DNA from: Saccharopolyspora sp. SCSIO 74807
GTDB lineage: Bacteria > Actinomycetota > Actinomycetes > Mycobacteriales > Pseudonocardiaceae
Length of the DNA stretch: 64,000 bases
NCBI RefSeq assembly: GCF_037023755.1
Contig: NZ_CP146100.1
Span: forward strand, 5,983,501-6,047,500
Direction: 5' to 3'
Shown here: piece by piece, positions 1 to 64,000 of the stretch
How positions within the stretch are numbered: position 1 is the first letter of the stretch
How the letters are laid out: each line of letters starts with the position of its first letter
The notes under the pieces: model-generated
Seen by the model: only the letters and a program-made list of their open reading frames with translations
The model's database searches: none
What the model was told of the DNA's origin: nothing
Program-made: the position numbers and the translations under genes

Positions 1-9
1 GACGAAGAG

Positions 10-23
10 TAGAACTCGTTCTA
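10..23. promoter_or_regulatory. KstR-like operator, site 1
   Basis: The sequence TAGAACTCGTTCTA is a palindrome (arms TAGAAC/GTTCTA) and fits TnnAACnnGTTnnA, the consensus described for the TetR-family steroid-catabolism repressor KstR. It lies about 260 bp before the aldehyde dehydrogenase start and could equally serve a divergent gene left of the window. Other TetR proteins may use similar sites. Confidence 0.5.
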
Positions 24-191
24 ACGACTGTCCATGGGCAGCGCGCGCTCCGCACCGCGATCCGGCGGCGATCTGAACCGAACCGGAAAACCCGGACGAC
101 CGCGAAACGAGCCTTGCACTGCCGTACCCGCGCCTCTACAGTCCGCGGATATGCCACGACGCCGCTCGTGCAGCGAACACCGCTGCTGAAT

Positions 192-205
192 TAGAACCTG
201 TTATA
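192..205. promoter_or_regulatory. KstR-like operator, site 2
   Basis: TAGAACCTGTTATA also fits TnnAACnnGTTnnA, with a less perfect palindrome than site 1. It sits 77 bp upstream of the ATG of the aldehyde dehydrogenase, inside a locally AT-rich stretch where a promoter would be expected, so repressor binding here would block that gene. Confidence 0.5.
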
Positions 206-282
206 TAGGCCAGCAGCCGCTGGCGGCTCCAGCTCGCGTGCGGCGGAACCCGCCCGCACGCGCCGTCCCCGGAGGCAAGCCG

Positions 283-1818
283 ATGGCCATCGTGAACCCG
301 CTCCCCAGCGCACCCGACGGGCACCGGCGCCTGCGCCTGGACAGTCCGGTGGACCAGCAGTGCGTCGGCGAACTCGACATCAGCAGCAAGGACGACGTCG
401 ACCACGCGATCAGCCGCGCGCGGGCGGCGCAGGCCGCTTGGGCGGCCCGCCCGGTCAAGGAACGCGCCGCGATCGTTCGCTCGGCCGTCGACGAACTGGT
501 CGCGCGCCGCGACGAGATCATCGCGACGTTGCAGGCCGAGACCGGCAAGCCGCGCGCCGAAGCGCTCGCGATCGAGATCGTGCCCGCCTGCGACTTCCTC
601 AACCACTGGAGCAGCCGGGCGCACCGGGACCTGCGCGACGAGCGCCGCAAGGTGCACGGTTACATCCGCCCGCTGAAGAAGCTGCGGATCCACTACCAGC
701 CGCTCGGCGTGGTCGGCGTGATCACGCCGTGGAACGCGCCCTTCGTGCTGTCGCTGAATCCCGTGGTTCAAGCGCTGCTGGCGGGCAACGGGGTGGTGCT
801 CAAACCCTCGGAGATGACTCCGCGATCGGCCGAGTGGGCGGTGCGGATCCTGCACGCGGCCGGCGTTCCCGAGGACCTGGTGCAGGTCGTGCACGGCGAC
901 GGTGAGACCGGCGCCGCACTGGTCGACGGCCAGGTCGACAAGATCTCGTTCACCGGCAGCGTGCCCACCGGGCGCACCATCGCGGCGCGCAGCGCGCAGC
1001 GGCTCATCCCGTGCACCCTGGAGCTGGGCGGCAAGGACGCGATGATCGTCTGCGCGGACGCCGATCTGGAGCGAGCCGCCAACGGCGCGGTGTACCTGTC
1101 GATGTTCAACACCGGTCAGGTCTGCCTCAGCGTCGAGCGGATCTACGTGGCAGACGAGGTCGCCGACGAATTCATCCGCCTGGTGCGGGAAAAAGCGGCA
1201 GCGATCAGCTACGGCGCAGGCGACAAGGACATGGGCCCGCTGTTCTCGGACAAGCAGCTCGACGTGGTCACCCGGCACGTCCGGGACGCCGGGGAGAAGG
1301 GCGCCACCATCGCCGTCGGCGGCGAGCGCGGGTCCGCGGAGGGCCTGTACTTCCAGCCCACGGTCGTCGTCGGCGCTGCGCACGACATGGACATCATGCG
1401 GGAGGAGACCTTCGGGCCGGTGGCGGCCATCATGCGCGTGCGCGACGACGAGGAAGCGGTCCGCCGGGCCAACGACACCGCGTACGGCCTCGGCGGGAGC
1501 GTGTTCACCAAGAGCACGGCGAAGGCCAGGGACATCGCGGCGCGCCTGACGACCGGCTCGGTGGTGCACAACGACGCGGCCGTGATCTATGGCGTGACCG
1601 AAGCCCCGTTCGGCGGCCGCAAGGACAGCGGTCTCGGGCAGGTCAACGGCACCGACGCGTTGCGCGGGTTCACCCACCCCCAGCCGCTGCTGCTGAGCCG
1701 TTGGCCGCTGAAGAAGGAGAACATCTGGTACCCCTACACGCCCAGCGTGGTCCGCAACCTCGACTCGCTGGTGCGCTACGGATTCGGCAACCGCATCGTG
1801 CGGCGGTTCCTGTCGTGA
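283..1818 (+). CDS. NAD(P)-dependent aldehyde dehydrogenase
   Basis: This is a 511-residue member of the aldehyde dehydrogenase superfamily, oxidising an aldehyde to the carboxylate. The catalytic cysteine lies in NTGQVCLSVER (about residue 281) and the general-base glutamate in LELGGKDAM (about 247). The substrate-tunnel proline motif TPWNAPF and the cofactor motif FTGSVPTGR are intact. Full family length is about 480-510. The ATG at 283 is chosen over an upstream in-frame ATG because GGAGG lies just before it. It converges on the next gene with a 7-bp gap. Two KstR-like sites upstream suggest a role in steroid or other lipid side-chain breakdown, but the substrate cannot be read from the sequence; semialdehyde or aryl-aldehyde dehydrogenases are alternatives. 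Confidence 0.9.
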   Translation: MAIVNPLPSAPDGHRRLRLDSPVDQQCVGELDISSKDDVDHAISRARAAQAAWAARPVKERAAIVRSAVDELVARRDEIIATLQAETGKPRAEALAIEIVPACDFLNHWSSRAHRDLRDERRKVHGYIRPLKKLRIHYQPLGVVGVITPWNAPFVLSLNPVVQALLAGNGVVLKPSEMTPRSAEWAVRILHAAGVPEDLVQVVHGDGETGAALVDGQVDKISFTGSVPTGRTIAARSAQRLIPCTLELGGKDAMIVCADADLERAANGAVYLSMFNTGQVCLSVERIYVADEVADEFIRLVREKAAAISYGAGDKDMGPLFSDKQLDVVTRHVRDAGEKGATIAVGGERGSAEGLYFQPTVVVGAAHDMDIMREETFGPVAAIMRVRDDEEAVRRANDTAYGLGGSVFTKSTAKARDIAARLTTGSVVHNDAAVIYGVTEAPFGGRKDSGLGQVNGTDALRGFTHPQPLLLSRWPLKKENIWYPYTPSVVRNLDSLVRYGFGNRIVRRFLS

Positions 1819-1825
1819 CCGCGGA

Positions 1826-4546
1826 TCAGGGCAGGAGTTCCGCGAGCGGCGCGGGCTTGCCCAGGTAGAAGCCCTGCACCTGATCGCAGCCGAGTTCGCG
1901 CAGCAGCTGGAGCTGGCGAGGCGTCTCGACGCCTTCGCCCACCACCTCCAGACCGACCGCGTGCGCCATGGCGACGATGCTGGTGACGATGACCCCGAGC
2001 CGATCGGACTCGCCGAGTTCGGTCACGAACGACCGGTCGATCTTGAGGGTGTCCACCGGCAGCCGCCACAGCTGTGCCAGCGAGGAGTTGCCGGTGCCGA
2101 AGTCGTCGATGGCCAGCCGCACGCCCAGCTCGCGCAGGCCGTTGAGCATCCGGTTCGCCGCATCCGGGTCGTGGATGAGCGCGTGCTCGGTGATCTCGAA
2201 GCACAGCGCGTGCGCGGGCAGGCCGGACTCGGCCAGCGCCTGCCGCACGAGCTCGGGAAGCCGGTGGTCTTCGAGCTGGCGGGGTGAGAGGTTCACGTTC
2301 AGCCGCAGGTCGATCCGGTGGCGGCGGCGTTCGGCGGCGAGTTGGCGGGCCGCCACGCGAAGCATGTGCGCGCCGATGTGGTCGATCAGGTCGCTTTCCT
2401 CGGCCAGCGGGATGAACTCGCCCGGCGAGACCGTCCCGTGCACCGGATGCGCCCAGCGCAGCAGCGCTTCCACGACCGCCGTGCGCCCGCTGGCCGCATC
2501 GACGATGGGCTGGTAGGCGACCCAGAGCTGGTCCTGCTCCACGGCGTGGCGGAGATCCTGTTCCAGCGCCATGTTGCGCTGCACGCGTTCCCGCAACTCC
2601 ACGCCGAAGAACGCGCACCGGGCGCCGCCGCGCGTTTTGGCCTGGTACATCGCGACATCCGCATCGCGCAGGACGTCCTGGGCGACGCGCGCATCGCCCG
2701 GCCGGGAGACCACCACCCCGATGCTCCCGGCGACGTGCAGTCGCCTGCCCTGCACGTGGATCGGCTCGGTGAGCGTCGCCAGCAGCCGGTCGCCGAATTC
2801 GCCGAGCACCGCCTCATCGCCTTCGCCGTGCACTACGACGAACTCGTCGCCGCCGAGCCTGCCGACCAGAGCCTCGTCGGGCGCGGTGCGCACCAGCCGC
2901 TCCCCGACGACCCGCAGCACCTCGTCGCCCGTGGCGTGGCCGAGGGAGTCGTTGATGCGCTTGAAGTTGTCCAGGTCCAGGAACAGCATGGCCAGCGGCA
3001 GCGGCTCCCGCGGCCCTGCCAGGTGCTGCAGGACCCGCGTGCGGTTCGCAAGCCCGGTCAGCGGGTCGTGGTTGGCCTCGTACTCCAGGCGTTCCCGGTT
3101 GGCCCGGGCCTCGGTGATGTCGGTGAACGAGGTGACCACCCGGTGCGGCGGGTTCTCCAGCGGGCTCAGCGGGCGGGAGTTCATCGCCAGCCAAGCCCAG
3201 CGCCCGTCCGGGCGCTCCAGGCGCAGCACGCGCCAGCGCTGCGGTCGCCCCGTGCGCTGAGTCGTCCGGGACGGTTTCTCGCCCGGCCGCAGCTCGGTCC
3301 CGGTCTCGTCGAACAGGCGCCAGGGATCGATGGGCGAGCCGACGATCGCCGAGAGGTCCGCGCCCAGCACCCGCCCGGCCGCGGGATTGGCCGATTCGAC
3401 GATCCCGTCCGGGCCCACCACGATGACGCCCTCGTCGAGCGTGTCGACCACGGTGGCGAAGTCCTGCTCGGCGCGCCGCCGCGCGGTTTCGTCGCCGCAC
3501 ACGAGCACGTATCCGGAGCCCATCTCGGCCGCCGACAGCCGGATCACGAGCGCGGAGCCGTCGCTGTGCCGGTGCCGGGTCTCGGTGGCGCCGCCGATGG
3601 CGAGCACCTCGGCGGGTTGCAGGGGTGCGCCGACGAGTTCGGCGACGTGCCTGCCCAGCGCCTGCTGCGCGGTCACCCCGTAGACCTCCTCGGCAGCGGG
3701 GTTCCAGCTGGTGACCAGCCCTTGGCGATCCGTCGCGATGATCGCGTCGTTGACGTGCTGCACCAGCGCCGCCTGGTAGCGCAGCGCGGCCTCGGCCGCC
3801 TTCTGCGCGGTGACGTCGCGGGCGACGACCTGCAGCGCCGGTGCGCCTTCCCAGCTGGTCAGCACCGATACCAGTTCCACCGGTACCGGGACGCCGTCGA
3901 GGCGCCGCAGGTCGGCTTGCGACCGCGCGGTGGCGGCACCGGGGTAGGTCAGCGACCGGATCCGCTCGCGCATCTCCGGGATGGTGGCCGGGGCGACGAT
4001 GTCGGTGAGGTCGCGCCCGACGAGCTGTTCGCTGGAGTCGGCGCCGAGGATGGTGCGCGCGGCCGTGTTGGCGTACCTGATGATCTCGTGCTGGTGCACC
4101 AGGATCACGTCCGGGCTGAGTTCGACCAGCAGCCGGTAGCGCCCGGCGAGATCGGCCAGCGCCCGCCTGTCCCGGTGCAGCGCGGTGATGTCCCGGACGA
4201 GCCCGATCAGCCCGCCGGACCGGCCCGTCGGGCGGGCGTGGAAGTGCAGCACCCGGACTTCCCCGTCCGGGCCGGAGACCTGGTGCTCCAGGTCGAGCTC
4301 CTGTCCCCGGGCGGTCGTGTCCGCGCCTGCCCGGAAGGGTTCGAGCAGTTCCAGCAACCGGGCCTGCACGTCGCGCTCGGCGCGACCGGCCATTCCCAGC
4401 AGCTCGTCCATGCCCGGCATCCACGCCACGTCCGCGCCTGCGTGCTCGATCGACCAGCCGACCGCGTTGTGCACGGCGAGCGCGAGATCGAGGAATTGCT
4501 GGTCGAGATCGTCCGGGGACCGGCTCGCGCGCGGATCGAATTCCAT
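1826..4546 (-). CDS. multi-PAS GGDEF-EAL cyclic-di-GMP enzyme
   Basis: A protein of about 906 residues with, in order, several PAS-type sensor segments (roughly residues 20-500), a diguanylate cyclase domain with an intact GGDEF motif at about 565-569, and a phosphodiesterase domain with intact EAL at about 693-695 and the DDFGTG motif further on. Both active sites look complete, so it could both make and degrade cyclic di-GMP, with the PAS array choosing. The product-inhibition RxxD motif is not seen at its usual place before GGDEF. No transmembrane segment is evident, so it is probably cytoplasmic. The ATG at 4546 (MEFDPRAS) is preferred to an upstream in-frame start with an unusual extension. 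Confidence 0.9.
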   Translation of the reverse strand: MEFDPRASRSPDDLDQQFLDLALAVHNAVGWSIEHAGADVAWMPGMDELLGMAGRAERDVQARLLELLEPFRAGADTTARGQELDLEHQVSGPDGEVRVLHFHARPTGRSGGLIGLVRDITALHRDRRALADLAGRYRLLVELSPDVILVHQHEIIRYANTAARTILGADSSEQLVGRDLTDIVAPATIPEMRERIRSLTYPGAATARSQADLRRLDGVPVPVELVSVLTSWEGAPALQVVARDVTAQKAAEAALRYQAALVQHVNDAIIATDRQGLVTSWNPAAEEVYGVTAQQALGRHVAELVGAPLQPAEVLAIGGATETRHRHSDGSALVIRLSAAEMGSGYVLVCGDETARRRAEQDFATVVDTLDEGVIVVGPDGIVESANPAAGRVLGADLSAIVGSPIDPWRLFDETGTELRPGEKPSRTTQRTGRPQRWRVLRLERPDGRWAWLAMNSRPLSPLENPPHRVVTSFTDITEARANRERLEYEANHDPLTGLANRTRVLQHLAGPREPLPLAMLFLDLDNFKRINDSLGHATGDEVLRVVGERLVRTAPDEALVGRLGGDEFVVVHGEGDEAVLGEFGDRLLATLTEPIHVQGRRLHVAGSIGVVVSRPGDARVAQDVLRDADVAMYQAKTRGGARCAFFGVELRERVQRNMALEQDLRHAVEQDQLWVAYQPIVDAASGRTAVVEALLRWAHPVHGTVSPGEFIPLAEESDLIDHIGAHMLRVAARQLAAERRRHRIDLRLNVNLSPRQLEDHRLPELVRQALAESGLPAHALCFEITEHALIHDPDAANRMLNGLRELGVRLAIDDFGTGNSSLAQLWRLPVDTLKIDRSFVTELGESDRLGVIVTSIVAMAHAVGLEVVGEGVETPRQLQLLRELGCDQVQGFYLGKPAPLAELLP

Positions 4547-4956
4547 GATCAGTCCAGTTGCGACTTCGGGGACATCCCGGCACGGCTGGACACTCCCCGA
4601 GTCCACGACGAACTGGCGCACTGCGCAAGTCGCTCGTCCTGCCCCGATCGGCCCAGGGGCTCCCACGATTCCATTGCGCCAACCGGCCGCAGCAGCCGGG
4701 GCCCGATCTTCGGAATACCCGGGAAGACCGCGAATTTGAACACATACAGCGATAGCGGATGTTCACTGGAGAACGATCTTAGTCTTTGTGGGTTTATGAA
4801 TGAGCGACGACGAGCACATTTGGTAGTGATCTCGCGGTTTTTTCTTCACGCTGCCGAGTGGCCGGGCACCGTACGGTTCGACCCGACGTCGAGACGGTCC
4901 CCGGGCGCGATGCCCGCCGACGACCCGGTGGGCGAGGACTCGCCGACAGGAGGGCG
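4547..4956. other. divergent intergenic region, 410 bp
   Basis: This gap separates the cyclic-di-GMP enzyme and the ketosynthase, which point away from each other, so it must hold both promoters. Positions 4731-4850 are clearly richer in A and T than the surroundings. An inverted repeat GTTC-N6-GAAC occurs at 4761-4774. No small gene is convincing here. Confidence 0.6.
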
Positions 4957-6117
4957 ATGAGCGTGCAGCACTGCGGAATCAGCGGAATCGGAGCGGTGAC
5001 CGGCTACGGATGGGGCCGCCAAGCCCTCTGGGACGGCTTGGCGGGCAGCAAGCCGGCCGCCACCCGCACCGGCGGCCACGGCCCCGGCCGCGACGAGACG
5101 GCCTGGGTAGCCGGTGTTCCGGACGGCGGGGACGAGGCGGACGGGCCGAGCCGCTTCGCCAGGGCCATGCGCGGCGCCGCCCGGGAAGCGATCAGCGACG
5201 CCGAAAGCCGCGGCTGGGAGCCCGGACGGCGCGTCGGCCTGCTGCACGCGACGGTGCTCGGCGACACCGACCTGTGGAACGACTTCTACACGGCCAAGGA
5301 ATCGGACGCGCGGGTGCGCGACTACCTCGGCCTCATGCCCTCGACCCCGATGTCGACGTTCATGCAGGAGTTCGGCTTCCACGGTCCGGCGATGAACATC
5401 TCCGCGATGTGCGCGGCGGGCAACTCGGGCCTGCTGACCGCGAAGGCCTGGCTGGATGCGGGAGTGGTGGACGACGTCGTGTTCATCAACACCGACCTGA
5501 TGGCCACCCCCGAGCACGTGCTGCACTTCAACCGCCTCGGGGTCGCGATCACCGACGCCGAACCGCTCGACGCCTGCCGGCCCTTCCAGGAAGGCAGCCG
5601 GGGATTCGTGATCGGCGAGGCCTCGGTCGGCATGGTGCTGTCGAAGCGCTCACCGCGCCCCTACGCCGACCTGCTCGGTGGCGCGATGTCGCACGACGCC
5701 CACCACGTCACCTCCGTCGACCCGGGGCACACCGAGGTGAGCCGCTGCTTCTCCGAGGCGCTGGAGAACTCCGGCGTCCGCGGGGCCGACGTCGCCTACC
5801 TCAACGCCCACGGACCCGGCACCGCGCAGTGCGACCGCGCCGAGGCAGCCGTCTTCGACGAGCTGTTCTCCCCCGAAGCCGGGATCTACTCGGTGAAGCC
5901 GCTCGCGGGTCATTGCATGGGCGCTGCCTCCGCGGTCGAGATCAGCGCGACCGCCCTCGGCTACGAGCACGGGCTCATCCCGGCGCCACCTGCGGTCGCG
6001 TCCGGCCACCCGCGGCTGCTGGACGGGCCCACACCCGCGGAGCCGGGACTCACCGTCAAGGCGTCGCTGGGCCTGGGCGGGCACAACTCCGCGGTCGTCC
6101 TCGCACCACCGGCCTGA
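4957..6117 (+). CDS. stand-alone beta-ketoacyl synthase-like protein
   Basis: A 386-residue thiolase-fold condensing enzyme. The Cys-His-His triad of ketosynthases is recognisable: Cys in SAMCAAGNSG, His in NAHGPGTAQCD and His in KPLAGHCMGAAS, followed by the glycine-rich SLGLGGHNS. The region PFQEGSRGFVIGEAS also matches the family. It would condense an acyl thioester with a malonyl-type extender. There is no acyl carrier protein, acyltransferase or ketoreductase next to it, so it works alone or with partners elsewhere. ATG 4957 follows AGGAGGG; an upstream in-frame ATG at 4858 lacks such a site. The substrate is unknown, and a chain-length-factor-like or non-condensing role is possible. Confidence 0.85.
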   Translation: MSVQHCGISGIGAVTGYGWGRQALWDGLAGSKPAATRTGGHGPGRDETAWVAGVPDGGDEADGPSRFARAMRGAAREAISDAESRGWEPGRRVGLLHATVLGDTDLWNDFYTAKESDARVRDYLGLMPSTPMSTFMQEFGFHGPAMNISAMCAAGNSGLLTAKAWLDAGVVDDVVFINTDLMATPEHVLHFNRLGVAITDAEPLDACRPFQEGSRGFVIGEASVGMVLSKRSPRPYADLLGGAMSHDAHHVTSVDPGHTEVSRCFSEALENSGVRGADVAYLNAHGPGTAQCDRAEAAVFDELFSPEAGIYSVKPLAGHCMGAASAVEISATALGYEHGLIPAPPAVASGHPRLLDGPTPAEPGLTVKASLGLGGHNSAVVLAPPA

Positions 6118-6400
6118 TCCGGTCAGCGCTCGCGGCCAGTTACGGAACGGCGGAATCCGGCGCGGCTCTTCCCGGTGCGTGCGCGAGATCGACCCACCGG
6201 TTCGCTGACGGCTCGACGTCGGCGAACCGGGACGCGCAACGCACGACCACGCGGAACGGGACTGACGGCTCCGAGGAGCGCGGGTCGCCGTTGGACATCA
6301 GGCGACCGGCGCCGCGGCTGCCCTGCTCGGCTCGGAACGGCTGCACCGGTTCGGTGAACGCCAGATGTGCCCGGTCTCCGGAAGTCCAGCGCGACGCGGT
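6118..6400. other. convergent gap, no clear gene
   Basis: A 283-bp gap between the converging ketosynthase and MFS genes. A minus-strand frame from ATG 6346 to 6140 (68 residues) is open but resembles nothing I recognise and has no ribosome binding site that persuades me. I see no strong terminator hairpin. Confidence 0.4.
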
Positions 6401-7618
6401 TCAGCTGCCGGTCGCCGACGCGCTCGGGGACGGCTGGGCGGTCTCGGGCTCGCGGGGCCTGCCGGTGGCCAGGGTCAGCAGCGCGGCCACGATCAGGAAC
6501 GCCGAACCGAGCAGCGGCAGCGCAGCCTGCCCCAGCAGGTTCAGCCCGGCCGCACCGAGCACGCCGGACAGCGACACCCCGAGGTAGACCGCCGCCGCGT
6601 TGAGCGAGACGACCAGCGCGGACGCCTCCGGCCGCAGCGCCACCACCCGGTGCTGCTGAGGGCTGAGCACCGACCAGGACAACAGGCCGGAGACCACGAT
6701 CACCGGAATGGCGGCCCACAGCGATTCCCGTGCCACGACGGCGATCCCGAACACCACGGCCAGCAGGACCGCGACCGCGACGACGACCCGGCGCGGCCCC
6801 TGCCGATCGGCGACGTGCCCCGCGGTGAGGTTCCCGACGGTTCCCGCGACGCCGAACACCAGCAGCAGCACGGTCAGCAGGTTCTGCCTGCCTTCGATCA
6901 CCGGCGCGTACACCACGCTGATGTAGGTGTACGGGATGAAGATGCCGACGAACGCGATCACCGTGATGGCCAGCGCACCGAGCACCCGGCGATCTCCCAG
7001 CGGCGCGAACCGCTGCCGCAGGCCCGCCGCGGCGGGCAGCTGCACCGAAGGCAGCCGCCACGCGATGATCGGCGAGATCAGCACCGCGAGCGCGGTGAGG
7101 AACCACATGGTGGCCCGCCACCCCCACAGCGCCCCGATCGCCGTTCCCAGCGGGGCACCGAGCACCAGCGACGACGACAAGCCGACGTTGACGATCGAGA
7201 AGGCCTGCCCACGCTTGGCCGCACCGGCCAGCGCCGCAGCGGTAGCCGCGGCGTTCGGGGTGTACATCGCCGCGCCGGCCGCCGCGAGCAACCGGGCCGC
7301 GAGCACCGCACCGTAGCCGGGCGCGAGCGCGGTGGCGACGTTGCCGAGCGCGAACAGCACCAGCGCGGTCAGCAGCACGGTGCGCCGCGACCAGTGCGAG
7401 GTCAACGCGGCCAGCACCGGCGACAGCACCGCGTAGCCGATCGCGAAGACCGTGACCAGCTGTCCCGCGGCGGCGACCCCGATGTCCAGCGAGTGCGCGA
7501 GTTCCGGCAGCACGCCCGCGATCACGTAAGCGTCGGTGCCGACCGCGAACGTGCCGAACGCCAGGACCAGCGCGTGGGCGCGCCAGCGCGTGCCTGCTTC
7601 CGCAACGCTCTGGGTCAC
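6401..7618 (-). CDS. MFS (DHA1-like) efflux transporter
   Basis: A 405-residue major facilitator with about twelve hydrophobic helices, length and layout typical of DHA1 drug:H+ antiporters. The loop between helices 2 and 3 carries a degenerate motif A (HWSRRTVLL). It probably exports a small toxic compound across the cytoplasmic membrane; the substrate is not predictable. It starts with GTG 7618 behind an AGGGGGAAGGG sequence. It is divergent from an ArsR-type regulator and a perfect inverted repeat lies between the two starts, so repression relieved by a ligand or metal is likely. Confidence 0.88.
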   Translation of the reverse strand: MTQSVAEAGTRWRAHALVLAFGTFAVGTDAYVIAGVLPELAHSLDIGVAAAGQLVTVFAIGYAVLSPVLAALTSHWSRRTVLLTALVLFALGNVATALAPGYGAVLAARLLAAAGAAMYTPNAAATAAALAGAAKRGQAFSIVNVGLSSSLVLGAPLGTAIGALWGWRATMWFLTALAVLISPIIAWRLPSVQLPAAAGLRQRFAPLGDRRVLGALAITVIAFVGIFIPYTYISVVYAPVIEGRQNLLTVLLLVFGVAGTVGNLTAGHVADRQGPRRVVVAVAVLLAVVFGIAVVARESLWAAIPVIVVSGLLSWSVLSPQQHRVVALRPEASALVVSLNAAAVYLGVSLSGVLGAAGLNLLGQAALPLLGSAFLIVAALLTLATGRPREPETAQPSPSASATGS

Positions 7619-7646
7619 CCTTCCCCCTCTTCCGAAGAATGTCGAC

Positions 7647-7668
7647 TATTACGAAGCTAATCGTAATA
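7647..7668. promoter_or_regulatory. ArsR-type operator
   Basis: TATTACGA-N6-TCGTAATA is a perfect 8-bp inverted repeat in the 77-bp gap between the divergent MFS and ArsR genes. A further half-site TCGTAA lies at 7684-7689, immediately before the regulator start. Placement and symmetry fit autoregulated repression of both genes. Confidence 0.75.
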
Positions 7669-7695
7669 CTGCTTCGACGGGTATCGTAAGAGGCA

Positions 7696-8034
7696 ATGGA
7701 CATCGCAAGGGCGGAATCCGAGGAAGTCTGGCTGCCGCAGCCGGACCTCGCGCAGTTGGACGTCGGGGTCGTGCTGCAGGCGCTGGCCGAGCCGGCGCGC
7801 CTGCAGATCGTGCGCAGCCTGCGAACCGCGGGGGAATCCACCTGCTCGGCGCTGGACGTGCCGATCAAGGTCTCCACCGTCTCGCACCACATGCACATCC
7901 TGCGCGAGAGCGGCATCGTCTCGACCCGGCTGGCGGGCACCGCGCGCCCCAGCCGGCTGCGCGAGCGGGAACTCGACGAACGCTTCCCCGGACTGCTCAG
8001 CGCCGTGCTCGACGCCGCGCCCCCGAAGCGGTGA
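7696..8034 (+). CDS. ArsR-family transcriptional regulator
   Basis: A 112-residue winged-helix protein of the ArsR/SmtB type. The recognition region runs about residues 30-75: LAEPARLQIVRSL, then CSALDVPIKVSTVSHHMHIL, then a short wing. No CxC or other clear metal-site cysteines are seen (only one Cys), so it may sense an organic ligand rather than a metal. ATG 7696 follows AGAGG. It is divergent from the MFS gene and presumably represses it and itself through the palindrome in the shared promoter. Confidence 0.9.
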   Translation: MDIARAESEEVWLPQPDLAQLDVGVVLQALAEPARLQIVRSLRTAGESTCSALDVPIKVSTVSHHMHILRESGIVSTRLAGTARPSRLRERELDERFPGLLSAVLDAAPPKR

Positions 8035-8536
8035 GCCCGCCGCGGAGCGGCGCAGCGCACTGTCCACATGGGAGCGCGGGTGCAGCGGCGAACGCCGCCG
8101 GACCCGCGCGCCACTGACTACTTCCGGCTGAGCGGGCGCTCGGCGGTTCTCGCCGCGGAACGGGTCCACAGGTACTGCCGTCAAACTCGCCAACGACTCC
8201 CCTACGGCCTGGCGGCCCGGGGCCGGACCCGCTACCTCGCCCGCGCGCACCGGCTGTCGTCCACTTTGGACATCGGGACGGTGAACACCTTCCGCGCGAT
8301 GTCCCCGAAGCCGCCGCGTGCCGGGTTCAAGCACAGCGTCCCCGCACCGAAGCGGTCCGCGAGTGCACCCGGCTCAAGACGGGTGGATCAACACCGACGA
8401 ATCGGCCGCTCGCGATCCGTTCGTGCTCGGTTGCTGAACCCCGCCGGCCCGCGGCAAGGGCCACGGCGTGGCGGACGTTCCGGCTCGCACGGCCGGAATT
8501 TCCGCGAACGTTCCTGCTGCGGGTCGGCGAACGAGT
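8035..8536. other. intergenic, 502 bp, no gene seen
   Basis: Between the ArsR regulator and the converging DUF1990-like gene. Frames crossing it are shadow frames of GC-rich sequence without ribosome binding sites or recognisable motifs. I see no operator or RNA gene. Confidence 0.4.
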
Positions 8537-9244
8537 TCACGCGGTGTCCGGCTGGACGCGGACGTCCTCGGGCAGTTGCCGGGTTTCGATCACCACTCCG
8601 TTGCGCGGGTGGCCACCGGCTTCGCGCGCCGCGGCTCGGCAGCAGCGCACCCACATGTTGAGCTGCACTTCCTTGGCCAAGCGCACGCTGCTGTAGAGCC
8701 ACCGCACCAGCCGCGTGCTCGGGCGCGCCCACGCTTGGACCTCGAAGGTGAGCACGTCGCCGTCGCGCGCGGCGTGGAACTCGACCTGGCCCGCCTCCAG
8801 ATGTCCCCGCAGCGTCGCCAGCCGCAGGCACGTGTCCGCGGCATGAACCACGCGGACCGGGCCGTCCCACGGCCCCGGCATCTCCACGACCAGTTCGTCA
8901 CCGGCCTTGAGCGGGCCGCTGACCTGCTCGCCGATGCGCACACCGACCACCTCGGACGGCACGAACCGCTGGAACTCGCCCGCCACCCGCCGCATCAGCG
9001 CACCGGGTCCGAGCACGGCGTCGAGGATTTCCACGCGGAACCGGCGGTGGTAGAACGACCCCACTCCCTCGTCGGCGGTCTGCAGGCGGTCGTCGTGCAA
9101 CTCCGCAGGCAGCGGCGGGGGCGTGTCGTCCGGCACCCGGCCCAGGCACTCGCTGCGGTGCAGCGGCGTGATCTGCCACAGGTAGCGCCACGACACCAGC
9201 GCGGTGCCGAGCAACCACCGCGCCACCAAGGTTCCCGAACGCAT
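8537..9244 (-). CDS. DUF1990-like protein
   Basis: About 235 residues. The segment GVGSFYHRRFRVEI and, later, GDELVVEMPGPWDGPVRVV followed by HLEAGQVEFHA look like the DUF1990 family, whose members have an SRPBCC-like fold and no firmly assigned function. No signal peptide is clear. The start is uncertain: ATG 9244 (MRSGTLVARW) is used, while GTG 9286 would start inside the adjacent tandem repeat. No operon partner is visible, and I infer nothing about substrate. Confidence 0.65.
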   Translation of the reverse strand: MRSGTLVARWLLGTALVSWRYLWQITPLHRSECLGRVPDDTPPPLPAELHDDRLQTADEGVGSFYHRRFRVEILDAVLGPGALMRRVAGEFQRFVPSEVVGVRIGEQVSGPLKAGDELVVEMPGPWDGPVRVVHAADTCLRLATLRGHLEAGQVEFHAARDGDVLTFEVQAWARPSTRLVRWLYSSVRLAKEVQLNMWVRCCRAAAREAGGHPRNGVVIETRQLPEDVRVQPDTA

Positions 9245-9267
9245 CAACGCTGGACCCACTTCCCTGT

Positions 9268-9385
9268 GCACCGGAACCCTGGGCACCGGAACCCTGCGCT
9301 TCGGCCCCTGCAGTTCGGGCCCCTGCGCTTAGGCCCCTGTGCTTCGGGCCCCTGTGCTTCGAGCCCCTGTGCTTCGAGCGGAGTG
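9268..9385. repeat. 15-bp degenerate tandem repeat, about 8 units
   Basis: Units begin at 9268, 9283, 9298, 9313, 9327, 9341, 9356 and 9371. The first two are nearly identical copies of GCACCGGAACCCTGG; the following ones drift to GCTTCGGGCCCCTGT. Most units are 15 bp and two are 14 bp. The repeat lies between the DUF1990-like gene and a small membrane protein gene and probably arose by slippage. Several frames through it stay open, but none is a convincing gene. Confidence 0.8.
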
Positions 9386-9440
9386 CCACTACGCTTTTCG
9401 ACGTACCCGCAGCGACGGCGAGAAACACCGCGGAGGCGCC

Positions 9441-9653
9441 ATGATGGTGAAGCTGCTGCACCGCTCGGGGCTTCGCAGCGATCATTTCCACCTGCTGTCG
9501 ATGGGTTCGATAGCGCTGTGCATCGGGCTGTGGATCCGGGCCAAGACGGTGGATCAGAGCGCGCGCGGCAACGCGGAGCGCCGCGCGCTGTTCGTGGGCC
9601 TGTGGCCGCCGATGTTCTGGCTGATCGGCGATTCCGTGGGGCAGCACGAATAA
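9441..9653 (+). CDS. small membrane protein, unknown function
   Basis: A 70-residue protein with one or two hydrophobic stretches: about residues 20-33 (MGSIALCIGLWI) and about 48-62 (ALFVGLWPPMFWLIG). It may cross the membrane twice. GGAGG at 9432 precedes two consecutive ATG codons, 9441 and 9444, and the second has the better spacing. I do not recognise the family. The upstream neighbour is the tandem repeat. Confidence 0.6.
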   Translation: MMVKLLHRSGLRSDHFHLLSMGSIALCIGLWIRAKTVDQSARGNAERRALFVGLWPPMFWLIGDSVGQHE

Positions 9654-9828
9654 GCACTGCCCGACAAGGGTCCTGCTATCCGGACACTCGCCATCCACTG
9701 TGGATCGACACCGGGCGGGTGCGCGCCCACGCTGCGCACCCGGCCGTCATTTGCCACGGGCGAAGTTGATGTCGCAGCTGCGCCCGCTCAGGTGCACAGT
9801 GAGCGGATCCCACCACGAGGAGGAACCC

Positions 9829-10113
9829 ATGCAAATGCCCGCCGTCACCGAATGCACCGCCGAGAAGTGCGCCTACAACAACAACCACACCTGCCACGCG
9901 CTGGCCATCACCGTGGGACAGCAGTCCGACGCCCGGTGCGACACCTTCACCACCGCGGCCGAGCGCGGCGGCGATCCGTCCGCCACCGGCCGTGTCGGCG
10001 CGTGCACGATGTCCAACTGCGAGCACAACGTCGACCTGGAATGCCAAGCACCCGGCATCACGGTCGGTCTGCAGCGGGACATCGTCGACTGCCTGACGTA
10101 CCAGCCGGCGTGA
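9829..10113 (+). CDS. double DUF1540 protein
   Basis: A 94-residue protein made of two DUF1540 modules, about residues 8-45 and 58-92. Each holds a spaced set of cysteines: CTAEKCAYNNNHTCHA with a later Cys, and CTMSNCEHNVDLECQA with a later Cys. DUF1540 proteins are small, cytoplasmic and thought to bind metal through these cysteines; the function is not established. GAGGAGG lies just before ATG 9829. It appears to be a single-gene unit. Confidence 0.9.
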   Translation: MQMPAVTECTAEKCAYNNNHTCHALAITVGQQSDARCDTFTTAAERGGDPSATGRVGACTMSNCEHNVDLECQAPGITVGLQRDIVDCLTYQPA

Positions 10114-10559
10114 CTGCCGCGGTCCCGGCCGCGCCGAGATCGCACTCGCACGACAAGAACAACGCACCGCGCCCCGGGATCGACCACGCCGAAAGGCGAA
10201 ACGCTCGTTGAGGGCGCGAGCAGCATCGCGGGAAGGCCGCCGGTCAGCCGTATCCGGGTCGACGGCCACCCGCGATGTTTCATGCGCGCACCGGTGCAAT
10301 TCCCGGTTTTCCGCCGAATTCGCGACGCCCTCCCACGAACGGCGGTGAACTCTGCGGTGCCGCCACTCCCACTACTGCTCCAAAAGCCGTGATGCAGCCA
10401 ACTCGCGTGCGAATCGAGCCCGATACCGGCGCCTGCGCCCGCAAAACTTGGCTATTGTGCCCGCGATCGGCGGCGCCGCCGGACGCTCGCGGGCAGGGCT
10501 GCGGCGCGGCCGACCGGCTCTGAACGCGGAGAACGATCGGCACGGGGAGGTGCACGGCC
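10114..10559. other. intergenic, 446 bp
   Basis: Between the DUF1540 gene and the twin-HTH regulator on the same strand. It presumably contains the terminator of the first and the promoter of the second, but I could not pick out a clear hairpin, operator or small gene. Confidence 0.4.
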
Positions 10560-11998
10560 GTGGCGGATGCGGACTTGGCCGGGTTGCTCCGCGAGGTGCG
10601 GCGGCAGGCGAGATTCGAGGACACCGTGGGCAAGGTTCTCGACTGGCTGCGCCGGCAGACGAGTGCCCAGGTCGCACTGGTCCAGGACGCGACCACGGTC
10701 CGGTCGTCCACCACCGGCTTCCCGCACGAGGTGTTGTCCCCGCTCGCTCCGCTGCTCGCGCGCATGGCCGGTGGACAGCTGGCCTCGGCCGCGACCGAGG
10801 CCGAACGGCTGCACGTGCATTGCGAAGCGCTCGGGTCGTCCGAGCCGCGCCCGGTTCTCGTGGTGGCCGGGGTTTCCAAGCCCACGCCGGAGACGATCTC
10901 GCTGACCTCGCACGTCGGCAGCGTCCTCACCTTGCTGCGCCGCGCCGAAGACGGCGACCTGGCCCACCGGGGCTACCAGGACAAGGCACGTCAGGTGCGG
11001 TTGGGCGTGCTGCACGCGCTGCTGGCGGGAGAGCCGGTGCTGGCCCGCCGGATGAACAGCGGTGCCGTCCCACCGCTGCTCGAAGCAGGCGGCCTGCGCA
11101 TCTACTTGTTGCGTTGCCCGCAAGCCGACCGGGACCGGATCCCGGCGCTCCACCAGGATCCCGCCGGTTTCCACGGCAGCGATCTGATGGTGCAGTGCCC
11201 GGTCATCGATGAGCACTTGATCTGCCTGGTCGCCGAGAACGAAGCGCAGCGCGATCCCCGCGGCGAGGAAACGGCAGAGCTGTTGCGCAGCCTGGTTCGC
11301 GACAATCGCGGTTATGCGCTGGGCATCAGCGCCGTTCAGCCGCTCAGCGCGACGGCCGCGGCCTACGGCCAGGCCGTCCACGCGTTGGCCGCCGCGCGCG
11401 CCACCACCGAGCGCGTGGCCTCCCACCACGGGCGATCTCGGCTGGAAGGCGTCCTTCCGCAGCGGGCCGCGCTCAACTGGGCCCGCACGCTGCTGCAGCC
11501 GCTGGACTCGGTTCCGAAGACCAGCGCGGACATCACCCGGCTGCTGATGACCCTGCCCCGATCCGGTGTAGCGCGGTTGCTCGGGCTCAGCCGCAACACC
11601 GTCGCCGCGCACCTGGGGCGCTGGGACTGGATCTCGACGACGTCCGCGCCCGAGCCACCGTCAACCTGGCGCTGGCCCTGAGCGGTTCCAGCGTCGACGT
11701 CGACGTGGACGACCGACCGCAGGCACTCGACGAGCTGATGCGCGTCGAAGCTGCCTTCGCCTGGGCCGAATCGCTGCTCCGGCCGCTGCAAGCCCGGCAC
11801 CGCCGCACGCTGCAAGGCTGGATCGACGCCAACGCCGACGCCCAGCAGGCCGCGCGCCGGTTGAACATCAGCCGCAACACGGTTCGCGCGCACCTGCTCG
11901 CCGCCGAAACCGCGTTGGGCCTGGACCTGCTGACCATCGGAACGGGCATCCACGACGTCGCCCACGCGTTGGACATCACCGCCGCCCGAGCCCGCTGA
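10560..11998 (+). pseudogene. twin-HTH PucR/CdaR-like regulator split by a frameshift
   Basis: Two adjacent frames make one gene. The first (10560-11681) has a long N-terminal sensor region and then an HTH segment LLGLSRNTVAAHL. After that its text becomes atypical and ends. Shifting frame at about 11612-11626 restores the expected continuation LGLDLDDVRARATVNLALAL and then a second module (to 11998) with NISRNTVRAHLLAAETALGLDL. The repaired protein would be about 479 residues with two tandem PucR-type helix-turn-helix modules. Either the gene is inactivated, losing the second DNA-binding module, or a base was lost in sequencing. GTG 10560 follows a GGGGAGG sequence. Confidence 0.75.
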
Positions 11999-12166
11999 GC
12001 ACCTTGCACGATCGGGCCGCGAAATCGATCGGCGTGCACATTGGCCGGGCCGAGCGGCACCACTAACGTTTTGCCCCGCAAGCCGAGTTCGAGCGGGCGG
12101 CGAATCGACGATTCCCGCTTGCGCTCGACACTGCGGGGAGCTCATTTCGACTGGGGCGAAAACACA

Positions 12167-12595
12167 ATGATCAAGCGGATTTCGCTGGTCAGCGGAGCCG
12201 CGGCGATGATCGTTCTCGGCGCGGCGCTCGTCGGTTCCGCGGGTCCGACGTTCGAGCTCACGACCGAGGACACGGCCGAGCAGGCTGACCGGCACGACTA
12301 CTACTACAAGAAGGAACAGGGCGCGGATTTCGCGCAGTTCTCCGACCGCGAGCACGACCACTTCCGGGTCTGCGATCGGGAGGACGACGGCCATGCCGTT
12401 TACGTGCACTTCAGCGGTGCCGCGGAGAACGGCTACCACTACTACGACCGGACCGGCCCGGGAGACGGGTGCACCTACTACACGACCCGCAGCGGCGAGG
12501 CCGGCCACGACATCGGCACGATGTACGTCTGCGAGCAGCGCTGGGGGCTGGACTTCTGCAGCAACGGGCAGAGCCTGAGCGCGGTCGAAGACTGA
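12167..12595 (+). CDS. small secreted protein, unknown
   Basis: A 142-residue protein with a typical Sec signal: a Lys-Arg start (MIKRISLVSG), a hydrophobic core of about 18 residues and a small-residue region around Ala25. The mature part is rich in Asp, His and Tyr, including DYYYKKEQ, and has four cysteines (VCDRED, DGCTYY, VCEQRW, DFCSNG) that could form two disulfides. No family is recognised. ATG 12167 is chosen because the signal peptide begins there. It is in the same direction as the frameshifted regulator. Confidence 0.75.
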   Translation: MIKRISLVSGAAAMIVLGAALVGSAGPTFELTTEDTAEQADRHDYYYKKEQGADFAQFSDREHDHFRVCDREDDGHAVYVHFSGAAENGYHYYDRTGPGDGCTYYTTRSGEAGHDIGTMYVCEQRWGLDFCSNGQSLSAVED

Positions 12596-12641
12596 CGTTC
12601 CCGCTCGGGTCGCGCGCCCGTCGCGACGGCGACGCTCGCGG

Positions 12642-13658
12642 TCACGACTCAGCCCGCAACAATCCCGTCCTGGAGTGGCAGCCCACGTATTCGAACCTCG
12701 TCCAGGACGGCTCCGCGACCGTGACCTCGTGGTACAGCCGCAATCTCGCCGCCTGCCCCATCGCGGCCAGGTACTTCAGCGCCGCCCGGAAGATGGCCAG
12801 GTGCGTCGGGTGGGATTCGGCCCAGGTTTCGAGGTGTCCGAGGCTGCGCCACCAGCTCAGGCCGAAGCTCTTGTCCGTCTCGCTGCCGTCCTCGGCTAGC
12901 ACCCGCGCGTACCGGTTCGCGTAGCAGCCGATCGCCAGGCCCTCGTCGCGGAGGAAGTCCATGCCCGCCCGGAGCGCGGGTTCGACCTCCTCGAGGTACA
13001 TCCGGCGTTCGTCGCCGTCGGTCTCGGTCCACTCCTGGCCCGAGCGGATCAGGCACACGTTGCTGTTCGGCACCACCGTGACGCGGTCGCCGTCGCGCCG
13101 GGCCGAGACCGTCCCGGAAGGCGCGAGCGGATCCGCCTGCGCCAGCGGCATCCGGTCGCGCGCACCGCCCCAGTACCCGTGCTCCCGGATCTCGCCGCTG
13201 AGCCCGGCACCGGCGACGGCGATGCCTTCCGGGCGATCATTGGAGAACAGCGTCTCGAACCGCCGCACGCTCGGTTGCACGACTTCCAGGAAGAACCCGG
13301 CCTGCTCGCTCGCCGGTCCCGCGGTCCAGAAGTCGTTGTCCGCCAGCCATGCGGAGTACTCCGCCGGGTCGGTCCAATACCGGATCTCCACCGTGGTGCG
13401 GTAGCCGGCCGCATCGACGTACCGGGCCCGCTCGCGATGCGCCGAAGCCGCCGTGCCTGCCAGCCGCGCCAGCGCGGACTCGGCCACCGCAGGCGGTTTC
13501 GCTCCGGAGTGCTGCACCCCGAAGTACGCCATGACGACCTGCTGCACCGACGGGTCGAACCGTGCCGAGAACGAAGGATACGGCGGTCGGAACGCGCCCG
13601 ACTTGCGCTCCGGCCGCGTCCGTTCGTCCGCCAAGTGCGGGGGGATCGCGGATTCCAT
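12642..13658 (-). CDS. heme-dependent aldoxime dehydratase family protein
   Basis: A 338-residue protein of the phenylacetaldoxime dehydratase (Oxd) family, which dehydrates aldoximes to nitriles in the cytoplasm using ferrous heme. The conserved block LGHLETWAESHPTHLAIF (about 273-290) carries the expected proximal heme histidine. LYHEV with His310 matches the distal catalytic histidine region, and IRSGQEW the conserved serine. Length fits the family (about 350). In known aldoxime-nitrile pathways these genes sit beside nitrile hydratase and amidase or nitrilase; none is present here. ATG 13658 is the first start and the N-terminus MESAIPPHLA looks native. Confidence 0.85.
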   Translation of the reverse strand: MESAIPPHLADERTRPERKSGAFRPPYPSFSARFDPSVQQVVMAYFGVQHSGAKPPAVAESALARLAGTAASAHRERARYVDAAGYRTTVEIRYWTDPAEYSAWLADNDFWTAGPASEQAGFFLEVVQPSVRRFETLFSNDRPEGIAVAGAGLSGEIREHGYWGGARDRMPLAQADPLAPSGTVSARRDGDRVTVVPNSNVCLIRSGQEWTETDGDERRMYLEEVEPALRAGMDFLRDEGLAIGCYANRYARVLAEDGSETDKSFGLSWWRSLGHLETWAESHPTHLAIFRAALKYLAAMGQAARLRLYHEVTVAEPSWTRFEYVGCHSRTGLLRAES

Positions 13659-13832
13659 GGCGGCACGCTCCGTTCACCGGCGACGAATTCGGCGCGACTG
13701 CGGCTGCTCCGCCACTATGAACGATCTCCGGACCGGGGCCAAGATCACGTTGCGAGCGGAACCCGTTCGGCCGTGTCGCCGGGCCCGCCCATGGGTTACC
13801 GGCGCACGGCGCGAACCGTCCACACAGGACCG

Positions 13833-15191
13833 TCACGGAGCTCGGTCACCGCCGCGAGCACCGCCCGGGTGAGCGGAGTGCGATCCGGTGTCGTGCCGTT
13901 CTTGGGTGAGGGGGATGCCGGAGCGGTCTTTCAGGACGCAAGCCACGACGAGACCGACCACTGTGACAGCGGCGAGGTAGGCACCGACGGAATGCACCGT
14001 ACCGGTGCTGGACTGCAGCGCTTGCGCGATCATGGGCGCGAATGCACCGCCGAGCACCGCACCGGTCGCGTAAGTGAGCGCGATACCGCTGTAGCGGACG
14101 GAGGCGGGGAACATTTCGGAGTTGAGCGCCGCCTGCGGGCCATAGGTGAGCCCGAGGCCGACGCTGTAGAGCACGAGCGCGAGGAACAGCAGCGCGATGT
14201 TCCCGGAATCGAGCAGGGCGAAGAACGGGAACATCCACACCAATTGGATGCCGAACCCGATCCGGTACACCGCCAGCCTGCCGAGTCGATCCGAAAGCCA
14301 TCCCGCGAGCAAGGTGGTCACCAGCCACACGACAGCGCCGGCCATGACCGCCAGGAGCACGGCCGACTGCGGCAGGCGCAGCGTGTTGACCGCGTAGCTC
14401 TGCACGTATCCCCCGGTCGTCATGTACCCGGCGGCGTTGTTCGCGGCGAACAGCAGTGCTCCCGCGACGAGCATCGGGAAGTTGCGCCGGACGACCGCCA
14501 CCAGCGGACTGCGCGACCGGCCGCCGGAGTCCTGGAGCTGCCGGAACACGGGACTTTCGGCGACTTTCACCCTGATCAACCAGCCGACCGCGATCAGCAC
14601 GACGCTGAGCAGGAACGGGATCCGCCATCCCCAGGCGAGGAATTGCTGTTGCGAGGTCGCGGCGCTGACCGCGGCGAGCACGCCGTTGGACAGCAGCAGC
14701 CCCGCGGGCGCACCGAGCTGCGGGTAAGCGCCGAACAGCCCGCGCCGATTCCGCGGCGCGTGCTCGACGGCCAGCAATGCCGCTCCGCCCCATTCGCCTC
14801 CCGCGGAAACGCCCTGCAGAATGCGCAGCAGCACCAGCAGAATCGGAGCGGCGACACCGATGGAACTGCTGGGCGGGATTACGCCGATCAGCGTGGTGGA
14901 GCCGCCCATCAGCAGCAGCGTGAAGATGAGCGTCCCGCGCCTGCCGATCCGGTCACCGAGATGCCCGGCCGCGGCGGCTCCCAACGGCCGGAACACGAAA
15001 CTGATCCCGATGGTCGCGAAAGACACGAGCAGCGCGTCCCCGCCGAGTTCCGCGAAGTACTGGGTGTTGAAGACGAGACCGGCGCAAAGGGCGTAGATGA
15101 AGAAGTCGTACCATTCGATGGTGGTCCCGGCTGCGGCGGCGATGGCGATTCTGCGGTGCTCCGCGCGACCGGTGGCGGTGGTCTCGGGCAT
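13833..15191 (-). CDS. MFS transporter, metabolite:H+ symporter (MHS) type
   Basis: A 452-residue major facilitator of the MHS/ProP-like group: N-terminal GTTIEWYDFFIYA, then HLGDRIGRRGTL (motif A), and GGEWGGAALLAVEHAP in helix 5, all characteristic. It likely imports an organic acid or similar metabolite with protons. Its start, ATG 15191, is 47 bp downstream of the class II aldolase stop on the same strand, so the two form an operon and the transported compound is probably the aldolase pathway substrate. The C-terminus is polar and ends in a Gly/Arg-rich tail. Confidence 0.88.
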   Translation of the reverse strand: MPETTATGRAEHRRIAIAAAAGTTIEWYDFFIYALCAGLVFNTQYFAELGGDALLVSFATIGISFVFRPLGAAAAGHLGDRIGRRGTLIFTLLLMGGSTTLIGVIPPSSSIGVAAPILLVLLRILQGVSAGGEWGGAALLAVEHAPRNRRGLFGAYPQLGAPAGLLLSNGVLAAVSAATSQQQFLAWGWRIPFLLSVVLIAVGWLIRVKVAESPVFRQLQDSGGRSRSPLVAVVRRNFPMLVAGALLFAANNAAGYMTTGGYVQSYAVNTLRLPQSAVLLAVMAGAVVWLVTTLLAGWLSDRLGRLAVYRIGFGIQLVWMFPFFALLDSGNIALLFLALVLYSVGLGLTYGPQAALNSEMFPASVRYSGIALTYATGAVLGGAFAPMIAQALQSSTGTVHSVGAYLAAVTVVGLVVACVLKDRSGIPLTQERHDTGSHSAHPGGARGGDRAP

Positions 15192-15238
15192 GGTGGATCC
15201 GATCGTCAGGTCGTCGTTGAACCGGCGAAGCGGCGGTG

Positions 15239-16012
15239 TCAGCAGGCGTAGCCGGGGTCGATCCGGTCGATCTTGCGCCGCAGTGCGTCGAACAGGCGCT
15301 GCCCCGATTCGGTGCGGTCGCCCAGCTGGAAGGACTCCCGCGTCGACCTGATCGCGGCCTCCTCGGTGACCGGGGTCAGCGCACGGCCGCCCGATTGCGC
15401 GGCGAGCTGGATCTCGCATCCGCGCTGCAGGGTCCACAACGCCGCGAAGGCGGCCGGGACGGTCGGCCCGAGCGCGAGCAGCCCGTGGTTCCGCAAGATC
15501 ATCAGGCTCCGCTCGCCGAGATCGGCGACCAGCCGCGGCTTCTCCTCCGGGTCGACCGTGATGCCCTCGAAGTCGTGGTGAGCCACCATGTCGCGCAGCT
15601 GCGCGGAATAGAAGTTGTCCGGGTCGAGGCCGTCGCGCTGACATGCCACGCCGGTGCCCGCGGTGGTGTGGGTGTGCATGATGCAGTGCGCGTCCGGGCG
15701 GTTGGCGTGGATGACGGAGTGGATCAGCAGCCCGGCCTCGTTGATCGGCCAGTCCGATTCGGACAGGACGTTGCCGTCCAGGTCGATCTTGACGAGGCTC
15801 GAAGCGGTCACCTCGTGGTACATCAGCCCGAACGGGTTGATCAGCAGGTGTCCCGGCTCGCCGGGAACTCGCGCGGTGATGTGGTTGAAGATCATCTCCA
15901 CCCAGCCCAGGTGGTCGAAGATCCGGTAGCAGGCGGCGAGCTCTACTCGGGCCTGCCACTCCGCCTCGCTCATCGGTTTGGTCGCCATCGTTCCGGGATG
16001 CACAGCGGTCAT
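15239..16012 (-). CDS. class II aldolase/adducin family protein
   Basis: A 257-residue protein of the class II aldolase/adducin fold. The zinc ligands are visible: HTHT at about residues 113-116 and a later His in RNHGLLALG. The acidic residue of the PEE segment lies in between. Members cleave sugar phosphates such as fuculose- or ribulose-phosphate, or act as decarboxylase-like enzymes, so the reaction is open. ATG 16012 follows AAGGAGGCGG. It is first in an operon with an MHS transporter and is divergent from a broken PucR-type regulator gene that probably once controlled it. Confidence 0.85.
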   Translation of the reverse strand: MTAVHPGTMATKPMSEAEWQARVELAACYRIFDHLGWVEMIFNHITARVPGEPGHLLINPFGLMYHEVTASSLVKIDLDGNVLSESDWPINEAGLLIHSVIHANRPDAHCIMHTHTTAGTGVACQRDGLDPDNFYSAQLRDMVAHHDFEGITVDPEEKPRLVADLGERSLMILRNHGLLALGPTVPAAFAALWTLQRGCEIQLAAQSGGRALTPVTEEAAIRSTRESFQLGDRTESGQRLFDALRRKIDRIDPGYAC

Positions 16013-16180
16013 CGCCGCCTCCTTCGAGACCGGGAGTCGTCCGCGGATCCGCCCGCGATTTCCGAGAAACCAACATGCCCGGCGGTGCGCGCAGGAACAA
16101 CGTAGATCCGGACATCATCGATGTTCGGATAACGTCGGGATCGACATTGCCAGGTCGAACGCCCGAGGACGTGCGCGACG

Positions 16181-17106
16181 ATGAGCCCGGTACTGCCGCT
16201 TTCCGACCTGGTCAGCGCACTGCGTCACGACGTGGTCCAAGTTTCGGTCAGCGGCGACGACACCGTGGCGGTGCGCGGGGTCGAACTGCTCGACCGGCAC
16301 GCGGGAGAAGCGGGCGGACCGGGGCACCTGCTGCTCGGCGTCGGCTTGAACACCGGCGATGCCGCGGAGAGCGATTCCGCCGTTCGCATCGCGAGCGATT
16401 CCCGGGGCGTCCTCGTGATCAAGGCCCGGGAGCGAGCACCTGCCGACTTCCTCGGCCGGGCACGGCGCGCTGGCGTCACGGTCGTGTCGATCGACGACCG
16501 CGTGCCGTGGAGCAGTGTCCAACGGCTGATGTCCACCCTGCTCGCAACGCACCCGGGCGGCGATGCCGCGCCCGCGGCAGGCGGTGATCTGTTCGTGCTG
16601 GCGAATTCGGCGGCCGCCGCGACCGGTGGCGCGATCGCGATCATGGACACCGGTCAGACGATCGTCGCCTACTCCAACCTGCCGGACCGCAGGCAGGTGC
16701 CGCAGGAAGCGCTGCCCGACCACCTCTCCGGCGAAGTGTGGCTCTCGGGCACCTTCGCGATTCCGGAGCGGCACCGCGGCACTACACGACCGACGAGCTG
16801 CGCGTGGAACTCGTCCACAAGCGACTCGTCGATTCCGTCCGCGCCGAGCCGCTGTTGCGCAGCGGGGACGGCGAGCGCATCACCGGCCACGACCGCGATC
16901 ATTCCACCGCGTTCGCCGCCACCCTGCGCTGCTACCTGCGGCGCTTCGGCGATGTCGGCGCCGCCAGCGCGGACCTGCACATCCACCAGAACACGCTGCG
17001 CCAGCGGCTCCGCCGCGCGCAGGAACTCTTCGCGCTCGACCTGGGCGACCCGGCGCAGCGGCTCGTGCTCGAACTCGAGTTGCACGCGGCAGCGGCCGAT
17101 CGCTGA
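16181..17106 (+). pseudogene. PucR/CdaR-type regulator remnant
   Basis: The 5' frame (from 16181) encodes a PucR-like N-terminal domain: LPLSDLVSALRHDVVQVSV through a segment resembling RAPADFLGRARRAGVTVVSI. At about 16770-16800 the reading frame shifts. The next frame gives the normal C-terminal HTH region, GHDRDHSTAFAATLRCYL and DLHIHQNTLRQRLRRAQELF, to the stop at 17106. The central region usual in this family (about 200 residues, often GGDEF-like) is missing between the two parts. Deletion plus frameshift makes this a pseudogene. It is divergent from the aldolase-transporter operon. Confidence 0.7.
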
Positions 17107-17151
17107 TCCGCTCAGTCCGGCCAGCAAAGCCGACGGCTCCCGGCGGGAGGC

Positions 17152-18357
17152 TCAGGCGAGCTGCTGGAGCAAATGGCCCATCCGGTCGCGTTTGGCGGCG
17201 AGGTAGCGGGTGTTGTGCTCGTTCGGCGCCACCTCGACCGGGATCCGTTCGCGCACGTCGATGCCGCATTCCAGGAGTGCGCGGCACTTGTCCGGGTTGT
17301 TGGTCAGCAGCCGCACCGATCCGACGCCGAGTTCGGCGAGCAGGCGGGCCGCCGGGACGTAGTCGCGGCTGTCGACCGGCAGCCCGAGCGCCCGGTTCGC
17401 CTCCAGCGTGTCCATGCCTTGGTACTGCTGGAGTTCGTAGGCGCGCAGCTTGTGCCCGAGGCCGATCCCCCGGCCTTCGTGCCCCCGCAAGTACACGACG
17501 ATGCCGCGCCCGGCGGCTGCGATCGACTCCATCGCCATGCGCAGCTGCGCGCCGCAGTCGCACCGCAGCGAGCCGAGCAGGTCGCCGGTGAGGCATTCGC
17601 TGTGCAGCCGCACGAGCACGTCCTCGCCGCCGACCTCGCCCATCGCCAGCGCGAGGTGCTCCACCCCGCCGGTCTCCCGGAAGGTGATCGCGCGGAATTC
17701 CCCGATATCGGTGGGAATCGAAGCCTGACCGGTGCGGCGGACACCTCGCCCGTCGCGCATCCAATCGACCAGCGCGGCGATCGAGATCATCGGGATGTCG
17801 TGCTCGGCGGCGAGCCCGTCCAGCTCCGGACGGCGCATCATCCGCTCGCGGTCGGGCGTGACGATCTCGCACAGCAGCGCCGCGCCGCTGAGCCCCGCCG
17901 CGCGGCACAGGTCGACTCCGGCCTCGGTGTGCCCGACCCGCTCCAGCACCCCGCCGGGCTTGGCGCGCAATGGCAGGACATGACCGGGCCGAGCCAGCTC
18001 GGCAGGCGCGAGCCGGGGGTCGGCGAGCGCGCGGATGGTCGCCGAGCGGTCGCCCGCGCTGATGCCCGTGCTCGTGCCGTGCCGGTAGTCGACGCTGACG
18101 AGGAACGCGGTGCCGTGGCTTTCGTCGCCCGCCGGGACCATGAGGTCCAGTTCGAGCTCGGCGGCCCGCCGCTCGTCGAGTGCCACGCACAGGAATCCCG
18201 AGGTGTGCTCCAGGAAGAAGGCGACCTCGGCGGTGCTCGCGTGCTCGGCGGCCATGATCAGGTCGCCTTCGTTCTCCCGGTCCTCGTCGTCGACGACCAG
18301 GACCTTTCCGCCTGCCGCGAGGGCGGCGAGGGCTTCGGCAATGCTCGAGCTGGGCAT
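17152..18357 (-). CDS. ribBA: bifunctional DHBP synthase / GTP cyclohydrolase II
   Basis: A 401-residue RibBA making both riboflavin precursors. The N-terminal half (about 1-200) is 3,4-dihydroxy-2-butanone 4-phosphate synthase with the acidic loop DDEDRENEGDLIMAA. The C-terminal half is GTP cyclohydrolase II with the zinc cysteines SECLTGDLLGSLRCDCG and the RGHEGRGIGL motif. Both active sites look complete. Unlike a housekeeping rib operon, no ribD, ribE or ribH is adjacent. It is instead divergent from a flavin amine oxidase and near a flavin reductase and FMN monooxygenase, suggesting an extra copy that feeds FMN to this cluster. ATG 18357 follows AGGAGAAG. An operator pair lies upstream and no FMN riboswitch is seen. 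Confidence 0.93.
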   Translation of the reverse strand: MPSSSIAEALAALAAGGKVLVVDDEDRENEGDLIMAAEHASTAEVAFFLEHTSGFLCVALDERRAAELELDLMVPAGDESHGTAFLVSVDYRHGTSTGISAGDRSATIRALADPRLAPAELARPGHVLPLRAKPGGVLERVGHTEAGVDLCRAAGLSGAALLCEIVTPDRERMMRRPELDGLAAEHDIPMISIAALVDWMRDGRGVRRTGQASIPTDIGEFRAITFRETGGVEHLALAMGEVGGEDVLVRLHSECLTGDLLGSLRCDCGAQLRMAMESIAAAGRGIVVYLRGHEGRGIGLGHKLRAYELQQYQGMDTLEANRALGLPVDSRDYVPAARLLAELGVGSVRLLTNNPDKCRALLECGIDVRERIPVEVAPNEHNTRYLAAKRDRMGHLLQQLA

Positions 18358-18447
18358 CGATCTTCTCCTGCACGCGCTTATCTCTCGGTGCGCGCACGCC
18401 GTCGGGCACGAGTGCGCGCTGAACCGTCGGACGACATACCGAGCAAG

Positions 18448-18466
18448 ACGTTCACTTAATGAACGT
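18448..18466. promoter_or_regulatory. candidate IclR operator, ribBA side
   Basis: ACGTTCA-CTTAA-TGAACGT is a perfect 7-bp inverted repeat with a 5-bp spacer, about 90 bp upstream of the ribBA start. Its core is GTTCA-N5-TGAAC. Confidence 0.7.
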
Positions 18467-18590
18467 TACGTTCACGGATAGTGGCACTGGTGCTGGACAT
18501 CGTCAAGGATTTCCCCATCGTCCCTACGAAAATCCACCCGCCGAGCCCCTTGACGACGTCGACGGGCGTGCCCACAATATCGGCCATAGT

Positions 18591-18617
18591 GTTCGTATAT
18601 TGAACGAACTGTTCGTT
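18591..18617. promoter_or_regulatory. candidate IclR operator, amine oxidase side
   Basis: GTTCG-TATAT-TGAAC at 18591-18605 matches the cluster motif with one change. It overlaps AACGAAC-T-GTTCGTT at 18603-18617, a perfect 7-bp palindrome, so two dimers might bind side by side. Confidence 0.6.
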
Positions 18618-18766
18618 GTCGAGTCATCCTGATCGTGCGCCGCCATCGCTCGTGCACCCGCTTCGTGCGGATCACCGGACCGGCCGGACGAGTTCGGCGC
18701 CAGCAGCAAGTCCCAGCCGGTCCGCAATCAGCCGGTCCCCGTAAGACTGCGAGGGAGTGCTCTCAC

Positions 18767-20131
18767 GTGACCGAGCAAGCAGACGTCGTAGTGGTCGGTG
18801 CCGGGATCGCCGGCCTGATCACCGCCCGCGAACTCGGCCGGAAAGGCCTGCGGGTCACCGTGCTCGAAGCCCGCGACCGCCTCGGCGGCCGCGTCTGGAC
18901 CGACCACCGGCTCGGCCGCGATCTGGAGATCGGCGGCACTTGGCTGCACTGGCTGCAGCCGCACGCGTGGTCCGAGGTCACCCGCTACGGCCTGGAGGTC
19001 ACCCGCGGGCCGCGTCCCGAGCAGGCCTACTGGCTGGCGGGCGACGAGGTCCGCACCGGCTCGCTGGACGGCTTCATGGAGCTGATCGACCCGGGGATGC
19101 GCGGGCTGCTGGACCAGACGATGCGCTGGATCCCGCGGCCGGATTCCCCGCTGTCCGCGGGGGAATTGGACTCCGTCGACGGTTTCAGCGTCCAGGACAA
19201 GCTCGACGAGCTGAACTTGCCGGTCGAGCAGTACCGCGCCAACGAAGCTGCCTGGGTGGGGCACTTCAACGCCCCGCTGCAAGACGGGGCGTTCACCAGC
19301 GCGCTGCGCTGGACCGCCGCGACGGGCGGTTCCTGGCACCTGATGCACGAGGCGTCGGCGGTGTTCCGGCTCGCGGCCGGTACCCGCCGGCTGGTCGAGT
19401 CGATCGCCGCCGACACCACCGCGGACATCCGCACTTCCACCGAAGTGCGCCGGATCGAGCACGACGCGCACGGCGCCGTGCTGACCACCGCCGCCGGAGA
19501 GCGGATCGACGCGCGCCGGGTGGTGCTGACGCTGCCGCAGAACATCCTCGGCGAACTCGACGTCTCGCCCGCGCTGAGCCGCGCGAAGCGCGCGGCGACC
19601 ACCGAGGGCACGGCGTCGAAGGGGGTGAAGGTCTGGATCCGCGTGCGCGGGCCGATCAAGCCGTTCTTCGCCTACTCATCGGCCGCGCACCCGCTTTCGG
19701 TCGTGCGCACCGAATTCCTCGGCGAGCACGACGCCGTGCTGGTGTCCTTCGGCGCCGACGCCGGCCGGATCTCCCCGCACGACATCGACGCCGTCCGCGC
19801 CGCGCTGCGCGTCTGGCGCGACGACCTGGAGGTCCTGGAAGTCACCGGACACGACTGGATGTCCGACCCGCATTCCCGGGAGACCTGGCTGATGCAGCAG
19901 CCCGGCCAGCTCACCCGGTACTTCGCCGAGCAGCAGCGCGCCGAAGGCGTCCTGCACTTCGCGAGCAGCGACGTCGCCAACGTGTGGGCCGGATTCATCG
20001 ACGGCGCCATCGAAAGCGGCACCCGCGTAGCGCGCGAAATCGACGCGAATTCTCTTAGAGAGGATTTGCGTAGCGGTGCCGGTAGCGGAACCTCAGCGGC
20101 TTCCTCGCTGCGGGATCGATTTCTGACGTAG
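18767..20131 (+). CDS. flavin-dependent amine oxidase
   Basis: A 454-residue flavin monoamine oxidase family protein. The FAD-binding Rossmann motif is VVVGAGIAGLITARELG near the N-terminus, followed by EARDRLGGRVWT and, near the C-terminus, ASSDVANVWAGFIDGAIESG, the family's final FAD contact. It oxidises an amine to an imine or aldehyde with release of peroxide and ammonia; the substrate is unknown. GTG 18767 follows GAGGGAG. After REIDAN the protein has an atypical tail of about 27 residues rich in Ser/Gly/Arg, translated from sequence that includes one arm of a repeat, so the 3' end may have been remodelled by that element. It heads a same-strand run with the flavin reductase and monooxygenase. 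Confidence 0.9.
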   Translation: MTEQADVVVVGAGIAGLITARELGRKGLRVTVLEARDRLGGRVWTDHRLGRDLEIGGTWLHWLQPHAWSEVTRYGLEVTRGPRPEQAYWLAGDEVRTGSLDGFMELIDPGMRGLLDQTMRWIPRPDSPLSAGELDSVDGFSVQDKLDELNLPVEQYRANEAAWVGHFNAPLQDGAFTSALRWTAATGGSWHLMHEASAVFRLAAGTRRLVESIAADTTADIRTSTEVRRIEHDAHGAVLTTAAGERIDARRVVLTLPQNILGELDVSPALSRAKRAATTEGTASKGVKVWIRVRGPIKPFFAYSSAAHPLSVVRTEFLGEHDAVLVSFGADAGRISPHDIDAVRAALRVWRDDLEVLEVTGHDWMSDPHSRETWLMQQPGQLTRYFAEQQRAEGVLHFASSDVANVWAGFIDGAIESGTRVAREIDANSLREDLRSGAGSGTSAASSLRDRFLT

Positions 20132-20176
20132 CACCCTACGCGGCGAAATCGCTGTCCTCGCGAGGAAGCCGCTGAG
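20092..20176. repeat. 17-bp perfect inverted repeat
   Basis: CTCAGCGGCTTCCTCGC at 20092-20108 is matched by its exact complement at 20160-20176, with 51 nt between. The left arm lies within the last codons of the amine oxidase and the right arm inside the dispersed element that follows. In RNA it would form a large stem-loop between the two genes. Confidence 0.8.
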
Positions 20177-20232
20177 AACCCGCGGCGGTGCCGGTTGCTT
20201 GCATGGTCGCTGCTCAGCGGCTTCGCCGCTGA
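20134..20232 (+). repeat. dispersed structured element, copy 1
   Basis: A 50-nt core (20134-20183), then 30 nt, then a hairpin TCAGCGGC-TTC-GCCGCTGA at 20214-20232. Copy 2 lies at 34805-34902 on the opposite strand with the same 50 + 30 + hairpin layout. By my count 40 of 50 core positions agree. Both copies sit between two genes read in the same direction as the element. Confidence 0.75.
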
Positions 20233-20299
20233 CAAGACAAAGACGAAAGATTGGCGAAACGATCTCTGGTTCCAGCAGCCTGGACTGGGAGGAACGCTC

Positions 20300-20803
20300 A
20301 TGACCTTGCCGTCTCCAACGATCGAGCCACGTCATTTCCGGGACGTCATGGGACATCTGCCCACCGGCGTCGTCGTCGTGGCCGGACGCGAACCCGCCAC
20401 CGGAAGTCCCGCCGGTCTCGTGGTCGGCACCTTCCAATCGCTGTCGCTGGATCCGCCGCTGGTCAGCTTCAGCGTCGCGACCACGTCGAGCAGCTGGCCG
20501 AAGATCCGCGCGGCCGGCTACTTCAGCGCCAGCGTGCTCGCCGACGGCCAGCACGACGTCTGCGGCGCGATGTCGAGCAAGCAGGGCGACAAGTTCGCCG
20601 CGGTGGACTGGCACGGATCCGCCGACGGCAACCCGCTGATCGCCGGGGCGCACGCCTGGATCGACTGCAGGACCGTGCAGGAGCTGGAAGGCGGCGACCA
20701 CGTGATCGTGCTCGCCGAAGTGCGCCGCCTGGACGCCGGTGGCGGCGAGCCGCTGGTGTTCCACCGCGGCCGGCTCGGCGGATACCGCGAGCTCCGAGTC
20801 TGA
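20300..20803 (+). CDS. NAD(P)H:flavin reductase (flavin reductase-like domain)
   Basis: A 167-residue flavin reductase of the HpaC/NtaB-like split-barrel type. RHFRDVMGHLPTGVVVVAG, then GTFQSLSLDPPLVSFSV and ASVLADGQHDV are the typical FMN-binding segments, and the C-terminal FHRGRLGGY is conserved. It supplies reduced FMN to a partner monooxygenase, here evidently the gene 138 bp downstream. ATG 20300 follows GGGAGGAA; the frame extends upstream into the repeat but that part is not protein-like. It is separated from the amine oxidase by the dispersed element. Confidence 0.92.
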   Translation: MTLPSPTIEPRHFRDVMGHLPTGVVVVAGREPATGSPAGLVVGTFQSLSLDPPLVSFSVATTSSSWPKIRAAGYFSASVLADGQHDVCGAMSSKQGDKFAAVDWHGSADGNPLIAGAHAWIDCRTVQELEGGDHVIVLAEVRRLDAGGGEPLVFHRGRLGGYRELRV

Positions 20804-20941
20804 TCACTGCGCTCGCCGATGGCGCCGCCAACATCGGCGCACCATCCACTGTGGACTTCGGGCCGCGGCCGCTCAGCGCGCGCGGCTGCCTCGCCGCACT
20901 AGACCACCTTTTCCCTTCACTTTCGGAAACAGGAGCAAACG

Positions 20942-22333
20942 ATGCCGTCTCGCCGCATCCGGCTGTTCGCCTTCGACTTCCAGGGCCCGGCACACCTCTC
21001 CGCGGGGCTGTGGCGGCACGACGACGACCAGGGCCACCGCTACGGCGACGTCCACTACTGGACGAAATACGCCGAGCTGCTGGAACAGGCCCGGTTCGAC
21101 GGGGTGTTCTTCGCCGACAACCTCGGCTACCACGACGTCTACCAGGGCAGCCCGGCAGGCGCGCTCGCCGACGGCGCGCAGCTGCCCGCCAACGACCCGT
21201 CCCTGGTCGTCTCGGCGATGGCCGCGGCCACCGAGCACCTCGGGTTCGGCCTGACCGGGTCCACCAGCTACGAGCACCCCTACGCGCTGGCCCGGAAGTT
21301 CAGCACCCTCGACCACCTCACCGACGGCCGCATCGGCTGGAACCTGGTGACCTCCTACGCCGGTAGCGCCGCGCGCAACCTCGGCAACGGGCAGCTGACC
21401 CCGCACGACGAGCGCTACGACGTGGCCGCCGAGCACCTCGAGGTCTGCTACAAGCTCTGGGAGAACTCCTGGGAGGACGGCGCCGTCGTCCGCGACAAGG
21501 ACCGCTGCACGTGGGCCGATCCGCAGCGCGTGCACGACATCGACCACCACGGCAAGTACTTCGACGTGCCCGGCTTCGCGCTCTGCGAACCCTCGCCGCA
21601 GCGCACCCCGGTGATCTTCCAGGCGGGCGGATCGTCGAAGGGCCGCGCGCTGGCCGCCGCGCACGCCGAGGGCGTGTTCGTCAACGCGCTGTCCAAGACC
21701 GCGCTCGAGCGGCAGGTCGAAGCGCTGCGCTCGCAGGCCGCCGAGGCCGGGCGGGATCCGGGATCGCTGCGGGTGCTGCAGATGCTCAACGTCGTCGTCG
21801 CCCCGACCGACGAGCAGGCGCACGCCAAGTACGAGCGGTACCGCAAGCTCGTGAGCTACTCCGGCGCGATGGCCCGCTACAGCGGCTGGACCGCGCTGGA
21901 CATGTCCCGGTTCGATCCGGACGTGCCGCTGCGGCACGTCAAGACCGACGCCGGGCAGACCATGGTCGACCTGTTCTCGCGGATGGACCCGGACAAGGAG
22001 TGGACCCCGCGCGACATCGCCGAATTCATCGGTATCGGCGGCAGCGGGCCCACCATCGTCGGCTCCCCGCAGACCGTGGCCGACGAGCTGATCAGCTGGG
22101 TCGAGCAGACCGGCATCGACGGCTTCAACCTCGGCCACGCGGTGAAGTACCAGGACATCGCCGATTTCGCCGAGCTCGTCGTGCCCGAGCTGCAGCGCCG
22201 CGAGGCGATGTGGACCGAGTACGAGGGCAAGACCCTGCGCGAAAAGCTGCACGGCCCCGGAACCGTGCGGCTGCGCGACGACCACCCAGGCAGCAAGCTC
22301 GCGCCCCGCCCGGCGGTCGCCGCCGGGCACTGA
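20942..22333 (+). CDS. FMNH2-dependent monooxygenase, NtaA/SnaA/DszA family
   Basis: A 463-residue bacterial-luciferase-fold monooxygenase. Typical features are the N-terminal FAFDFQGPAHLSAGLW, the residues HDVYQG, STSYEHPYALARKFSTLDHLTDGRIGWNLVTS, and GFNLGHAVKYQDIADF near the end. Relatives oxidise nitrilotriacetate, EDTA, dibenzothiophene sulfone, pristinamycin precursors or long-chain alkanes using FMNH2 and O2, so the substrate is not determined. The preceding flavin reductase is the natural FMNH2 source. ATG 20942 is supported by AGGAG about 10 nt upstream. A very strong stem-loop follows the stop. Confidence 0.93.
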   Translation: MPSRRIRLFAFDFQGPAHLSAGLWRHDDDQGHRYGDVHYWTKYAELLEQARFDGVFFADNLGYHDVYQGSPAGALADGAQLPANDPSLVVSAMAAATEHLGFGLTGSTSYEHPYALARKFSTLDHLTDGRIGWNLVTSYAGSAARNLGNGQLTPHDERYDVAAEHLEVCYKLWENSWEDGAVVRDKDRCTWADPQRVHDIDHHGKYFDVPGFALCEPSPQRTPVIFQAGGSSKGRALAAAHAEGVFVNALSKTALERQVEALRSQAAEAGRDPGSLRVLQMLNVVVAPTDEQAHAKYERYRKLVSYSGAMARYSGWTALDMSRFDPDVPLRHVKTDAGQTMVDLFSRMDPDKEWTPRDIAEFIGIGGSGPTIVGSPQTVADELISWVEQTGIDGFNLGHAVKYQDIADFAELVVPELQRREAMWTEYEGKTLREKLHGPGTVRLRDDHPGSKLAPRPAVAAGH

Positions 22334-22352
22334 TCGCGAGCGCTCACCGTTC

Positions 22353-22390
22353 CGGGAAGGTGGCGCCCGGCACCGGGCGCCACCTTCCCG
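22353..22390. terminator. bidirectional terminator hairpin
   Basis: A perfect 18-bp stem (arms 22353-22370 and 22373-22390, sequence CGGGAAGGTGGCGCCCGG and its complement) lies between the stop codons of the converging monooxygenase and MFS genes. It has no U-rich tail, as is common in high-GC actinobacteria, and should stop transcription from both sides. Confidence 0.85.
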
Positions 22391-22393
22391 CGG

Positions 22394-23719
22394 CTACTGC
22401 TGTTCCGTGGAGATCTCGCCCAGCGTGCGCCCGGTCGTTTCCGGAGCCAGCACCTGCGAGACCAGCGCACCGGCGACGCAGACCCCGGCGGCGATGAGCA
22501 TCGTCGCCGCGCCGCCGAGGTCCTGCATGGACCACGGGAACAGGAACGTGCCGATCGCCGCGCCGACGCGGCTGACCGCCGTCGCGAAGCCGGTTCCGAT
22601 CCCGCGGACTTCGGTCGGGAGCACTTCGCCCGGATACACGCCGGTGAGCGCGGTGCACATCGCATTGGCGAACGCGAAGACCAAGAAGCAGCCCAGCACG
22701 ATCGTCGGCGGCGCCGACGCCCACAGCGCGATGACCACCAGCACGACCGCGCACACCCACTGCTGCGGGATCGTCAGCTTGCGGCGCCCGATGCGCTCGA
22801 TGAGCAGGCACGAAACGACGACACCGGCCAGCGCGACACCGTTGACCCCGATGGCGCCGACCAGGCCGTCCTCGCCGAGACCGTACTGCTCCAGCACGCT
22901 GGCCGAGAACGTCGCGATGGCGAAGTACGGCGTCACGGTGCAGAACCAGAAGATCGAGATGAACGCCGTCGCGCGCCAGTGCTGCGCCGAGAACAGCATC
23001 CCGAACGTGCCGCGGCGCTGCTGCTCGGTGGTGATGTCGGAGCGATCCTCGATCCAGGTGTCGGCGATCTGCTCGGCTTCGGCGACGCGTCCCTTGTTCA
23101 TCAGCCAGCGCGGTGACTCCGGCAGGCCCAGCCTGCCGAAGAGCAAGATCACCGCGGGCACCGTGCTGGTGCCGAGCACGATCCGCCAGTCGGCGCCGAA
23201 CGAGGTCGTGAGCACCCAGCCCACGACGAAGGCCACGACGAACCCGACGTACCAGGCGACTTCGGCGAACGACAGGCACCGGCCGCGCAGCCGCGCGGGC
23301 GCGAACTCGGCCATCAGCGGCCAGCCGATGGAGTACTCCGCGCCGATCGCGACGCCCATCAGCAGCCGCACCACGAACAGCTGCCAGCTCGAGTCGACGA
23401 AGAACTGCAGCACCGAGCAGGCCACGAACATGGCCAGGTCGAGGGTGAACATCGGTTTGCGGCCGAACTTGTCCGCGAGCCAGCCGCCCAGCGGACCGCC
23501 CGCGAAGATGCCGATCAGCGCGGCCGCACCGATCAGCCCCTCGCCGTACACCGACATGTTCAGGTCGGTGGTGATCGCGCTGATCACGGTGCCGACGATG
23601 CCGAGGATGTAGCCGTCGATGAACATGCCGCCCGCTACGACGACGGTCAGCCGGATCAGGAACCGTCTCCTGTCCGGCTGGCTGCGCGCGGTGTCCGCGA
23701 CTGCGTTGGTTGTGGTCAC
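22394..23719 (-). CDS. MFS transporter of the sugar/aromatic-acid type
   Basis: A 441-residue twelve-helix major facilitator. Motif A appears as GWLADKFGRKPMF, a second copy as LLIERIGRRKLT, and the helix 6-7 loop carries LPESPRWLMNKGR; it ends with the TTGRTLGEI signature. It probably imports the substrate of the flavin cluster. GTG 23719 is chosen over an upstream ATG because GGGAAGGAA lies about 8 nt before it. It is divergent from an IclR regulator, with shared GTTCA-N5-TGAAC sites between them. Confidence 0.88.
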   Translation of the reverse strand: MTTTNAVADTARSQPDRRRFLIRLTVVVAGGMFIDGYILGIVGTVISAITTDLNMSVYGEGLIGAAALIGIFAGGPLGGWLADKFGRKPMFTLDLAMFVACSVLQFFVDSSWQLFVVRLLMGVAIGAEYSIGWPLMAEFAPARLRGRCLSFAEVAWYVGFVVAFVVGWVLTTSFGADWRIVLGTSTVPAVILLFGRLGLPESPRWLMNKGRVAEAEQIADTWIEDRSDITTEQQRRGTFGMLFSAQHWRATAFISIFWFCTVTPYFAIATFSASVLEQYGLGEDGLVGAIGVNGVALAGVVVSCLLIERIGRRKLTIPQQWVCAVVLVVIALWASAPPTIVLGCFLVFAFANAMCTALTGVYPGEVLPTEVRGIGTGFATAVSRVGAAIGTFLFPWSMQDLGGAATMLIAAGVCVAGALVSQVLAPETTGRTLGEISTEQQ

Positions 23720-23853
23720 CAGCTGGTTCCTTCCCTGGTGAAACGCCCGCGGGATGGCCGCGCCCCCTGTACCGGTCCCGGGCGGGAGATGCTTGTGCTG
23801 TGCCGTCACACGGTGCCGACCGCCCCGCGCCGGGAACTCAACCGGGTGTGAAA

Positions 23854-23868
23854 GTTCATCATGTGAAC
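23854..23868. promoter_or_regulatory. candidate IclR operator, MFS side
   Basis: GTTCA-N5-TGAAC, perfect 5-bp arms, about 135 bp upstream of the MFS start. It has the same arms and spacer as the ribBA site at 18450-18464. Confidence 0.65.
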
Positions 23869-24162
23869 AGAGCGACCGAGAAAGCGCCAGGGATCATGTA
23901 TCGACCTCAAGCGTTCAAACCTGCTTCGATGCATTGACTAGAGCCGATCGCCACGGCACGCTTGGCCCGTTTCCAAACAGAACGTTCACTAACTAAACCG
24001 CCATGTGGAGGTTCCGAAACAACCAGCGCCGCTGGACAGGACCGCGCGAGCGGAGCTGTGCCCGCTCGTGCACGAGCTGTGCACGCGGCCGAACCGACGT
24101 CGCCCCTACCTCGGCCGAACACCGCTTCGCGGCCGCCTCGGACCGGCGACGCGGGACATCGC

Positions 24163-24177
24163 GTCCACTTTGTGAAC
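24163..24177. promoter_or_regulatory. candidate IclR operator, autoregulatory
   Basis: GTCCA-N5-TGAAC, one base from the consensus, 71 bp upstream of the IclR start, a usual place for autoregulation. Confidence 0.55.
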
Positions 24178-24248
24178 GCCCCTGTTAAACTGTTCTGCGC
24201 ACCGGAGGTCCAGGGCTGCGGCCCGAACCAGCAGGAGGCGGGAACGCG

Positions 24249-25043
24249 ATGGGCGACGCGCCCGAGCCGACCGAGATGGCCAACAAGTCGGTGACCAAGG
24301 CCGTCAGCTTGCTCCGCGAACTGGCCGCCCAACCGCGCACCGGCGCCACCGCCACCACGCTCGCGAAAGCCGCGGGGCTGAGCAGGCCGACCGCTTTCCG
24401 GCTGCTCCACAGCCTGGAAAAGGGCGGGCTCGTCGACCGCGTGGACACCAACTACGTCCTCGGCTGGGAACTCGCCCGCCTCGGCCGCCGCGCCGACCCG
24501 TACGCCGGTCTCGTCGCGCACGCGCAGCCGCTGCTGCAGGAACTGGCGGACAACTTCAACGAGTCCGTGACGCTGTCGGTCCCCAACTCGCAGGACGGGC
24601 TCGACCTGGTCGCCGAGGCCGCGGGCTCGCACGTCGTCGGCGTGCTGGCCCGCAACCTGGTCGGCCAGCACTACCCCATGCACGCCAGCTCCACCGGCAA
24701 AGTACTGCTGGCCGAGAAGCCGATCGAGACGCTGCGCCGGACCATCCCCGACGAGCTCGAAGCGTTCACCGAGCACACCATCACCGACCGCGAAGCGCTG
24801 CTCAAGGAACTCGAGCAGGTCTACGAGCAGGGCTTCGCCATCATCGACAACGAGCTCGAGCCCGAGCTCCTGTCGGTGTCCAGCCCGATCCGGGACAGCG
24901 CGGGCACCCTGCTGGCGATCCTCACCCTCAACGGGCCGCGGAACCGCTTCGGCCGCGCACGCATCCCCGAGGCCCTGCAGCAGATGCAGAACACCGTCAG
25001 CGGCCTCACCCAGATGTTCTGGCGTGATTCGACGACCGCTTGA
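24249..25043 (+). CDS. IclR-family transcriptional regulator
   Basis: A 264-residue IclR protein: winged HTH at about residues 12-70 (TTLAKAAGLSRPTAFRLLHSL) and the IclR effector domain after it, with MHASSTGKVLLA and FAIIDNELEPELLSVSSPI. It binds DNA as a dimer or tetramer and responds to a small pathway intermediate. ATG 24249 is used; GCAGGAGGCGG precedes it. It is divergent from the MFS gene, and the inverted repeats upstream, repeated near ribBA and the amine oxidase, point to it as regulator of the whole block. Confidence 0.92.
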   Translation: MGDAPEPTEMANKSVTKAVSLLRELAAQPRTGATATTLAKAAGLSRPTAFRLLHSLEKGGLVDRVDTNYVLGWELARLGRRADPYAGLVAHAQPLLQELADNFNESVTLSVPNSQDGLDLVAEAAGSHVVGVLARNLVGQHYPMHASSTGKVLLAEKPIETLRRTIPDELEAFTEHTITDREALLKELEQVYEQGFAIIDNELEPELLSVSSPIRDSAGTLLAILTLNGPRNRFGRARIPEALQQMQNTVSGLTQMFWRDSTTA

Positions 25044-25099
25044 GCACCGGCGCGGAATTCGCTTGCGGGCATGATCCGGCGCGGTTGTACGGTCCGCGC

Positions 25100-25939
25100 A
25101 TGAGCGCCAGCACACCCGACCAGGTCGAGACCAACCGGCAGCACTGGGACGAGCGGGTCCCGATCAACGCCGCCAGTTCCTTCTACGACCTCGACGGGTT
25201 CCGCGCCGGAGACGAGGACATCGACCGGTTCCAGCTCGACGAACTCGGCGACGTCACCGGTCTCGACCTGGTTCACCTGCAGTGCCACATCGGTCTGGAC
25301 ACGCTGTCCTGGGCACGTCGCGGCGCTCGCGTGGCCGGCGTGGACTTCTCCGCACCGGCCACCGAGACCGCGACCGGTCTCGCGGTCGAACTCGGCCTCG
25401 GCCAACGCGCCCGATTCGTGGCCGCCGACGTCTACGACGCGGCCGACGCGCTGGGGATGAACGCGTTCGACGTCGTCTACACCGGCAACGGTGCGCTGAT
25501 GTGGCTGCCCGACATCGAGCGCTGGGCCCGCACCGCGGCCGACCTGCTGCGCCCGGGCGGGCGGCTCTACCTCGCCGAGTTCCACCCGCTGACCGACGTG
25601 CTCGACGACGAGCGCGGTACGACCGCCGCGCGCGACTACTTCGCCCGCGGCGCGCGCACCTACGACTCCCCCGGCTCGTACGCCGATTGGGAGGCCGAGA
25701 CGACGCACAACACCGCCACCGAGTGGCACCACACCCTCGGCGACGTCATCAGCGCCGTCGCCGGTGCCGGATTGCGGATCGAGTTCGTCCACGAACACGA
25801 CACGATCCCGTTCCAGCGCTACGCCGCGCTCGTCGCCGACGACGCCCGCTTCCGCTATCCCGGCGGATCGGCCCGCCTGCCGCTGATGTACTCGCTCGCC
25901 GCATCCGCCCCCGCGCAGCAGGGAACCCGCGGCCGGTGA
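25100..25939 (+). CDS. class I SAM-dependent methyltransferase
   Basis: A 279-residue methyltransferase. The AdoMet-binding motif I appears as LDLVHLQCHIGLDTLSWARRG, followed by an acidic strand end (VAGVDFS) and a later ARFVAADVYD. A motif YTGNGALMWLPDIERW fits the substrate side. It belongs to the UbiE/Methyltransf_11-25 type group; the acceptor is unknown. It starts with ATG 25100, 56 bp after the IclR stop and in the same direction, so it may be co-transcribed with the regulator, though a weak ribosome binding site leaves the start open. Confidence 0.85.
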   Translation: MSASTPDQVETNRQHWDERVPINAASSFYDLDGFRAGDEDIDRFQLDELGDVTGLDLVHLQCHIGLDTLSWARRGARVAGVDFSAPATETATGLAVELGLGQRARFVAADVYDAADALGMNAFDVVYTGNGALMWLPDIERWARTAADLLRPGGRLYLAEFHPLTDVLDDERGTTAARDYFARGARTYDSPGSYADWEAETTHNTATEWHHTLGDVISAVAGAGLRIEFVHEHDTIPFQRYAALVADDARFRYPGGSARLPLMYSLAASAPAQQGTRGR

Positions 25940-25949
25940 CCCGCTGCGG

Positions 25950-26177
25950 TCAGCCGCGGGCGGTGCCGCCCGGCGCGTCGCCTTCCGGTTCCTGGGGAAC
26001 CGCCTCGATGACCTCTTCCTTGTTGGCATAGCGGCCGGCGGGTAGCGCCCGGAGCGCGGTGACCGTTTCCGTGCCCGCCCCGCGGTCGGTCGCGAACTCG
26101 ATCAGCTGTTCATGCGTGGCGGGGAATTCGAGCCCTTGCAAGGCCTTGTCGATCCGGGCTTCGTCGCGTTTGGTCAT
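25950..26177 (-). CDS. DUF2795 protein
   Basis: A 75-residue protein of the DUF2795 family: KALQGLEFPATHEQLIEFA, then LRALPAGRYANKEEVIEAV, which is the hallmark end of the domain. Such proteins are small, cytoplasmic and common in actinobacteria; the function is not known. It converges on the methyltransferase with a 10-bp gap. ATG 26177 is preceded by GGAAGG. Confidence 0.88.
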   Translation of the reverse strand: MTKRDEARIDKALQGLEFPATHEQLIEFATDRGAGTETVTALRALPAGRYANKEEVIEAVPQEPEGDAPGGTARG

Positions 26178-26289
26178 GCTGCGCCTTCCCTCGCTCTCGC
26201 GTCCGTCTGCTCGGGCGTGCCGTCACCGGCGGACTACCCGATCGCCGCGATCGCTACCACTGCTGCGCCCTCCATCCCCGCGAAGGTGC

Positions 26290-27663
26290 TCAGCCTGCGA
26301 CCGGTTGCCGTCCGTTGAGCTGCGCGTCGACCTGCTCCAGCGTGCGACCGCGGGTTTCCGGCAACCGCCGGTGCAGGAACAGCAGGCCCAGCCCGCCCAG
26401 CGCCGCGTAGAGCCAGAACAGGCCGCTCGGGGTGATCGCGTTGATGGTCGTCAACACCGTCACCGAGATGAGCAGGTTCAGGATCCAGTGCGTCGCCAAG
26501 CCCGCGCTGCCCGCCTTCCCGCGCACTTCTGTCGGGAAGACCTCGCTGTTGACCAGCCACATCGCCAAGCCCAGGCTGGCCGAGAAGGACGCCTGGTAGA
26601 TCATCAGGAACGCCAGCAGCACCGCGGCCCACCCGCCCTGCAGATCGGTGAACGCATACACCGCACCGATCACCACGAGCGACAGCACGACCAGCCCCGT
26701 ACCACCGAGCACCAGCGGCCGCCGCCCGATCCGGTCGACCAGCATCAGACCCGCGAACGTGAACACCACGTTGGCGATGCCGAGACCCACCGACGACAGA
26801 ATGGCCGCCGACGCGCCGAATCCGGAGTCGGTGAGCAGTGTCGGCGTGTAGTACGTGACGGCGTTGACCCCGACGAGCTGGTTGGTGGCGGCCACGCCGA
26901 CGCCCAGCACGATGCCCGGGCGGAACCGCGAACCGAGCAGGTCGCGGAAGCTGTAGCGGCTCTCCGCGCGCATCGCGGCGGTGATCTCGGCGATCTCGGC
27001 GTCGACCGCGCCGCGGGCGCGCCCGCGCGAGAGCACTGCGCGTGCCTCGTCCTCCCGGCCTTGCGCGACCAGCCAGCGCGGGCTTTCCGGCAGCATCGGC
27101 AGCGCGATCAGCATGACCAGCGCGGGCACCGCCGCCACGGCGAGCATCCAGCGCCATGCCTGCGCATCGGCCAGCGCGTAGCCGGTCACGTAGGAGATCA
27201 GGATGCCGGAGGAGATCATCAACTGGTTCACCGAGACCAGCCGCCCGCGCTGTTCGGCGGGTGCGATCTCGGCGATGTAGGCGGGCACGGCGACCGACGC
27301 GGCACCGATCGCGAGCCCGAGCAGCACCCGGGCCACCAGCAGGACCGCGAGCGCGCCCGCGGTCCCGGACGCGACCGCGCCGACCAGGAACAGCACCGCC
27401 ACCCCGAGCAGGGTGCGGCGCCTGCCGACGCGATCCATGATCGCGCCGCCCGCCGCGACGCCGATGATCGCGCCGACCAGCAGCGAGGCGACCACGACCT
27501 CCTTGGACTGGTCGCCGAGCCCGAACTCCGGCCCGAGGTAGAGCAGCGCAGCGGAGATGATTCCGGTGTCGTAGCCGAACAGCAGCCCGCCGAAGGCCGC
27601 GATCACCGTTGCCCCTGCGCCCCGGCTCCGGCGCCGGTTCTCAACGACGGCGTTGTCGTTCAT
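26290..27663 (-). CDS. sugar porter family MFS transporter
   Basis: A 457-residue member of the sugar porter family. Signatures are GGLLFGYDTGIISAA in helix 1, DRVGRRRTLL, the PESPRWLVAQGR loop at the centre, DRIGRRPLVLGG in the second half, and PETRGRTLEQV at the C-terminus. It imports a monosaccharide or polyol with protons. It is divergent from a LacI regulator, and two palindromic operators 24 bp apart lie between them. With the two kinases and the aldolase it makes a complete uptake-to-cleavage pathway. Confidence 0.92.
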   Translation of the reverse strand: MNDNAVVENRRRSRGAGATVIAAFGGLLFGYDTGIISAALLYLGPEFGLGDQSKEVVVASLLVGAIIGVAAGGAIMDRVGRRRTLLGVAVLFLVGAVASGTAGALAVLLVARVLLGLAIGAASVAVPAYIAEIAPAEQRGRLVSVNQLMISSGILISYVTGYALADAQAWRWMLAVAAVPALVMLIALPMLPESPRWLVAQGREDEARAVLSRGRARGAVDAEIAEITAAMRAESRYSFRDLLGSRFRPGIVLGVGVAATNQLVGVNAVTYYTPTLLTDSGFGASAAILSSVGLGIANVVFTFAGLMLVDRIGRRPLVLGGTGLVVLSLVVIGAVYAFTDLQGGWAAVLLAFLMIYQASFSASLGLAMWLVNSEVFPTEVRGKAGSAGLATHWILNLLISVTVLTTINAITPSGLFWLYAALGGLGLLFLHRRLPETRGRTLEQVDAQLNGRQPVAG

Positions 27664-27971
27664 CCGTGATGACTCCCAAGTTTCGCCCCTGCCGCAGCAC
27701 GATCCGCGGCGCCGATCGGCCGGGCCGCGACGCCCGGCGGACGGCTGCTGCGCGCCGGCAGCCGTCCGCGCAGAGTAGACGTCTCCATGTCACCGATGTC
27801 AAGCTTCATCTAGTCACCGGTGTCACGGCGGTGTGTTCGTGGGACGCGGCGCTGAGCACCGGAGGCCGGATGCGGGCGTCGGACACCGCGGCCGCCGAGC
27901 GCGGATAGACTGCGCGCCGAAGCACCCCGTGCGCACCGCACGGTGATCCGTCGAAAGGTCCGGCCCGTTCC
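27664..27971. promoter_or_regulatory. divergent region of sugar porter and LacI genes, 308 bp
   Basis: Promoters for both directions are expected here. The only clear structure is the operator pair at 27788-27801 and 27812-27825. Confidence 0.6.
27788..27825. promoter_or_regulatory. LacI-type operator pair
   Basis: TGTCACCGATGTCA (27788-27801) and AGTCACCGGTGTCA (27812-27825) begin 24 bp apart. Both approximate the palindrome TGACACCGGTGTCA with the central CG expected of LacI-family sites. The same pair with the same spacing occurs before the FGGY kinase. Confidence 0.72.
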
Positions 27972-28958
27972 ATGACCACGATGCGAGACGTCGCCGCACT
28001 CGCCGGAGTGAGCGCGAAAACGGTGTCGCGCGTGTTCAACGACGACGAGCACGTGCTGCCCGAGACCCGCACGCGCGTCGAACTGGCGCTGCGCGAGCTC
28101 AACTACGTGCCGAACGCCGTGGCGACCACGTTCCGCACCGGACGCGCCCCGGTCGTCGGCGTGGTCGTGCCCGACATGCTCGACCCGTTCTTCGGAGCCG
28201 TCGCCGAGTCGGTCAACCGGGTCGCGGTCGAACACGGCATGTCCACAGTGGTCACGAGCACCGGCGACGGGTCGCAGCGCGAAGGCGATCTCGTGCAGCA
28301 ATTGCTCGGGCAGTCGCTGAGCGGGCTGGTCATCGCGCCGGTCGCCACCGACAACTCCTACCTGGCCCGCTGGCGCGACCGACTGCCCATCGTGTTCGTC
28401 GACCGCGCCCCGGTCGGCGTGGCCGCCGACTCGTTCCTGGAGGACGACAAGGGCGGCGCGCACCTGGCGGTGCAGCACCTGATCGCGCGGGGACACGAGC
28501 GGATCGCCTTCGTCGCCGACATCGCCGAGGTGCAGACCAGCCGCAACCGGCTGCTCGGCTATCGGGGCGCGCTCCAGGCGCACGGCCTGCCGCGCCGCGA
28601 GGATTACGAGGTCTTCGGCGCGCTGGACCGCGCGGGAGCGGCGGAGATCGTGCAGCGGCTGGCCGCGCTGCCCACGCCGCCGACCGCGATCTTCTCCTCC
28701 AACGCCCGCAGCAGCATGGTGCTCGCTCCGGTGCTGCGCGATCGCCGCTTCGCCTTCGTCGGCTTCGGCGACTTCCCGATGGCCGACCTGCTCACGCCCG
28801 CGCTGACGGTCGTGGACCAGGACCCCGCGCTGCTCGGCGAGCACGCGGCCCGGCGGGTGTTCGACCGGCTGGAGCACCCGAACCGGCGGTTCCGCCGCAA
28901 GACGGTGCTGCCGGTCGGCCTGGTCGAGCGCGAGTCCTGCTTCCCGCCCGCGAGCTGA
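27972..28958 (+). CDS. LacI-family transcriptional regulator
   Basis: A 328-residue LacI repressor. The N-terminal HTH is TMRDVAALAGVSAKTVSRVFN, with the hinge helix around residues 48-58. The periplasmic-binding-like sensor domain follows: VVGVVVPDMLDPFFGAVAE, GLVIAPVATD, HLIARGHERIAFV and near the end FVGFGDFPMADLLTP. It presumably binds the transported sugar or a phosphorylated intermediate and controls the sugar porter and kinase promoters through the paired operators. It converges on the small kinase gene with a 10-bp gap. Confidence 0.93.
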   Translation: MTTMRDVAALAGVSAKTVSRVFNDDEHVLPETRTRVELALRELNYVPNAVATTFRTGRAPVVGVVVPDMLDPFFGAVAESVNRVAVEHGMSTVVTSTGDGSQREGDLVQQLLGQSLSGLVIAPVATDNSYLARWRDRLPIVFVDRAPVGVAADSFLEDDKGGAHLAVQHLIARGHERIAFVADIAEVQTSRNRLLGYRGALQAHGLPRREDYEVFGALDRAGAAEIVQRLAALPTPPTAIFSSNARSSMVLAPVLRDRRFAFVGFGDFPMADLLTPALTVVDQDPALLGEHAARRVFDRLEHPNRRFRRKTVLPVGLVERESCFPPAS

Positions 28959-28968
28959 CGGAGGCGGC

Positions 28969-29532
28969 TCACTCAGGGTCCGCCGGCGTTCGGTGGTCGA
29001 GCGCGCGCAGGACGCGGAATCGTTGCTGCGCCGGGGAAAGCTCCGCGTCGATCGCGATGTGCGGTACCGCGGGCGACGGTGGCGCGGCGGTGCTGGGCCG
29101 GTGCGCGTCCCGGTCGGCCCCGCGGCCTGCGCGCCGAGCCGCGAACAGCTCCGGATCGCCTTGCAGGTGGACCAGGTGCAGTTCTGCGGGCGCGACGGAC
29201 CGCACCAGCTCTGTCCACTCCGGACCGCCGGTGAGTTCCGCGGTGAACGGAGCGGCGAGGACGGCGGAGCCTGCGGTCGAGATCACTTCGGCGGCGGTCG
29301 CCCGCAGGGCCGCGTAGCGCGCCGCGCGGATGTCGTCCGCGCGCGGATGCGTGAGCCAGTGCTCGTCGAAAACCGGCCCGTGCAGGCGATCCAGCAGCGG
29401 CGTGCTGAGCGTGTCGAGGTCCAGCAGCGGTAGCCGGAGCGCCTCGGCGAGCGTCCGGCCGAGCGTGGACTTCCCGCTCCCGGCGGGGCCCGCGACCGCG
29501 ATCACCACGGCGGATCCGTTTGACAGCAGCAC
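28969..29532 (-). CDS. small P-loop kinase, gluconokinase/nucleoside-kinase-like
   Basis: About 187 residues with Walker A AGPAGSGKSTLGRTLAE at the N-terminus and DLDTLSTPLLDRL as the acidic second motif. Downstream, the LHLQGDPELFAARRAGR segment is reminiscent of the gluconokinase/shikimate kinase lid. It likely phosphorylates a small metabolite from the sugar pathway. GTG 29532 is preferred; the in-frame ATG at 29583 overlaps an operator. Its promoter is shared with the divergent FGGY kinase, so the two kinases are co-controlled. A function unrelated to sugars is possible but the context argues against it. Confidence 0.75.
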   Translation of the reverse strand: MLLSNGSAVVIAVAGPAGSGKSTLGRTLAEALRLPLLDLDTLSTPLLDRLHGPVFDEHWLTHPRADDIRAARYAALRATAAEVISTAGSAVLAAPFTAELTGGPEWTELVRSVAPAELHLVHLQGDPELFAARRAGRGADRDAHRPSTAAPPSPAVPHIAIDAELSPAQQRFRVLRALDHRTPADPE

Positions 29533-29558
29533 GTCATGGTCCCGATGATAACCACTCA

Positions 29559-29596
29559 AGTCACCGGTGACATAGTCGTACATGACACCGGAGTCA
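29559..29596. promoter_or_regulatory. LacI-type operator pair before the kinases
   Basis: AGTCACCGGTGACA (29559-29572) and TGACACCGGAGTCA (29583-29596) begin 24 bp apart, matching motif and spacing of the pair at 27788-27825. They lie in the 87-bp gap between the divergent kinase genes and support the later start (29620) for the FGGY kinase. Confidence 0.72.
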
Positions 29597-29619
29597 TGCG
29601 CGGACGGAAGGACGGGCGG

Positions 29620-30957
29620 ATGGGCGGCAGGCTCGTGGCGGGCGTCGACCTCGGCAGCACCGGGATCAAGATGCTCGTCGTCGACGAGGACGGGACCGAG
29701 CTCGTGCTCGAGGAGATCCCGACACCCTGGCGTCCAGGACCCGGCGGGACCGCCGACCTCCCGGCCGAGCGGTTGGTCACCGCCCTGCACCGGCTGGTCC
29801 GGGGCGCGGCCGACCGGCTCACCGGCCGCCGGATCGAGGCGATCGCGATCGCGGGCATGGGCGAAAGCGGTGTGCTGCTCGACGCGGCGGGACGAGCCGC
29901 GGCCCCCGCGTTCGCCTGGTTCGACCCGCGCGGCGCGGAGCAGGTGCGGGCGTTGCCCGAACCGATCCGCGCCGAGTTCGCCGGGCGGACCGGACTACCC
30001 CTCGGCGCGCAGACATCGGCGGCCAAGCTCGCGCACCTGCGCGACGGCGGGCTGCGGCCGCACGGGCACCGCTGGCTGAACCTGCCCGAGTTCGCCGCCA
30101 CCGTGCTGGGCGGCAGGCCGTCGCTGGAGGCGTCGCTGACCTCGCGCACCGGCTTACTCGACCAGGACACCGGCGAACCGTGGGACGCGATGCTCGCCGA
30201 GCTCGGTGCCTCGCGCGAGCTGCTGCTGCCGATCGAACCCGCGGGCACGGATCTCGGCGCGGTCGCGGACCGATTCCCGGCCGCCGTCGCCGGTGCGCGG
30301 ATCACCGTGGCCGGTCACGACCACCTAGTGGCGGCCGAGGCCGGCGGCGCCATCCGGCCGGATCAGTACCACGTGTCGATGGGCACTGCGGAGGTCCTGC
30401 TGCGGGTGGTCGACGCCCCGCTCGGCTACGCCGCCCGCGCCCGCCTGGCCGGGCACCTCATCAACGAGGTCCGGCACGTCGTGCCGGGCAAGCACGTGCT
30501 GGTCGCCGGGGTGAAGACCGGGCTGCTGCTGCGGCGTGCGCTGGAGACCTCCGGCATCACCGACCGGGCGGGCCGCGACCGGCTCGACGCCGCCGTGATG
30601 CACCTGCCCTACGAGGGCGCGCTGCCAGCGGGCGGGCTCTCGGTCTCCGGTGCCCGCAACGACGACGGCGAGCTCGCGCTGACCGTGCGCACCGACGGCG
30701 CGACGCCCGCCGAGATCTTCGGCGCGGTCCTGCGGCACAGCAACGACGAGATCAGCGAGCTGATCGCCGCGATCGACCGCGAGCTGCCGCCCGCGAGCTC
30801 GGCGACGCTCACCGGCGGCTGGGCGGACATGCGCAGCGTCCGCCGCGCCCGGGAACGCGTGCTGCCGCGGATCTCCGCATCCGAACGCTCGCAGGAGACC
30901 GCGTTCGGCGCCGCCCGGATCGCCTCGCGCCTGCTTCCGGCTGATCGCGCGGCCTGA
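29620..30957 (+). CDS. FGGY-family carbohydrate kinase
   Basis: A 445-residue sugar kinase of the FGGY/hexokinase-actin fold. The ATP phosphate-1 motif is GVDLGSTGIKMLVVDEDG at the N-terminus, and GHDHLVAAEAGGAIRPDQYHVSMGT marks the second domain. FGGY kinases phosphorylate xylulose, ribulose, rhamnulose, gluconate, glycerol and others; this one cannot be placed by eye. ATG 29620 is preceded by GGAAGGAC; longer starts would overlap the operators. It is 89 bp upstream of the LacD-like aldolase in the same direction, probably one operon, and divergent from the small P-loop kinase. Confidence 0.88.
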   Translation: MGGRLVAGVDLGSTGIKMLVVDEDGTELVLEEIPTPWRPGPGGTADLPAERLVTALHRLVRGAADRLTGRRIEAIAIAGMGESGVLLDAAGRAAAPAFAWFDPRGAEQVRALPEPIRAEFAGRTGLPLGAQTSAAKLAHLRDGGLRPHGHRWLNLPEFAATVLGGRPSLEASLTSRTGLLDQDTGEPWDAMLAELGASRELLLPIEPAGTDLGAVADRFPAAVAGARITVAGHDHLVAAEAGGAIRPDQYHVSMGTAEVLLRVVDAPLGYAARARLAGHLINEVRHVVPGKHVLVAGVKTGLLLRRALETSGITDRAGRDRLDAAVMHLPYEGALPAGGLSVSGARNDDGELALTVRTDGATPAEIFGAVLRHSNDEISELIAAIDRELPPASSATLTGGWADMRSVRRARERVLPRISASERSQETAFGAARIASRLLPADRAA

Positions 30958-31046
30958 GCACCCCGGCCTGAAGACCCGGCCCGCGGACTCCGACCTGATC
31001 TCCCCGGGCCGACCGCACCCGAACCCGCAACGCAGGAGGAACACCG

Positions 31047-31925
31047 ATGAACGCACTGACGACGCCCGAACGCCGGGGCCTGGCGACGATCTCCACCCCG
31101 GCGGGCCGGATGCTGATCGTCGCCGCCGACCAGCGCAACGGCATGAAGGCCGCGATGAAGGACGCACCGGAGGCCGGCATCAGCGCCGGTGAGCTGGCGC
31201 AGGCCAAGGCCGACCTCGTCCGGTTCCTCGCCAACCGGGCGCCTGCCATCCTGCTCGACGCCGAGGTCGCGCTGCCCGGCGTGGTCGACGACGGCACGCT
31301 CGCGCGGGACACCGGCCTGGTCGTCGGCATGGACGCGTCCGGCTACGAGACCGTCGAGGGCTTGCGCCACACGCGCTACGTGGACGGCGTGACGGCGCGC
31401 CGCGTCCGCGACCTCGGTGGCGATGTCGCGAAGATGCTCTTCTACACCCGCCCGGACCGCCAGGGCCCGGAATCGTTGGTGGCGCAGCAGATTCGCGACC
31501 TGGTGCGGGAGTGCGCGGACGAGGGCGTGCTGCTGATCGTCGAGCTGCTCACCTACCAGCTCGACGACGAGTCGGACGAAGCCTACGCGGCCGCGTTCCC
31601 GAAGCTGGTCGCCGATGGCGCGCGGCTGGCCGTGGAGTGCGGAGCGAAGGTGCTGAAGCTGCAGTACCCGGGCTCGGCCGAGGCGTGCGCCGCGGTGACC
31701 GAAGCCGCCGCCGGGGTGCCGTGGGCGGTGCTGTCGGCCGGAGTAGACCACGAAACGTTCGTCGGCCAGGTCAAGGTCGCGGTCGACAACGGTGCAGGTG
31801 GTGCGATGGCCGGGCGTTCACTGTGGAAGGACAGCCTCTCGGTCAGCCACGACGTCCGCGGTCGGCAGCTCACCGAGCGGGCGCTGCCGCGGTTGCGGGA
31901 ACTCGAAGCCGCAGTCGACGCGTAG
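31047..31925 (+). CDS. LacD/YihT-like class I aldolase
   Basis: A 292-residue aldolase of the tagatose-bisphosphate (LacD) / sulfofructose-phosphate (YihT) aldolase group. Landmarks are LIVAADQRNGMK near the N-terminus, VELLTYQL, the Schiff-base lysine region AKVLKLQYPG, and PWAVLSAGVDHETFVGQV followed by GAGGAMAGRSLWKDS. It splits a ketose phosphate into DHAP and an aldehyde. ATG 31047 has a strong CAGGAGGAA. It follows the FGGY kinase and probably acts on its product or on a bisphosphate made with the second kinase. The sulfosugar role is not favoured because no sulfosugar isomerase, reductase or PfkB-type kinase is near. Confidence 0.85.
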   Translation: MNALTTPERRGLATISTPAGRMLIVAADQRNGMKAAMKDAPEAGISAGELAQAKADLVRFLANRAPAILLDAEVALPGVVDDGTLARDTGLVVGMDASGYETVEGLRHTRYVDGVTARRVRDLGGDVAKMLFYTRPDRQGPESLVAQQIRDLVRECADEGVLLIVELLTYQLDDESDEAYAAAFPKLVADGARLAVECGAKVLKLQYPGSAEACAAVTEAAAGVPWAVLSAGVDHETFVGQVKVAVDNGAGGAMAGRSLWKDSLSVSHDVRGRQLTERALPRLRELEAAVDA

Positions 31926-32040
31926 CGGGCCGGGAGCGCACCGGCACCGTCGGCACCGGTGCGCTGCGCGGCGAAGCGTCTCGCCGCCTTTCCCCGCCGG
32001 CTGCTGGAGATTCCGCAGCAGCGGTCATCGGCGTCGGCGG

Positions 32041-33579
32041 TCAGCCGCCCGATCCGAGCCTGCTCTTGATGTCGGGCTTGAGCACCTTCCCGATCTTCGA
32101 CCGCGGCAGGTCCGGCCAGATGTCGAGCCGCTTCGGCGCCTTCACGCTGCCGAGACGTTCCTTGACGAAAGCCGTCAGCTCGTGCGGCGTCGCCTGCTGC
32201 GCGGCGCGCAGCTGCACGACCGCCGTCACCTGCTCGCCCCACTTCTCGTCGGGCAGGCCGACCACCGCGGCGTCCTGCACCGCGGGGTGCGCCAGCAGCG
32301 CTTGCTCCACCTCGGCCGAGTACACGTTGAACCCACCGGTGATGATCATGTCCTTGGCGCGGTCGACGATGTAGAGGAAGCCGTCCTCGTCCAGGTAGCC
32401 GATGTCGCCGGTGTGGTGCCACCCGTGCTCGCTCACCTCCGCAGTGGCCTCGGGATCGTTGTGGTAACCCGCCATGACCAGCGGCCCGCGCACCACGACC
32501 TCGCCCCGCTGGCCCCTCGACAGCGGGGTGCCGGCCGCGTCCAGCACGGCGACCTGGGTCAGCGGGGTCGGGCGCCCCGCCGAAGTGAGCCGTTCGGTGG
32601 CGATCGACCCGTCCGGGCGGAAGTGCTCGGCCGGGGCGAGCGTCGAGATCATGTTCGGCGCCTCGGTCTGGCCGAACAGCTGCCCGAGCACCGGCCCGAT
32701 CCTGCTCAGCGCCTCCCGCAGGCGCGCCGGAGACATGGGAGCGGCGCCGTACCAGAGGCACCGCAGCGACTCCAGGTCCGCCGAATCGAGATCGGGGTGC
32801 TCCAGCAACCCGTAGATCACCGTCGGCGGCAGGAACGCGTGCGTGATGCGGTGCCGCTCGACGAGCCGCAGGAACTCGCCCAGGTCCGGGCTCGGCATGA
32901 TGACGACTTCGCCGCCGAGCGCCATGATCGGGAAGGTGAGCACACCCGCGGAATGGGTCAGCGGCGCGAGCGCGAGGTACCGCGGCCGTTCGCCGAACGG
33001 GTAGCTCACCAGCGTCATCGCGGTCGCGGTCGCCATGTTGGTGCCGGTCAGCCGAACGCCCTTCGGCCTCCCCGTCGTGCCACCGGTTCCCGCGAGCATG
33101 GCGAGCTGATCGCCGGTGCGCGAGACCGCGGCCGGCTGCCGCTGGTGGCGTTCGACCCACGCGTCGAAGCTCTCGGCGCCGTCGGCTTCGCCGTCGAGGC
33201 ACACCAGGGTGGTCAGCTCCGGCAGCTCGCCGCGGATCCGCTCCACGAGCGGGGCGAACTTCTGCTGGAAGAACAGGCAGCGGCAGCCGAACATCTCCAG
33301 CAGCTGCCGGTTCTCGGCCGCCTCGTTGCGCGGATTGACCGGGCACCACACCGCTCCCGCGCGGGAAACGCCGAACACGCAGGTGAGCGCGAGCGGGTCG
33401 TTCGCCGACAACACCGCCACCCGGTCGCCTTCGCCGATCCCGGAGCCTTGCAGCGCCCCCGCGATCCGCCGGGACAGCTGCTGCACCTGCGCATAGGTGC
33501 GCGTTTCACCGTTGGTCGTCAAGCAGGGCTGATCGCCTCCGAGGGAGGCGCCCTTGTCCAAGTAGTCGGCCAGCTGCAT
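32041..33579 (-). CDS. acyl-CoA synthetase / AMP-dependent ligase
   Basis: A 512-residue ANL-superfamily ligase that activates a carboxylic acid as its adenylate and then CoA ester. The P-loop is AGTGGTTGRPKGVRL; LFGQTEAP is motif A5-like; HTGDIGYLDEDGFLYIVDRAKD carries the adenylate aspartate and hinge; the catalytic lysine is in SKIGKVLKPDIK. The acid cannot be predicted from sequence alone. It is the last gene of an operon after the saccharopine-dehydrogenase-like gene (64-bp gap), and ATG 33579 is preceded by GAGGTAG. The context suggests degradation of an alicyclic or branched acid. Confidence 0.9.
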   Translation of the reverse strand: MQLADYLDKGASLGGDQPCLTTNGETRTYAQVQQLSRRIAGALQGSGIGEGDRVAVLSANDPLALTCVFGVSRAGAVWCPVNPRNEAAENRQLLEMFGCRCLFFQQKFAPLVERIRGELPELTTLVCLDGEADGAESFDAWVERHQRQPAAVSRTGDQLAMLAGTGGTTGRPKGVRLTGTNMATATAMTLVSYPFGERPRYLALAPLTHSAGVLTFPIMALGGEVVIMPSPDLGEFLRLVERHRITHAFLPPTVIYGLLEHPDLDSADLESLRCLWYGAAPMSPARLREALSRIGPVLGQLFGQTEAPNMISTLAPAEHFRPDGSIATERLTSAGRPTPLTQVAVLDAAGTPLSRGQRGEVVVRGPLVMAGYHNDPEATAEVSEHGWHHTGDIGYLDEDGFLYIVDRAKDMIITGGFNVYSAEVEQALLAHPAVQDAAVVGLPDEKWGEQVTAVVQLRAAQQATPHELTAFVKERLGSVKAPKRLDIWPDLPRSKIGKVLKPDIKSRLGSGG

Positions 33580-33643
33580 CGCTACCTCGAAACGGGGGTC
33601 GCCGGTGCGCCGGCCGGCACGCGTGGCGGCCGGCGCACCCGGA

Positions 33644-34771
33644 TCACTGGTGGACTTCCAGAATCGGCTCGAGCACCAAGCCGAACGCGCGCAGCGTGCC
33701 CAGCAGCTCCCGGTGCCCGAAGGCCTGGCAGCTGGAGGCGAACCCGGTCTTGCGCGGCGGCTGCTGCAGCAGTTCCGCGGCCGCGTGCACGTTCATCAGG
33801 GCGGTCTGCTTGTAGTTGCAGTTGCCGTGGATCACGCAGTGCGCGCGGCCCAGCGGCCCCGAGGCGTAGACCGAGTCGAGCGAGGTGTTGATGCGCGGGT
33901 TCTCCCGCGGCGGCATCTCACTGCGCACCTCGGCCGATGTCGCATCGATGACCCGGTACTTCTCCGCCGTGGACAGGCCTTCCATCTGCTGCAGCGCGGA
34001 GCTGACGATCTGCGGGACGGCCTGCATCAGCGGGCGGTTGAACACGCCGCCGAGCGCGCGCACGTTGGCCACTCGCGGATCGTTCTTGAACCACACCGGA
34101 TGCGAGGTGCCGCCCCACGGCAACGCGAGACCGAGCTCGTGCTGGCCGGGAACGGACAACTCGGTGGGCCACCCCTCCGCGGGCCAGGCCGCGTATTCGT
34201 TCTGCTCGAGGTAGTACGCCTCGGCGAACGCCGCGTTGGTGAGGATCGTGTTGGTCGAGGCGACCGTGGGATAGCCCTTCCAGAACACCTCGATGTCGAG
34301 GGTGTCCAGGCCGGGCGTTTCCAGGCAGATGTTGGCCGCGATCTCGCCGATGCTGTACATCTGCGCCAGCCCCGGGGTGAGCAGCAGCCCCCGCGCGGCG
34401 AACTCGGCGCCCCAGCGCTGCTCGGCGTCGATCATCCAGTTCTGCTCGCCGTTGGTGTCGGTGTAGTGCGCGCCGATGTCCAGGCACGCCTGCGCGACCT
34501 CGTGCCCGTAGCGGGCGAAGGGGCCGACGGTGTTGAGCACGACCGAGGCACCCCGGAACCGCTCGGCCAGCGCCGCTGCGGTGTGCTCGACCTCGGCGAC
34601 CTCGTACTCGACGGTCTCGATGCCGGGCACCGCGGCGACGGCGTCGGCGACGCGCTGGTGGTTCCGGCCCGCGGCCAGGAACGGGATGTTGTACTCGCGC
34701 AGGTACTCGCAGATCAGCCGCCCGGTGTAGCCGGATGCGCCGTAGACGACAACGCGCTTGTCAGTGGCCAC
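33644..34771 (-). CDS. saccharopine dehydrogenase-like NAD(P)-binding protein
   Basis: A 375-residue protein with an N-terminal Rossmann fold, VVVYGASGYTGRLICEYL, typical of the saccharopine dehydrogenase NADP-binding group; NTVGPFARYGHEVAQACLDIGAHYTDTNGE is also diagnostic of that group. The C-terminal part (SGPLGRAHCVIHGNCNYKQT) resembles a DUF5938-like domain. It is likely an oxidoreductase but not a true saccharopine dehydrogenase. GTG 34771 follows GGAAGGAAG. It lies between an SDR gene, separated by the dispersed repeat, and an acyl-CoA ligase on the same strand. Confidence 0.8.
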   Translation of the reverse strand: MATDKRVVVYGASGYTGRLICEYLREYNIPFLAAGRNHQRVADAVAAVPGIETVEYEVAEVEHTAAALAERFRGASVVLNTVGPFARYGHEVAQACLDIGAHYTDTNGEQNWMIDAEQRWGAEFAARGLLLTPGLAQMYSIGEIAANICLETPGLDTLDIEVFWKGYPTVASTNTILTNAAFAEAYYLEQNEYAAWPAEGWPTELSVPGQHELGLALPWGGTSHPVWFKNDPRVANVRALGGVFNRPLMQAVPQIVSSALQQMEGLSTAEKYRVIDATSAEVRSEMPPRENPRINTSLDSVYASGPLGRAHCVIHGNCNYKQTALMNVHAAAELLQQPPRKTGFASSCQAFGHRELLGTLRAFGLVLEPILEVHQ

Positions 34772-34804
34772 GAAAAACTTCCTTCCGTACTGGGTTCTTT
34801 TAAG

Positions 34805-34902
34805 AAGCGGCGTCAGCCGCTTGCGGTGCGCGAGGACTCAGGCCGAACACCGGCGGGTTCTCAGGCGTCTTCTGGCGAGGACAGCGCCGACGCCGCGTAG
34901 GG
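34805..34902 (-). repeat. dispersed structured element, copy 2
   Basis: On the minus strand: a 50-nt core (34902 to 34853), 30 nt, then the hairpin AAGCGGC-N4-GCCGCTT (34822 to 34805). Layout and core match copy 1 at 20134-20232. It fills the 187-bp gap between the SDR and saccharopine-dehydrogenase-like genes, read in the same direction as both. Confidence 0.75.
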
Positions 34903-34958
34903 AGTACGCAAACCGCTTCCTAAACACTCCTTATGTGAAACTCGCTTCGCGGAACCGG

Positions 34959-35762
34959 TCACATGCCCATGCCGCCGTCGACCGGCAGCCCCGCACCGGT
35001 GATGAACTTCGCGGCGTCGGAGGCGAGGAAGACCACGGCGTCGGCCATGTCGTCGACCTGCCCGAGGCGTCCCTGCGGGGTCTGCTCCACGACGGCTTGC
35101 GCGGCCGCTTCCGGGGACGGGAACAGACCGGCCGCGGCGCAGTCCGCCGCGAGCTGATTGCCCATCGCGGTAGGTGTGAGACCGGGGAAGATGCTGTTGA
35201 CGCGGACGCCGTAGCCGAGCTTGCCGGACTCCGCGGCGGCGACGCGGGTGAGCCGGTCGATGCCCGACTTCGTCGCCGAGTACAGCGAGATGCCGGGGAA
35301 GGCGATCGTCGCGGCCACCGACGCGATGTTGATCACCGCGCCGCCGCGCCCGGCCGCGCCTCCGGGACGCATGGCCCGGAATCCGTGCTTGACCCCGAGC
35401 GCGGTGCCGAGCACGTTGACCTCGAGCATCTTGCGCACGTCGGCCGGATCGAGATCGACGATCAGGCTGGTGATCTCCACGCCGGCGTTGTTCACCAGTA
35501 CGTCGAACCCGCCGATCTCGCGGACCACGCCTTGGACCGCCTCGGTCCAGCTCGCCTCGTCGGTGACGTCCAGCTCGACGAACTCCGCGGTGGCGCCCGC
35601 GTCGCGCAGCGACTGCGCGGTCTGCTTGCCCTCGTCCTCGAGCACGTCGCCGATCACGACGTCGGCGCCCGCCTTGGCCAGCGCATCGGCCATGCCCGCG
35701 CCCAATCCGCGCGCACCCCCGGTAACCAGGGCTTTTCGGCCGGTCAGGGCATAACTGGTCAT
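34959..35762 (-). CDS. short-chain dehydrogenase/reductase (SDR)
   Basis: A 267-residue classical SDR. The cofactor motif is TGGARGLGAGMA, with GDVLEDEG after it (Asp suggests NAD preference), NNAG at about residue 90, the catalytic Ser in NIASVAAT and the catalytic pair in YSATK, and the typical ending ITGAGLPVDGGM. It oxidises or reduces an alcohol/ketone in the operon pathway. ATG 35762 follows CGAGGAG. It is the first gene of the operon and is divergent from a TetR regulator. The substrate is unknown. Confidence 0.92.
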   Translation of the reverse strand: MTSYALTGRKALVTGGARGLGAGMADALAKAGADVVIGDVLEDEGKQTAQSLRDAGATAEFVELDVTDEASWTEAVQGVVREIGGFDVLVNNAGVEITSLIVDLDPADVRKMLEVNVLGTALGVKHGFRAMRPGGAAGRGGAVINIASVAATIAFPGISLYSATKSGIDRLTRVAAAESGKLGYGVRVNSIFPGLTPTAMGNQLAADCAAAGLFPSPEAAAQAVVEQTPQGRLGQVDDMADAVVFLASDAAKFITGAGLPVDGGMGM

Positions 35763-35843
35763 CCGAATCTCCTCGTTGAGATCGCTGCGTGCACGGCTCG
35801 CGAGATCGGCCGTGCGGTGTGGATCGCACCGTAGACAGCGTCT

Positions 35844-35879
35844 TTGACAGCCGTCAAGGATTCGTTGGACAGTCGTCAA
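35844..35879. promoter_or_regulatory. TetR-type operator pair
   Basis: TTGAC-N4-GTCAA (35844-35857) and TGGAC-N4-GTCAA (35866-35879) are two near-identical sites 22 bp apart in the gap between the divergent SDR and TetR genes. The first also contains TTGACA and could double as a -35 box. Confidence 0.7.
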
Positions 35880-35957
35880 GCAAGATCGGTACGCCTGCCG
35901 ATACACTGTTCACGGCAGCCGCATCGCGCGCACCGCAGCCGGCGACAGGACGAGGAC

Positions 35958-36611
35958 GTGACCGAAGCCCCCGAGGAAGTCCCCGAGGAAGTCACTGAGA
36001 CGAAGCAGCAGCGGATCGCCCGCCGCCAGGTCGACAAGTTCGAGGCGCGGCGCCGGGAACTCGCCGTCGCGACGTTGCACACGCTGGCCGACCTCGGCTA
36101 CGCGCGGACGAGCCTGCGGGAGATCGCGCACAACTCCGAGTTCTCGCACGGGGTGCTGCACTACTACTTCGCGGACAAGCAGGACCTGGTCACCCAGGCG
36201 GTCCGGCAGTACGAGGCCGTGTGCGTCACCAGGTACGACGAGGTGATCGACAACGCCACCAGCGCCGCGCAGCTGCGCGACGGATTCATCGCCAAGTTCC
36301 TGGAAACGCTGCGCGCGGACGCGCCGCTGCACCGGCTCTGGTACGACCTGCGCAATCAAAGCCTGTTCGAGGCGTCCTTCCGCGAGGACGTGCGCGAGAT
36401 CGACAAGCGGCGGGAAGAGATGATCTGGCGGGTGATCACCCGCTACGCCGAGCTTTCCGGTGCGCAACCGGTGATGTCCAGCGGCACCGCCTACGCCGTG
36501 TTCGACGGCGTTTTCCAGTCCGGGCTGCGGCATTCGCTCAGCGGGCGGGACGACGAGATCGCACGCCTGGAAGCGGAGCTGCCCCGGGTGCTCGCGCTGG
36601 CGTTCGCCTGA
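35958..36611 (+). CDS. TetR-family transcriptional regulator
   Basis: A 217-residue TetR protein. After an acidic start (TEAPEEVPEEV) the N-terminal HTH is at about residues 30-80: RRELAVATLHTLADLGYARTS, then LREIAHNSEFSHGVLHYYF. The C-terminal helical domain would bind the inducing ligand. GTG 35958 follows AGGACGAGGA; longer frames overlap the operators. It is divergent from the SDR-saccharopine-dehydrogenase-like-ligase operon and probably represses it and itself through the paired sites. An acyl-CoA or the acid substrate would be a plausible ligand. Confidence 0.92.
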   Translation: MTEAPEEVPEEVTETKQQRIARRQVDKFEARRRELAVATLHTLADLGYARTSLREIAHNSEFSHGVLHYYFADKQDLVTQAVRQYEAVCVTRYDEVIDNATSAAQLRDGFIAKFLETLRADAPLHRLWYDLRNQSLFEASFREDVREIDKRREEMIWRVITRYAELSGAQPVMSSGTAYAVFDGVFQSGLRHSLSGRDDEIARLEAELPRVLALAFA

Positions 36612-36647
36612 ACCTGGTGGCGTTCGCCTGAACTTTCGGCGGCGAGC

Positions 36648-39068
36648 TCAGATGGTGTGGCGGTGCTGCAAGTAGCGGAACATGGCGATGCCGGGCAGCA
36701 CGGGCAGCCAGTAGGTCAGCAGCCGCGAGGTGAGCACGCCGGTCACCGCCGCGGTCGGCGGGACACCGATCGCCCCGAGGCCCGCGATCAGCACGGCTTC
36801 GACCGCTCCGAGCCCACCCGGCGACGGCGCGAGGTGACCGAGGGTGTTGCCGATGACGAACACGACGATCGCCGACACCCAGGAGAAATCCGCGGAGACA
36901 GCCGCCAGGCACGCGGCCAGCCCTGCGCCGGAGACCACGAGGTAGCCGAGCGACCCGCCGAACAGCAGCGCCGCCCGCACCGGATGCCGCAGCACCGCGA
37001 ACAGCTCGCGGGCGACCTCCACCGCGGACCCGACGATCCGCTTGCGCACGGCAGGCATCCCGAACACGACACCGACCGCGACGACCAGCACTCCCAGCGC
37101 CACGAACAGGGCGCTCGTCGGAATCCGCAGGTTCTGCACGACCCGGGACAACCCGCCGCTGAACAGGCCGATCACGCAGATCACGAAGGCGACCGCGCCG
37201 ACAGCGGCCTGGTTGAGCATCGTGACGCCCACCGCCAGCGAGCGGCGGAACCCGAGGCGTTCCATGAACACGACGTTGATGGCGAAGAAGCCCGCGCCGC
37301 TCGGCGTCGTGCGCCCGGTGAAACCGGCGGCGACCTGGACCGCGAGGGTGCGCCAGAACGGCAGGGCGTTCGGGCTGGAGCCGAGCATGGAGATCGACGA
37401 CATGAGGGTCGCCAGCAGCCCGGTGAGCACCGCGACCGCCAGCCATGCCCAGTGGGCGCGGCGCAACGCGTCCAGCACCCGGCCCATCCCGGACAGTTCC
37501 GGCAGCAGCAGGTAGATGCCCGCGGCGATCAGCAGGAGGCCGATCACGGTGCCCGGCCGCACCGGTGACCGCAGGCCAGGAACCGCGACTCCGGTGCGGT
37601 CCGCGAGCGTTTCGCGCAGCGCGGCCAGCCGGTAGCGCCCCTTCGGGGCCTGCGCGCTGATCCGGCGGGGCACGTTCAGCGGCCCGAGTTGTTCCAGCGC
37701 CGCCTCGAGCCGTTCGGCGGGCAGCACGCGGACCGCGGAGGACACCGTGCGCTCGACGCCGACGACCGAAGCCAGCGAGACCAAGGCGTCCGCGAGGTCC
37801 TGAGCCCGGTGCGCCGCGTCCGCCCCTGCGTGGCTGAAGGTGAAACCGAGCAGCCACGGGCGGTCCTCGCCGTCCACGAGGAAGTTCTTCGCCCGCAGAT
37901 CGTGGTGCGCGATGCCCGCGTCTGCCAGCAGGGTCAGCTGCGTCCAGATCGCGTCCAGCAGTTCGTCGTCGATCTCCGAGCGCGGGAGGTCCGGGAGTCT
38001 GCGGCCGTCCACGTGCCGCAGCACCAGCAGCGGTGGCGCGAACTTCGCGTCGCAGACCTGCACGACCGCGGGAGTGCGCACCCCGGAGCGTTCGGCGAGC
38101 AGCCCGACGTACGCCTCGTGCTCGGTCTCGTGGTGCGGTGTGGACAGCCGCGGTTCTTCCTGCGCATCGGGTGAGGCGTTCCAGCGCCGGAACCCGTGCA
38201 GCAGCCCGGCCCGCCTGCGCATCCGCCGCACGGATTTGACCCGGAGGGTGTCGCCGCCGGCGGTGCGCACGGCGAATTCGCGCGGCTCGAACAGCCGGTA
38301 GCGCAGGGCGACGATCGATTCGGGCGCGCACCCGGCCAGCTCCAGCTCGCGCTGCACGACCCGTTCGGAGACCTTGCGCCCGGGCGCGCCCGCCAGGACG
38401 TGGAACAACGTCCCGGTGCCCCACCCCAGCAGCGCTCCCCCGGCCGCGCCCAGCGGCAGGTAGAGCCCGAGGTGCAGAACGGCCACCACGACCAGGACGC
38501 TGAGCACCCCGCCGATCCGCCTCGCCACGCTCCCCAGGTACGGGCCGGTGACCACCGTCAGCGCCACCACGACCGCCACCTCGGTAGCGGGGAACGGGAC
38601 GCTGCCGGGCGGCGGAGCGGGAACGGCGGAAACCGGGCGGGGGCCGAGGACGAACTGGATCACCTCGGCGAGCCCCCAGGTCACCGCGCCTGCCGCGCCG
38701 CACAGCAGCCCCGCCCGGATCTTCTTGAAGTACAGCGCGACCGCCGCGACCACGGCGATGGCCACCCAGGACCCGCACCAGCTCAACGCGACCCAGAACG
38801 GGCCGGGCACCGCGGGAATCCGCTGCAGCTGCCGCAGGATCGCGAGTTCGACGGGGTTGGCGGGCACCAGCGCCAGCAGCACGCTCAGCGTCAGCAGCGC
38901 TCCGGCGACCAGCACTCGCAGCAGGTCCCGCGGGCGCCGCCCGATCGACAACCGCAGGCGGGATTCCGGGGAGGCGCTGCCCTCCCCGTCCGGCGATTCC
39001 CCCCGCTGCACCACTCGCCAATACCTCGCGGCTCGACGGCTCGTCCCGGCCGGCGGCGCACGGCGCAC
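36648..39068 (-). CDS. membrane fusion: PAP2-like + kinase-like + flippase-like (UPF0104) domains
   Basis: About 806 residues in three parts. Residues about 50-220 are five to six helices resembling a PAP2 phosphatase, but the usual PSGH is FPATE and the last histidine region is altered, so catalysis seems lost. Residues about 225-460 resemble an aminoglycoside/RIO-type kinase with a lysine (LRVKSV) and a HHDLRAKN loop, but the DFG aspartate position reads WLLGFTF. Residues about 490-800 are eight or so helices of the lysylphosphatidylglycerol synthase transmembrane family, with GRTTPSGAGF and APSPGGLGAVEAVL. A lipid- or lipid-linked-sugar-handling role in the membrane is inferred. GTG 39068 is used, and the first about 40 residues may be non-native. 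Confidence 0.75.
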   Translation of the reverse strand: MRRAPPAGTSRRAARYWRVVQRGESPDGEGSASPESRLRLSIGRRPRDLLRVLVAGALLTLSVLLALVPANPVELAILRQLQRIPAVPGPFWVALSWCGSWVAIAVVAAVALYFKKIRAGLLCGAAGAVTWGLAEVIQFVLGPRPVSAVPAPPPGSVPFPATEVAVVVALTVVTGPYLGSVARRIGGVLSVLVVVAVLHLGLYLPLGAAGGALLGWGTGTLFHVLAGAPGRKVSERVVQRELELAGCAPESIVALRYRLFEPREFAVRTAGGDTLRVKSVRRMRRRAGLLHGFRRWNASPDAQEEPRLSTPHHETEHEAYVGLLAERSGVRTPAVVQVCDAKFAPPLLVLRHVDGRRLPDLPRSEIDDELLDAIWTQLTLLADAGIAHHDLRAKNFLVDGEDRPWLLGFTFSHAGADAAHRAQDLADALVSLASVVGVERTVSSAVRVLPAERLEAALEQLGPLNVPRRISAQAPKGRYRLAALRETLADRTGVAVPGLRSPVRPGTVIGLLLIAAGIYLLLPELSGMGRVLDALRRAHWAWLAVAVLTGLLATLMSSISMLGSSPNALPFWRTLAVQVAAGFTGRTTPSGAGFFAINVVFMERLGFRRSLAVGVTMLNQAAVGAVAFVICVIGLFSGGLSRVVQNLRIPTSALFVALGVLVVAVGVVFGMPAVRKRIVGSAVEVARELFAVLRHPVRAALLFGGSLGYLVVSGAGLAACLAAVSADFSWVSAIVVFVIGNTLGHLAPSPGGLGAVEAVLIAGLGAIGVPPTAAVTGVLTSRLLTYWLPVLPGIAMFRYLQHRHTI

Positions 39069-39217
39069 CCGTTGCGGGTACCCGCCGCGCGATCGGCACC
39101 GGGACCGCCGAGCGTTGGAACTGCCCCGACGATAGGCGGCCCCGGCCCCGTTCTGCCGGTCGGAGGCACCGGCGGCGCGGAGCCGGCCGCGGGCCGCCTA
39201 CGTCGACCGCCGGGTTC

Positions 39218-39430
39218 CTATCGGCGGGAAGGGGCGACGGTGTCGTCGTAGAGGCGCGTGGCTTCGGACAGTGCCCGTGCCATCGGCGTCGGCCCCCATC
39301 GCGCGACGAGCTCGTCGAAGCCCGCGCACGCCTGGTCCGGATCGCCACCGGCTTGGTCGAGCAGTTGCACGATCTGGCCGGTCAGCCACAGGTGCAGCAC
39401 TTCGCCCTCGTACGGTCCGCTCGGTGTCAT
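39218..39430 (-). CDS. small hypothetical protein
   Basis: A 70-residue protein starting MTPSGPYEGEVLHLW, with a conserved-looking TGQIVQLLDQAGGDP and CAGFDELVARWGPTP. It is hydrophilic with no signal or membrane segment. ATG 39430 has AAGGGGGA upstream. I do not recognise the family. It lies upstream of the membrane fusion gene on the same strand, with a 149-bp gap. Confidence 0.6.
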   Translation of the reverse strand: MTPSGPYEGEVLHLWLTGQIVQLLDQAGGDPDQACAGFDELVARWGPTPMARALSEATRLYDDTVAPSRR

Positions 39431-39581
39431 CGGCACGGTCCCCCTTGCAGTCCGGGTGCGTTGGCCGGGGGAGACCGGCAGGTCCGCGGGCGATGACACG
39501 CACTCACTCGAACGTGTGGCTAGCCGACTGCTTGGAAACGAACGGTGACGACCGGAGGCGGCCCACTCCGGCCGGACCCGC

Positions 39582-40142
39582 TCACGCGGTAGCGACCCCG
39601 CTGCGGCCGAGGATCTCGTCCACCGTCTGCTCCACCGTCAGCGCGGCGTTGTCCACCCAGACGCCCTCACCGGGAATCTGACCGCGCATCGCCTCGTCCA
39701 GAAAGGACCAGTCCTCGACGAGGACCTTGTCCCGCCCGCGATTGCGCTCACCGGCCACCGCGGGATCCGGCGCCAGCACGGCCAGCTTCAGATCCCGGGT
39801 GCGCACCGACTCGCGGTAGAAATCCAGGTGGGGCTTGAGCACCACGACGTCGTCGATCACCGGCACGACTCCGGCACCGGCGAAACTGTCCGACAGCAGC
39901 GCCGCGTTGCGCGCGCGCAGGAACAGCTGCCGATCCGGTTCCTCCTCCGGCTCCGGGCCCGGCCAGCGCCCGCCCGAGACGATGAACTCCTGCAACTTGT
40001 CCACCTCGACGTGCGCCCCGAGCGCGAACCGCTGGGCGAGTGCGCGCGCAACGGTCGACTTGCCGCTGCCGGGCACACCGGTCACCAGGAAGATCACCGG
40101 AGCCGGCTCGCGATCGACCGGAACGACCTCGAATTCCTTCAC
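39582..40142 (-). CDS. AAA/P-loop nucleotide kinase-like protein
   Basis: About 186 residues with Walker A VTGVPGSGKSTVARALAQ at the N-terminus, an acidic second motif VPVIDDVVV and a lid-like segment DPAVAGERNRGRDK. It is the size of small kinases such as shikimate, gluconate or chloramphenicol 3-O-phosphotransferases, but the substrate is not determined. GTG 40142 follows GCGAGG and is preferred to a longer frame whose extra N-terminus is basic and atypical. No functional partner is visible nearby. Confidence 0.75.
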   Translation of the reverse strand: MKEFEVVPVDREPAPVIFLVTGVPGSGKSTVARALAQRFALGAHVEVDKLQEFIVSGGRWPGPEPEEEPDRQLFLRARNAALLSDSFAGAGVVPVIDDVVVLKPHLDFYRESVRTRDLKLAVLAPDPAVAGERNRGRDKVLVEDWSFLDEAMRGQIPGEGVWVDNAALTVEQTVDEILGRSGVATA

Positions 40143-40614
40143 GATTTGGCCTCGCTTGATGCCGAATGGCGGGTACGGACGATTCCTCGCAGCGCCAGAT
40201 GCGCGCGATATCGACTTGTTGCGCGTCGATCCGGGCATTCCGCGTCTGGCACGTCCGCGAGAGTATCGACCGCGTCCGCACGGCCGCGGAGAGCCTGGCT
40301 CGACGACGAGCGGTCATGCCTGAACCCGGAGTCGAGCAGGTCCGCATCATCGGGCGAGTCCGCGAGGTCGACAGGGAGTCCGCGCTACGAACGAAGGGGC
40401 GGCGGGCGTGGTGGCGGTCAGCGCGAACGTAGCGAGATTTCGACATGCGCCCGGAAACCCTCGGACGGACGAGAAACCGCTCGATGGTCGAGCACGGTAT
40501 GCATCAGAGGCGAAAGTCCTCTGGGCGCACCCGGAGCATCACAGGTTCCCTCGTGGCGGGTCGTTGCTTCGGCCCGGGGAAGAAACCTCGACGCAATGCG
40601 GAAAGGTGTCCACC
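40143..40614. other. intergenic, 472 bp, divergent
   Basis: Between the P-loop protein and the His-rich peptide gene, which diverge. Frames here look like shadows. I see no clear operator; both promoters must be within it. Confidence 0.4.
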
Positions 40615-40779
40615 ATGAGCAACGTGAAGAACGTGTTCGTGTCCATCGGCAACCGCCACCACGGCAGCGATCACCGCTGGGGCAACGGCCACGGCTGGGG
40701 CGGCCACCACTGGGGCGGTGGCCATGGCTGGGGCGGCCACCGCCGGCATGACCACCATGGCTGGGACTGCAAGAAGTAG
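40615..40779 (+). CDS. His/Gly/Trp-rich 54-residue peptide
   Basis: The first 12 residues (MSNVKNVFVSIG) are ordinary. The remaining 42 contain 11 His, 5 Trp and about 13 Gly in a loose repeat of GHGWGGHHWGG type, and the chain ends in DCKK with a single cysteine. GGAAAGGTG lies before ATG 40615. Such composition suggests metal (Ni, Zn, Cu) binding or storage; a leader/core RiPP precursor is an alternative, but no modifying enzyme is adjacent. A strong hairpin follows the stop, supporting an expressed single-gene unit. Confidence 0.7.
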   Translation: MSNVKNVFVSIGNRHHGSDHRWGNGHGWGGHHWGGGHGWGGHRRHDHHGWDCKK

Positions 40780-40807
40780 CGACCACCCGGCACCGAATCG
40801 GAGTTCG

Positions 40808-40840
40808 GTGGCGCCCGCGCCGATGTGGCACGGGCGCCAC
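40808..40840. terminator. bidirectional terminator hairpin
   Basis: GTGGCGCCCG and its exact complement form a 10-bp stem with a 13-nt loop, between the stop codons of the converging His-rich peptide and small membrane protein genes. Confidence 0.75.
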
Positions 40841-40870
40841 TTCGAATGCGCTTTCCACCGCCGGAAAGCG

Positions 40871-41116
40871 CTAGCGGCGCGGCTGGGGGATATGCGGCTG
40901 GACGGTCCGACGCCGGGCGGTCCCGGACCGGCCGGTCTTCCCATGCTCCGCGAGTCGCGTGCTCAGCTGGTAGTTCGCCACCACCAGGCCGAACACCAGC
41001 AACCCGATGCCGAGCTCGTTCCAGATGGACGGATCCTGCGGGCTGAAGGCGAGATCGTTGAGGATCGCGCCCGTTCCCGCCAGTACCAGCACCGCGGCGA
41101 GCAGGTGGTAATGCAT
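40871..41116 (-). CDS. small membrane protein, unknown
   Basis: About 81 residues with two predicted helices: HLLAAVLVLAGTGAIL near the N-terminus and LGIGLLVFGLVVAN around residues 34-47, then a basic C-terminus (TARRRTVQPHIPQPRR) that would stay in the cytoplasm. The start is open: ATG 41116 is used, but TTG 41128 lies at better distance from a GGGAGAG sequence. I do not recognise the family. Confidence 0.6.
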   Translation of the reverse strand: MHYHLLAAVLVLAGTGAILNDLAFSPQDPSIWNELGIGLLVFGLVVANYQLSTRLAEHGKTGRSGTARRRTVQPHIPQPRR

Positions 41117-41402
41117 CGCTTTCAACAAGACTTCTCTCCCGATTCGCCGGCGCCGCACTCGGACATCGCTGCCGAGCGCGGCGAAATCAGCTTGCTCACC
41201 AAGCGAGCACGAACAGCTTCACCGGCTTGCATTACGTTCGACTGAAGCGCACATGAGAGGCGGTTCAGCGAATTGTCAGCGGTAGCGGGATCGCGCGGAC
41301 GTTCCGCGTTCGACCTGCGCGCCGTCCGCCGCAAATCGGCATGACCCCTCCGGACGAGCGGCGCTTTCACCAGTCGCATGAGCGCGTTGCAGCCGAAGGT
41401 CG

Positions 41403-41870
41403 TCACTGCGCTATCGACTGCTCCACATGCCGTCCGTACGGCACGGCGTCGAGCAGCGTCACTTGCACCGTGGTGCCGTCCGGCACCTGGTACGAGCGCT
41501 GCTCACCGCGCCGGGCACCGCCCAGCGCGGTTCCCAGCGGCGAGGCCGGCGAGTAGACCTCCAGGTCGTTGAGCTCGGCTTCGCGGGTGCCCAGCAGGAA
41601 AGTTTCGACATCTCCGGCGTCGTCGTAGCGGACGGTGAGCACCATGCCCGGCTCGGCGATGCCGTCGTCCGGCGGCGCCTCGCCGACGACGGCGGAGGCC
41701 AGCAGGTGCTGGATCTGCCTGATCCGGCCTTTCCGCTCCTGCTGAGCCGGGATCGAGCCGTCCTCGCCCGTTCCGGTGTCGCCGTTGCCCGGCGCGAGCA
41801 GGTCGGCGAGCTCGGCGCTGAGCCGCTCGTGCGCTTGCGGTGTCAGCCAGGCGCGCTGGGTATCGGCCAT
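41403..41870 (-). CDS. GreA/GreB-like transcription elongation factor
   Basis: A 155-residue protein with a GreA-type layout: a short N-terminal helical part (LTPQAHERLSAELADLL) with acidic residues in the tip region GDTGTGEDGS, then the C-terminal FKBP-like domain, ending in YSPASPLGTALGGARRGEQ and VPDGTTVQVTLLDAV. Gre factors bind RNA polymerase and promote cleavage of backtracked RNA. The N-terminal coiled coil looks shorter than in E. coli GreA, so it may be a Gre-like paralogue with another role at the polymerase secondary channel. ATG 41870 is used; its ribosome binding site is weak. Confidence 0.82.
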   Translation of the reverse strand: MADTQRAWLTPQAHERLSAELADLLAPGNGDTGTGEDGSIPAQQERKGRIRQIQHLLASAVVGEAPPDDGIAEPGMVLTVRYDDAGDVETFLLGTREAELNDLEVYSPASPLGTALGGARRGEQRSYQVPDGTTVQVTLLDAVPYGRHVEQSIAQ

Positions 41871-42102
41871 GATCACTCCAGTGTTCCGATGCAGCGGCCG
41901 CTCGCAGTGCCCGGCGAGCATCGAACGGCACCGGGCATCCCAGCGTGCCTGCGCCGCACGACCGGGCCGTTGCTGCGCTCGAGGCGACCGCGGCCGCTGC
42001 GGAGATTTCGTTGCTCTCAGGATGGACCAGGCCCCGCACCGGAGCATTGTTCGTCAGCTACAGCTCACGGTGCGGTCTTTTTCGGTTTCGCACAGGGCCG
42101 CA

Positions 42103-43632
42103 TCAGGCCTCGTGGGCCGCCAAGTCGATCATCATGGCCAGCCGCTTGCGCGGGTCCTGCAGGTCGAGCGCGGTCACCTCGGCCATCCTGCGCAGTCGAT
42201 AGCGCACCGTGTTCGCGTGCACCCCGAGGCGCTCCCCCGCTTCGGCGAGTTCGCCTTGGGCGTCCAGCCACGCGGCCAGCGTCGCCACGTACGCGGTCCG
42301 GTGTTCGCGGTCGTACGAGCGCAATTCGGCGACCGGACCGCGCGCAGGCGTGCGCCCGGCAGCGGCCGCCGCGCGCAGCCGGTGCAGCAGGATTTCGTCC
42401 CACGATTCGTCGTACGCCCGCGGTTGCGCATCGGTCGAGCGACTTTGGTGCAGCGCCAAGCACTCCTCGGCTTCCTGGCGCGCCGCGGAGAGTTCCGCCG
42501 CCGACGCCATCCCGCTGATCCCGGCCCAAACGCTGACCTGATCCGGCAGCACCCGGCGCAACGCGGCCACCCAAGCCCGCGCGGTCGCGACGTCCTCGCT
42601 GGAAAGCACGGTGTAGAGGGTGTTGCCGGACAACGCGCTGCGGCCCGGTCGCGACCAGCCGAAGCCCGCGGTCGCCCGGTCGAACGCCAGCAGCAGGCCG
42701 GAGTGGTCCTCGAGGACATTCGGGCGGATCGCGATCACCCGCAGCGGCCCCGGCGGCAACCCGAGCCTGCCGACCAGCGCGGCGGCCGCAGCGGTGCCTT
42801 CCAGCAACCGCATCACCAGGTCCGACTCGACCTGCCTCTCCAGGTCCGCGCTCGCGCGCGAGCGCAGCAGGTGCAGCGACACCGTGCGGGCACCCTCGAT
42901 CAGGGCCATGCGCCGCACGCCGGTCAGCGGCTCGCCGCAGTCCACCCACACCGAACCGAGCAACTCCCGATTCGCGCGGACCGCCACCACCATCCGGCCG
43001 GTGAGCCCCTGCGCCGGATCCGGCTCGACGAACAACGGCTCGTCCGAGACCGCGAGGTGGGCGAACACTCCGCGCACCTCGAACAGCTCGCGCAGCCGCG
43101 CCGGAGCTTGGCGTTCCACGATGGTCGCCAGCCGCGCGGGGTCGGCCTGGTGGTGCGAACTCGAATAGGCCAGCAGCGACGACAACCGGTCTTCGATGAC
43201 GACCGCGCCGTCGACCGCATCGGCGAGGCTGTCGGCCAGCGCGAACAAGTCGGTGGGCCCCCGCCCCGACTCGGTCTCGCGGCCTTCGAGCACCAGGCCG
43301 TAGACCACGCCCGCCAGCTCGCTCCAGGACACCGCGGGATCGACCAGCATCACGGCGAGCCCCGCGAGCTCGGCGGCCGAGACCGTCTCCTCGGTCAGCT
43401 CCGCGCTACCGCGGACGAGCACCACGCAAGCCCGCGCGGCCTGCGCCCGCCGGATCGCCTGCAGCTCGGACTCGGCGCCAACGGCGAGGTAGACGTCGCC
43501 GGTCACCGGACGGTCGTCCGCGCAATCCTGCAGGACCACGCCCCGCAGCTCGGTCGACCGGGAAAGCGGACAGCAGCACAACCGCACGCCGTAGCCACCC
43601 AGGACGTTGACCAGGCGGTCCAGCACCATCAT
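42103..43632 (-). CDS. PucR/CdaR-family transcriptional regulator
   Basis: A 509-residue regulator of the PucR/CdaR type. An N-terminal ligand domain (about 20-125) ends in MLVDPAVSWSELAGVVY. A GAF-like middle (about 135-270) and a GGDEF-like segment follow. The C-terminal HTH is YDREHRTAYVATLAAWL plus RLGVHANTVRYRLRRMAEV. These proteins usually activate purine or ureide catabolism genes, which fits the downstream racemase, NCS1 permease and AllE. It is intact, unlike the two related broken genes at 10.6-12 kb and 16.2-17.1 kb. Two adjacent ATG codons (43632 and 43629) could serve as start. Confidence 0.9.
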   Translation of the reverse strand: MMVLDRLVNVLGGYGVRLCCCPLSRSTELRGVVLQDCADDRPVTGDVYLAVGAESELQAIRRAQAARACVVLVRGSAELTEETVSAAELAGLAVMLVDPAVSWSELAGVVYGLVLEGRETESGRGPTDLFALADSLADAVDGAVVIEDRLSSLLAYSSSHHQADPARLATIVERQAPARLRELFEVRGVFAHLAVSDEPLFVEPDPAQGLTGRMVVAVRANRELLGSVWVDCGEPLTGVRRMALIEGARTVSLHLLRSRASADLERQVESDLVMRLLEGTAAAAALVGRLGLPPGPLRVIAIRPNVLEDHSGLLLAFDRATAGFGWSRPGRSALSGNTLYTVLSSEDVATARAWVAALRRVLPDQVSVWAGISGMASAAELSAARQEAEECLALHQSRSTDAQPRAYDESWDEILLHRLRAAAAAGRTPARGPVAELRSYDREHRTAYVATLAAWLDAQGELAEAGERLGVHANTVRYRLRRMAEVTALDLQDPRKRLAMMIDLAAHEA

Positions 43633-43711
43633 CGAACTTCACTCCCGCAGCGCCTGAGCCATCGCTGAGCGGCTGAGGGCGCCGGGCGGCTCCGGCGCCG
43701 TGCAACGGTTC

Positions 43712-44101
43712 CTACTGCTGCACCGGGACGAGCCACGGCATGTTCTCGGGTTCCTTGCGCCCCGGCAGGTGCGCGTTGAGCAACGGCGGCAGCCAGCCCG
43801 CGACCGGCATTCCGACCTCGTCGGACAACCTGGCCAGCTCGGCCGCCTGGGCCGCGTCCGGCCGGACCCGGATCAGCACCGGCCCGGAGCCGAGGTAGTG
43901 GATCTCCCGGGCCGATGGCGAGTTGATCATCGCGCGAGCGGCGTGCACCACGTCCGGCAACCGATCGCCCAACGCCTCGATCGCCTCGAACACCACGGAC
44001 GTAGCGGTGCGGCGTTCGTCCCGGTAGGTGTCCAGGCGAGCTTGCAAGGCGTCCGAGACGAACACCGTCACGGGCTCGACCGAACCGTCGTTAGAGGTCA
44101 T
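43712..44101 (-). CDS. hypothetical protein, possible ribbon-helix-helix
   Basis: A 129-residue cytoplasmic protein. The N-terminal VTVFVSDALQARLDTYRDE could form the strand-helix start of a ribbon-helix-helix DNA-binding fold; the rest includes IHYLGSGPVLIRVRPDAAQA. The family is not recognised. ATG 44101 is used. It lies between the racemase and the CdaR regulator on the same strand, so it may belong to the ureide block. Confidence 0.6.
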   Translation of the reverse strand: MTSNDGSVEPVTVFVSDALQARLDTYRDERRTATSVVFEAIEALGDRLPDVVHAARAMINSPSAREIHYLGSGPVLIRVRPDAAQAAELARLSDEVGMPVAGWLPPLLNAHLPGRKEPENMPWLVPVQQ

Positions 44102-44245
44102 GCCCGATGTCTACCAGGCCCGTCCCCGGCCGGGCCGTACAGGACCGTCCCGTTCGGACCGGCCTCGCAGCAGAACGCGGCCGGCCCGACCCGCTCGGTC
44201 ACAGGTGCCTGCTCGCCGCCTCCCCCAGCCGGGCCGCGCTCAGCC

Positions 44246-44965
44246 TCAGCGCGGCGGCCAGTTGGTCATCGTCTTGGGCCGCGGAGGTGCGTAGGTGCGC
44301 ACCTTCGAGGTCGTCAGCCCGAGGCGGATGAGGGATTCGGCGGTCGTCACCGCCGCGGTGACCCCGTCGACGACCGGCACTCCGGTGCGTTCGATCACTC
44401 GCTCGGCCAGGCCCGACATGCCGCCGCAGCCCAGGCAGACGACCTCGGCCCGGTCGTCCTGCACCGCGCGCACCGCCTCCTGGGCGATGGCTTCGACGGC
44501 GGCCCGGGGATCGCGGTCGAGTTCCAGCACCGGCAGACCGCTCGCGCGCACGGAAGCGCACCGGCTGTTCAGCCCTGCGGCGGCCAGCCGGTCCTCGATC
44601 AGTGGAACGGTGCGGTCCAGGCTGGTCACCACCGAGTAGGTGCGGCCGACGAACTGGGCGGTGCTCGCGGCGGCCTCGGTGATGTCCACGACCGGGACCT
44701 CGAGCAACTCCTGCAGGCCTTCCCGGCCGTGCTCGCCGTAGCCGGCCTGGATGACGGCGTCGAACGGTTCCGGGTAGGCCCGGACGGCTTCCATCACGGC
44801 GACCGCCGCGAGGTAGCTCTCGTAGTTGCCCTCCACCGATTCCGCGCCGAACGGCGGCGTCAGCGGGACGATCTCGGTGCCGGGAGCCGCCGCACCGGCG
44901 GCCTGCGCACCGATCGATTCGGTGATCGACGGAGTCGTGTTGACGTTGACGATGAGAATGCGCAC
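44246..44965 (-). CDS. Asp/Glu/hydantoin racemase superfamily protein
   Basis: A 239-residue protein of the hydantoin/allantoin racemase group: N-terminal ILIVNVNTTPSITESI and the C-terminal EVVCLGCGGMSGLAERV with one catalytic-position cysteine. The other usual cysteine, expected in a motif like ACFGDPG, is absent: the text reads IQAGYGEHGREG. A two-base racemase mechanism is therefore doubtful; it may be a one-cysteine isomerase or hydrolase-like relative. GTG 44965 follows AAAGGTG. It is 35 bp downstream of the NCS1 permease and likely co-transcribed, pointing to allantoin, hydantoin or a related ureide. Confidence 0.85.
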   Translation of the reverse strand: MRILIVNVNTTPSITESIGAQAAGAAAPGTEIVPLTPPFGAESVEGNYESYLAAVAVMEAVRAYPEPFDAVIQAGYGEHGREGLQELLEVPVVDITEAAASTAQFVGRTYSVVTSLDRTVPLIEDRLAAAGLNSRCASVRASGLPVLELDRDPRAAVEAIAQEAVRAVQDDRAEVVCLGCGGMSGLAERVIERTGVPVVDGVTAAVTTAESLIRLGLTTSKVRTYAPPRPKTMTNWPPR

Positions 44966-45000
44966 GATTCACCTTTCGCGAAGTCCCGTGCCGGGGCCGC

Positions 45001-46470
45001 TCACTCGGCCGCGACGGCGATCGACTCGCCGTCCACGTCCCGCCCGTCAGGATCGCGGTCACCGATGGCGGCGTAGATGACGGCCCCGAGCGCCGCACCG
45101 ATGAACCACGAGAACCCGGATGCGGCGCCGAAGGCGGGCACCAGCGCGAGCACGACGGCGATCGCCGCGGACGGGACGAACGCCCACACCGCCTTCGGGT
45201 TGTATCCGCGCCGGTAGTGGTACTCGCCCTGGGCTTGCTCGGTGTAGAGGTCCGGGACGTTCACCCGGGTCCTGCGCAGCAGCCAGTAGTCCGCCATGAT
45301 CACGCCGAACAGCGGTCCGAGCAGCGCGCCGAGGCCGCCGAGGAAGTAGTTCACCACCACCGGGTTGTCGTAGAGGTTCCAAGGCAGGATGACGATGCCG
45401 ATGACGGCGCTCACCAGCCCTGCCCGGCGGAAGTTCAGCCGCCGCGGGAAAAGGTTCACCAGCACGTAGATCGGCGCGACGAAGTTGGCGAGCAGGTTCA
45501 CCGCGATCGTCAGCAGCACCAGCGCGACCGACGCGGCCGCCAGCAGGAACGTGTTCGGAATCGTCTGGACGATGTCGGCGGGGCTGGTGATCACCCGCCC
45601 GTTCAGCTTGAACTGCGCTCCGCTGAGGACCACGACGATGGTGGCGAAGAAGAGCATGTTCACCGGGATGCCGACCAGGTTGCCACCCACGATCGAGCGG
45701 CGGCTCTTGGCCGAGCGCGTGAAGTCGCAGAAGTTCAGCACGAACGTCCCGTAGATCACGACCCAGAGCGCGGCGCCCTGCAGGACCTGCAGCCACATCG
45801 CCGCCCCGGTGAGCGGCTCGGCGGTGGACGGCGAAATGGACCAGTCCGCGCGGGCGAACATCCACACCGCCAGGCCGAACATCGTGATCAGCGTCGTCGG
45901 TGCCGCGACCGCCATGTACCTGCGGATCACGTGCATCCCGTAGCTGACGATGAGCACTTGGACGAGCCAGAGCACGAGGAAGGTGAGCCAGCCGAGCAGC
46001 GACAGCCCCAGCACCGTGTGCGCTTCCAGCTTCCGCAGTGCGGGGAACATCGCCACCAGGAGGGTGTTGAGCACCGAGGACGCGAGGTAGGTCTGGATGC
46101 CGAACCAGGCGATGGCGACGATTCCGCGGACCGCGGCCGGGATCTGCGCACCCTTCGTCCCGAACGCGATGCGGCTCATGACCGGGAACGGCACACCGGC
46201 CTTGTGCCCCATGTAGCCGGACAGCGTCAGCAGCAGGAACAGCAGCACCGAGGCGAGCAGGAACGCGGCCAGGATTCCCCACACGTTCAGCCCGAGTGCG
46301 AACAGCCCGATCGCGAACGCGTAGTTGCCGAGGCTGTGCACGTCGTTGGCCCAGAGCGTGAAGACGTTGTACGCGCCCCAGCGGCGCCCGTCCTTCTTGG
46401 TCGGGGCCAGGTCGTAGCTGTACAACCGGGGACTCGGGGTGCAGCTCGCTTCGTTGTCGGTGGCGGTCAT
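45001..46470 (-). CDS. NCS1-family nucleobase/allantoin permease
   Basis: A 489-residue permease of the NCS1 (Fur/PucI-like) family with about twelve helices. Characteristic text includes LWANDVHSLGNYAFA, NVWGILAAFLLAS, KAGVPFPVMSRIAFG, and AWFGIQTYLASSVLN, then PWNLYDNPVVVNYFLGGLG and IMADYWLLRRTRV. NCS1 proteins import uracil, cytosine, allantoin or hydantoins with Na+ or H+. Its company, a racemase-family protein and divergent AllE, favours allantoin. ATG 46470 is divergent from AllE across a 418-bp gap. Confidence 0.92.
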   Translation of the reverse strand: MTATDNEASCTPSPRLYSYDLAPTKKDGRRWGAYNVFTLWANDVHSLGNYAFAIGLFALGLNVWGILAAFLLASVLLFLLLTLSGYMGHKAGVPFPVMSRIAFGTKGAQIPAAVRGIVAIAWFGIQTYLASSVLNTLLVAMFPALRKLEAHTVLGLSLLGWLTFLVLWLVQVLIVSYGMHVIRRYMAVAAPTTLITMFGLAVWMFARADWSISPSTAEPLTGAAMWLQVLQGAALWVVIYGTFVLNFCDFTRSAKSRRSIVGGNLVGIPVNMLFFATIVVVLSGAQFKLNGRVITSPADIVQTIPNTFLLAAASVALVLLTIAVNLLANFVAPIYVLVNLFPRRLNFRRAGLVSAVIGIVILPWNLYDNPVVVNYFLGGLGALLGPLFGVIMADYWLLRRTRVNVPDLYTEQAQGEYHYRRGYNPKAVWAFVPSAAIAVVLALVPAFGAASGFSWFIGAALGAVIYAAIGDRDPDGRDVDGESIAVAAE

Positions 46471-46888
46471 CGAGCCGCCTCCGAGTTCTGCGCTGCCCCC
46501 GGGGCGGCGGTCATTCGACGCATTTGGACTCTCCGCTGAGTCAGGATCGGGCGACGCTCTCGCGGTCCATGCGACTCCGGGCGACGAGGCGCGCGGGGCA
46601 CGACGGAGCGATCGGCGGCACTACGACACCGAGCGATGTGAACTTCCGCAATATGGAAGTATACGGCTGGGATGCGGAAGACCGTAGCGACCGTCCTGAT
46701 CGCCGTCAACAGCGCCGCCGAAACCGGCTCGGCGACTCCGCGGACGCGCTGCGCGCTCATCGGCGTTCGACGCGTGACGCCTTCCGCAGTCGGCTGCTTT
46801 TGCCTATCCTCGTCCGGCGCCCGTTGTGTATACGTGAACGTATCCCGTGTTCCGCGGCCGCATCCGCCCCCAGCGAGGAAGGGATCAC
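46471..46888. promoter_or_regulatory. divergent region of NCS1 permease and allE, 418 bp
   Basis: Two inverted repeats stand out: ACTTCC-N7-GGAAGT at 46642-46660, near the middle, and ATACG-TGAA-CGTAT at 46830-46843, about 45 bp before the allE start. Either may bind the CdaR-type regulator or another factor. No gene is convincing inside. Confidence 0.55.
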
Positions 46889-47707
46889 TTGAGCCAGCCG
46901 ACCTACTTCGCCCCCGAGGGCGGCCTGCCGTCCCAATCCACCATGCTCACCGACCGCGCACTGGTCACCGAGGCGTACACGGTCATCCCGCGCGGCGTGC
47001 TGCGCGACATCGTCACCAGCAACCTTCCCGGGTGGAACGGCACTCGGGCGTGGATCCTCGCCAAGCCGATCCAAGGGTTCTCGACGACGTTCGCGCAGTA
47101 CGTCGTCGAGGTGTCGCCGGGAGGCGGCAGCACCCGGCCGGAACCGGAGCGCGGCGTCGAATCCGTCGTGTTCGTGCTCGGCGGCGAGCTGCGGCTGGTC
47201 ATCGAGGGAGCCCGGCACGACCTCACCCCCGGTGGATACGCCTACATCCCGGCCGGGGCCGACTGGTCGGTGGCCAACGATTCCGGCGAGCGAGCCAGCT
47301 TCCAGTGGGTCCGCAAGGCCTACGAACCGCTCGAGGGCTACGCGCCCGCGGCGTTCGCGGTCCAGGAGCAGGACATCCAGCCCACGCCGATGCCCGACAC
47401 CAACGGAGCATGGGCCACGACGCGGTTCGTGGACCCGGACGACCTCGCCCACGACATGCACGTCAACATCGTCACCTTCGAGCCGGGCGCGGTCATCCCG
47501 TTCACCGAGACGCACGTGATGGAGCACGGGATCTACGTGCTCGAAGGCAAGGCCGTGTACCGGCTCAACGGCGACTGGGTGGAGGTGGAGGCGGGAGACT
47601 TCATGTGGCTGCGCGCCTTCTGCCCGCAGGCTTGCTACGCGGGCGGACCGGGCAAGTTCCGGTACCTGCTCTACAAGGACGTCAACCGGCAGATCAAGCT
47701 GACCTGA
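46889..47707 (+). CDS. allE: (S)-ureidoglycine aminohydrolase
   Basis: A 272-residue bicupin like E. coli AllE (YlbA). It releases ammonia from (S)-ureidoglycine to give (S)-ureidoglycolate, the step after allantoate hydrolysis. The C-terminal cupin carries the Mn ligands in TETHVMEHGIYVLEGKA, and AHDMHVNIVTFEPGA and YKDVNRQI also match AllE. TTG 46889 is chosen because GAGGAAGGG lies just before it and the next Met is too far in. It is divergent from the NCS1 permease. Allantoinase and allantoate amidohydrolase are not in the window and must lie elsewhere. Confidence 0.9.
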   Translation: MSQPTYFAPEGGLPSQSTMLTDRALVTEAYTVIPRGVLRDIVTSNLPGWNGTRAWILAKPIQGFSTTFAQYVVEVSPGGGSTRPEPERGVESVVFVLGGELRLVIEGARHDLTPGGYAYIPAGADWSVANDSGERASFQWVRKAYEPLEGYAPAAFAVQEQDIQPTPMPDTNGAWATTRFVDPDDLAHDMHVNIVTFEPGAVIPFTETHVMEHGIYVLEGKAVYRLNGDWVEVEAGDFMWLRAFCPQACYAGGPGKFRYLLYKDVNRQIKLT

Positions 47708-47774
47708 GCGGGGGCCGGCGCCTCGCGCGCGACCGCAGCAACGGACCTCGGTCCAGGTGCAGGACAATGGAGTC

Positions 47775-48407
47775 ATGGCCGAGCAAAGTCTTTGGATGCA
47801 GAAGGTCGCCGCCGACCCCGGGCACTCCGCCTGGTACATCGACCGGCTCCGCGGCATGGCTCGCGCGGGCAACGACCTCGCCGGTGAAGCGCGCCTGGTC
47901 GACGCCATGGCCCCGCGCGGCGCGCGCATCCTCGACGCGGGTTGCGGACCCGGCCGGGTCGGAGCCGCGCTGGCCGCGGCCGGTCACGACGTCGTCGGGG
48001 TCGACGTCGACGCCGCGCTGATCGCGGCTGCCGAGCAGGACCATCCCGGGCCGCGCTGGATCGTCGGCGACCTGTCCGAACTCGAGCTGCGCGGGCACGG
48101 CATCACCGCGCCGTTCGACGTGATCGTGTGCGCCGGGAACGTGCTGCCGTTCCTGGCGCCGGGAACGCGTGGCGCCGTCCTGGCGAACTTCCGCGAACAC
48201 CTCACGGCCGAAGGGCGGCTCGCGGTCGGATTCGGGGCGGGCCGGGGATACGACTTCGACGAGTTCTTCGCCGACGCCGCGGCAGCGGGGCTCGGCACCG
48301 ACCTCAAGTTGTCCACTTGGGACTTGCGCCCGCTCGCCCGGGACTCCGGATTCCTGGTCGCGGTGCTGAGCCCGGTCGGCGGTGACGTCGCGCAGAACAC
48401 CGCCTGA
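47775..48407 (+). CDS. class I SAM-dependent methyltransferase
   Basis: A 210-residue methyltransferase. Motif I is RILDAGCGPGRVGAALA, then an acidic strand end VVGVDVD, and motif II/III text FDVIVCAGNVLPFLAPG. The N-terminal WMQKVAADPGHSAWYIDRLRG is typical of a small actinobacterial group. The acceptor is unknown. ATG 47775 is used; a GTG at 47757 is an alternative. It follows allE by 67 bp but its link to ureides is unclear. It converges on the FAD/FeS dehydrogenase gene. Confidence 0.88.
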   Translation: MAEQSLWMQKVAADPGHSAWYIDRLRGMARAGNDLAGEARLVDAMAPRGARILDAGCGPGRVGAALAAAGHDVVGVDVDAALIAAAEQDHPGPRWIVGDLSELELRGHGITAPFDVIVCAGNVLPFLAPGTRGAVLANFREHLTAEGRLAVGFGAGRGYDFDEFFADAAAAGLGTDLKLSTWDLRPLARDSGFLVAVLSPVGGDVAQNTA

Positions 48408-48412
48408 TCAGC

Positions 48413-51337
48413 TCATCGAGGAGTTGACTCGCCGCTGAGGACCTCGGCGAGATGCAACGCCCGCCGGTTGCCGCCGTGTGCGATCTGCGTCCGGCAGCTG
48501 AACCCGTCGGCCAGCACCAGCGTGTCCGCATCGGTCTCGCGCAAGGTGGGCAGCAGGGAGTGCTCCGCGCACGCCATCGACACGTCGTAGTGCCCCTGCT
48601 CGTACCCGAAGTTCCCGGCCAGGCCGCAACAACCGGAGTCGAGCACGTTCGCGTCGACGGACGCCCGCTGCAGAATCGCGGTATCCGCGGCGAATCCGAG
48701 CACCGCGTGCTGGTGGCAGTGCGGTTGCACGACCGCGCTCGCACCGACCTCGGGCGGTCGCCAGTCCTGCGAGGCGTGCGCGCGCAACGCTTCGGCGAGC
48801 GTGCTGTATTGGGACCGCAGCCGTTGCGCGTCTTCGTCGTGCGGCAGGATTTCGCGGGTGTCGGAACGGAAAACCGCGGTGCAGGACGGTTCCAGCCCGA
48901 CCACGGGTGTTCCTGCCTCGAGCCAAGGGCGCAGCAGCCGGAGGGTGCGTCGCAGCACCCGCCGGGCCGTGTCCAGCTGACCGGTCGAGATCCACGTCAA
49001 GCCGCAGCAGACCGGCTTCGTCGGCACCGCCACGCGGAATCCCGCGCTCTCCAGCACTCCCACCGCCGCCCGCGCGATCCACGGCTCGAAGTGGTTGGTG
49101 AAGGTGTCCGGCCACAGCACCACCGCGTCGGAATCACCGGGGCGCGGCTCGGCGGAGTCCCGGTGGCGCCACTGCTGCTGGAAGCACGCCCTGGCGAACC
49201 GAGGTGCTTCCCGTTCCGGCGTCACGCCCGCGAGCCGTTTGCCGAGCCGGGCCGCACCGGGTGCGTGCAAGGCGGCGTTGACCGGTCCGGGCGCCCATTG
49301 CGCGGCCTGTGCCAGCGCGGGAAGCCAGCCCAGCGAGTAGTGCACGGCCGGACGTGGCCGGTGCCGGTAGTGCTGCGCGAGGAACTCCGCCTTGTAGCTG
49401 GCCATGTCGACACCGGTCGGGCAGTCCGACTTGCACCCCTTGCAGGCCAGGCACAGGTCGAGCGAGTCATTGACGGCCTCGGAACGCCACCCGTCGCTGA
49501 TCGGCGAATCGCTGTGGCCCTGCATCATCTCGAAGAGCAACCGCGCGCGCCCGCGCGTGGAATGCTCCTCTTCGCCGGTGGCCCGGTACGACGGGCACAT
49601 CACGCCGCCCGTCGTGCTGCGGCAGTTGCCGATCCCGACGCAACGCATCACCGCCTGGTGGAAACTCGCGTCGTCATCGGGATATCCGAGGAACGTCGAG
49701 GAGTGCTCGGGCCGGTAATCCGGCCCGAGGCGGAGGTTCTCGTCCACCCGGTACGGCGCGATGACCTTGCCCGGGTTCATCCGGTTGGCCGGGTCGAAGA
49801 TGTTCTTGACTTCGGCGAACGCCCGCACCACCGGATCGCCGAACATGATGCTGAGCATCTCGCCGCGGGCCTGGCCGTCACCGTGCTCCCCGGACAACGA
49901 CCCGCCGTAGGACACGACCAGGTGCGAGGCCCGCCGCACGAACTCGCGGAAGTGGGCCACGCCCGGCCCGCTCTTGAGCCGGAACGGGATGCGGATGTGC
50001 ACGCATCCGTGTCCGAAGTGGCCGTACAGCGCGGGGCGCTCGTAGTCGAACTCGCGGAACAGCGCGAGCAGATCGCGCAGGTAGTCGCCCAGCCGCTCGG
50101 GATGGACCGCGGAATCCTCCCAGCCTTCCCAGCTTTCCGGCATGTCCGGCGGGTTCGCGGTGGCACCGAGCCCGGCCTCCCGGGCCTTGAGCATCTGCGA
50201 CTCGCGCTCGGGATCGTCGGAGACCGCGACGTCGGCGTCCTCAGTGGACTTGCCGATTCCCTCCAGCACGCGCGTCACCTGCCGGTCGGCCTCGTCCGCG
50301 GAGTTCCCTCCTGTTTGGACGAACAGCCAGCTCGATCCTTCCGGCAGCGACGCGAGCGATCCGGGGAACATCCCTTGTTCGCGGATGAAATGCGTCAGCT
50401 CGCCACCGACCGCTTCGAGCTGCAACGGGTCGCTGAGCGACAGCAGCGTCGGCACGTGATCGGCAGCGGCGGCGACATCGGCGTAGCCGAGCACGAGCAT
50501 CGCGGTGCACGGCACGGTCGGGACCAGGTCGATCTCGGCGTGCAGCACCGTCGCGAGCGTTCCCTCGCTGCCCACCAGCAGCGCGGCGACGTTGAAGCCG
50601 TCCCCGGTCACCAGCGAGTCGAGGTTGTACCCGGACACCCGGCGCGGAATGTCCGGATATCGCTGCAGAATCTCGTTCCGGTAGCGGTCGCGGACGTCCC
50701 GGAGCCGCCGGTGCAGCTCGCCCCGCCGGCCTCCTTCGGCGATGACGGCCTCGAGTTCGCGCTCGGTCAGCGGACCCACCCAGCACCGCAACCCGTCGTA
50801 GGTCAGGATCTCCAGCCGCCGGACGTTGTCGACGGTCTTGCCGTACTTCTGGGCGCTCGCGCCGCACGAGTTGTTGCCGATCATGCCGCCGATCGTGCAG
50901 TGGCTGTGCGTCGCCGGCGCGGGCCCGAACTTCTCCCGGTGCGGCCCGAGGGCGCGGTTGAGCTCGTCGTAAACGATGCCGGGCTCGACCACGCAGCTAT
51001 ATCCGGACGGATCGACCGAAACCACGCCGTTGCAGTACTTCGTCCAGTCGATCACGATCGCGACGTTCGCGCATTGCCCGCCGAGGCTCGTGCCGCCGCC
51101 GCGGGAGAGCACGGGCGCGTCGTGCTCCCGGCACACGCGCACCGCCTGCGCTCCGGCCTCGACCGACCGCGGGACGACCACACCGATCGGGACCTGCCGG
51201 TAATTCGACCCGTCGGTCGAGTAAGCGCCCCGCGAGCCCGCGTCGAACCGGACCTCGGCGTCCACAGTGGTCCGCAGCGCATCTTCCAGTGCCGTGACGT
51301 CGACCCGCGGCACGCCGGGTAGTCCGGTCGCTACCAT
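48413..51337 (-). CDS. FAD-linked oxidase / FeS 2-hydroxyacid dehydrogenase (YdiJ-like)
   Basis: A 974-residue fusion. The N-terminal half is a PCMH-type FAD domain (APVLSRGGGTSLGGQ, then IGGMIGNNSCGASAQKYGK) and the FAD-oxidase C-terminal domain (YGHFGHGCVHIRI, SGEHGDGQARGEM). The C-terminal half has an FeS ferredoxin region (CLACKGCKSDCPTGVDMA, preceded by CVGIGNCRSTTGGVMCPS) and two CCG-type segments (PVCCGLTW, DSGCCGLAGNFGYEQG). It should oxidise a D-2-hydroxyacid such as D-lactate or D-2-hydroxyglutarate and pass electrons to the respiratory chain. ATG 51337 follows CGAGGAGG. It is 84 bp downstream of the TPP enzyme, likely one operon. Confidence 0.92.
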   Translation of the reverse strand: MVATGLPGVPRVDVTALEDALRTTVDAEVRFDAGSRGAYSTDGSNYRQVPIGVVVPRSVEAGAQAVRVCREHDAPVLSRGGGTSLGGQCANVAIVIDWTKYCNGVVSVDPSGYSCVVEPGIVYDELNRALGPHREKFGPAPATHSHCTIGGMIGNNSCGASAQKYGKTVDNVRRLEILTYDGLRCWVGPLTERELEAVIAEGGRRGELHRRLRDVRDRYRNEILQRYPDIPRRVSGYNLDSLVTGDGFNVAALLVGSEGTLATVLHAEIDLVPTVPCTAMLVLGYADVAAAADHVPTLLSLSDPLQLEAVGGELTHFIREQGMFPGSLASLPEGSSWLFVQTGGNSADEADRQVTRVLEGIGKSTEDADVAVSDDPERESQMLKAREAGLGATANPPDMPESWEGWEDSAVHPERLGDYLRDLLALFREFDYERPALYGHFGHGCVHIRIPFRLKSGPGVAHFREFVRRASHLVVSYGGSLSGEHGDGQARGEMLSIMFGDPVVRAFAEVKNIFDPANRMNPGKVIAPYRVDENLRLGPDYRPEHSSTFLGYPDDDASFHQAVMRCVGIGNCRSTTGGVMCPSYRATGEEEHSTRGRARLLFEMMQGHSDSPISDGWRSEAVNDSLDLCLACKGCKSDCPTGVDMASYKAEFLAQHYRHRPRPAVHYSLGWLPALAQAAQWAPGPVNAALHAPGAARLGKRLAGVTPEREAPRFARACFQQQWRHRDSAEPRPGDSDAVVLWPDTFTNHFEPWIARAAVGVLESAGFRVAVPTKPVCCGLTWISTGQLDTARRVLRRTLRLLRPWLEAGTPVVGLEPSCTAVFRSDTREILPHDEDAQRLRSQYSTLAEALRAHASQDWRPPEVGASAVVQPHCHQHAVLGFAADTAILQRASVDANVLDSGCCGLAGNFGYEQGHYDVSMACAEHSLLPTLRETDADTLVLADGFSCRTQIAHGGNRRALHLAEVLSGESTPR

Positions 51338-51421
51338 TTCGCCTCCTCGGCCCCAAGACCTCGAGGCCGTGCGCGGTCTCCGGCGGCGCGGTGCGCGACC
51401 GCGCACCGCGCGTCCGCTCGC

Positions 51422-53218
51422 TCAGCGCCCGCTCGAACGGCCCGGCATGATCTCCTGGGCCTTGGACTTGGCGCCTTCCGCGACCACCGACCACGCCTCG
51501 GGATCGCCCTTGAGCAGCGCCGAAGCGACGTTCTCCATCTGGTCCCAGTTCGCCTGCGGCGGGATCGGCGGCACGGCCGGGTCGGTGACGAACTCGACCA
51601 GGCAAGGCCGGTCGGCTTGCAGCGCACGTCGCCACGCGCCCTCGATGTCGCCGGGCTCGTCGACCTTGATCCCGCGCAGCCCCAGGCTCTCGGCGTACTT
51701 GGCGTAGTCGAAGTCCGGCAACCGCTGGGAAGGCAGGAACTGCGGCGAACCGCTCATCGCTCGCAGCTCCCAGGTGACCTGGTTGAGGTCGCGGTTGTTG
51801 AGCACCCCGACGATCACCCGCGGGTCGTCCCAGTCCCGCCAGTAGTGCGCGATGGTGATCAGCTCGTTGATCCCGTTCATCTGCATCGCCCCGTCGCCGA
51901 CCAGTGCGAACACCGGGCGATCGGGATGCGCGAACTTGGCTCCGGTCGCGTAGGGAGCGCCCGGGCCCATGGTCGCCAACGTGCCCGACAGCGAGGCGCG
52001 CATGTCGCCGCGGATCATCAGGTGCCGGGCGTACCAGTTCGCCGCAGAGCCCGAATCCGAGGTCAGGATGGAGTCGTCCGGCAGCAGCGGGGAGAGTTCG
52101 TGGAAGACCCGCTCCGGGTTGATCGGGTCGGCTTCGACGCCCGCCCGCCGTTCCATGACGTTGCGCCAGCTGCGCACGGTGCCCTCGACCTGCTCGCGCC
52201 AGGAGCGGTCCTGCTTGCGGTGCAACCGCGCGAGCAGCTCGCGCAGCGTCGCTCGCGCGTCTCCTAGCAGGTTCACCTCGAAGGGATAGCGCATCCCGAT
52301 CATGGTCGGGTCGATGTCGATCTGCACCGCCCTGGCCTGGCCGTACTCGGGCAGGAACTGGCTGTAGGGGAAGCTCGCGCCCACCATCAGCAGCGTGTCG
52401 CAGTCCCGCATCAACTCCCAGGACGGCCGGGTGCCCAGCAGCCCGGACGCTCCGGTGACGTACGGCAGCTCGTCCGAGAGCACGTCCTTGCCCAGCAACG
52501 CCTTCGCGACACCGGCACCCAGCACGTCGGCCACCTCGACCACCTCGTCGACGGCGCCGTGCGCGCCCTGACCGATCATCATGGCCACCCGCTCGCCGGA
52601 GTTGAGGATCTCGGCGGCGTGGTCGAGGTCGGCTCGCCCCGGTGTCACGACCGAGTCCGACAGGCCGAGGCTGGAGGGCACCATCTTGAACGCGTGCGAC
52701 GGAGCGGTGTACTCCAGGTCCTGGATGTCCCCGGGAATGATCACAGCGGTCACGGTGCGCCGGGCGCGAGCCGTGCGCATCGCCCGGTCCAGCACGTTCG
52801 GCAGCTGCTGCGGCGCCGTCACCTCTTGGACGTACTCGCTGGCCACGTCCTTGTACAGCGACTTCAGGTCGATCTCCTGCTGGTAGGAACCGCCCAGCGA
52901 GGTGCTGCCCTGCTGACCCACGATCGCCACGACGGGAACGTGGTCGAGCTTCGCGTCGTAGAGGCCGTTGAGCAGGTGCACCGCACCGGGCCCTCCGGTA
53001 GCGATGCACACCCCGGTCTCCCCGGAGAACTTCGCGTAGCCGACGGCCTCGAAGGCGGCCAGTTCCTCGTGCCGCGCCTGGATGAACCGGGGATCGTCGC
53101 CCGCGCGCTGCCACGCGGCGAGGATCCCGTTGATCCCGTCACCGGCGTACGAGAAAACCTTCTCGACGCCCCACTCCCGCAACCGACGCAGTAGGTAGTC
53201 GGAGACCAACTCCGCCAT
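51422..53218 (-). CDS. pyruvate oxidase/acetolactate synthase-like TPP enzyme
   Basis: A 598-residue thiamine-diphosphate enzyme. The N-terminal catalytic glutamate is in ARHEELAAFEAVGYAKF, with TGGPGAVHLLNGLYDA next. The central domain (about 195-330) is the FAD/CoA-like fold, and the C-terminal TPP/Mg site is GDGAMQMNGINELITIAHYW with NNRDLNQ. The C-terminal tail after PQANW could be a membrane-binding region as in PoxB, so pyruvate decarboxylation to acetate with electrons to quinone is the favoured role; acetolactate synthase or related activities are alternatives. It is followed by the FAD/FeS dehydrogenase, suggesting lactate-to-pyruvate-to-acetate flow. Confidence 0.88.
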   Translation of the reverse strand: MAELVSDYLLRRLREWGVEKVFSYAGDGINGILAAWQRAGDDPRFIQARHEELAAFEAVGYAKFSGETGVCIATGGPGAVHLLNGLYDAKLDHVPVVAIVGQQGSTSLGGSYQQEIDLKSLYKDVASEYVQEVTAPQQLPNVLDRAMRTARARRTVTAVIIPGDIQDLEYTAPSHAFKMVPSSLGLSDSVVTPGRADLDHAAEILNSGERVAMMIGQGAHGAVDEVVEVADVLGAGVAKALLGKDVLSDELPYVTGASGLLGTRPSWELMRDCDTLLMVGASFPYSQFLPEYGQARAVQIDIDPTMIGMRYPFEVNLLGDARATLRELLARLHRKQDRSWREQVEGTVRSWRNVMERRAGVEADPINPERVFHELSPLLPDDSILTSDSGSAANWYARHLMIRGDMRASLSGTLATMGPGAPYATGAKFAHPDRPVFALVGDGAMQMNGINELITIAHYWRDWDDPRVIVGVLNNRDLNQVTWELRAMSGSPQFLPSQRLPDFDYAKYAESLGLRGIKVDEPGDIEGAWRRALQADRPCLVEFVTDPAVPPIPPQANWDQMENVASALLKGDPEAWSVVAEGAKSKAQEIMPGRSSGR

Positions 53219-53605
53219 GTCAGCACCCCGTATCGCCCGAGACGACAGTCGTCATTCAGTATCGCGATACCCGGACCACATCGGCCGAAACCCGCCGCCG
53301 GCGCCGGTGCGGTCGGTGTCGTGGCCAGCGGAAACTCGTCCGCAATGCGCAGGGCCGGTTAGGCCGATTCGTCGTCACCGAGATACCAGAACCGTTGGAC
53401 CGGCAAGTTCGTGCTGTTCCCGGCCGGGAATCTCATTTCGTCCGGATGAGCCGCTACTCAAGGAATCCGGCGTCCAGCCGGTATTTCGGTTTGCACTGCC
53501 AGCCCGGCGAGCATGTGGACCCACGTTTATCGCGCGGTCCTTCGGTCTAACCAGCGGTACCGCGCGGCCCGGAAGGAGTCCGCGCGGCGACTTCTCCCAC
53601 GAACT
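53219..53605. promoter_or_regulatory. upstream region of the TPP enzyme, 387 bp
   Basis: Two perfect palindromes lie just before the start: GACGAC-A-GTCGTC at 53241-53253 and GTATCGCGATAC at 53259-53270. They are candidate operators or promoter parts of the oxidase operon. The rest to 53605 shows nothing I can name. Confidence 0.55.
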
Positions 53606-53977
53606 TCACGCCCGCGCGAGCTGCTCTTCGAGCTGGGCCTTGGTCATCTTCGAGCGGCCCTTGATGCCACGCGCCTTGGCGTCGGCGTAGAGCTGGGCCT
53701 TGGTGCGCCCGCCGGGGCCGTACCGGTTGCCGGAGCGGATCCCGCCGCGACGCGGAGCGGGGATGTCCTCCATCGAGGTCTTGCTCTGCCGGCTCGCCTC
53801 ACCGCTGCGGGCGCGCTGCTTGTTCACCGTGCGCGCCGCGATTTCCTCGGCACGACCGCGGCTGGCGCCGCGCTGCTCCTGGGAAGCTTCAACGTGCTCG
53901 TACTGGCGGTCGGCCTTGTCGCTCCACTCCTGTTCGCGCGGATTGCGGCGTTGCCGCCGAGAGGTCTGTCGTGGCAT
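53606..53977 (-). CDS. plasmid-stabilization-like / Rho N-terminal-like small basic protein
   Basis: A 123-residue, very basic and hydrophilic protein (MPRQTSRRQRRNPREQEW). The middle is Arg/Ser/Gln-rich and the C-terminus carries KAQLYADAKARGIKGRSKM and TKAQLEEQLARA, a helical module like SAP or Rho N-terminal domains that binds nucleic acid. Actinobacterial relatives are often labelled plasmid stabilization proteins without proof. ATG 53977 follows TGAGGAGGA. It is 80 bp downstream of the DUF1264 gene on the same strand. Confidence 0.78.
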   Translation of the reverse strand: MPRQTSRRQRRNPREQEWSDKADRQYEHVEASQEQRGASRGRAEEIAARTVNKQRARSGEASRQSKTSMEDIPAPRRGGIRSGNRYGPGGRTKAQLYADAKARGIKGRSKMTKAQLEEQLARA

Positions 53978-54057
53978 CGATTCCTCCTCAAGCAGACCGT
54001 GCACTCCCCAACGGCCTTCCCGGTGCACCTTCGGCTAAACCCGGCGGCTCGTCCGCA

Positions 54058-54837
54058 CTACCGCTCGAAGTCGACCTCGTCGAGCCGGGTCTGCACGCTC
54101 CGGCCGCTTTCCCAGGAGTTCGCGCCCGGCGCCACCTGCGGCGTCGGGATGTCGGCCCGGTTGCGCCGCTTGCCGGGCGCGGAGATGCCGAGCGCGCGAT
54201 CGCGGTCGCGGATCGACGCCTCGTCGGCCTGCCCGTCCGCGGTGAACGCCATCATCAATTGCGGAATCCCGTACGGGAAGTCGTCGCGATCGTACTGCCA
54301 GGTGTGGAACGTCTTCCCGTAGGTTCTGACCAGATCTTCGAAGTAGGTTTTCTCCGCGATGTCCGGAATTCCCGGAGCGGCCAGGATGCCGGACTTGACC
54401 TCGTAGTCGTGGCTGTGCCACAGCCGCTTCTCGTCTTCGGGCAGTTCGCGGAAGCGGTCCTCGCCGATGATGTACTCGATACCGATCAGCCGGGCATCGG
54501 GCGCGTTGCGGTCGAAGATGACGCACTGGTGCAGGTCGTGGCGCAGGTGGACGCAGAAGTGCGACGCCTGCACCTGCCTGCCCATTTCATCGGCGTACAT
54601 GTGGAAGCCGTTGAGGTAGGTGCTCATCGCCTCCAGCGGATACTTCGGCTGCAGCACGCCCGCCGCCAGGTCGAGGGCCCGATGCTTCGCGGAATGCCCC
54701 TTGCCGATCTTGGCCAGCGTCGCCGCCTTGCGGCCGAGCGTGATGCCGACCGTGGTCACCACCCCGAGGGCCACACCGAAACCGACGGCTCCGGCCGTCC
54801 CTCGGCCGGAGCCGCACGAGCAGTGGGTGGATGTCAT
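54058..54837 (-). CDS. DUF1264 / oil-body-associated-protein-like protein
   Basis: A 259-residue protein. After a hydrophobic N-terminal stretch (about 14-33) the conserved block runs TYLNGFHMYADEMGRQVQASHFCVH, ARLIGIEYIIGEDRF, KRLWHSHDYEVKSGIL and TYGKTFHTWQYD, as in the DUF1264 family known in plants as oil body-associated proteins. The bacterial function is not known. ATG 54837 is used; it has Cys at 6 and 8 but no clear lipobox. It precedes the plasmid-stabilization-like gene. Confidence 0.85.
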   Translation of the reverse strand: MTSTHCSCGSGRGTAGAVGFGVALGVVTTVGITLGRKAATLAKIGKGHSAKHRALDLAAGVLQPKYPLEAMSTYLNGFHMYADEMGRQVQASHFCVHLRHDLHQCVIFDRNAPDARLIGIEYIIGEDRFRELPEDEKRLWHSHDYEVKSGILAAPGIPDIAEKTYFEDLVRTYGKTFHTWQYDRDDFPYGIPQLMMAFTADGQADEASIRDRDRALGISAPGKRRNRADIPTPQVAPGANSWESGRSVQTRLDEVDFER

Positions 54838-54910
54838 GCACCGGGCCTACCCGGGCGCCTCGGACGTTACGCGCCGCTCGGACCGCCGGTGGGTTCGCGG
54901 CCGTCCGAGC

Positions 54911-55183
54911 TCAGTGTTGTGGGTCGGCGACGCTCAATGCCCGGATGAAGGCCGGTCGACGCCGCGTCGGCAGGTAGTCGAGCGAAGCGAGACCGGCCCG
55001 GGCCGCACAGACCTGACAGATGCGGCGGCCGTCGTCGGGCGGCATCTCGGCACGAAGGGCGTGGACCGGGCCGTGCACCTCGCACCCGCAGTGCGCATGC
55101 GGGACTTCACCGCCCGACACGGGGATGTGCCACACGGGTTCGCGGATGCTGGAGACCCACTGCGGCAGCTGTCGATCAGTCAC
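54911..55183 (-). CDS. small Cys-containing protein, possible zinc ribbon
   Basis: A 90-residue protein with AHCGCEVHGPVHAL and, about 20 residues on, RRICQVCAARAG, a CxC plus CxxC arrangement that could bind zinc. No family is recognised. It uses GTG 55183 at the edge of an inverted repeat (CACAACCT...AGGTTGTG, 55181-55225) shared with the divergent P450 promoter, so the two genes may be co-regulated. Confidence 0.6.
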   Translation of the reverse strand: MTDRQLPQWVSSIREPVWHIPVSGGEVPHAHCGCEVHGPVHALRAEMPPDDGRRICQVCAARAGLASLDYLPTRRRPAFIRALSVADPQH

Positions 55184-55210
55184 AACCTGAGTTCTCGGCT
55201 AGATGGACGA

Positions 55211-55222
55211 AACCTATAGGTT
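55211..55222. promoter_or_regulatory. palindromic operator before the P450 gene
   Basis: AACCTATAGGTT is a perfect 12-bp palindrome inside a wider repeat CACAACCT (55181-55188) ... AGGTTGTG (55218-55225). It lies 100 bp before the P450 start and between divergent genes. Confidence 0.6.
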
Positions 55223-55321
55223 GTGCAGCCTAGTGCTGGCCTAAGACTGATGCGACCCCCCTGGGTGCGAGGACAATGCATCGACGTCCGTCCACCACCC
55301 GACCGGAAAGAAGTGACCGAC

Positions 55322-56494
55322 ATGACCAGGCCGTCCACCACCTTCGAAGGTCTGCACGAGTGGTTGCGCTCCGCGCGGGAGGAAGCCGCGGTGCAGGTCG
55401 ATCACGACAACCGCACCGTGCAGCTGTTCGGCTATCCGGAGGTCTACACCGCGCTGACCGAGACCGGCGACTTCTCCTCCGATCTCAACGAGCTCGCGCC
55501 CCGGAGCACGCAGGGCGACGTCTTCGCCGAAGGCAACTTCATCAACCTCGACCCTCCGCGGCACGACCGGCTGCGCGGGCTCGTCAGCAGGGCGTTCACC
55601 CCCAAGGTGATCGCGGGGCTGCAACCGCGGATCACCGAGGTCACCGACGGACTGCTCGCGGCAGCGGGCACCGAGTTCGACCTGGTCGACGCGCTGGCCT
55701 ACCCGTTACCGGTGATCGTGATCGCGGAGCTGCTGGGCATCCCGACCGACGACCGCCCGCTGTTCCGGAAATGGGCGGACACGCTGCTGTCCCAGCAGGC
55801 CGGGGACTTCAGCCAAGAGCAGCTGGAGCGCACCCGCGCACAGGTCGAGCCGACCATGCGGGAACTGAACGAGTACCTGCTCGGGCACATCCGCGCTCGC
55901 CGCGCGGCCCCTGTCGACGATCTGACCAGTCAACTCACCGCGGCGGAGGCGGATGGACGGGCGCTGACCGACGGAGAGATCATCGGGTTCGCCGGACTGC
56001 TGCTCATCGCGGGCCACATCACCACCACCGCGCTGCTGGGCAACAGCATCCAGATCATGAACGAGCACCCCGAGATCGCCGGGCAACTGCGCGCGGACCG
56101 GGAGCTCATCCCGCAGGCCGTCGAGGAGTTCCTGCGCTATCGGTCGCCGTTCCCCATGGTCGGCAGGCGCACTACGCGGGAGCTGTCCATCGGCGGGGTG
56201 CCGATCCCGCAGGACTACATGGTTCTCCCGTGGCTGGCCTCGGCCAACCGCGACGCGAGCCATTTCGACGCACCGGACACAGTGGACATCCACCGCAAGC
56301 CGAACAAGCACCTGTCCTTCGGCAAGGGAATTCACTTCTGCATCGGCGCCCCACTCGCCCGCCTGGAGGCGAAGGTGGCGCTGAACCGGCTGTTCGACCA
56401 CTACCAGCACATCGACGTGGTCGGCGGCGAGTTCTTCGACGCCAAGACCATGGTCGCCGCCAAGCAGCTCGCGGTGCAGGCCAGGCCACGCTGA
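55322..56494 (+). CDS. cytochrome P450
   Basis: A 390-residue soluble bacterial P450. The heme-cysteine loop is FGKGIHFCIGAPLARLE, and the ExxR motif of helix K is EEFLR. In helix I the usual AG-x-(D/E)-T reads AGHITTT, so the acidic residue of the oxygen-activating pair is replaced by Ile; this occurs in some subfamilies and may reflect substrate-assisted proton delivery. ATG 55322 is used; GGAAAGAAG is upstream. No ferredoxin gene is adjacent. The substrate is unknown. It is divergent from the small Cys protein. Confidence 0.93.
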   Translation: MTRPSTTFEGLHEWLRSAREEAAVQVDHDNRTVQLFGYPEVYTALTETGDFSSDLNELAPRSTQGDVFAEGNFINLDPPRHDRLRGLVSRAFTPKVIAGLQPRITEVTDGLLAAAGTEFDLVDALAYPLPVIVIAELLGIPTDDRPLFRKWADTLLSQQAGDFSQEQLERTRAQVEPTMRELNEYLLGHIRARRAAPVDDLTSQLTAAEADGRALTDGEIIGFAGLLLIAGHITTTALLGNSIQIMNEHPEIAGQLRADRELIPQAVEEFLRYRSPFPMVGRRTTRELSIGGVPIPQDYMVLPWLASANRDASHFDAPDTVDIHRKPNKHLSFGKGIHFCIGAPLARLEAKVALNRLFDHYQHIDVVGGEFFDAKTMVAAKQLAVQARPR

Positions 56495-56561
56495 CCGCAG
56501 CCGTGCACACCGGCGTCGACCCGCACATACTCGCTGCAGGATCACGCGGGAAGGAGTCGAG

Positions 56562-56771
56562 ATGGCACCCCGATTCTCAGTCGGCGACCACGTCGAATGG
56601 AATTCCGAAGCGGGCTACGTCTCGGGCGTCATCATCGAGAAGCACACCGAAGACGTCGAATACAAGGGCCACACGCGCCGCTGCAGCCCGGACGACCCGC
56701 AGTACGAGATCAAGAGCGACAAAACATCCCACGTCGCCATGCACAAAGGCGACGCGCTGACGAAACTGTAG
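56562..56771 (+). CDS. DUF2945 (HVA1/Tudor-like) protein
   Basis: A 69-residue protein of the DUF2945 family: FSVGDHVEWNSEAGYVSGVI, then the block YEIKSDKTSHVAMHKGDAL. The fold is a small Tudor-like barrel; the role is unknown, although it is common as a single-gene stress-type protein. ATG 56562 follows AAGGAG. It marks the right edge of ordinary high-GC sequence; the next genes are lower in GC. Confidence 0.88.
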   Translation: MAPRFSVGDHVEWNSEAGYVSGVIIEKHTEDVEYKGHTRRCSPDDPQYEIKSDKTSHVAMHKGDALTKL

Positions 56772-56927
56772 GCGCGTGTATTCTTTGCGGACCGGACGCC
56801 GTGGGCGTACCCACCGGCACTTTCGACTTCCGTTTCCCGGTGCCGACCTTCGTGCTGACCCGCAGTTGTCAGCGCGCTAACACCTAACGCCGCCCAACAC
56901 ACTCCGAGCCACCAATTTCGCATACAC

Positions 56928-57311
56928 CTACGCGGCATCTGCCAGCAGCCGATCAAGTCGGTCCTCGAAGTCGCAAACTTCATTCACCCGAAGGTCAACC
57001 GTCCACTCGCTGCTATCGAACGCTGCAATCCTCGCCGTTTCCTCGCCTGCGCAAATAGCTCGGATCTCCCCGTTCGTCACCTGAACCAATCCGTCGGCAA
57101 GGTTCACCAAGTCGGACCATGCCAGCACGTAGGGCACTGCATCGACCTTCTCGTCGAACTCGTCCCAAGACATGCCATACGGCAACGAACCAGTGCCCTC
57201 CAGATCATGAATCCGCCACTCCCAGCAATTATCGCCAACAAGCCGGAGAATGTCCTTGAGACCGATCAGCCGTCCATTGGAGGGCCACATCGGAAACACT
57301 CTGGCCACCAT
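56928..57311 (-). CDS. immunity-like small protein, unknown family
   Basis: A 127-residue acidic protein containing LKDILRLVGDNCWEWRIHDLEG and CDFEDRLDRLL. GGAGG lies 6 nt before ATG 57311. Its base composition is lower in GC than the window average. It is the second small gene downstream of the Rhs toxin, on the same strand, 232 bp after the first, so a second or alternative immunity protein is plausible; no family was recognised. Confidence 0.6.
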   Translation of the reverse strand: MVARVFPMWPSNGRLIGLKDILRLVGDNCWEWRIHDLEGTGSLPYGMSWDEFDEKVDAVPYVLAWSDLVNLADGLVQVTNGEIRAICAGEETARIAAFDSSEWTVDLRVNEVCDFEDRLDRLLADAA

Positions 57312-57543
57312 TATGAACCTCCGACGGGACCGCGAGCACGGACGCTCAAACACGCCACACTGACATGCACCAAGCGACTCCCCTGTCTCTTTCATCAGCA
57401 TCATCCGCAGGTACCGACTTCAGCCTGCAAGACCGAGTCAGATTGGCAAGCGAATTTTCGCTCCCTAGCGTTCGCTTACGAAGCGAGATTCGAGACGATC
57501 GGTTGCGCAGACACGGAAAGCGAATCAAAAGCACGACGCAAAA

Positions 57544-57954
57544 TCAAATATAATGCTCCAAACGCATGTTCAACTGACGCAAGCCGGCTGAATGCAACTC
57601 TTCGATGAACAAGCTGACGCAATCGTCCACCTCGCGCAGCGTATGCAGCCCGCTCCACTTGTCGGGCTCGAAAGCAGATCCCACGCGCCACCTGTCGTCG
57701 AGCCTTTCGATCCGTACGGCCCCGCGCTCATCAAACGACATCGACTCAAACTCGAAGTTTTCTCGGTCGTCCGCTCCGCTCCTCGACCACAGAGCAAGTG
57801 CATGTGCCAAATCCACCACCGGGAAGTACGGCTCGGAGTAAACCACGCAGCCCGCATCAACCACATGAAACTCAGCCTCTACATGCACCAACACTTCGGC
57901 CCATCTGTCCGTTCGGAGATCTTCGGCATTCAGGTTCCGGAACGACATCCGCAT
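57544..57954 (-). CDS. probable immunity protein (DUF7878-like)
   Basis: A 136-residue protein beginning MRMSFRNLNAEDLR, with VVYSEPYFPVVDLAHALALW, a pattern I associate with the DUF7878 family. It is rich in Asp and Glu. It starts only 10 bp after the Rhs toxin stop on the same strand, the classic place for the cognate immunity gene of a polymorphic toxin, and shares its lower GC. The immunity role is inferred from position. Confidence 0.7.
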   Translation of the reverse strand: MRMSFRNLNAEDLRTDRWAEVLVHVEAEFHVVDAGCVVYSEPYFPVVDLAHALALWSRSGADDRENFEFESMSFDERGAVRIERLDDRWRVGSAFEPDKWSGLHTLREVDDCVSLFIEELHSAGLRQLNMRLEHYI

Positions 57955-57964
57955 GAGAGCACCA

Positions 57965-60900
57965 TCATATATTCTTCACCGGGAACGCATTGAACACTTC
58001 CCCGTCGGAGTTTACAAGGACCTTAACAGTGGACTCGCCCTTGGTGCCGATCGACCTGCCCAAGTCAGCGAACACCTGAAACGAATCCGGATCGCCCTGA
58101 TTTGGCTTGAAGATGGCGTCCGGTGTTTTCAGCCCGTCAGCGACCCATTGCTGCGCGACTTGCGGATCAGTGGTGTCGAACTTTCGGTACCGGCCGCCAA
58201 AATCTGACAGATGCTTATTTTTGATAAATATTTCATGGGGCTTTTCGGCTGCTTTGAACGCCAAGCTCGATGCTTGTTCGAGGCCGATTCCGGTACAACT
58301 CTGCAGTCCTAGCGGATCGATCAGACCGGAAGGGTTGGCGACATAAACGTGCGGGTTGGGTCCCGCGTCGAGTCCAAGCGGGTCCGTTGAAGTGTAGCGC
58401 CCGGTATCCGGGTCGTAGTGCCGGAAGTAGTTGTAGTTGAGGCCGGTTTCGGGGTCGGCGTATTGGCCGGGGAAGCGTAGTGGGGTGGACGTTCCGGTGC
58501 GGGATTCGCCGAGGTTCTGTCCCCACAGTGTGGTGCGGTGCGTCCAGGCGATGTCGCCTTGGTCGTTGATGAGTTCGGTGGGGGTTCCGACGAGGTCGGT
58601 GATGATGGCGTGGAATTGTTCGTCGATCCACGGCTGGGAGGCGTCGCGCAGTGGGGGGCGTTCGCGCTGGGTCAGCGGGCGGAAGCTACCGGGTGCGTAG
58701 TCCCAAACCGTGGCCCGAGCATCACCACGGTCAGCGTCTTCGGAAACACCGCCCGCGCGGGTCTGCTCGGCCAGGGCGGAGCCGTCCCAAGCGAAGTCGA
58801 GCTGCTCCACGACCTCATCATCGGCGTCGAGGCGGTGCTTGGCGATGCGGCGGCCGAGCGGGTCGTAGTGGTAGTGCCAGCGGGTGCCGTCGGGGGTGGT
58901 GACGCCGGTCATGCGGTCGTCGGCGTCCCAGGTGTAGTGCCAGGTGGCGGGCTTTTCGGAGAGGCGTTTTTGCTGGCGCAGGGTCATGCGGCCTTGGGCG
59001 TCGTGCTCGTAGCGGACTTTGCCCGCGCGGCGGATGAGGGTGCCGTTGTACTCGCGGTTGCCGAGCGCTTCGGAGTCGGGCGAGTCGGTGGGTGCCGGCC
59101 ACGTCCCCTCGGTGATGTTGCCCGCCGCGTCGTAGGCGTAGCGCTCGGTCCAGCCGGAGCCGTGGACCGTGGTCACGCGCCCGACCTGGTCGAGGTCGAA
59201 GGTACGGGTACCGCCAAGTTGGTCCTCGATGCGGGAGAGGAACCCGTCGGCGCGGTAGCTGTAGGCACGCTGCTGGGTACGTCGACCGTCGCGACCGGTC
59301 AGAGCTTGGGAGATGAGCTGGTCGTTGAGACCCCATTCCTGGGCCAGGACCGCTTCGCCGCCGAGCGAGCGCTGGATCTCCCGCCCGGCTGCGTCGTGTT
59401 CGAAGTGGAGGGTGCGGCCTGCGGTGTGCAGCGCGGTCGGGTTGCCGTTCGGGTCGTAGTCCCAGTCGCTTGCCGCGCCGGACGGAGTCACTCGCCGGGT
59501 GCGACGGCCCAGCGCGTCATAGGTGGAGGTCAGGGTGCGGTCGTTGATGGTTTCGGCCAGCACCCGGCCCAGCGGGTCGCGGTCGAAGAGCACCCGCGCG
59601 TGCGGGTTGGTGGCTTCGCGCAGTCGTCCGGCTTGGTCGTAGCAGAAGGTGGCGACGGCATCGCTGTTGCGGCGTTCGGTGACCTGGCCCAGCAGGTCGC
59701 GGGTGAAGGTGGTGGTCTCGCCTGCGCCGTTGGTGCGCTCGACGAGTTGGCCTGCCGGGTCGTGGCGGTAGCGCAGCGTCCGACCGTTGAAGTCGTGCTC
59801 AGCGACCAGATTTCCGGCCACGTCGTACTGGTAACGCCACACCAAGCCCTGCTCGTTGGTGACGCTGGTCAGGCGTAGTTCGGTGTCGTAGCCGAACGCC
59901 AAGCGCGTGCCGTCAGGGCGGACTTCGGCCGCGGGCAGGTCGAAATGGGTCACCTCGGTGCTCGTGCGTTGCCCGAGCGGGTCGATGTGGGTGTGCAGGT
60001 TGCCTTCGGCGTCGTAGAGCCACCGCTCGGTCGCCCCGTCCGGCAGGGTCCGCCAGGCGGGTTTGCCATCAACGGTCCAGCCCAGGCGGGTCACCCCGCC
60101 GACCGGGTCCGACAGCGCGGTGACTCGACCGAACGCGTCCCGCTCATAGCGCGTCGTGGCGCCGAGCGGGTCGGTGATCGCGGTCGGCAAGCCCGCGGCA
60201 TCGGTGTCGACGCGGCGAGTGTTGCCCAGCGCGTCGGTGACGCGAAGCAGGCGCCCTCGCTCGTCGTAGTCGTACGTCGTGGCCGCGCCCGCCGGATCCA
60301 CAGTGCGCGCGAGGTTGCCGCGGGCGTCGTACTCCCGGTGCGAGACCGTGCCATCCGGAGCGGTCACGATGATCGGCTGGCGCAGCTCGTTGTAATCGAG
60401 CCGGACCAGGCCGCCGTCCGGGCGGCGCAGCGTGGTCAGGTTGCCGCGCTCGTCGTACTCGTAGCTGGTCGTGCGGCCCAGCGGGTCGATGCGGGACAGC
60501 AGCAGGTCGAACTCGTCCCACTCGGAGACCGTTTCGGCTCCGAGCGGGTCGACCTCCCGGACGACCTGGCCGGAGTGGTTGAGGTGGTAGGCGGTGCGGT
60601 GTCCGAGCGAGTCGGTCACGTAGGTGATGCCGTGGTCGGTGTCGTAGGTGATCGTGCCGCTCAGGAAGCCGTCCGAGCCGTCGGTGCGCACGCACCTGCC
60701 CTCGGCGTCGTAGGTGTAGCGGTATTGCACGCCGTTGCGGTCGGTCCACCCGGTGATCTGGCCCGCGGCGTCGTAGTCGAACCGCAGCGGCTGCCCGGAC
60801 TCGTTGACCACTTCGGTCAGCCGCTCGTCGCGGTAGCCGTAGCGCATCAGCGCCACGTCCGCACCGTTGTCGGCGTCGCACAGGTACAGGCCCGTGACCA

Positions 60901-62437
60901 AACGGTCCTTGGTCTCGACGCGGATGCGGTAGCCACCGCTGTGGCGGATCTCCTGCGGCAGGCCCGTGTCGTCGTAGGAGACCTCGATCCGATTGCCGTT
61001 GCGGTCGGTGATCGAGGACAGCAGCCAGCACGCGTCGTACTGCACGAACCGCAGCGTGCGACCGCGATCCGGATCAGTGATCAGATAAGCACCGTCGTCC
61101 GAGCGTTCCAGCGGCCACCGAGGACCCACCACCGGCAGCACCGCCGCGCCCGGCCCGGGATGCGGATACGGCACCGTCAGCCCGTCTTCGGAGGCGAAGT
61201 ACACGCCGTCGTCGTCGGCCTCCACCCGCTGGTCCAATGTGGACGACCAGCTCGGTCCGAAGAACAACCCGTGCCGATGCGACGACACGTGCGTGCGCCC
61301 CAGCACCAGGGGCAGGACACCGTCGAGCTCGACGTCGGTCTGCGACAGCAGCATCCGGCCGCTGTCCACATCGATCGGATCGATCCGGAACGACTTCTTC
61401 CCCCACGGCATCACCGACTTGGCTTTCGCCCCCAGCTGCCGCCCGAGCCGGCCCGCTCCCGCAGCCGCGCCCTTCGCCGCACTGGCCAGTTTCCCGCCGG
61501 CGCCGACCAGCTTTCCGCCGAGCTTGGCGACTCGGCCGAACGGTATGACCGTTAACGCCGTATCCACCAAGATCGACGTCAAACTGCCTTCGCCGGTGGC
61601 TGCGTAGATACCGGCGTCGATGGCCAGGGCGGCGCCGCCGGTGATGCCGGCGGCGATGAGGAAGGCGCCGCCGACGGCGTTGCCGACCACCGGGATCGCC
61701 TGCAACACCAGACCCACGACCGCGAGCGCGCCCGAGACGACCTTCAGCGCCGAGGAGATCTCCTTGAGCACGTCCTTGTTCTCGCGGATGAAGTCCTGTC
61801 CCTGGCCGATGAGGTCGTAGCTGGCCGGGGGCTCTTTGAACCGCATCCCCTTGGCCTCGTTGATGCGATTCGTGCACTCCCGGGCCGCAGCGGTCATCTC
61901 CGTGCGCAGACCGTTGGCCTTGTCCACGCAGTCCTGCCACGCCACCCGAGCCGACGACAACGCCGCCGACGCATCCCCCGCGTCCGACTCATACGGCGCT
62001 GCGGGCGGTGGCGGACGCCCCGCCGGAGCATGGGCTTGTTCGTCGCGGACCTTGTCCGCATGAGCCCGGTCGGCGGACCGCGCCCGCTCCACACGGCCCT
62101 CGCTGGCCTTGAGCTGCTCCCACAACCCAGGCGCCTGCTGCGCCAACGGCCGCATCCGCCCCTGAAGCTCGGACAACCGCGAGGAAAACCGGGACAACGC
62201 CGAGCCGACCTGGCTGAACGCCGTGCCCGTCACCCGCAGATCCGGCGGCAACTCCGAATCGATCTTCTCCCGGAACTGCTCCGCCTCCGGACCCTGGAAC
62301 TGACCAGTGTCCATGCCCGTGATCCGCTCCGCCGCATGCGACGCCGACCCGCCGAACCGGTCGTACCGCCGAGCCGAACCCGCGATCGCCTCCGGCGAAC
62401 CACCCAACGAGAACAAGTGCCCCGGAAAATCCGCCAC
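57965..62437 (-). CDS. Rhs/YD-repeat polymorphic toxin with WXG-like N-terminus
   Basis: About 1490 residues. The N-terminal 110 or so (MADFPGHLFSLGG onward) are helical and resemble WXG100-type secretion domains. A Pro-rich linker and a hydrophobic Ala/Gly segment (about 240-290) follow. The long Rhs shell has many YD repeats such as YDYDERGRLLRVTD and ends at RYTSTDPLGLDAGPNPHVYVAN and LIDPLGL. The last about 110 residues, from QSCTGIGLEQAS to AFPVKNI, are the variable toxin. KNKHLSDFGGRY and LGRSIGTKGES with the final FPV are reminiscent of BECR-fold ribonuclease toxins; this is tentative. GTG 62437 is chosen because the WXG-like start begins there. An EccC gene upstream suggests type VII export. 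Confidence 0.85.
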   Translation of the reverse strand: MADFPGHLFSLGGSPEAIAGSARRYDRFGGSASHAAERITGMDTGQFQGPEAEQFREKIDSELPPDLRVTGTAFSQVGSALSRFSSRLSELQGRMRPLAQQAPGLWEQLKASEGRVERARSADRAHADKVRDEQAHAPAGRPPPPAAPYESDAGDASAALSSARVAWQDCVDKANGLRTEMTAAARECTNRINEAKGMRFKEPPASYDLIGQGQDFIRENKDVLKEISSALKVVSGALAVVGLVLQAIPVVGNAVGGAFLIAAGITGGAALAIDAGIYAATGEGSLTSILVDTALTVIPFGRVAKLGGKLVGAGGKLASAAKGAAAGAGRLGRQLGAKAKSVMPWGKKSFRIDPIDVDSGRMLLSQTDVELDGVLPLVLGRTHVSSHRHGLFFGPSWSSTLDQRVEADDDGVYFASEDGLTVPYPHPGPGAAVLPVVGPRWPLERSDDGAYLITDPDRGRTLRFVQYDACWLLSSITDRNGNRIEVSYDDTGLPQEIRHSGGYRIRVETKDRLVTGLYLCDADNGADVALMRYGYRDERLTEVVNESGQPLRFDYDAAGQITGWTDRNGVQYRYTYDAEGRCVRTDGSDGFLSGTITYDTDHGITYVTDSLGHRTAYHLNHSGQVVREVDPLGAETVSEWDEFDLLLSRIDPLGRTTSYEYDERGNLTTLRRPDGGLVRLDYNELRQPIIVTAPDGTVSHREYDARGNLARTVDPAGAATTYDYDERGRLLRVTDALGNTRRVDTDAAGLPTAITDPLGATTRYERDAFGRVTALSDPVGGVTRLGWTVDGKPAWRTLPDGATERWLYDAEGNLHTHIDPLGQRTSTEVTHFDLPAAEVRPDGTRLAFGYDTELRLTSVTNEQGLVWRYQYDVAGNLVAEHDFNGRTLRYRHDPAGQLVERTNGAGETTTFTRDLLGQVTERRNSDAVATFCYDQAGRLREATNPHARVLFDRDPLGRVLAETINDRTLTSTYDALGRRTRRVTPSGAASDWDYDPNGNPTALHTAGRTLHFEHDAAGREIQRSLGGEAVLAQEWGLNDQLISQALTGRDGRRTQQRAYSYRADGFLSRIEDQLGGTRTFDLDQVGRVTTVHGSGWTERYAYDAAGNITEGTWPAPTDSPDSEALGNREYNGTLIRRAGKVRYEHDAQGRMTLRQQKRLSEKPATWHYTWDADDRMTGVTTPDGTRWHYHYDPLGRRIAKHRLDADDEVVEQLDFAWDGSALAEQTRAGGVSEDADRGDARATVWDYAPGSFRPLTQRERPPLRDASQPWIDEQFHAIITDLVGTPTELINDQGDIAWTHRTTLWGQNLGESRTGTSTPLRFPGQYADPETGLNYNYFRHYDPDTGRYTSTDPLGLDAGPNPHVYVANPSGLIDPLGLQSCTGIGLEQASSLAFKAAEKPHEIFIKNKHLSDFGGRYRKFDTTDPQVAQQWVADGLKTPDAIFKPNQGDPDSFQVFADLGRSIGTKGESTVKVLVNSDGEVFNAFPVKNI

Positions 62438-62652
62438 CGCAACCCCCACCGCACGAGACCCACTCCCGCGACCAGCCCGCACCGACACCTCGGCGCGAAC
62501 GGCGACCCGGCACGAACAACAGCCCGGCGCGCAGCGTTCACCCGCGACTACCAGCCGTGATCACGACAGATCAGCGCGAGTGTACGACACCACCCGGGCC
62601 CGCCGGGGCCGCTTGCGGAAAACCACCCCGGCGGGCAACCGGACCAGCCCGA

Positions 62653-64000
62653 TCAGCCTTGCGGGACAGCAGTTCCGCCGGGCGGCGTCGCCGGTTCCTC
62701 GTCCGAGCGCGGCACGTACGCCGTTTGCACGAGCAGCGGTTTGCGACCGCGGCGCACCAGAGTGCCGCGGCCGGCGGGCTGCTGGCTGAAGTAGACCTCC
62801 GGCCACATCTTCCCCTCGCTGCGGTCGCCGGACAGCAGCAGACCGGCCGCCCCGGACTCCTTCACACCCTGCACGAACGGCTCGTACAACGAGCGGCTGG
62901 AGCCGCTGGAGCGACGGCACAGAACCACGTGGAACCCGATGTCACGGGACTGCTGTAGGTACGGCAGGAACGGCGCCAACGGGTTCGCGCCGCCGGTGGT
63001 GAGCAGGTCGTAGTCGTCGACCAGCGCCACGATCTCCGGGCCGCGCCACCAGGAACGGGTGCGCAACTGCTCAACGGTGACGTCCTCCGGCGGGAGCCGT
63101 TTCGCGAGTTCTCCGGCCATGCCTTCGGCCAGCCCGCCGGCCACGGCGGTGTTGTGCGCGTAGCCGCCGAGGTATTCGTCGTCGATGCCCTCCAACATGC
63201 TGCGCCGCGGGTCGAACAGCGCGAACACGACCTCGTCGCTGCCGTAGCGGCTCGTGAAGTCCTCGACGATCAGGCGCAGCAGCGAAGTCTTGCCGGCCTG
63301 GGTGTCGCCGAAGACGAGCAGGTGCGGGTCGTCGCCGAAGAGGTCGACGGTGGTGGGCCGCAGCTCGGTCTCGTCCACCCCGAGGCGCAGCACCTTGCGG
63401 TCGGGTGCGCGTTCGGCGAAGGAACGGTGGTCCAGCCGCTCCGGCAGCATCCGCACCGGCGTCGCGACCGGGCCGCTCCAATGCCGCACGACCTCGTCGA
63501 CCGCGTGCTGCACGCCCGCGGTGATGGTCGCCGGATCGGCGTGGCCGTCGATGCGGGGCAGCGCGATGTGCCCGGTCAGTCCGCGGTCGGTCAGGCAGCG
63601 GCCGGGAACCTTGATGTTCTCGGCGAGCTTGCGCTTGACCGTGGTGTCCAGCGGATCGTTCAGGCGCAGCTCCAGCTTGTTCGCGATGACCGACTGGATC
63701 TGCATCCGCAGGTCGGTCCAGCGGCCCGCGGTGACCACGACGTGCACCCCGAAGCCGGCACCGCGGGAGGCGATGTCGTGCACCACCTCCAGCAGGTCCT
63801 CGAAGTCCTGCCGCAGCGCCAGGTACCCGTCGATCACCAGGCAGATGTCCGCGCTGGTGAGCTCCGGGAGCTTGCCAGCGCGGTGCTGATCGCGCATCGC
63901 CTGCACGGAATCCAGGCGGTAGTCGGCGAAGATGGCTTCGCGCTCGCCGAGCAGCGTGGCGATCTCGCTGATGGTGCGGCGCACCCGGTCGGGCGCCAAG
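62653..64000 (-). CDS. eccC: type VII secretion ATPase EccC, 3' part
   Basis: The C-terminal 448 residues of an FtsK/SpoIIIE-family EccC; the 5' end lies beyond the window. It shows the end of one ATPase domain (ICLVIDGYLALRQDFEDLL, HVVVTAGRW, then RLNDPLD) and a complete third one, with Walker A FGDTQAGKTSLLRL, Walker B EIVALVDDYDLLT and a C-terminal LLSGDRSEGKMW. EccC recruits and drives substrates such as WXG100 proteins through the ESX membrane complex. The Rhs toxin with a WXG-like N-terminus is next, 215 bp downstream on the same strand, and is a candidate substrate. Confidence 0.9.
   Translation of the reverse strand, partial: LAPDRVRRTISEIATLLGEREAIFADYRLDSVQAMRDQHRAGKLPELTSADICLVIDGYLALRQDFEDLLEVVHDIASRGAGFGVHVVVTAGRWTDLRMQIQSVIANKLELRLNDPLDTTVKRKLAENIKVPGRCLTDRGLTGHIALPRIDGHADPATITAGVQHAVDEVVRHWSGPVATPVRMLPERLDHRSFAERAPDRKVLRLGVDETELRPTTVDLFGDDPHLLVFGDTQAGKTSLLRLIVEDFTSRYGSDEVVFALFDPRRSMLEGIDDEYLGGYAHNTAVAGGLAEGMAGELAKRLPPEDVTVEQLRTRSWWRGPEIVALVDDYDLLTTGGANPLAPFLPYLQQSRDIGFHVVLCRRSSGSSRSLYEPFVQGVKESGAAGLLLSGDRSEGKMWPEVYFSQQPAGRGTLVRRGRKPLLVQTAYVPRSDEEPATPPGGTAVPQG

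Follow-up and report, generated by a model that had tools for sequence, protein, structure and literature searches.

Conserved linkage of an accessory ribBA to flavin-dependent oxidation genes in Saccharopolyspora sp. SCSIO 74807 and its relatives: a probable catabolic regulon that provides its own flavin

Known systems and gene content of the block

Flavin-synthesis genes located beside flavin-dependent oxygenases are already known. In the Photobacterium lux-rib operon, riboflavin-synthesis genes lie next to those of an FMNH2-dependent luciferase and the flavin reductase LuxG (excerpt of PMC10049116, citing Lee 1994). In the ipp cluster of Rhodococcus sp. D-6, the two genes of a two-component monooxygenase, for oxygenase and reductase, flank a RibB gene whose induction (log2 4.46) accompanies theirs; by term count, the word "riboflavin" is absent from the main text of that paper (PMC12442392, in excerpt). 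For Rhodococcus jostii RHA1 and R. ruber Chol-4, a pathway figure (PMC6498646, in excerpt) lists RibBA, an NADH-FMN oxidoreductase and an acyl-CoA-dehydrogenase-type enzyme in an unnamed central pathway.

The stretch of DNA analysed here, a 64-kb window of the genome of the soil actinomycete Saccharopolyspora sp. SCSIO 74807, contains at 17152-25043 a block comprising RibBA, a flavin amine oxidase, a flavin reductase, an NtaA/DmoA-type FMNH2 monooxygenase, an MFS transporter and an IclR regulator. Open reading frames and domain searches recovered every gene of the initial annotation in its place.

17152-18357, minus strand: ribBA, encoding bifunctional RibBA (PF00926, 250 bits; PF00925, 209 bits)
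18450-18464: candidate operator GTTCA-N5-TGAAC, perfect, between ribBA and the amine oxidase gene
18550-18578, plus strand: promoter-like match directed toward the amine oxidase gene (a single match, where chance would give 0.4)
18591-18605: second candidate operator, one mismatch, 141 bp from the first and just 3' of the promoter-like match
18767-20131, plus strand: flavin-containing amine oxidase of the Pnao/NicA2/6-hydroxynicotine-oxidase-like branch (PF01593, 177 bits)
20297-20803, plus strand: short-chain NAD(P)H:flavin reductase (PF01613, 132 bits)
20942-22333, plus strand: predicted FMNH2-dependent luciferase-like monooxygenase (LLM), NtaA/DmoA family (TIGR03860)
22394-23809, minus strand: MFS transporter (Sugar_tr; PF00083, 225 bits)
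23854-23868: candidate operator, perfect, between the MFS and iclR genes
23984-23998: candidate operator, one mismatch, between the MFS and iclR genes
24163-24177: candidate operator, one mismatch, about 79 bp before iclR
24249-25043, plus strand: IclR-family protein that probably regulates the block (PF01614 and PF09339, both above cut-off)

The open reading frame of the amine oxidase extends over 18635-20131 (plus strand), with the start at 18767 suggested by homologues, and that of the flavin reductase over 20195-20803 (plus strand), with a likely start at about 20297; 138 bp separate the end of the reductase gene from the start of the LLM gene.

Like the Photobacterium operon, the block joins flavin synthesis to a luciferase-like protein (PF00296) and a flavin reductase. 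However, lux-rib links ribE, B, H and A to light emission (PMC10049116, in excerpt), while the actinomycete catabolic block does not carry the set of ribE, ribB, ribH and ribA with luciferase genes and instead has ribBA alone, a conserved palindrome and an amine oxidase. The ipp cluster differs in having a group D oxygenase for 2-isopropylphenol and a 214-aa RibB (PMC12442392, in excerpt). The RHA1/Chol-4 pathway resembles the block in grouping RibBA with an NADH-FMN oxidoreductase and an acyl-CoA-dehydrogenase-type enzyme, but its figure lists an extradiol dioxygenase and names neither an LLM nor an amine oxidase (PMC6498646, in excerpt). The initial annotation knew of no described pathway with this gene set; none was found in the open-licence papers searched, although the neighbourhood of rib genes and flavin oxygenases is in itself not new.

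Among solved structures, the block amine oxidase has its nearest identified relatives in the nicotine amine oxidases (Pnao, NicA2 and 6-hydroxynicotine oxidase), the best being 8eef, 7u6l and 7e7h (Pnao), followed by 7c49, 5ttj and 6cr0. At such distance their substrate is not transferable to the block enzyme, which is assigned at the family level (PF01593), and no nicotine gene is named among the block neighbours. Neither ribBA nor an LLM is known to belong to the nicotine pathway. An amine substrate is plausible for the block, which probably acts on an amine or N-heterocyclic compound; the papers searched gave nothing usable on a pyridine ring-opening analogy. Plasmids searched for the LLM and amine oxidase yielded only copies below 60% identity, and the one amine-oxidase plasmid context inspected (H87) contained neither ribBA nor an LLM.

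PF01613 has three matches in the source genome, among them the flavin reductase of the block, which scores 145 bits against the HsaB model, under the cut-off of 230. The LLM scores 527.6 bits against TIGR03860 (cut-off 279.7), the model of the FMN-dependent NtaA/DmoA monooxygenases, and is predicted to use FMNH2, which its partner reductase would supply.

Linkage and the common palindrome

The linkage with ribBA recurs, in shuffled gene order, at 17 loci of Saccharopolyspora, Amycolatopsis, Thermocrispum, Geodermatophilus, Rhodococcus and other genera; in L004, ribBA is broken across two frames. Of 249 family genomes, the source genome included, 14 have an unbroken ribBA with 71% or more identity to the window copy, and in all 14 genomes carrying this RibBA type the amine oxidase and/or LLM gene lies within about 1.5 kb of it. 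This is far above chance, and chance linkage is rejected; the conserved linkage on which the initial annotation had staked its reading is thus present. Likewise, ribBA is the only rib gene among the annotated neighbours, as had been claimed, and no match to riboflavin synthase or lumazine synthase was found within 6 kb of six related block copies (L132, L136, L131, L123, L124 and L211).

The blocks of relatives additionally contain an aldehyde dehydrogenase (12/17) and an HpaH/MhpD-like hydratase (10/17). Both are missing from the window block, and its genome holds only distant homologues, so its route may differ from that of the relatives. With these two added, the aldehyde dehydrogenase being a non-flavin enzyme, the full pathway is not all-flavin; the earlier view of an entirely flavin-dependent catalytic set fits the enzymes it named but does not extend to the relatives. 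Block membership of an aldoxime dehydratase (12642-13658), a class II aldolase and a PucR-type gene was rejected, as among the 17 loci they are present in the window alone. The three genes also occur in L012, from the same species.

The palindrome GTTCA-N5-TGAAC is found upstream of ribBA and of the amine oxidase, monooxygenase, transporter and iclR genes across the 17 loci. Their 328 kb contain 27 perfect and 56 near-perfect sites, against means of 0.1 and 3.15 in 20 random simulations, and no locus is without a near-perfect site; L124 lacks perfect ones, and its incomplete genome yielded no IclR match. Because 54 of the 56 near-perfect sites precede block genes by no more than 420 bp, whereas only about 3 sites would be expected in total, co-regulation of ribBA with the pathway is very probable, as judged from these sequences. 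In three genomes with split blocks, palindromes also precede the displaced parts. The 19 kb around the other rib locus of the source genome contain no palindrome with up to one mismatch.

Genome-wide, the source genome has four perfect palindromes, two of them inside the block; as the reversed pattern occurs three times, this total is not high in itself, and it is partly circular, the palindrome having been derived from upstream regions that include the window. The other two, at a gene junction and before a RibD_C-domain gene, have GC-rich spacers and are probably chance occurrences. In 13 block-bearing genomes the palindrome occurs 45 times and the reversed pattern 8 times; 19 of the 45 are placed in block parts and 26 are unexplained. 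The iclR gene is linked to the block in relatives, with palindromes before both iclR and the target genes, and this linkage points to the IclR protein as the one that would bind them.

Accessory and housekeeping RibBA

The window RibBA exceeds the cut-offs of TIGR00506 (207.1 against 177.45) and TIGR00505 (226.7 against 205.85), while remaining below that of the full-length equivalog model PRK09311 (541.8 bits against 569); judged by its sequence, it is a divergent, accessory member of the bifunctional RibBA proteins. It was aligned to the solved RibBA 4i14. Of 23 positions taken to be catalytic or binding, zinc-binding ones among them, 22 are identical in all 17 block-type rows (16 distinct sequences), and the remaining one is kept in 16/17. 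With both domains over their cut-offs and the active-site positions kept, the RibBA is complete, as initially annotated. It is not the only copy, which would have spoken against the initial reading: the source genome has two DHBP-synthase genes, the window ribBA and one elsewhere, whose products are 54% identical. Searches against Rfam families gave no match in the 64-kb window or in seven loci including the other rib locus of the genome; no FMN riboswitch is therefore found in them, and control by such an element was rejected.

Some actinomycetes with big genomes have up to eight or nine RibBA-like matches. Neighbourhoods were compared in 28 related genomes, the first in handle order, rather than a random draw, of 44 with at least four such matches, the same-genus G137 being first. 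A flavin reductase lies within 3 kb of 28/36 accessory full-length ribBA copies and of 0/28 housekeeping copies, the latter representing one conserved locus and hence not 28 independent draws; the expectation for a random place is about 0.9%. Leaving out seven block-type or related copies, the accessory count is 21/29. Outside the family (35 places in 17 genomes with at least two long copies), the counts are 11/18 and 0/17. Among the 64 long places in the 28 genomes, one is a split copy of G137, G130:C2 (residues 5-369) was put in the partial set, and some ribBA places are truncated by contig ends. No flavin reductase is present within 3 kb of 8/36 accessory copies, and 5/36 have neither reductase, LLM nor ACAD within 6 kb, where an ACAD neighbour is not necessarily a monooxygenase, the profile having been seeded with ordinary acyl-CoA dehydrogenase annotations; outside the family 4/18 are without any. 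An LLM match occurs within 6 kb of 2/28 housekeeping copies. From 60 listed of 106 plasmid records, five ribBA contexts outside Rhizobium, the largest group, were selected by name.

Among partial copies (81 rows typed and five checked separately), at least 16/45 that contain RibB are near flavin reductases, against at least 1/37 that are RibA-only, and at least 8/27 RibB-only copies are within 3 kb of one; all three are lower bounds, from 150 of 269 flavin-reductase matches. The five separately checked rows include a RibA-only copy of G052, 960 bp from a reductase and with a RibB fragment beside it. As RibB-only copies also adjoin flavin reductases, GTP cyclohydrolase II need not belong to the logic of the association. 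In a tree with several long branches and one warned join, from which one short split row was left out, most accessory RibBA copies form a lineage apart from housekeeping RibBA, and the block copies descend as one set.

The proposed regulon and its alternatives

With its gene content, conserved linkage, mostly separate RibBA lineage, intact active-site positions and common palindrome, the block is probably a catabolic regulon that its substrate induces and that includes a flavin supply of its own, making flavin on demand for a two-component monooxygenase. The IclR-type regulator would bind the palindromes before ribBA, the amine oxidase operon, the transporter gene and its own gene, and in relatives also those before the monooxygenase gene; upon substrate entry it would release or activate the block promoters. 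The amine oxidase and the two-component monooxygenase formed by reductase and LLM would oxidise the substrate, and in relatives the aldehyde dehydrogenase and the 2-oxo-alkenoate-hydratase-like enzyme may carry the route further. RibBA, feeding both entry branches of riboflavin synthesis, would lift flavin output independently of the control acting on the housekeeping rib operon, and the extra flavin would meet the demand of the enzymes that use FAD and free FMN. Of the inducible pathway initially proposed, the wiring of flavin synthesis to flavin-consuming oxidation stands, supported by the conserved linkage, the second ribBA and the common candidate operator.

The gene might alternatively provide a general flavin boost, for stress, iron or secretion, and merely hitchhike in a catabolic island. 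In other settings RibBA takes part in iron reduction (PMC6041382, in excerpt), and some accessory copies lack a monooxygenase neighbour, yet ribBA keeps the same candidate operator as the pathway genes despite the reshuffled gene order, its association with flavin reductases is specific and the block copies are of common descent, which makes this explanation unlikely. It is improbable, too, that RibB or RibBA supplies a block metabolite (dihydroxybutanone phosphate, formate or a pyrimidine) instead of flavin: the recurrence of RibB-only copies near flavin reductases would fit, but no conserved block gene appears suited to use such a product, and the factor common across contexts is a flavin reductase with a flavin oxygenase.

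Many actinobacterial LLM enzymes use F420, the precursor of which comes from the riboflavin route, and RibBA could accordingly serve F420 or another product of the riboflavin pathway, with the LLM using F420H2 rather than FMNH2. The LLM score well over the cut-off of an FMN-dependent subfamily, the adjoining flavin reductase and the far more frequent proximity of reductases to RibB-containing than to RibA-only partial copies make this very improbable; F420 is not known to require a RibB product. That the block degrades flavin, the LLM being a riboflavin lyase like RcaE, is hardly credible. The best solved relatives of the LLM do include riboflavin lyase (5w48; 320 bits), listed with 6lr1, but dimethyl-sulfide monooxygenase (6ak1, 478 bits) and alkane monooxygenase (3b9n, 425 bits) are nearer, and the lyase identity was rejected; synthesis and destruction of riboflavin in a single regulon would moreover be futile, and the amine oxidase would have no place.

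Returning to the regulon with its own flavin supply, the recurrence of the pairing with ribBA in many relatives suggests that breakdown pathways of this kind may themselves call for the cofactor they need. The chances are about even that a large RibB(A) lineage of Mycobacteriales, largely distinct from the housekeeping one, serves two-component flavin monooxygenase operons as a dedicated accessory, each operon with its own flavin-precursor gene under the regulator of the substrate instead of general flavin control; flavin synthesis would then be divided into modules specific to each pathway. Through its palindrome, the proposed regulon is open to direct testing. If this reading holds, free-flavin monooxygenases would be so strongly limited by cofactor supply that a flavin-precursor gene was repeatedly attached to their operons. 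RibBA would then suggest itself as an addition when engineering such pathways, accessory ribBA would be a marker for unrecognised monooxygenase pathways, and the multiplicity of RibBA-like copies in some big-genome actinomycetes would be explained in part.

Gene content of the block

The block lies within the 6.69-Mb single-contig genome at the following positions.

17152-25043: ribBA (-), flavin amine oxidase (+), flavin reductase (+), NtaA/DmoA-family monooxygenase (+), MFS gene (-) and IclR regulator (+), in this order

All six genes named in the initial annotation were found. Homologues suggest that the amine oxidase starts at 18767 rather than 18635, and Saccharopolyspora sp. HNM0986 has a monooxygenase with 100% identity to the block enzyme. 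The block RibBA contains both domains and, in alignment, keeps what we take to be the zinc cysteines and active-site positions. One further DHBP-synthase gene (L001, 54% identity to the block ribBA) is present in the genome and clusters with housekeeping copies in the tree; the block gene is therefore not the sole copy, which would have counted against the initial annotation. Three PF01613 flavin-reductase matches occur in the genome, one of them in the block.

Just before the block, a PucR-type regulator (16181-17106) has its N-terminal part, judged by eye, and its HTH_30 part in separate frames and looks frameshifted; locus L012 matches its HTH part at 100% identity. A haem aldoxime dehydratase gene (12642-13658; PF13816, OxdA model 340 bits, below the cut-off of 600) adjoins MFS and class II aldolase genes and, among the loci of the monooxygenase scan, is shared only with L012.

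Conserved linkage and a shared operator

A scan with the block monooxygenase gathered 80 loci, ten of which contain ribBA in the stretch compared (L003-L009, L011, L012 and L014), all with a monooxygenase identity of at least 77%. L010 (77%) has no ribBA in its shorter stretch, and none was present in the 69 loci with a monooxygenase identity of 62% or less. Of the 249 genomes of the family set, 14 (this one included) encode an uninterrupted ribBA that shares 71% identity or more with the block gene, and all 14 have the amine oxidase and/or monooxygenase at about 1.5 kb or less from it. The linkage in related genomes, whose absence would have counted against the initial annotation, is thus conserved. 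A comparison then covered 17 distinct loci. With identity thresholds set separately for each gene, these loci contain ribBA (17), flavin reductase (17), monooxygenase (16), amine oxidase (16), aldehyde dehydrogenase (12), IclR (11 in the stretch compared), hydratase (10) and MFS (8) genes. In the locus missing from the monooxygenase count, L131, such a gene is found some 15 kb away from ribBA. Five more loci have an IclR gene nearby, namely L130, L132 and L131 (in L248, L249 and L250) and those of two Rhodococcus genomes, where iclR sits just past the stretch compared; L124, from an incomplete genome, is the sole locus without an IclR match at E 1e-30. Since gene order and strand differ among loci, the linkage has survived rearrangement. 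In L004 ribBA is broken across two frames. In the Rhodococcus loci L007 and L009, two PucR regulators, an old-yellow-enzyme-type reductase and a RidA-family protein adjoin the block.

The aldehyde dehydrogenase of the relatives has 3v4c and 1eyy as nearest solved structures, the latter being the Vibrio harveyi fatty aldehyde dehydrogenase, and the hydratase is HpaH/MhpD-like with scores under the cut-offs of those models. Four loci carry a further enolase-superfamily gene, whose top NCBIfam model is cis-3-hydroxy-L-proline dehydratase (under its cut-off), and a zinc dehydrogenase. The Saccharopolyspora genome encodes only distant homologues, elsewhere (aldehyde dehydrogenase 46%, hydratase 34%).

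Dyads in the upstream regions of the 17 loci, window included, yielded the palindrome GTTCA-N5-TGAAC. Over 328 kb, 27 sites match perfectly and 56 match with one mismatch or none; first-order random sequence gave means of 0.1 and 3.15 (20 runs); 54 of the 56 lie within 420 bp upstream of block genes. All 17 loci have sites (one-mismatch sites only in L124), located immediately upstream of ribBA in 14 and, in L005, L007 and L009, before an MFS gene followed by ribBA downstream on the same strand. In ten loci, paired sites 138-144 bp apart are located between ribBA and its divergent neighbour. The sites in the window are as follows.

18450: operator
18591: operator
23854: operator
23984: operator
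24163: operator

One promoter-like match falls between the operators at 18450 and 18591. At up to two mismatches, matches in the whole window number 23, where 12 are expected. Two of the four perfect sites in the genome fall in the block (P about 8e-6 for random spread, a partly circular figure, as the motif was derived in part from the window), and the total is not high in itself, since the reversed pattern occurs three times. Across 13 block-bearing genomes there are 45 sites versus 8 reversed, and 19 of the 45 were placed in block parts. Perfect sites occur in 38 of 247 loci examined: 37 represent block loci, in copies that often overlap, and the other is the related L209. Three genomes with a split block have a site before the displaced iclR/MFS or monooxygenase genes, and in the two Rhodococcus genomes the best iclR match is preceded, at about 75 bp, by a perfect site. 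The other rib locus of the Saccharopolyspora genome (L141) has no site at up to one mismatch. From this linkage, IclR is the predicted operator-binding protein.

The L209 cluster, which has a perfect operator, combines amine oxidase, IclR, flavin reductase and luciferase-like monooxygenase (LLM) matches with a RibBA-like copy that has diverged (276 bits). Elsewhere in the Saccharopolyspora genome a perfect site precedes by 51 bp a RibD_C-domain gene (PF01872; L255:3004-3743, about 5375004-5375743); its spacer is GC-rich and it may be a chance occurrence. In two genomes (L252:5137-5189 and L253:5253-5305; families judged by eye), divergent genes for an HxlR-like regulator and an MFS-like transporter are separated by double GTTCA palindromes, apparently those of another regulon.

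Accessory ribBA copies and flavin reductases

The tree, for which the program warned of one join, has 87 rows, 83 of them different; in it, a branch with 100/100 support unites 34 rows: all 28 housekeeping copies, L001, L128 and L140, and three accessory copies (L186, L194 and L210). The other 53 are accessory or unassigned. Block-type copies, without L004, form a 17-row set (support 99/97) that includes one duplicate, L006 being identical to L136; single placements are unsure because of several long branches.

Five plasmid contexts of ribBA (H26, H27, H30, H32 and H76), chosen by name from 60 of 106 records, all have a flavin reductase within 6 kb, and four have an annotated LLM gene in the same range. 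Because of this pattern, full-length or nearly full-length ribBA places were counted in 28 of the family genomes that have four or more RibBA-like matches. The 64 places comprise 28 housekeeping ones, defined by ribE or ribH at 3 kb or closer, and 36 that are accessory. Of the accessory copies, 28/36 have a flavin reductase within 3 kb, against 0/28 of the housekeeping copies (Fisher P 5e-11), and about 0.9% is expected near a random place; with seven block-type or related copies removed, the accessory count is 21/29. Within 6 kb, a reductase together with an LLM or acyl-CoA-dehydrogenase-type (ACAD) gene accompanies 26/36 versus 0/28 copies, and an LLM alone 27/36 versus 2/28. The pattern was replicated beyond the family, where 17 genomes gave 35 places (flavin reductase at 11/18 versus 0/17, P 1e-4). 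Among 150 of 269 reductase matches, at least 16 of 45 partial RibB-containing copies are near a flavin reductase; for RibA-only copies the count is 0 of 36 or, with one row added, at least one of 37. No reductase, LLM or ACAD neighbour was found for 5/36 accessory copies in the family and 4/18 outside. As many as eight or nine RibBA-like matches occur in some family genomes, RibA-only and RibB-only copies among them.

Possible substrate and proposed flavin supply

The presence of the amine oxidase suggests an amine substrate. Among identified solved structures, Pnao is the nearest to it, and NicA2 and 6-hydroxynicotine oxidase are more distant; at such distances the substrate cannot be named.

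Known parallels are the lux-rib genes of Photobacterium (PMC10049116) and the ipp cluster. In the latter, a RibB gene located between monooxygenase genes is induced (log2 4.46), and by term count the main text of that paper never mentions riboflavin (PMC12442392). RibBA is also listed in an unnamed RHA1/Chol-4 pathway (PMC6498646). No statement of a general rule joining a flavin-synthesis gene to monooxygenase pathways was found in searches of open-licence papers.

The accessory copies lacking such neighbours, and the RibB-only copies, speak against supply as a simple explanation. Since RibBA performs the first step in each of the two riboflavin branches, one gene could lift flavin output. Because it opens both branches, and because the block enzymes are predicted to consume FAD and free FMNH2, the block ribBA probably supplies flavin when an inducible two-component monooxygenase pathway calls for it.
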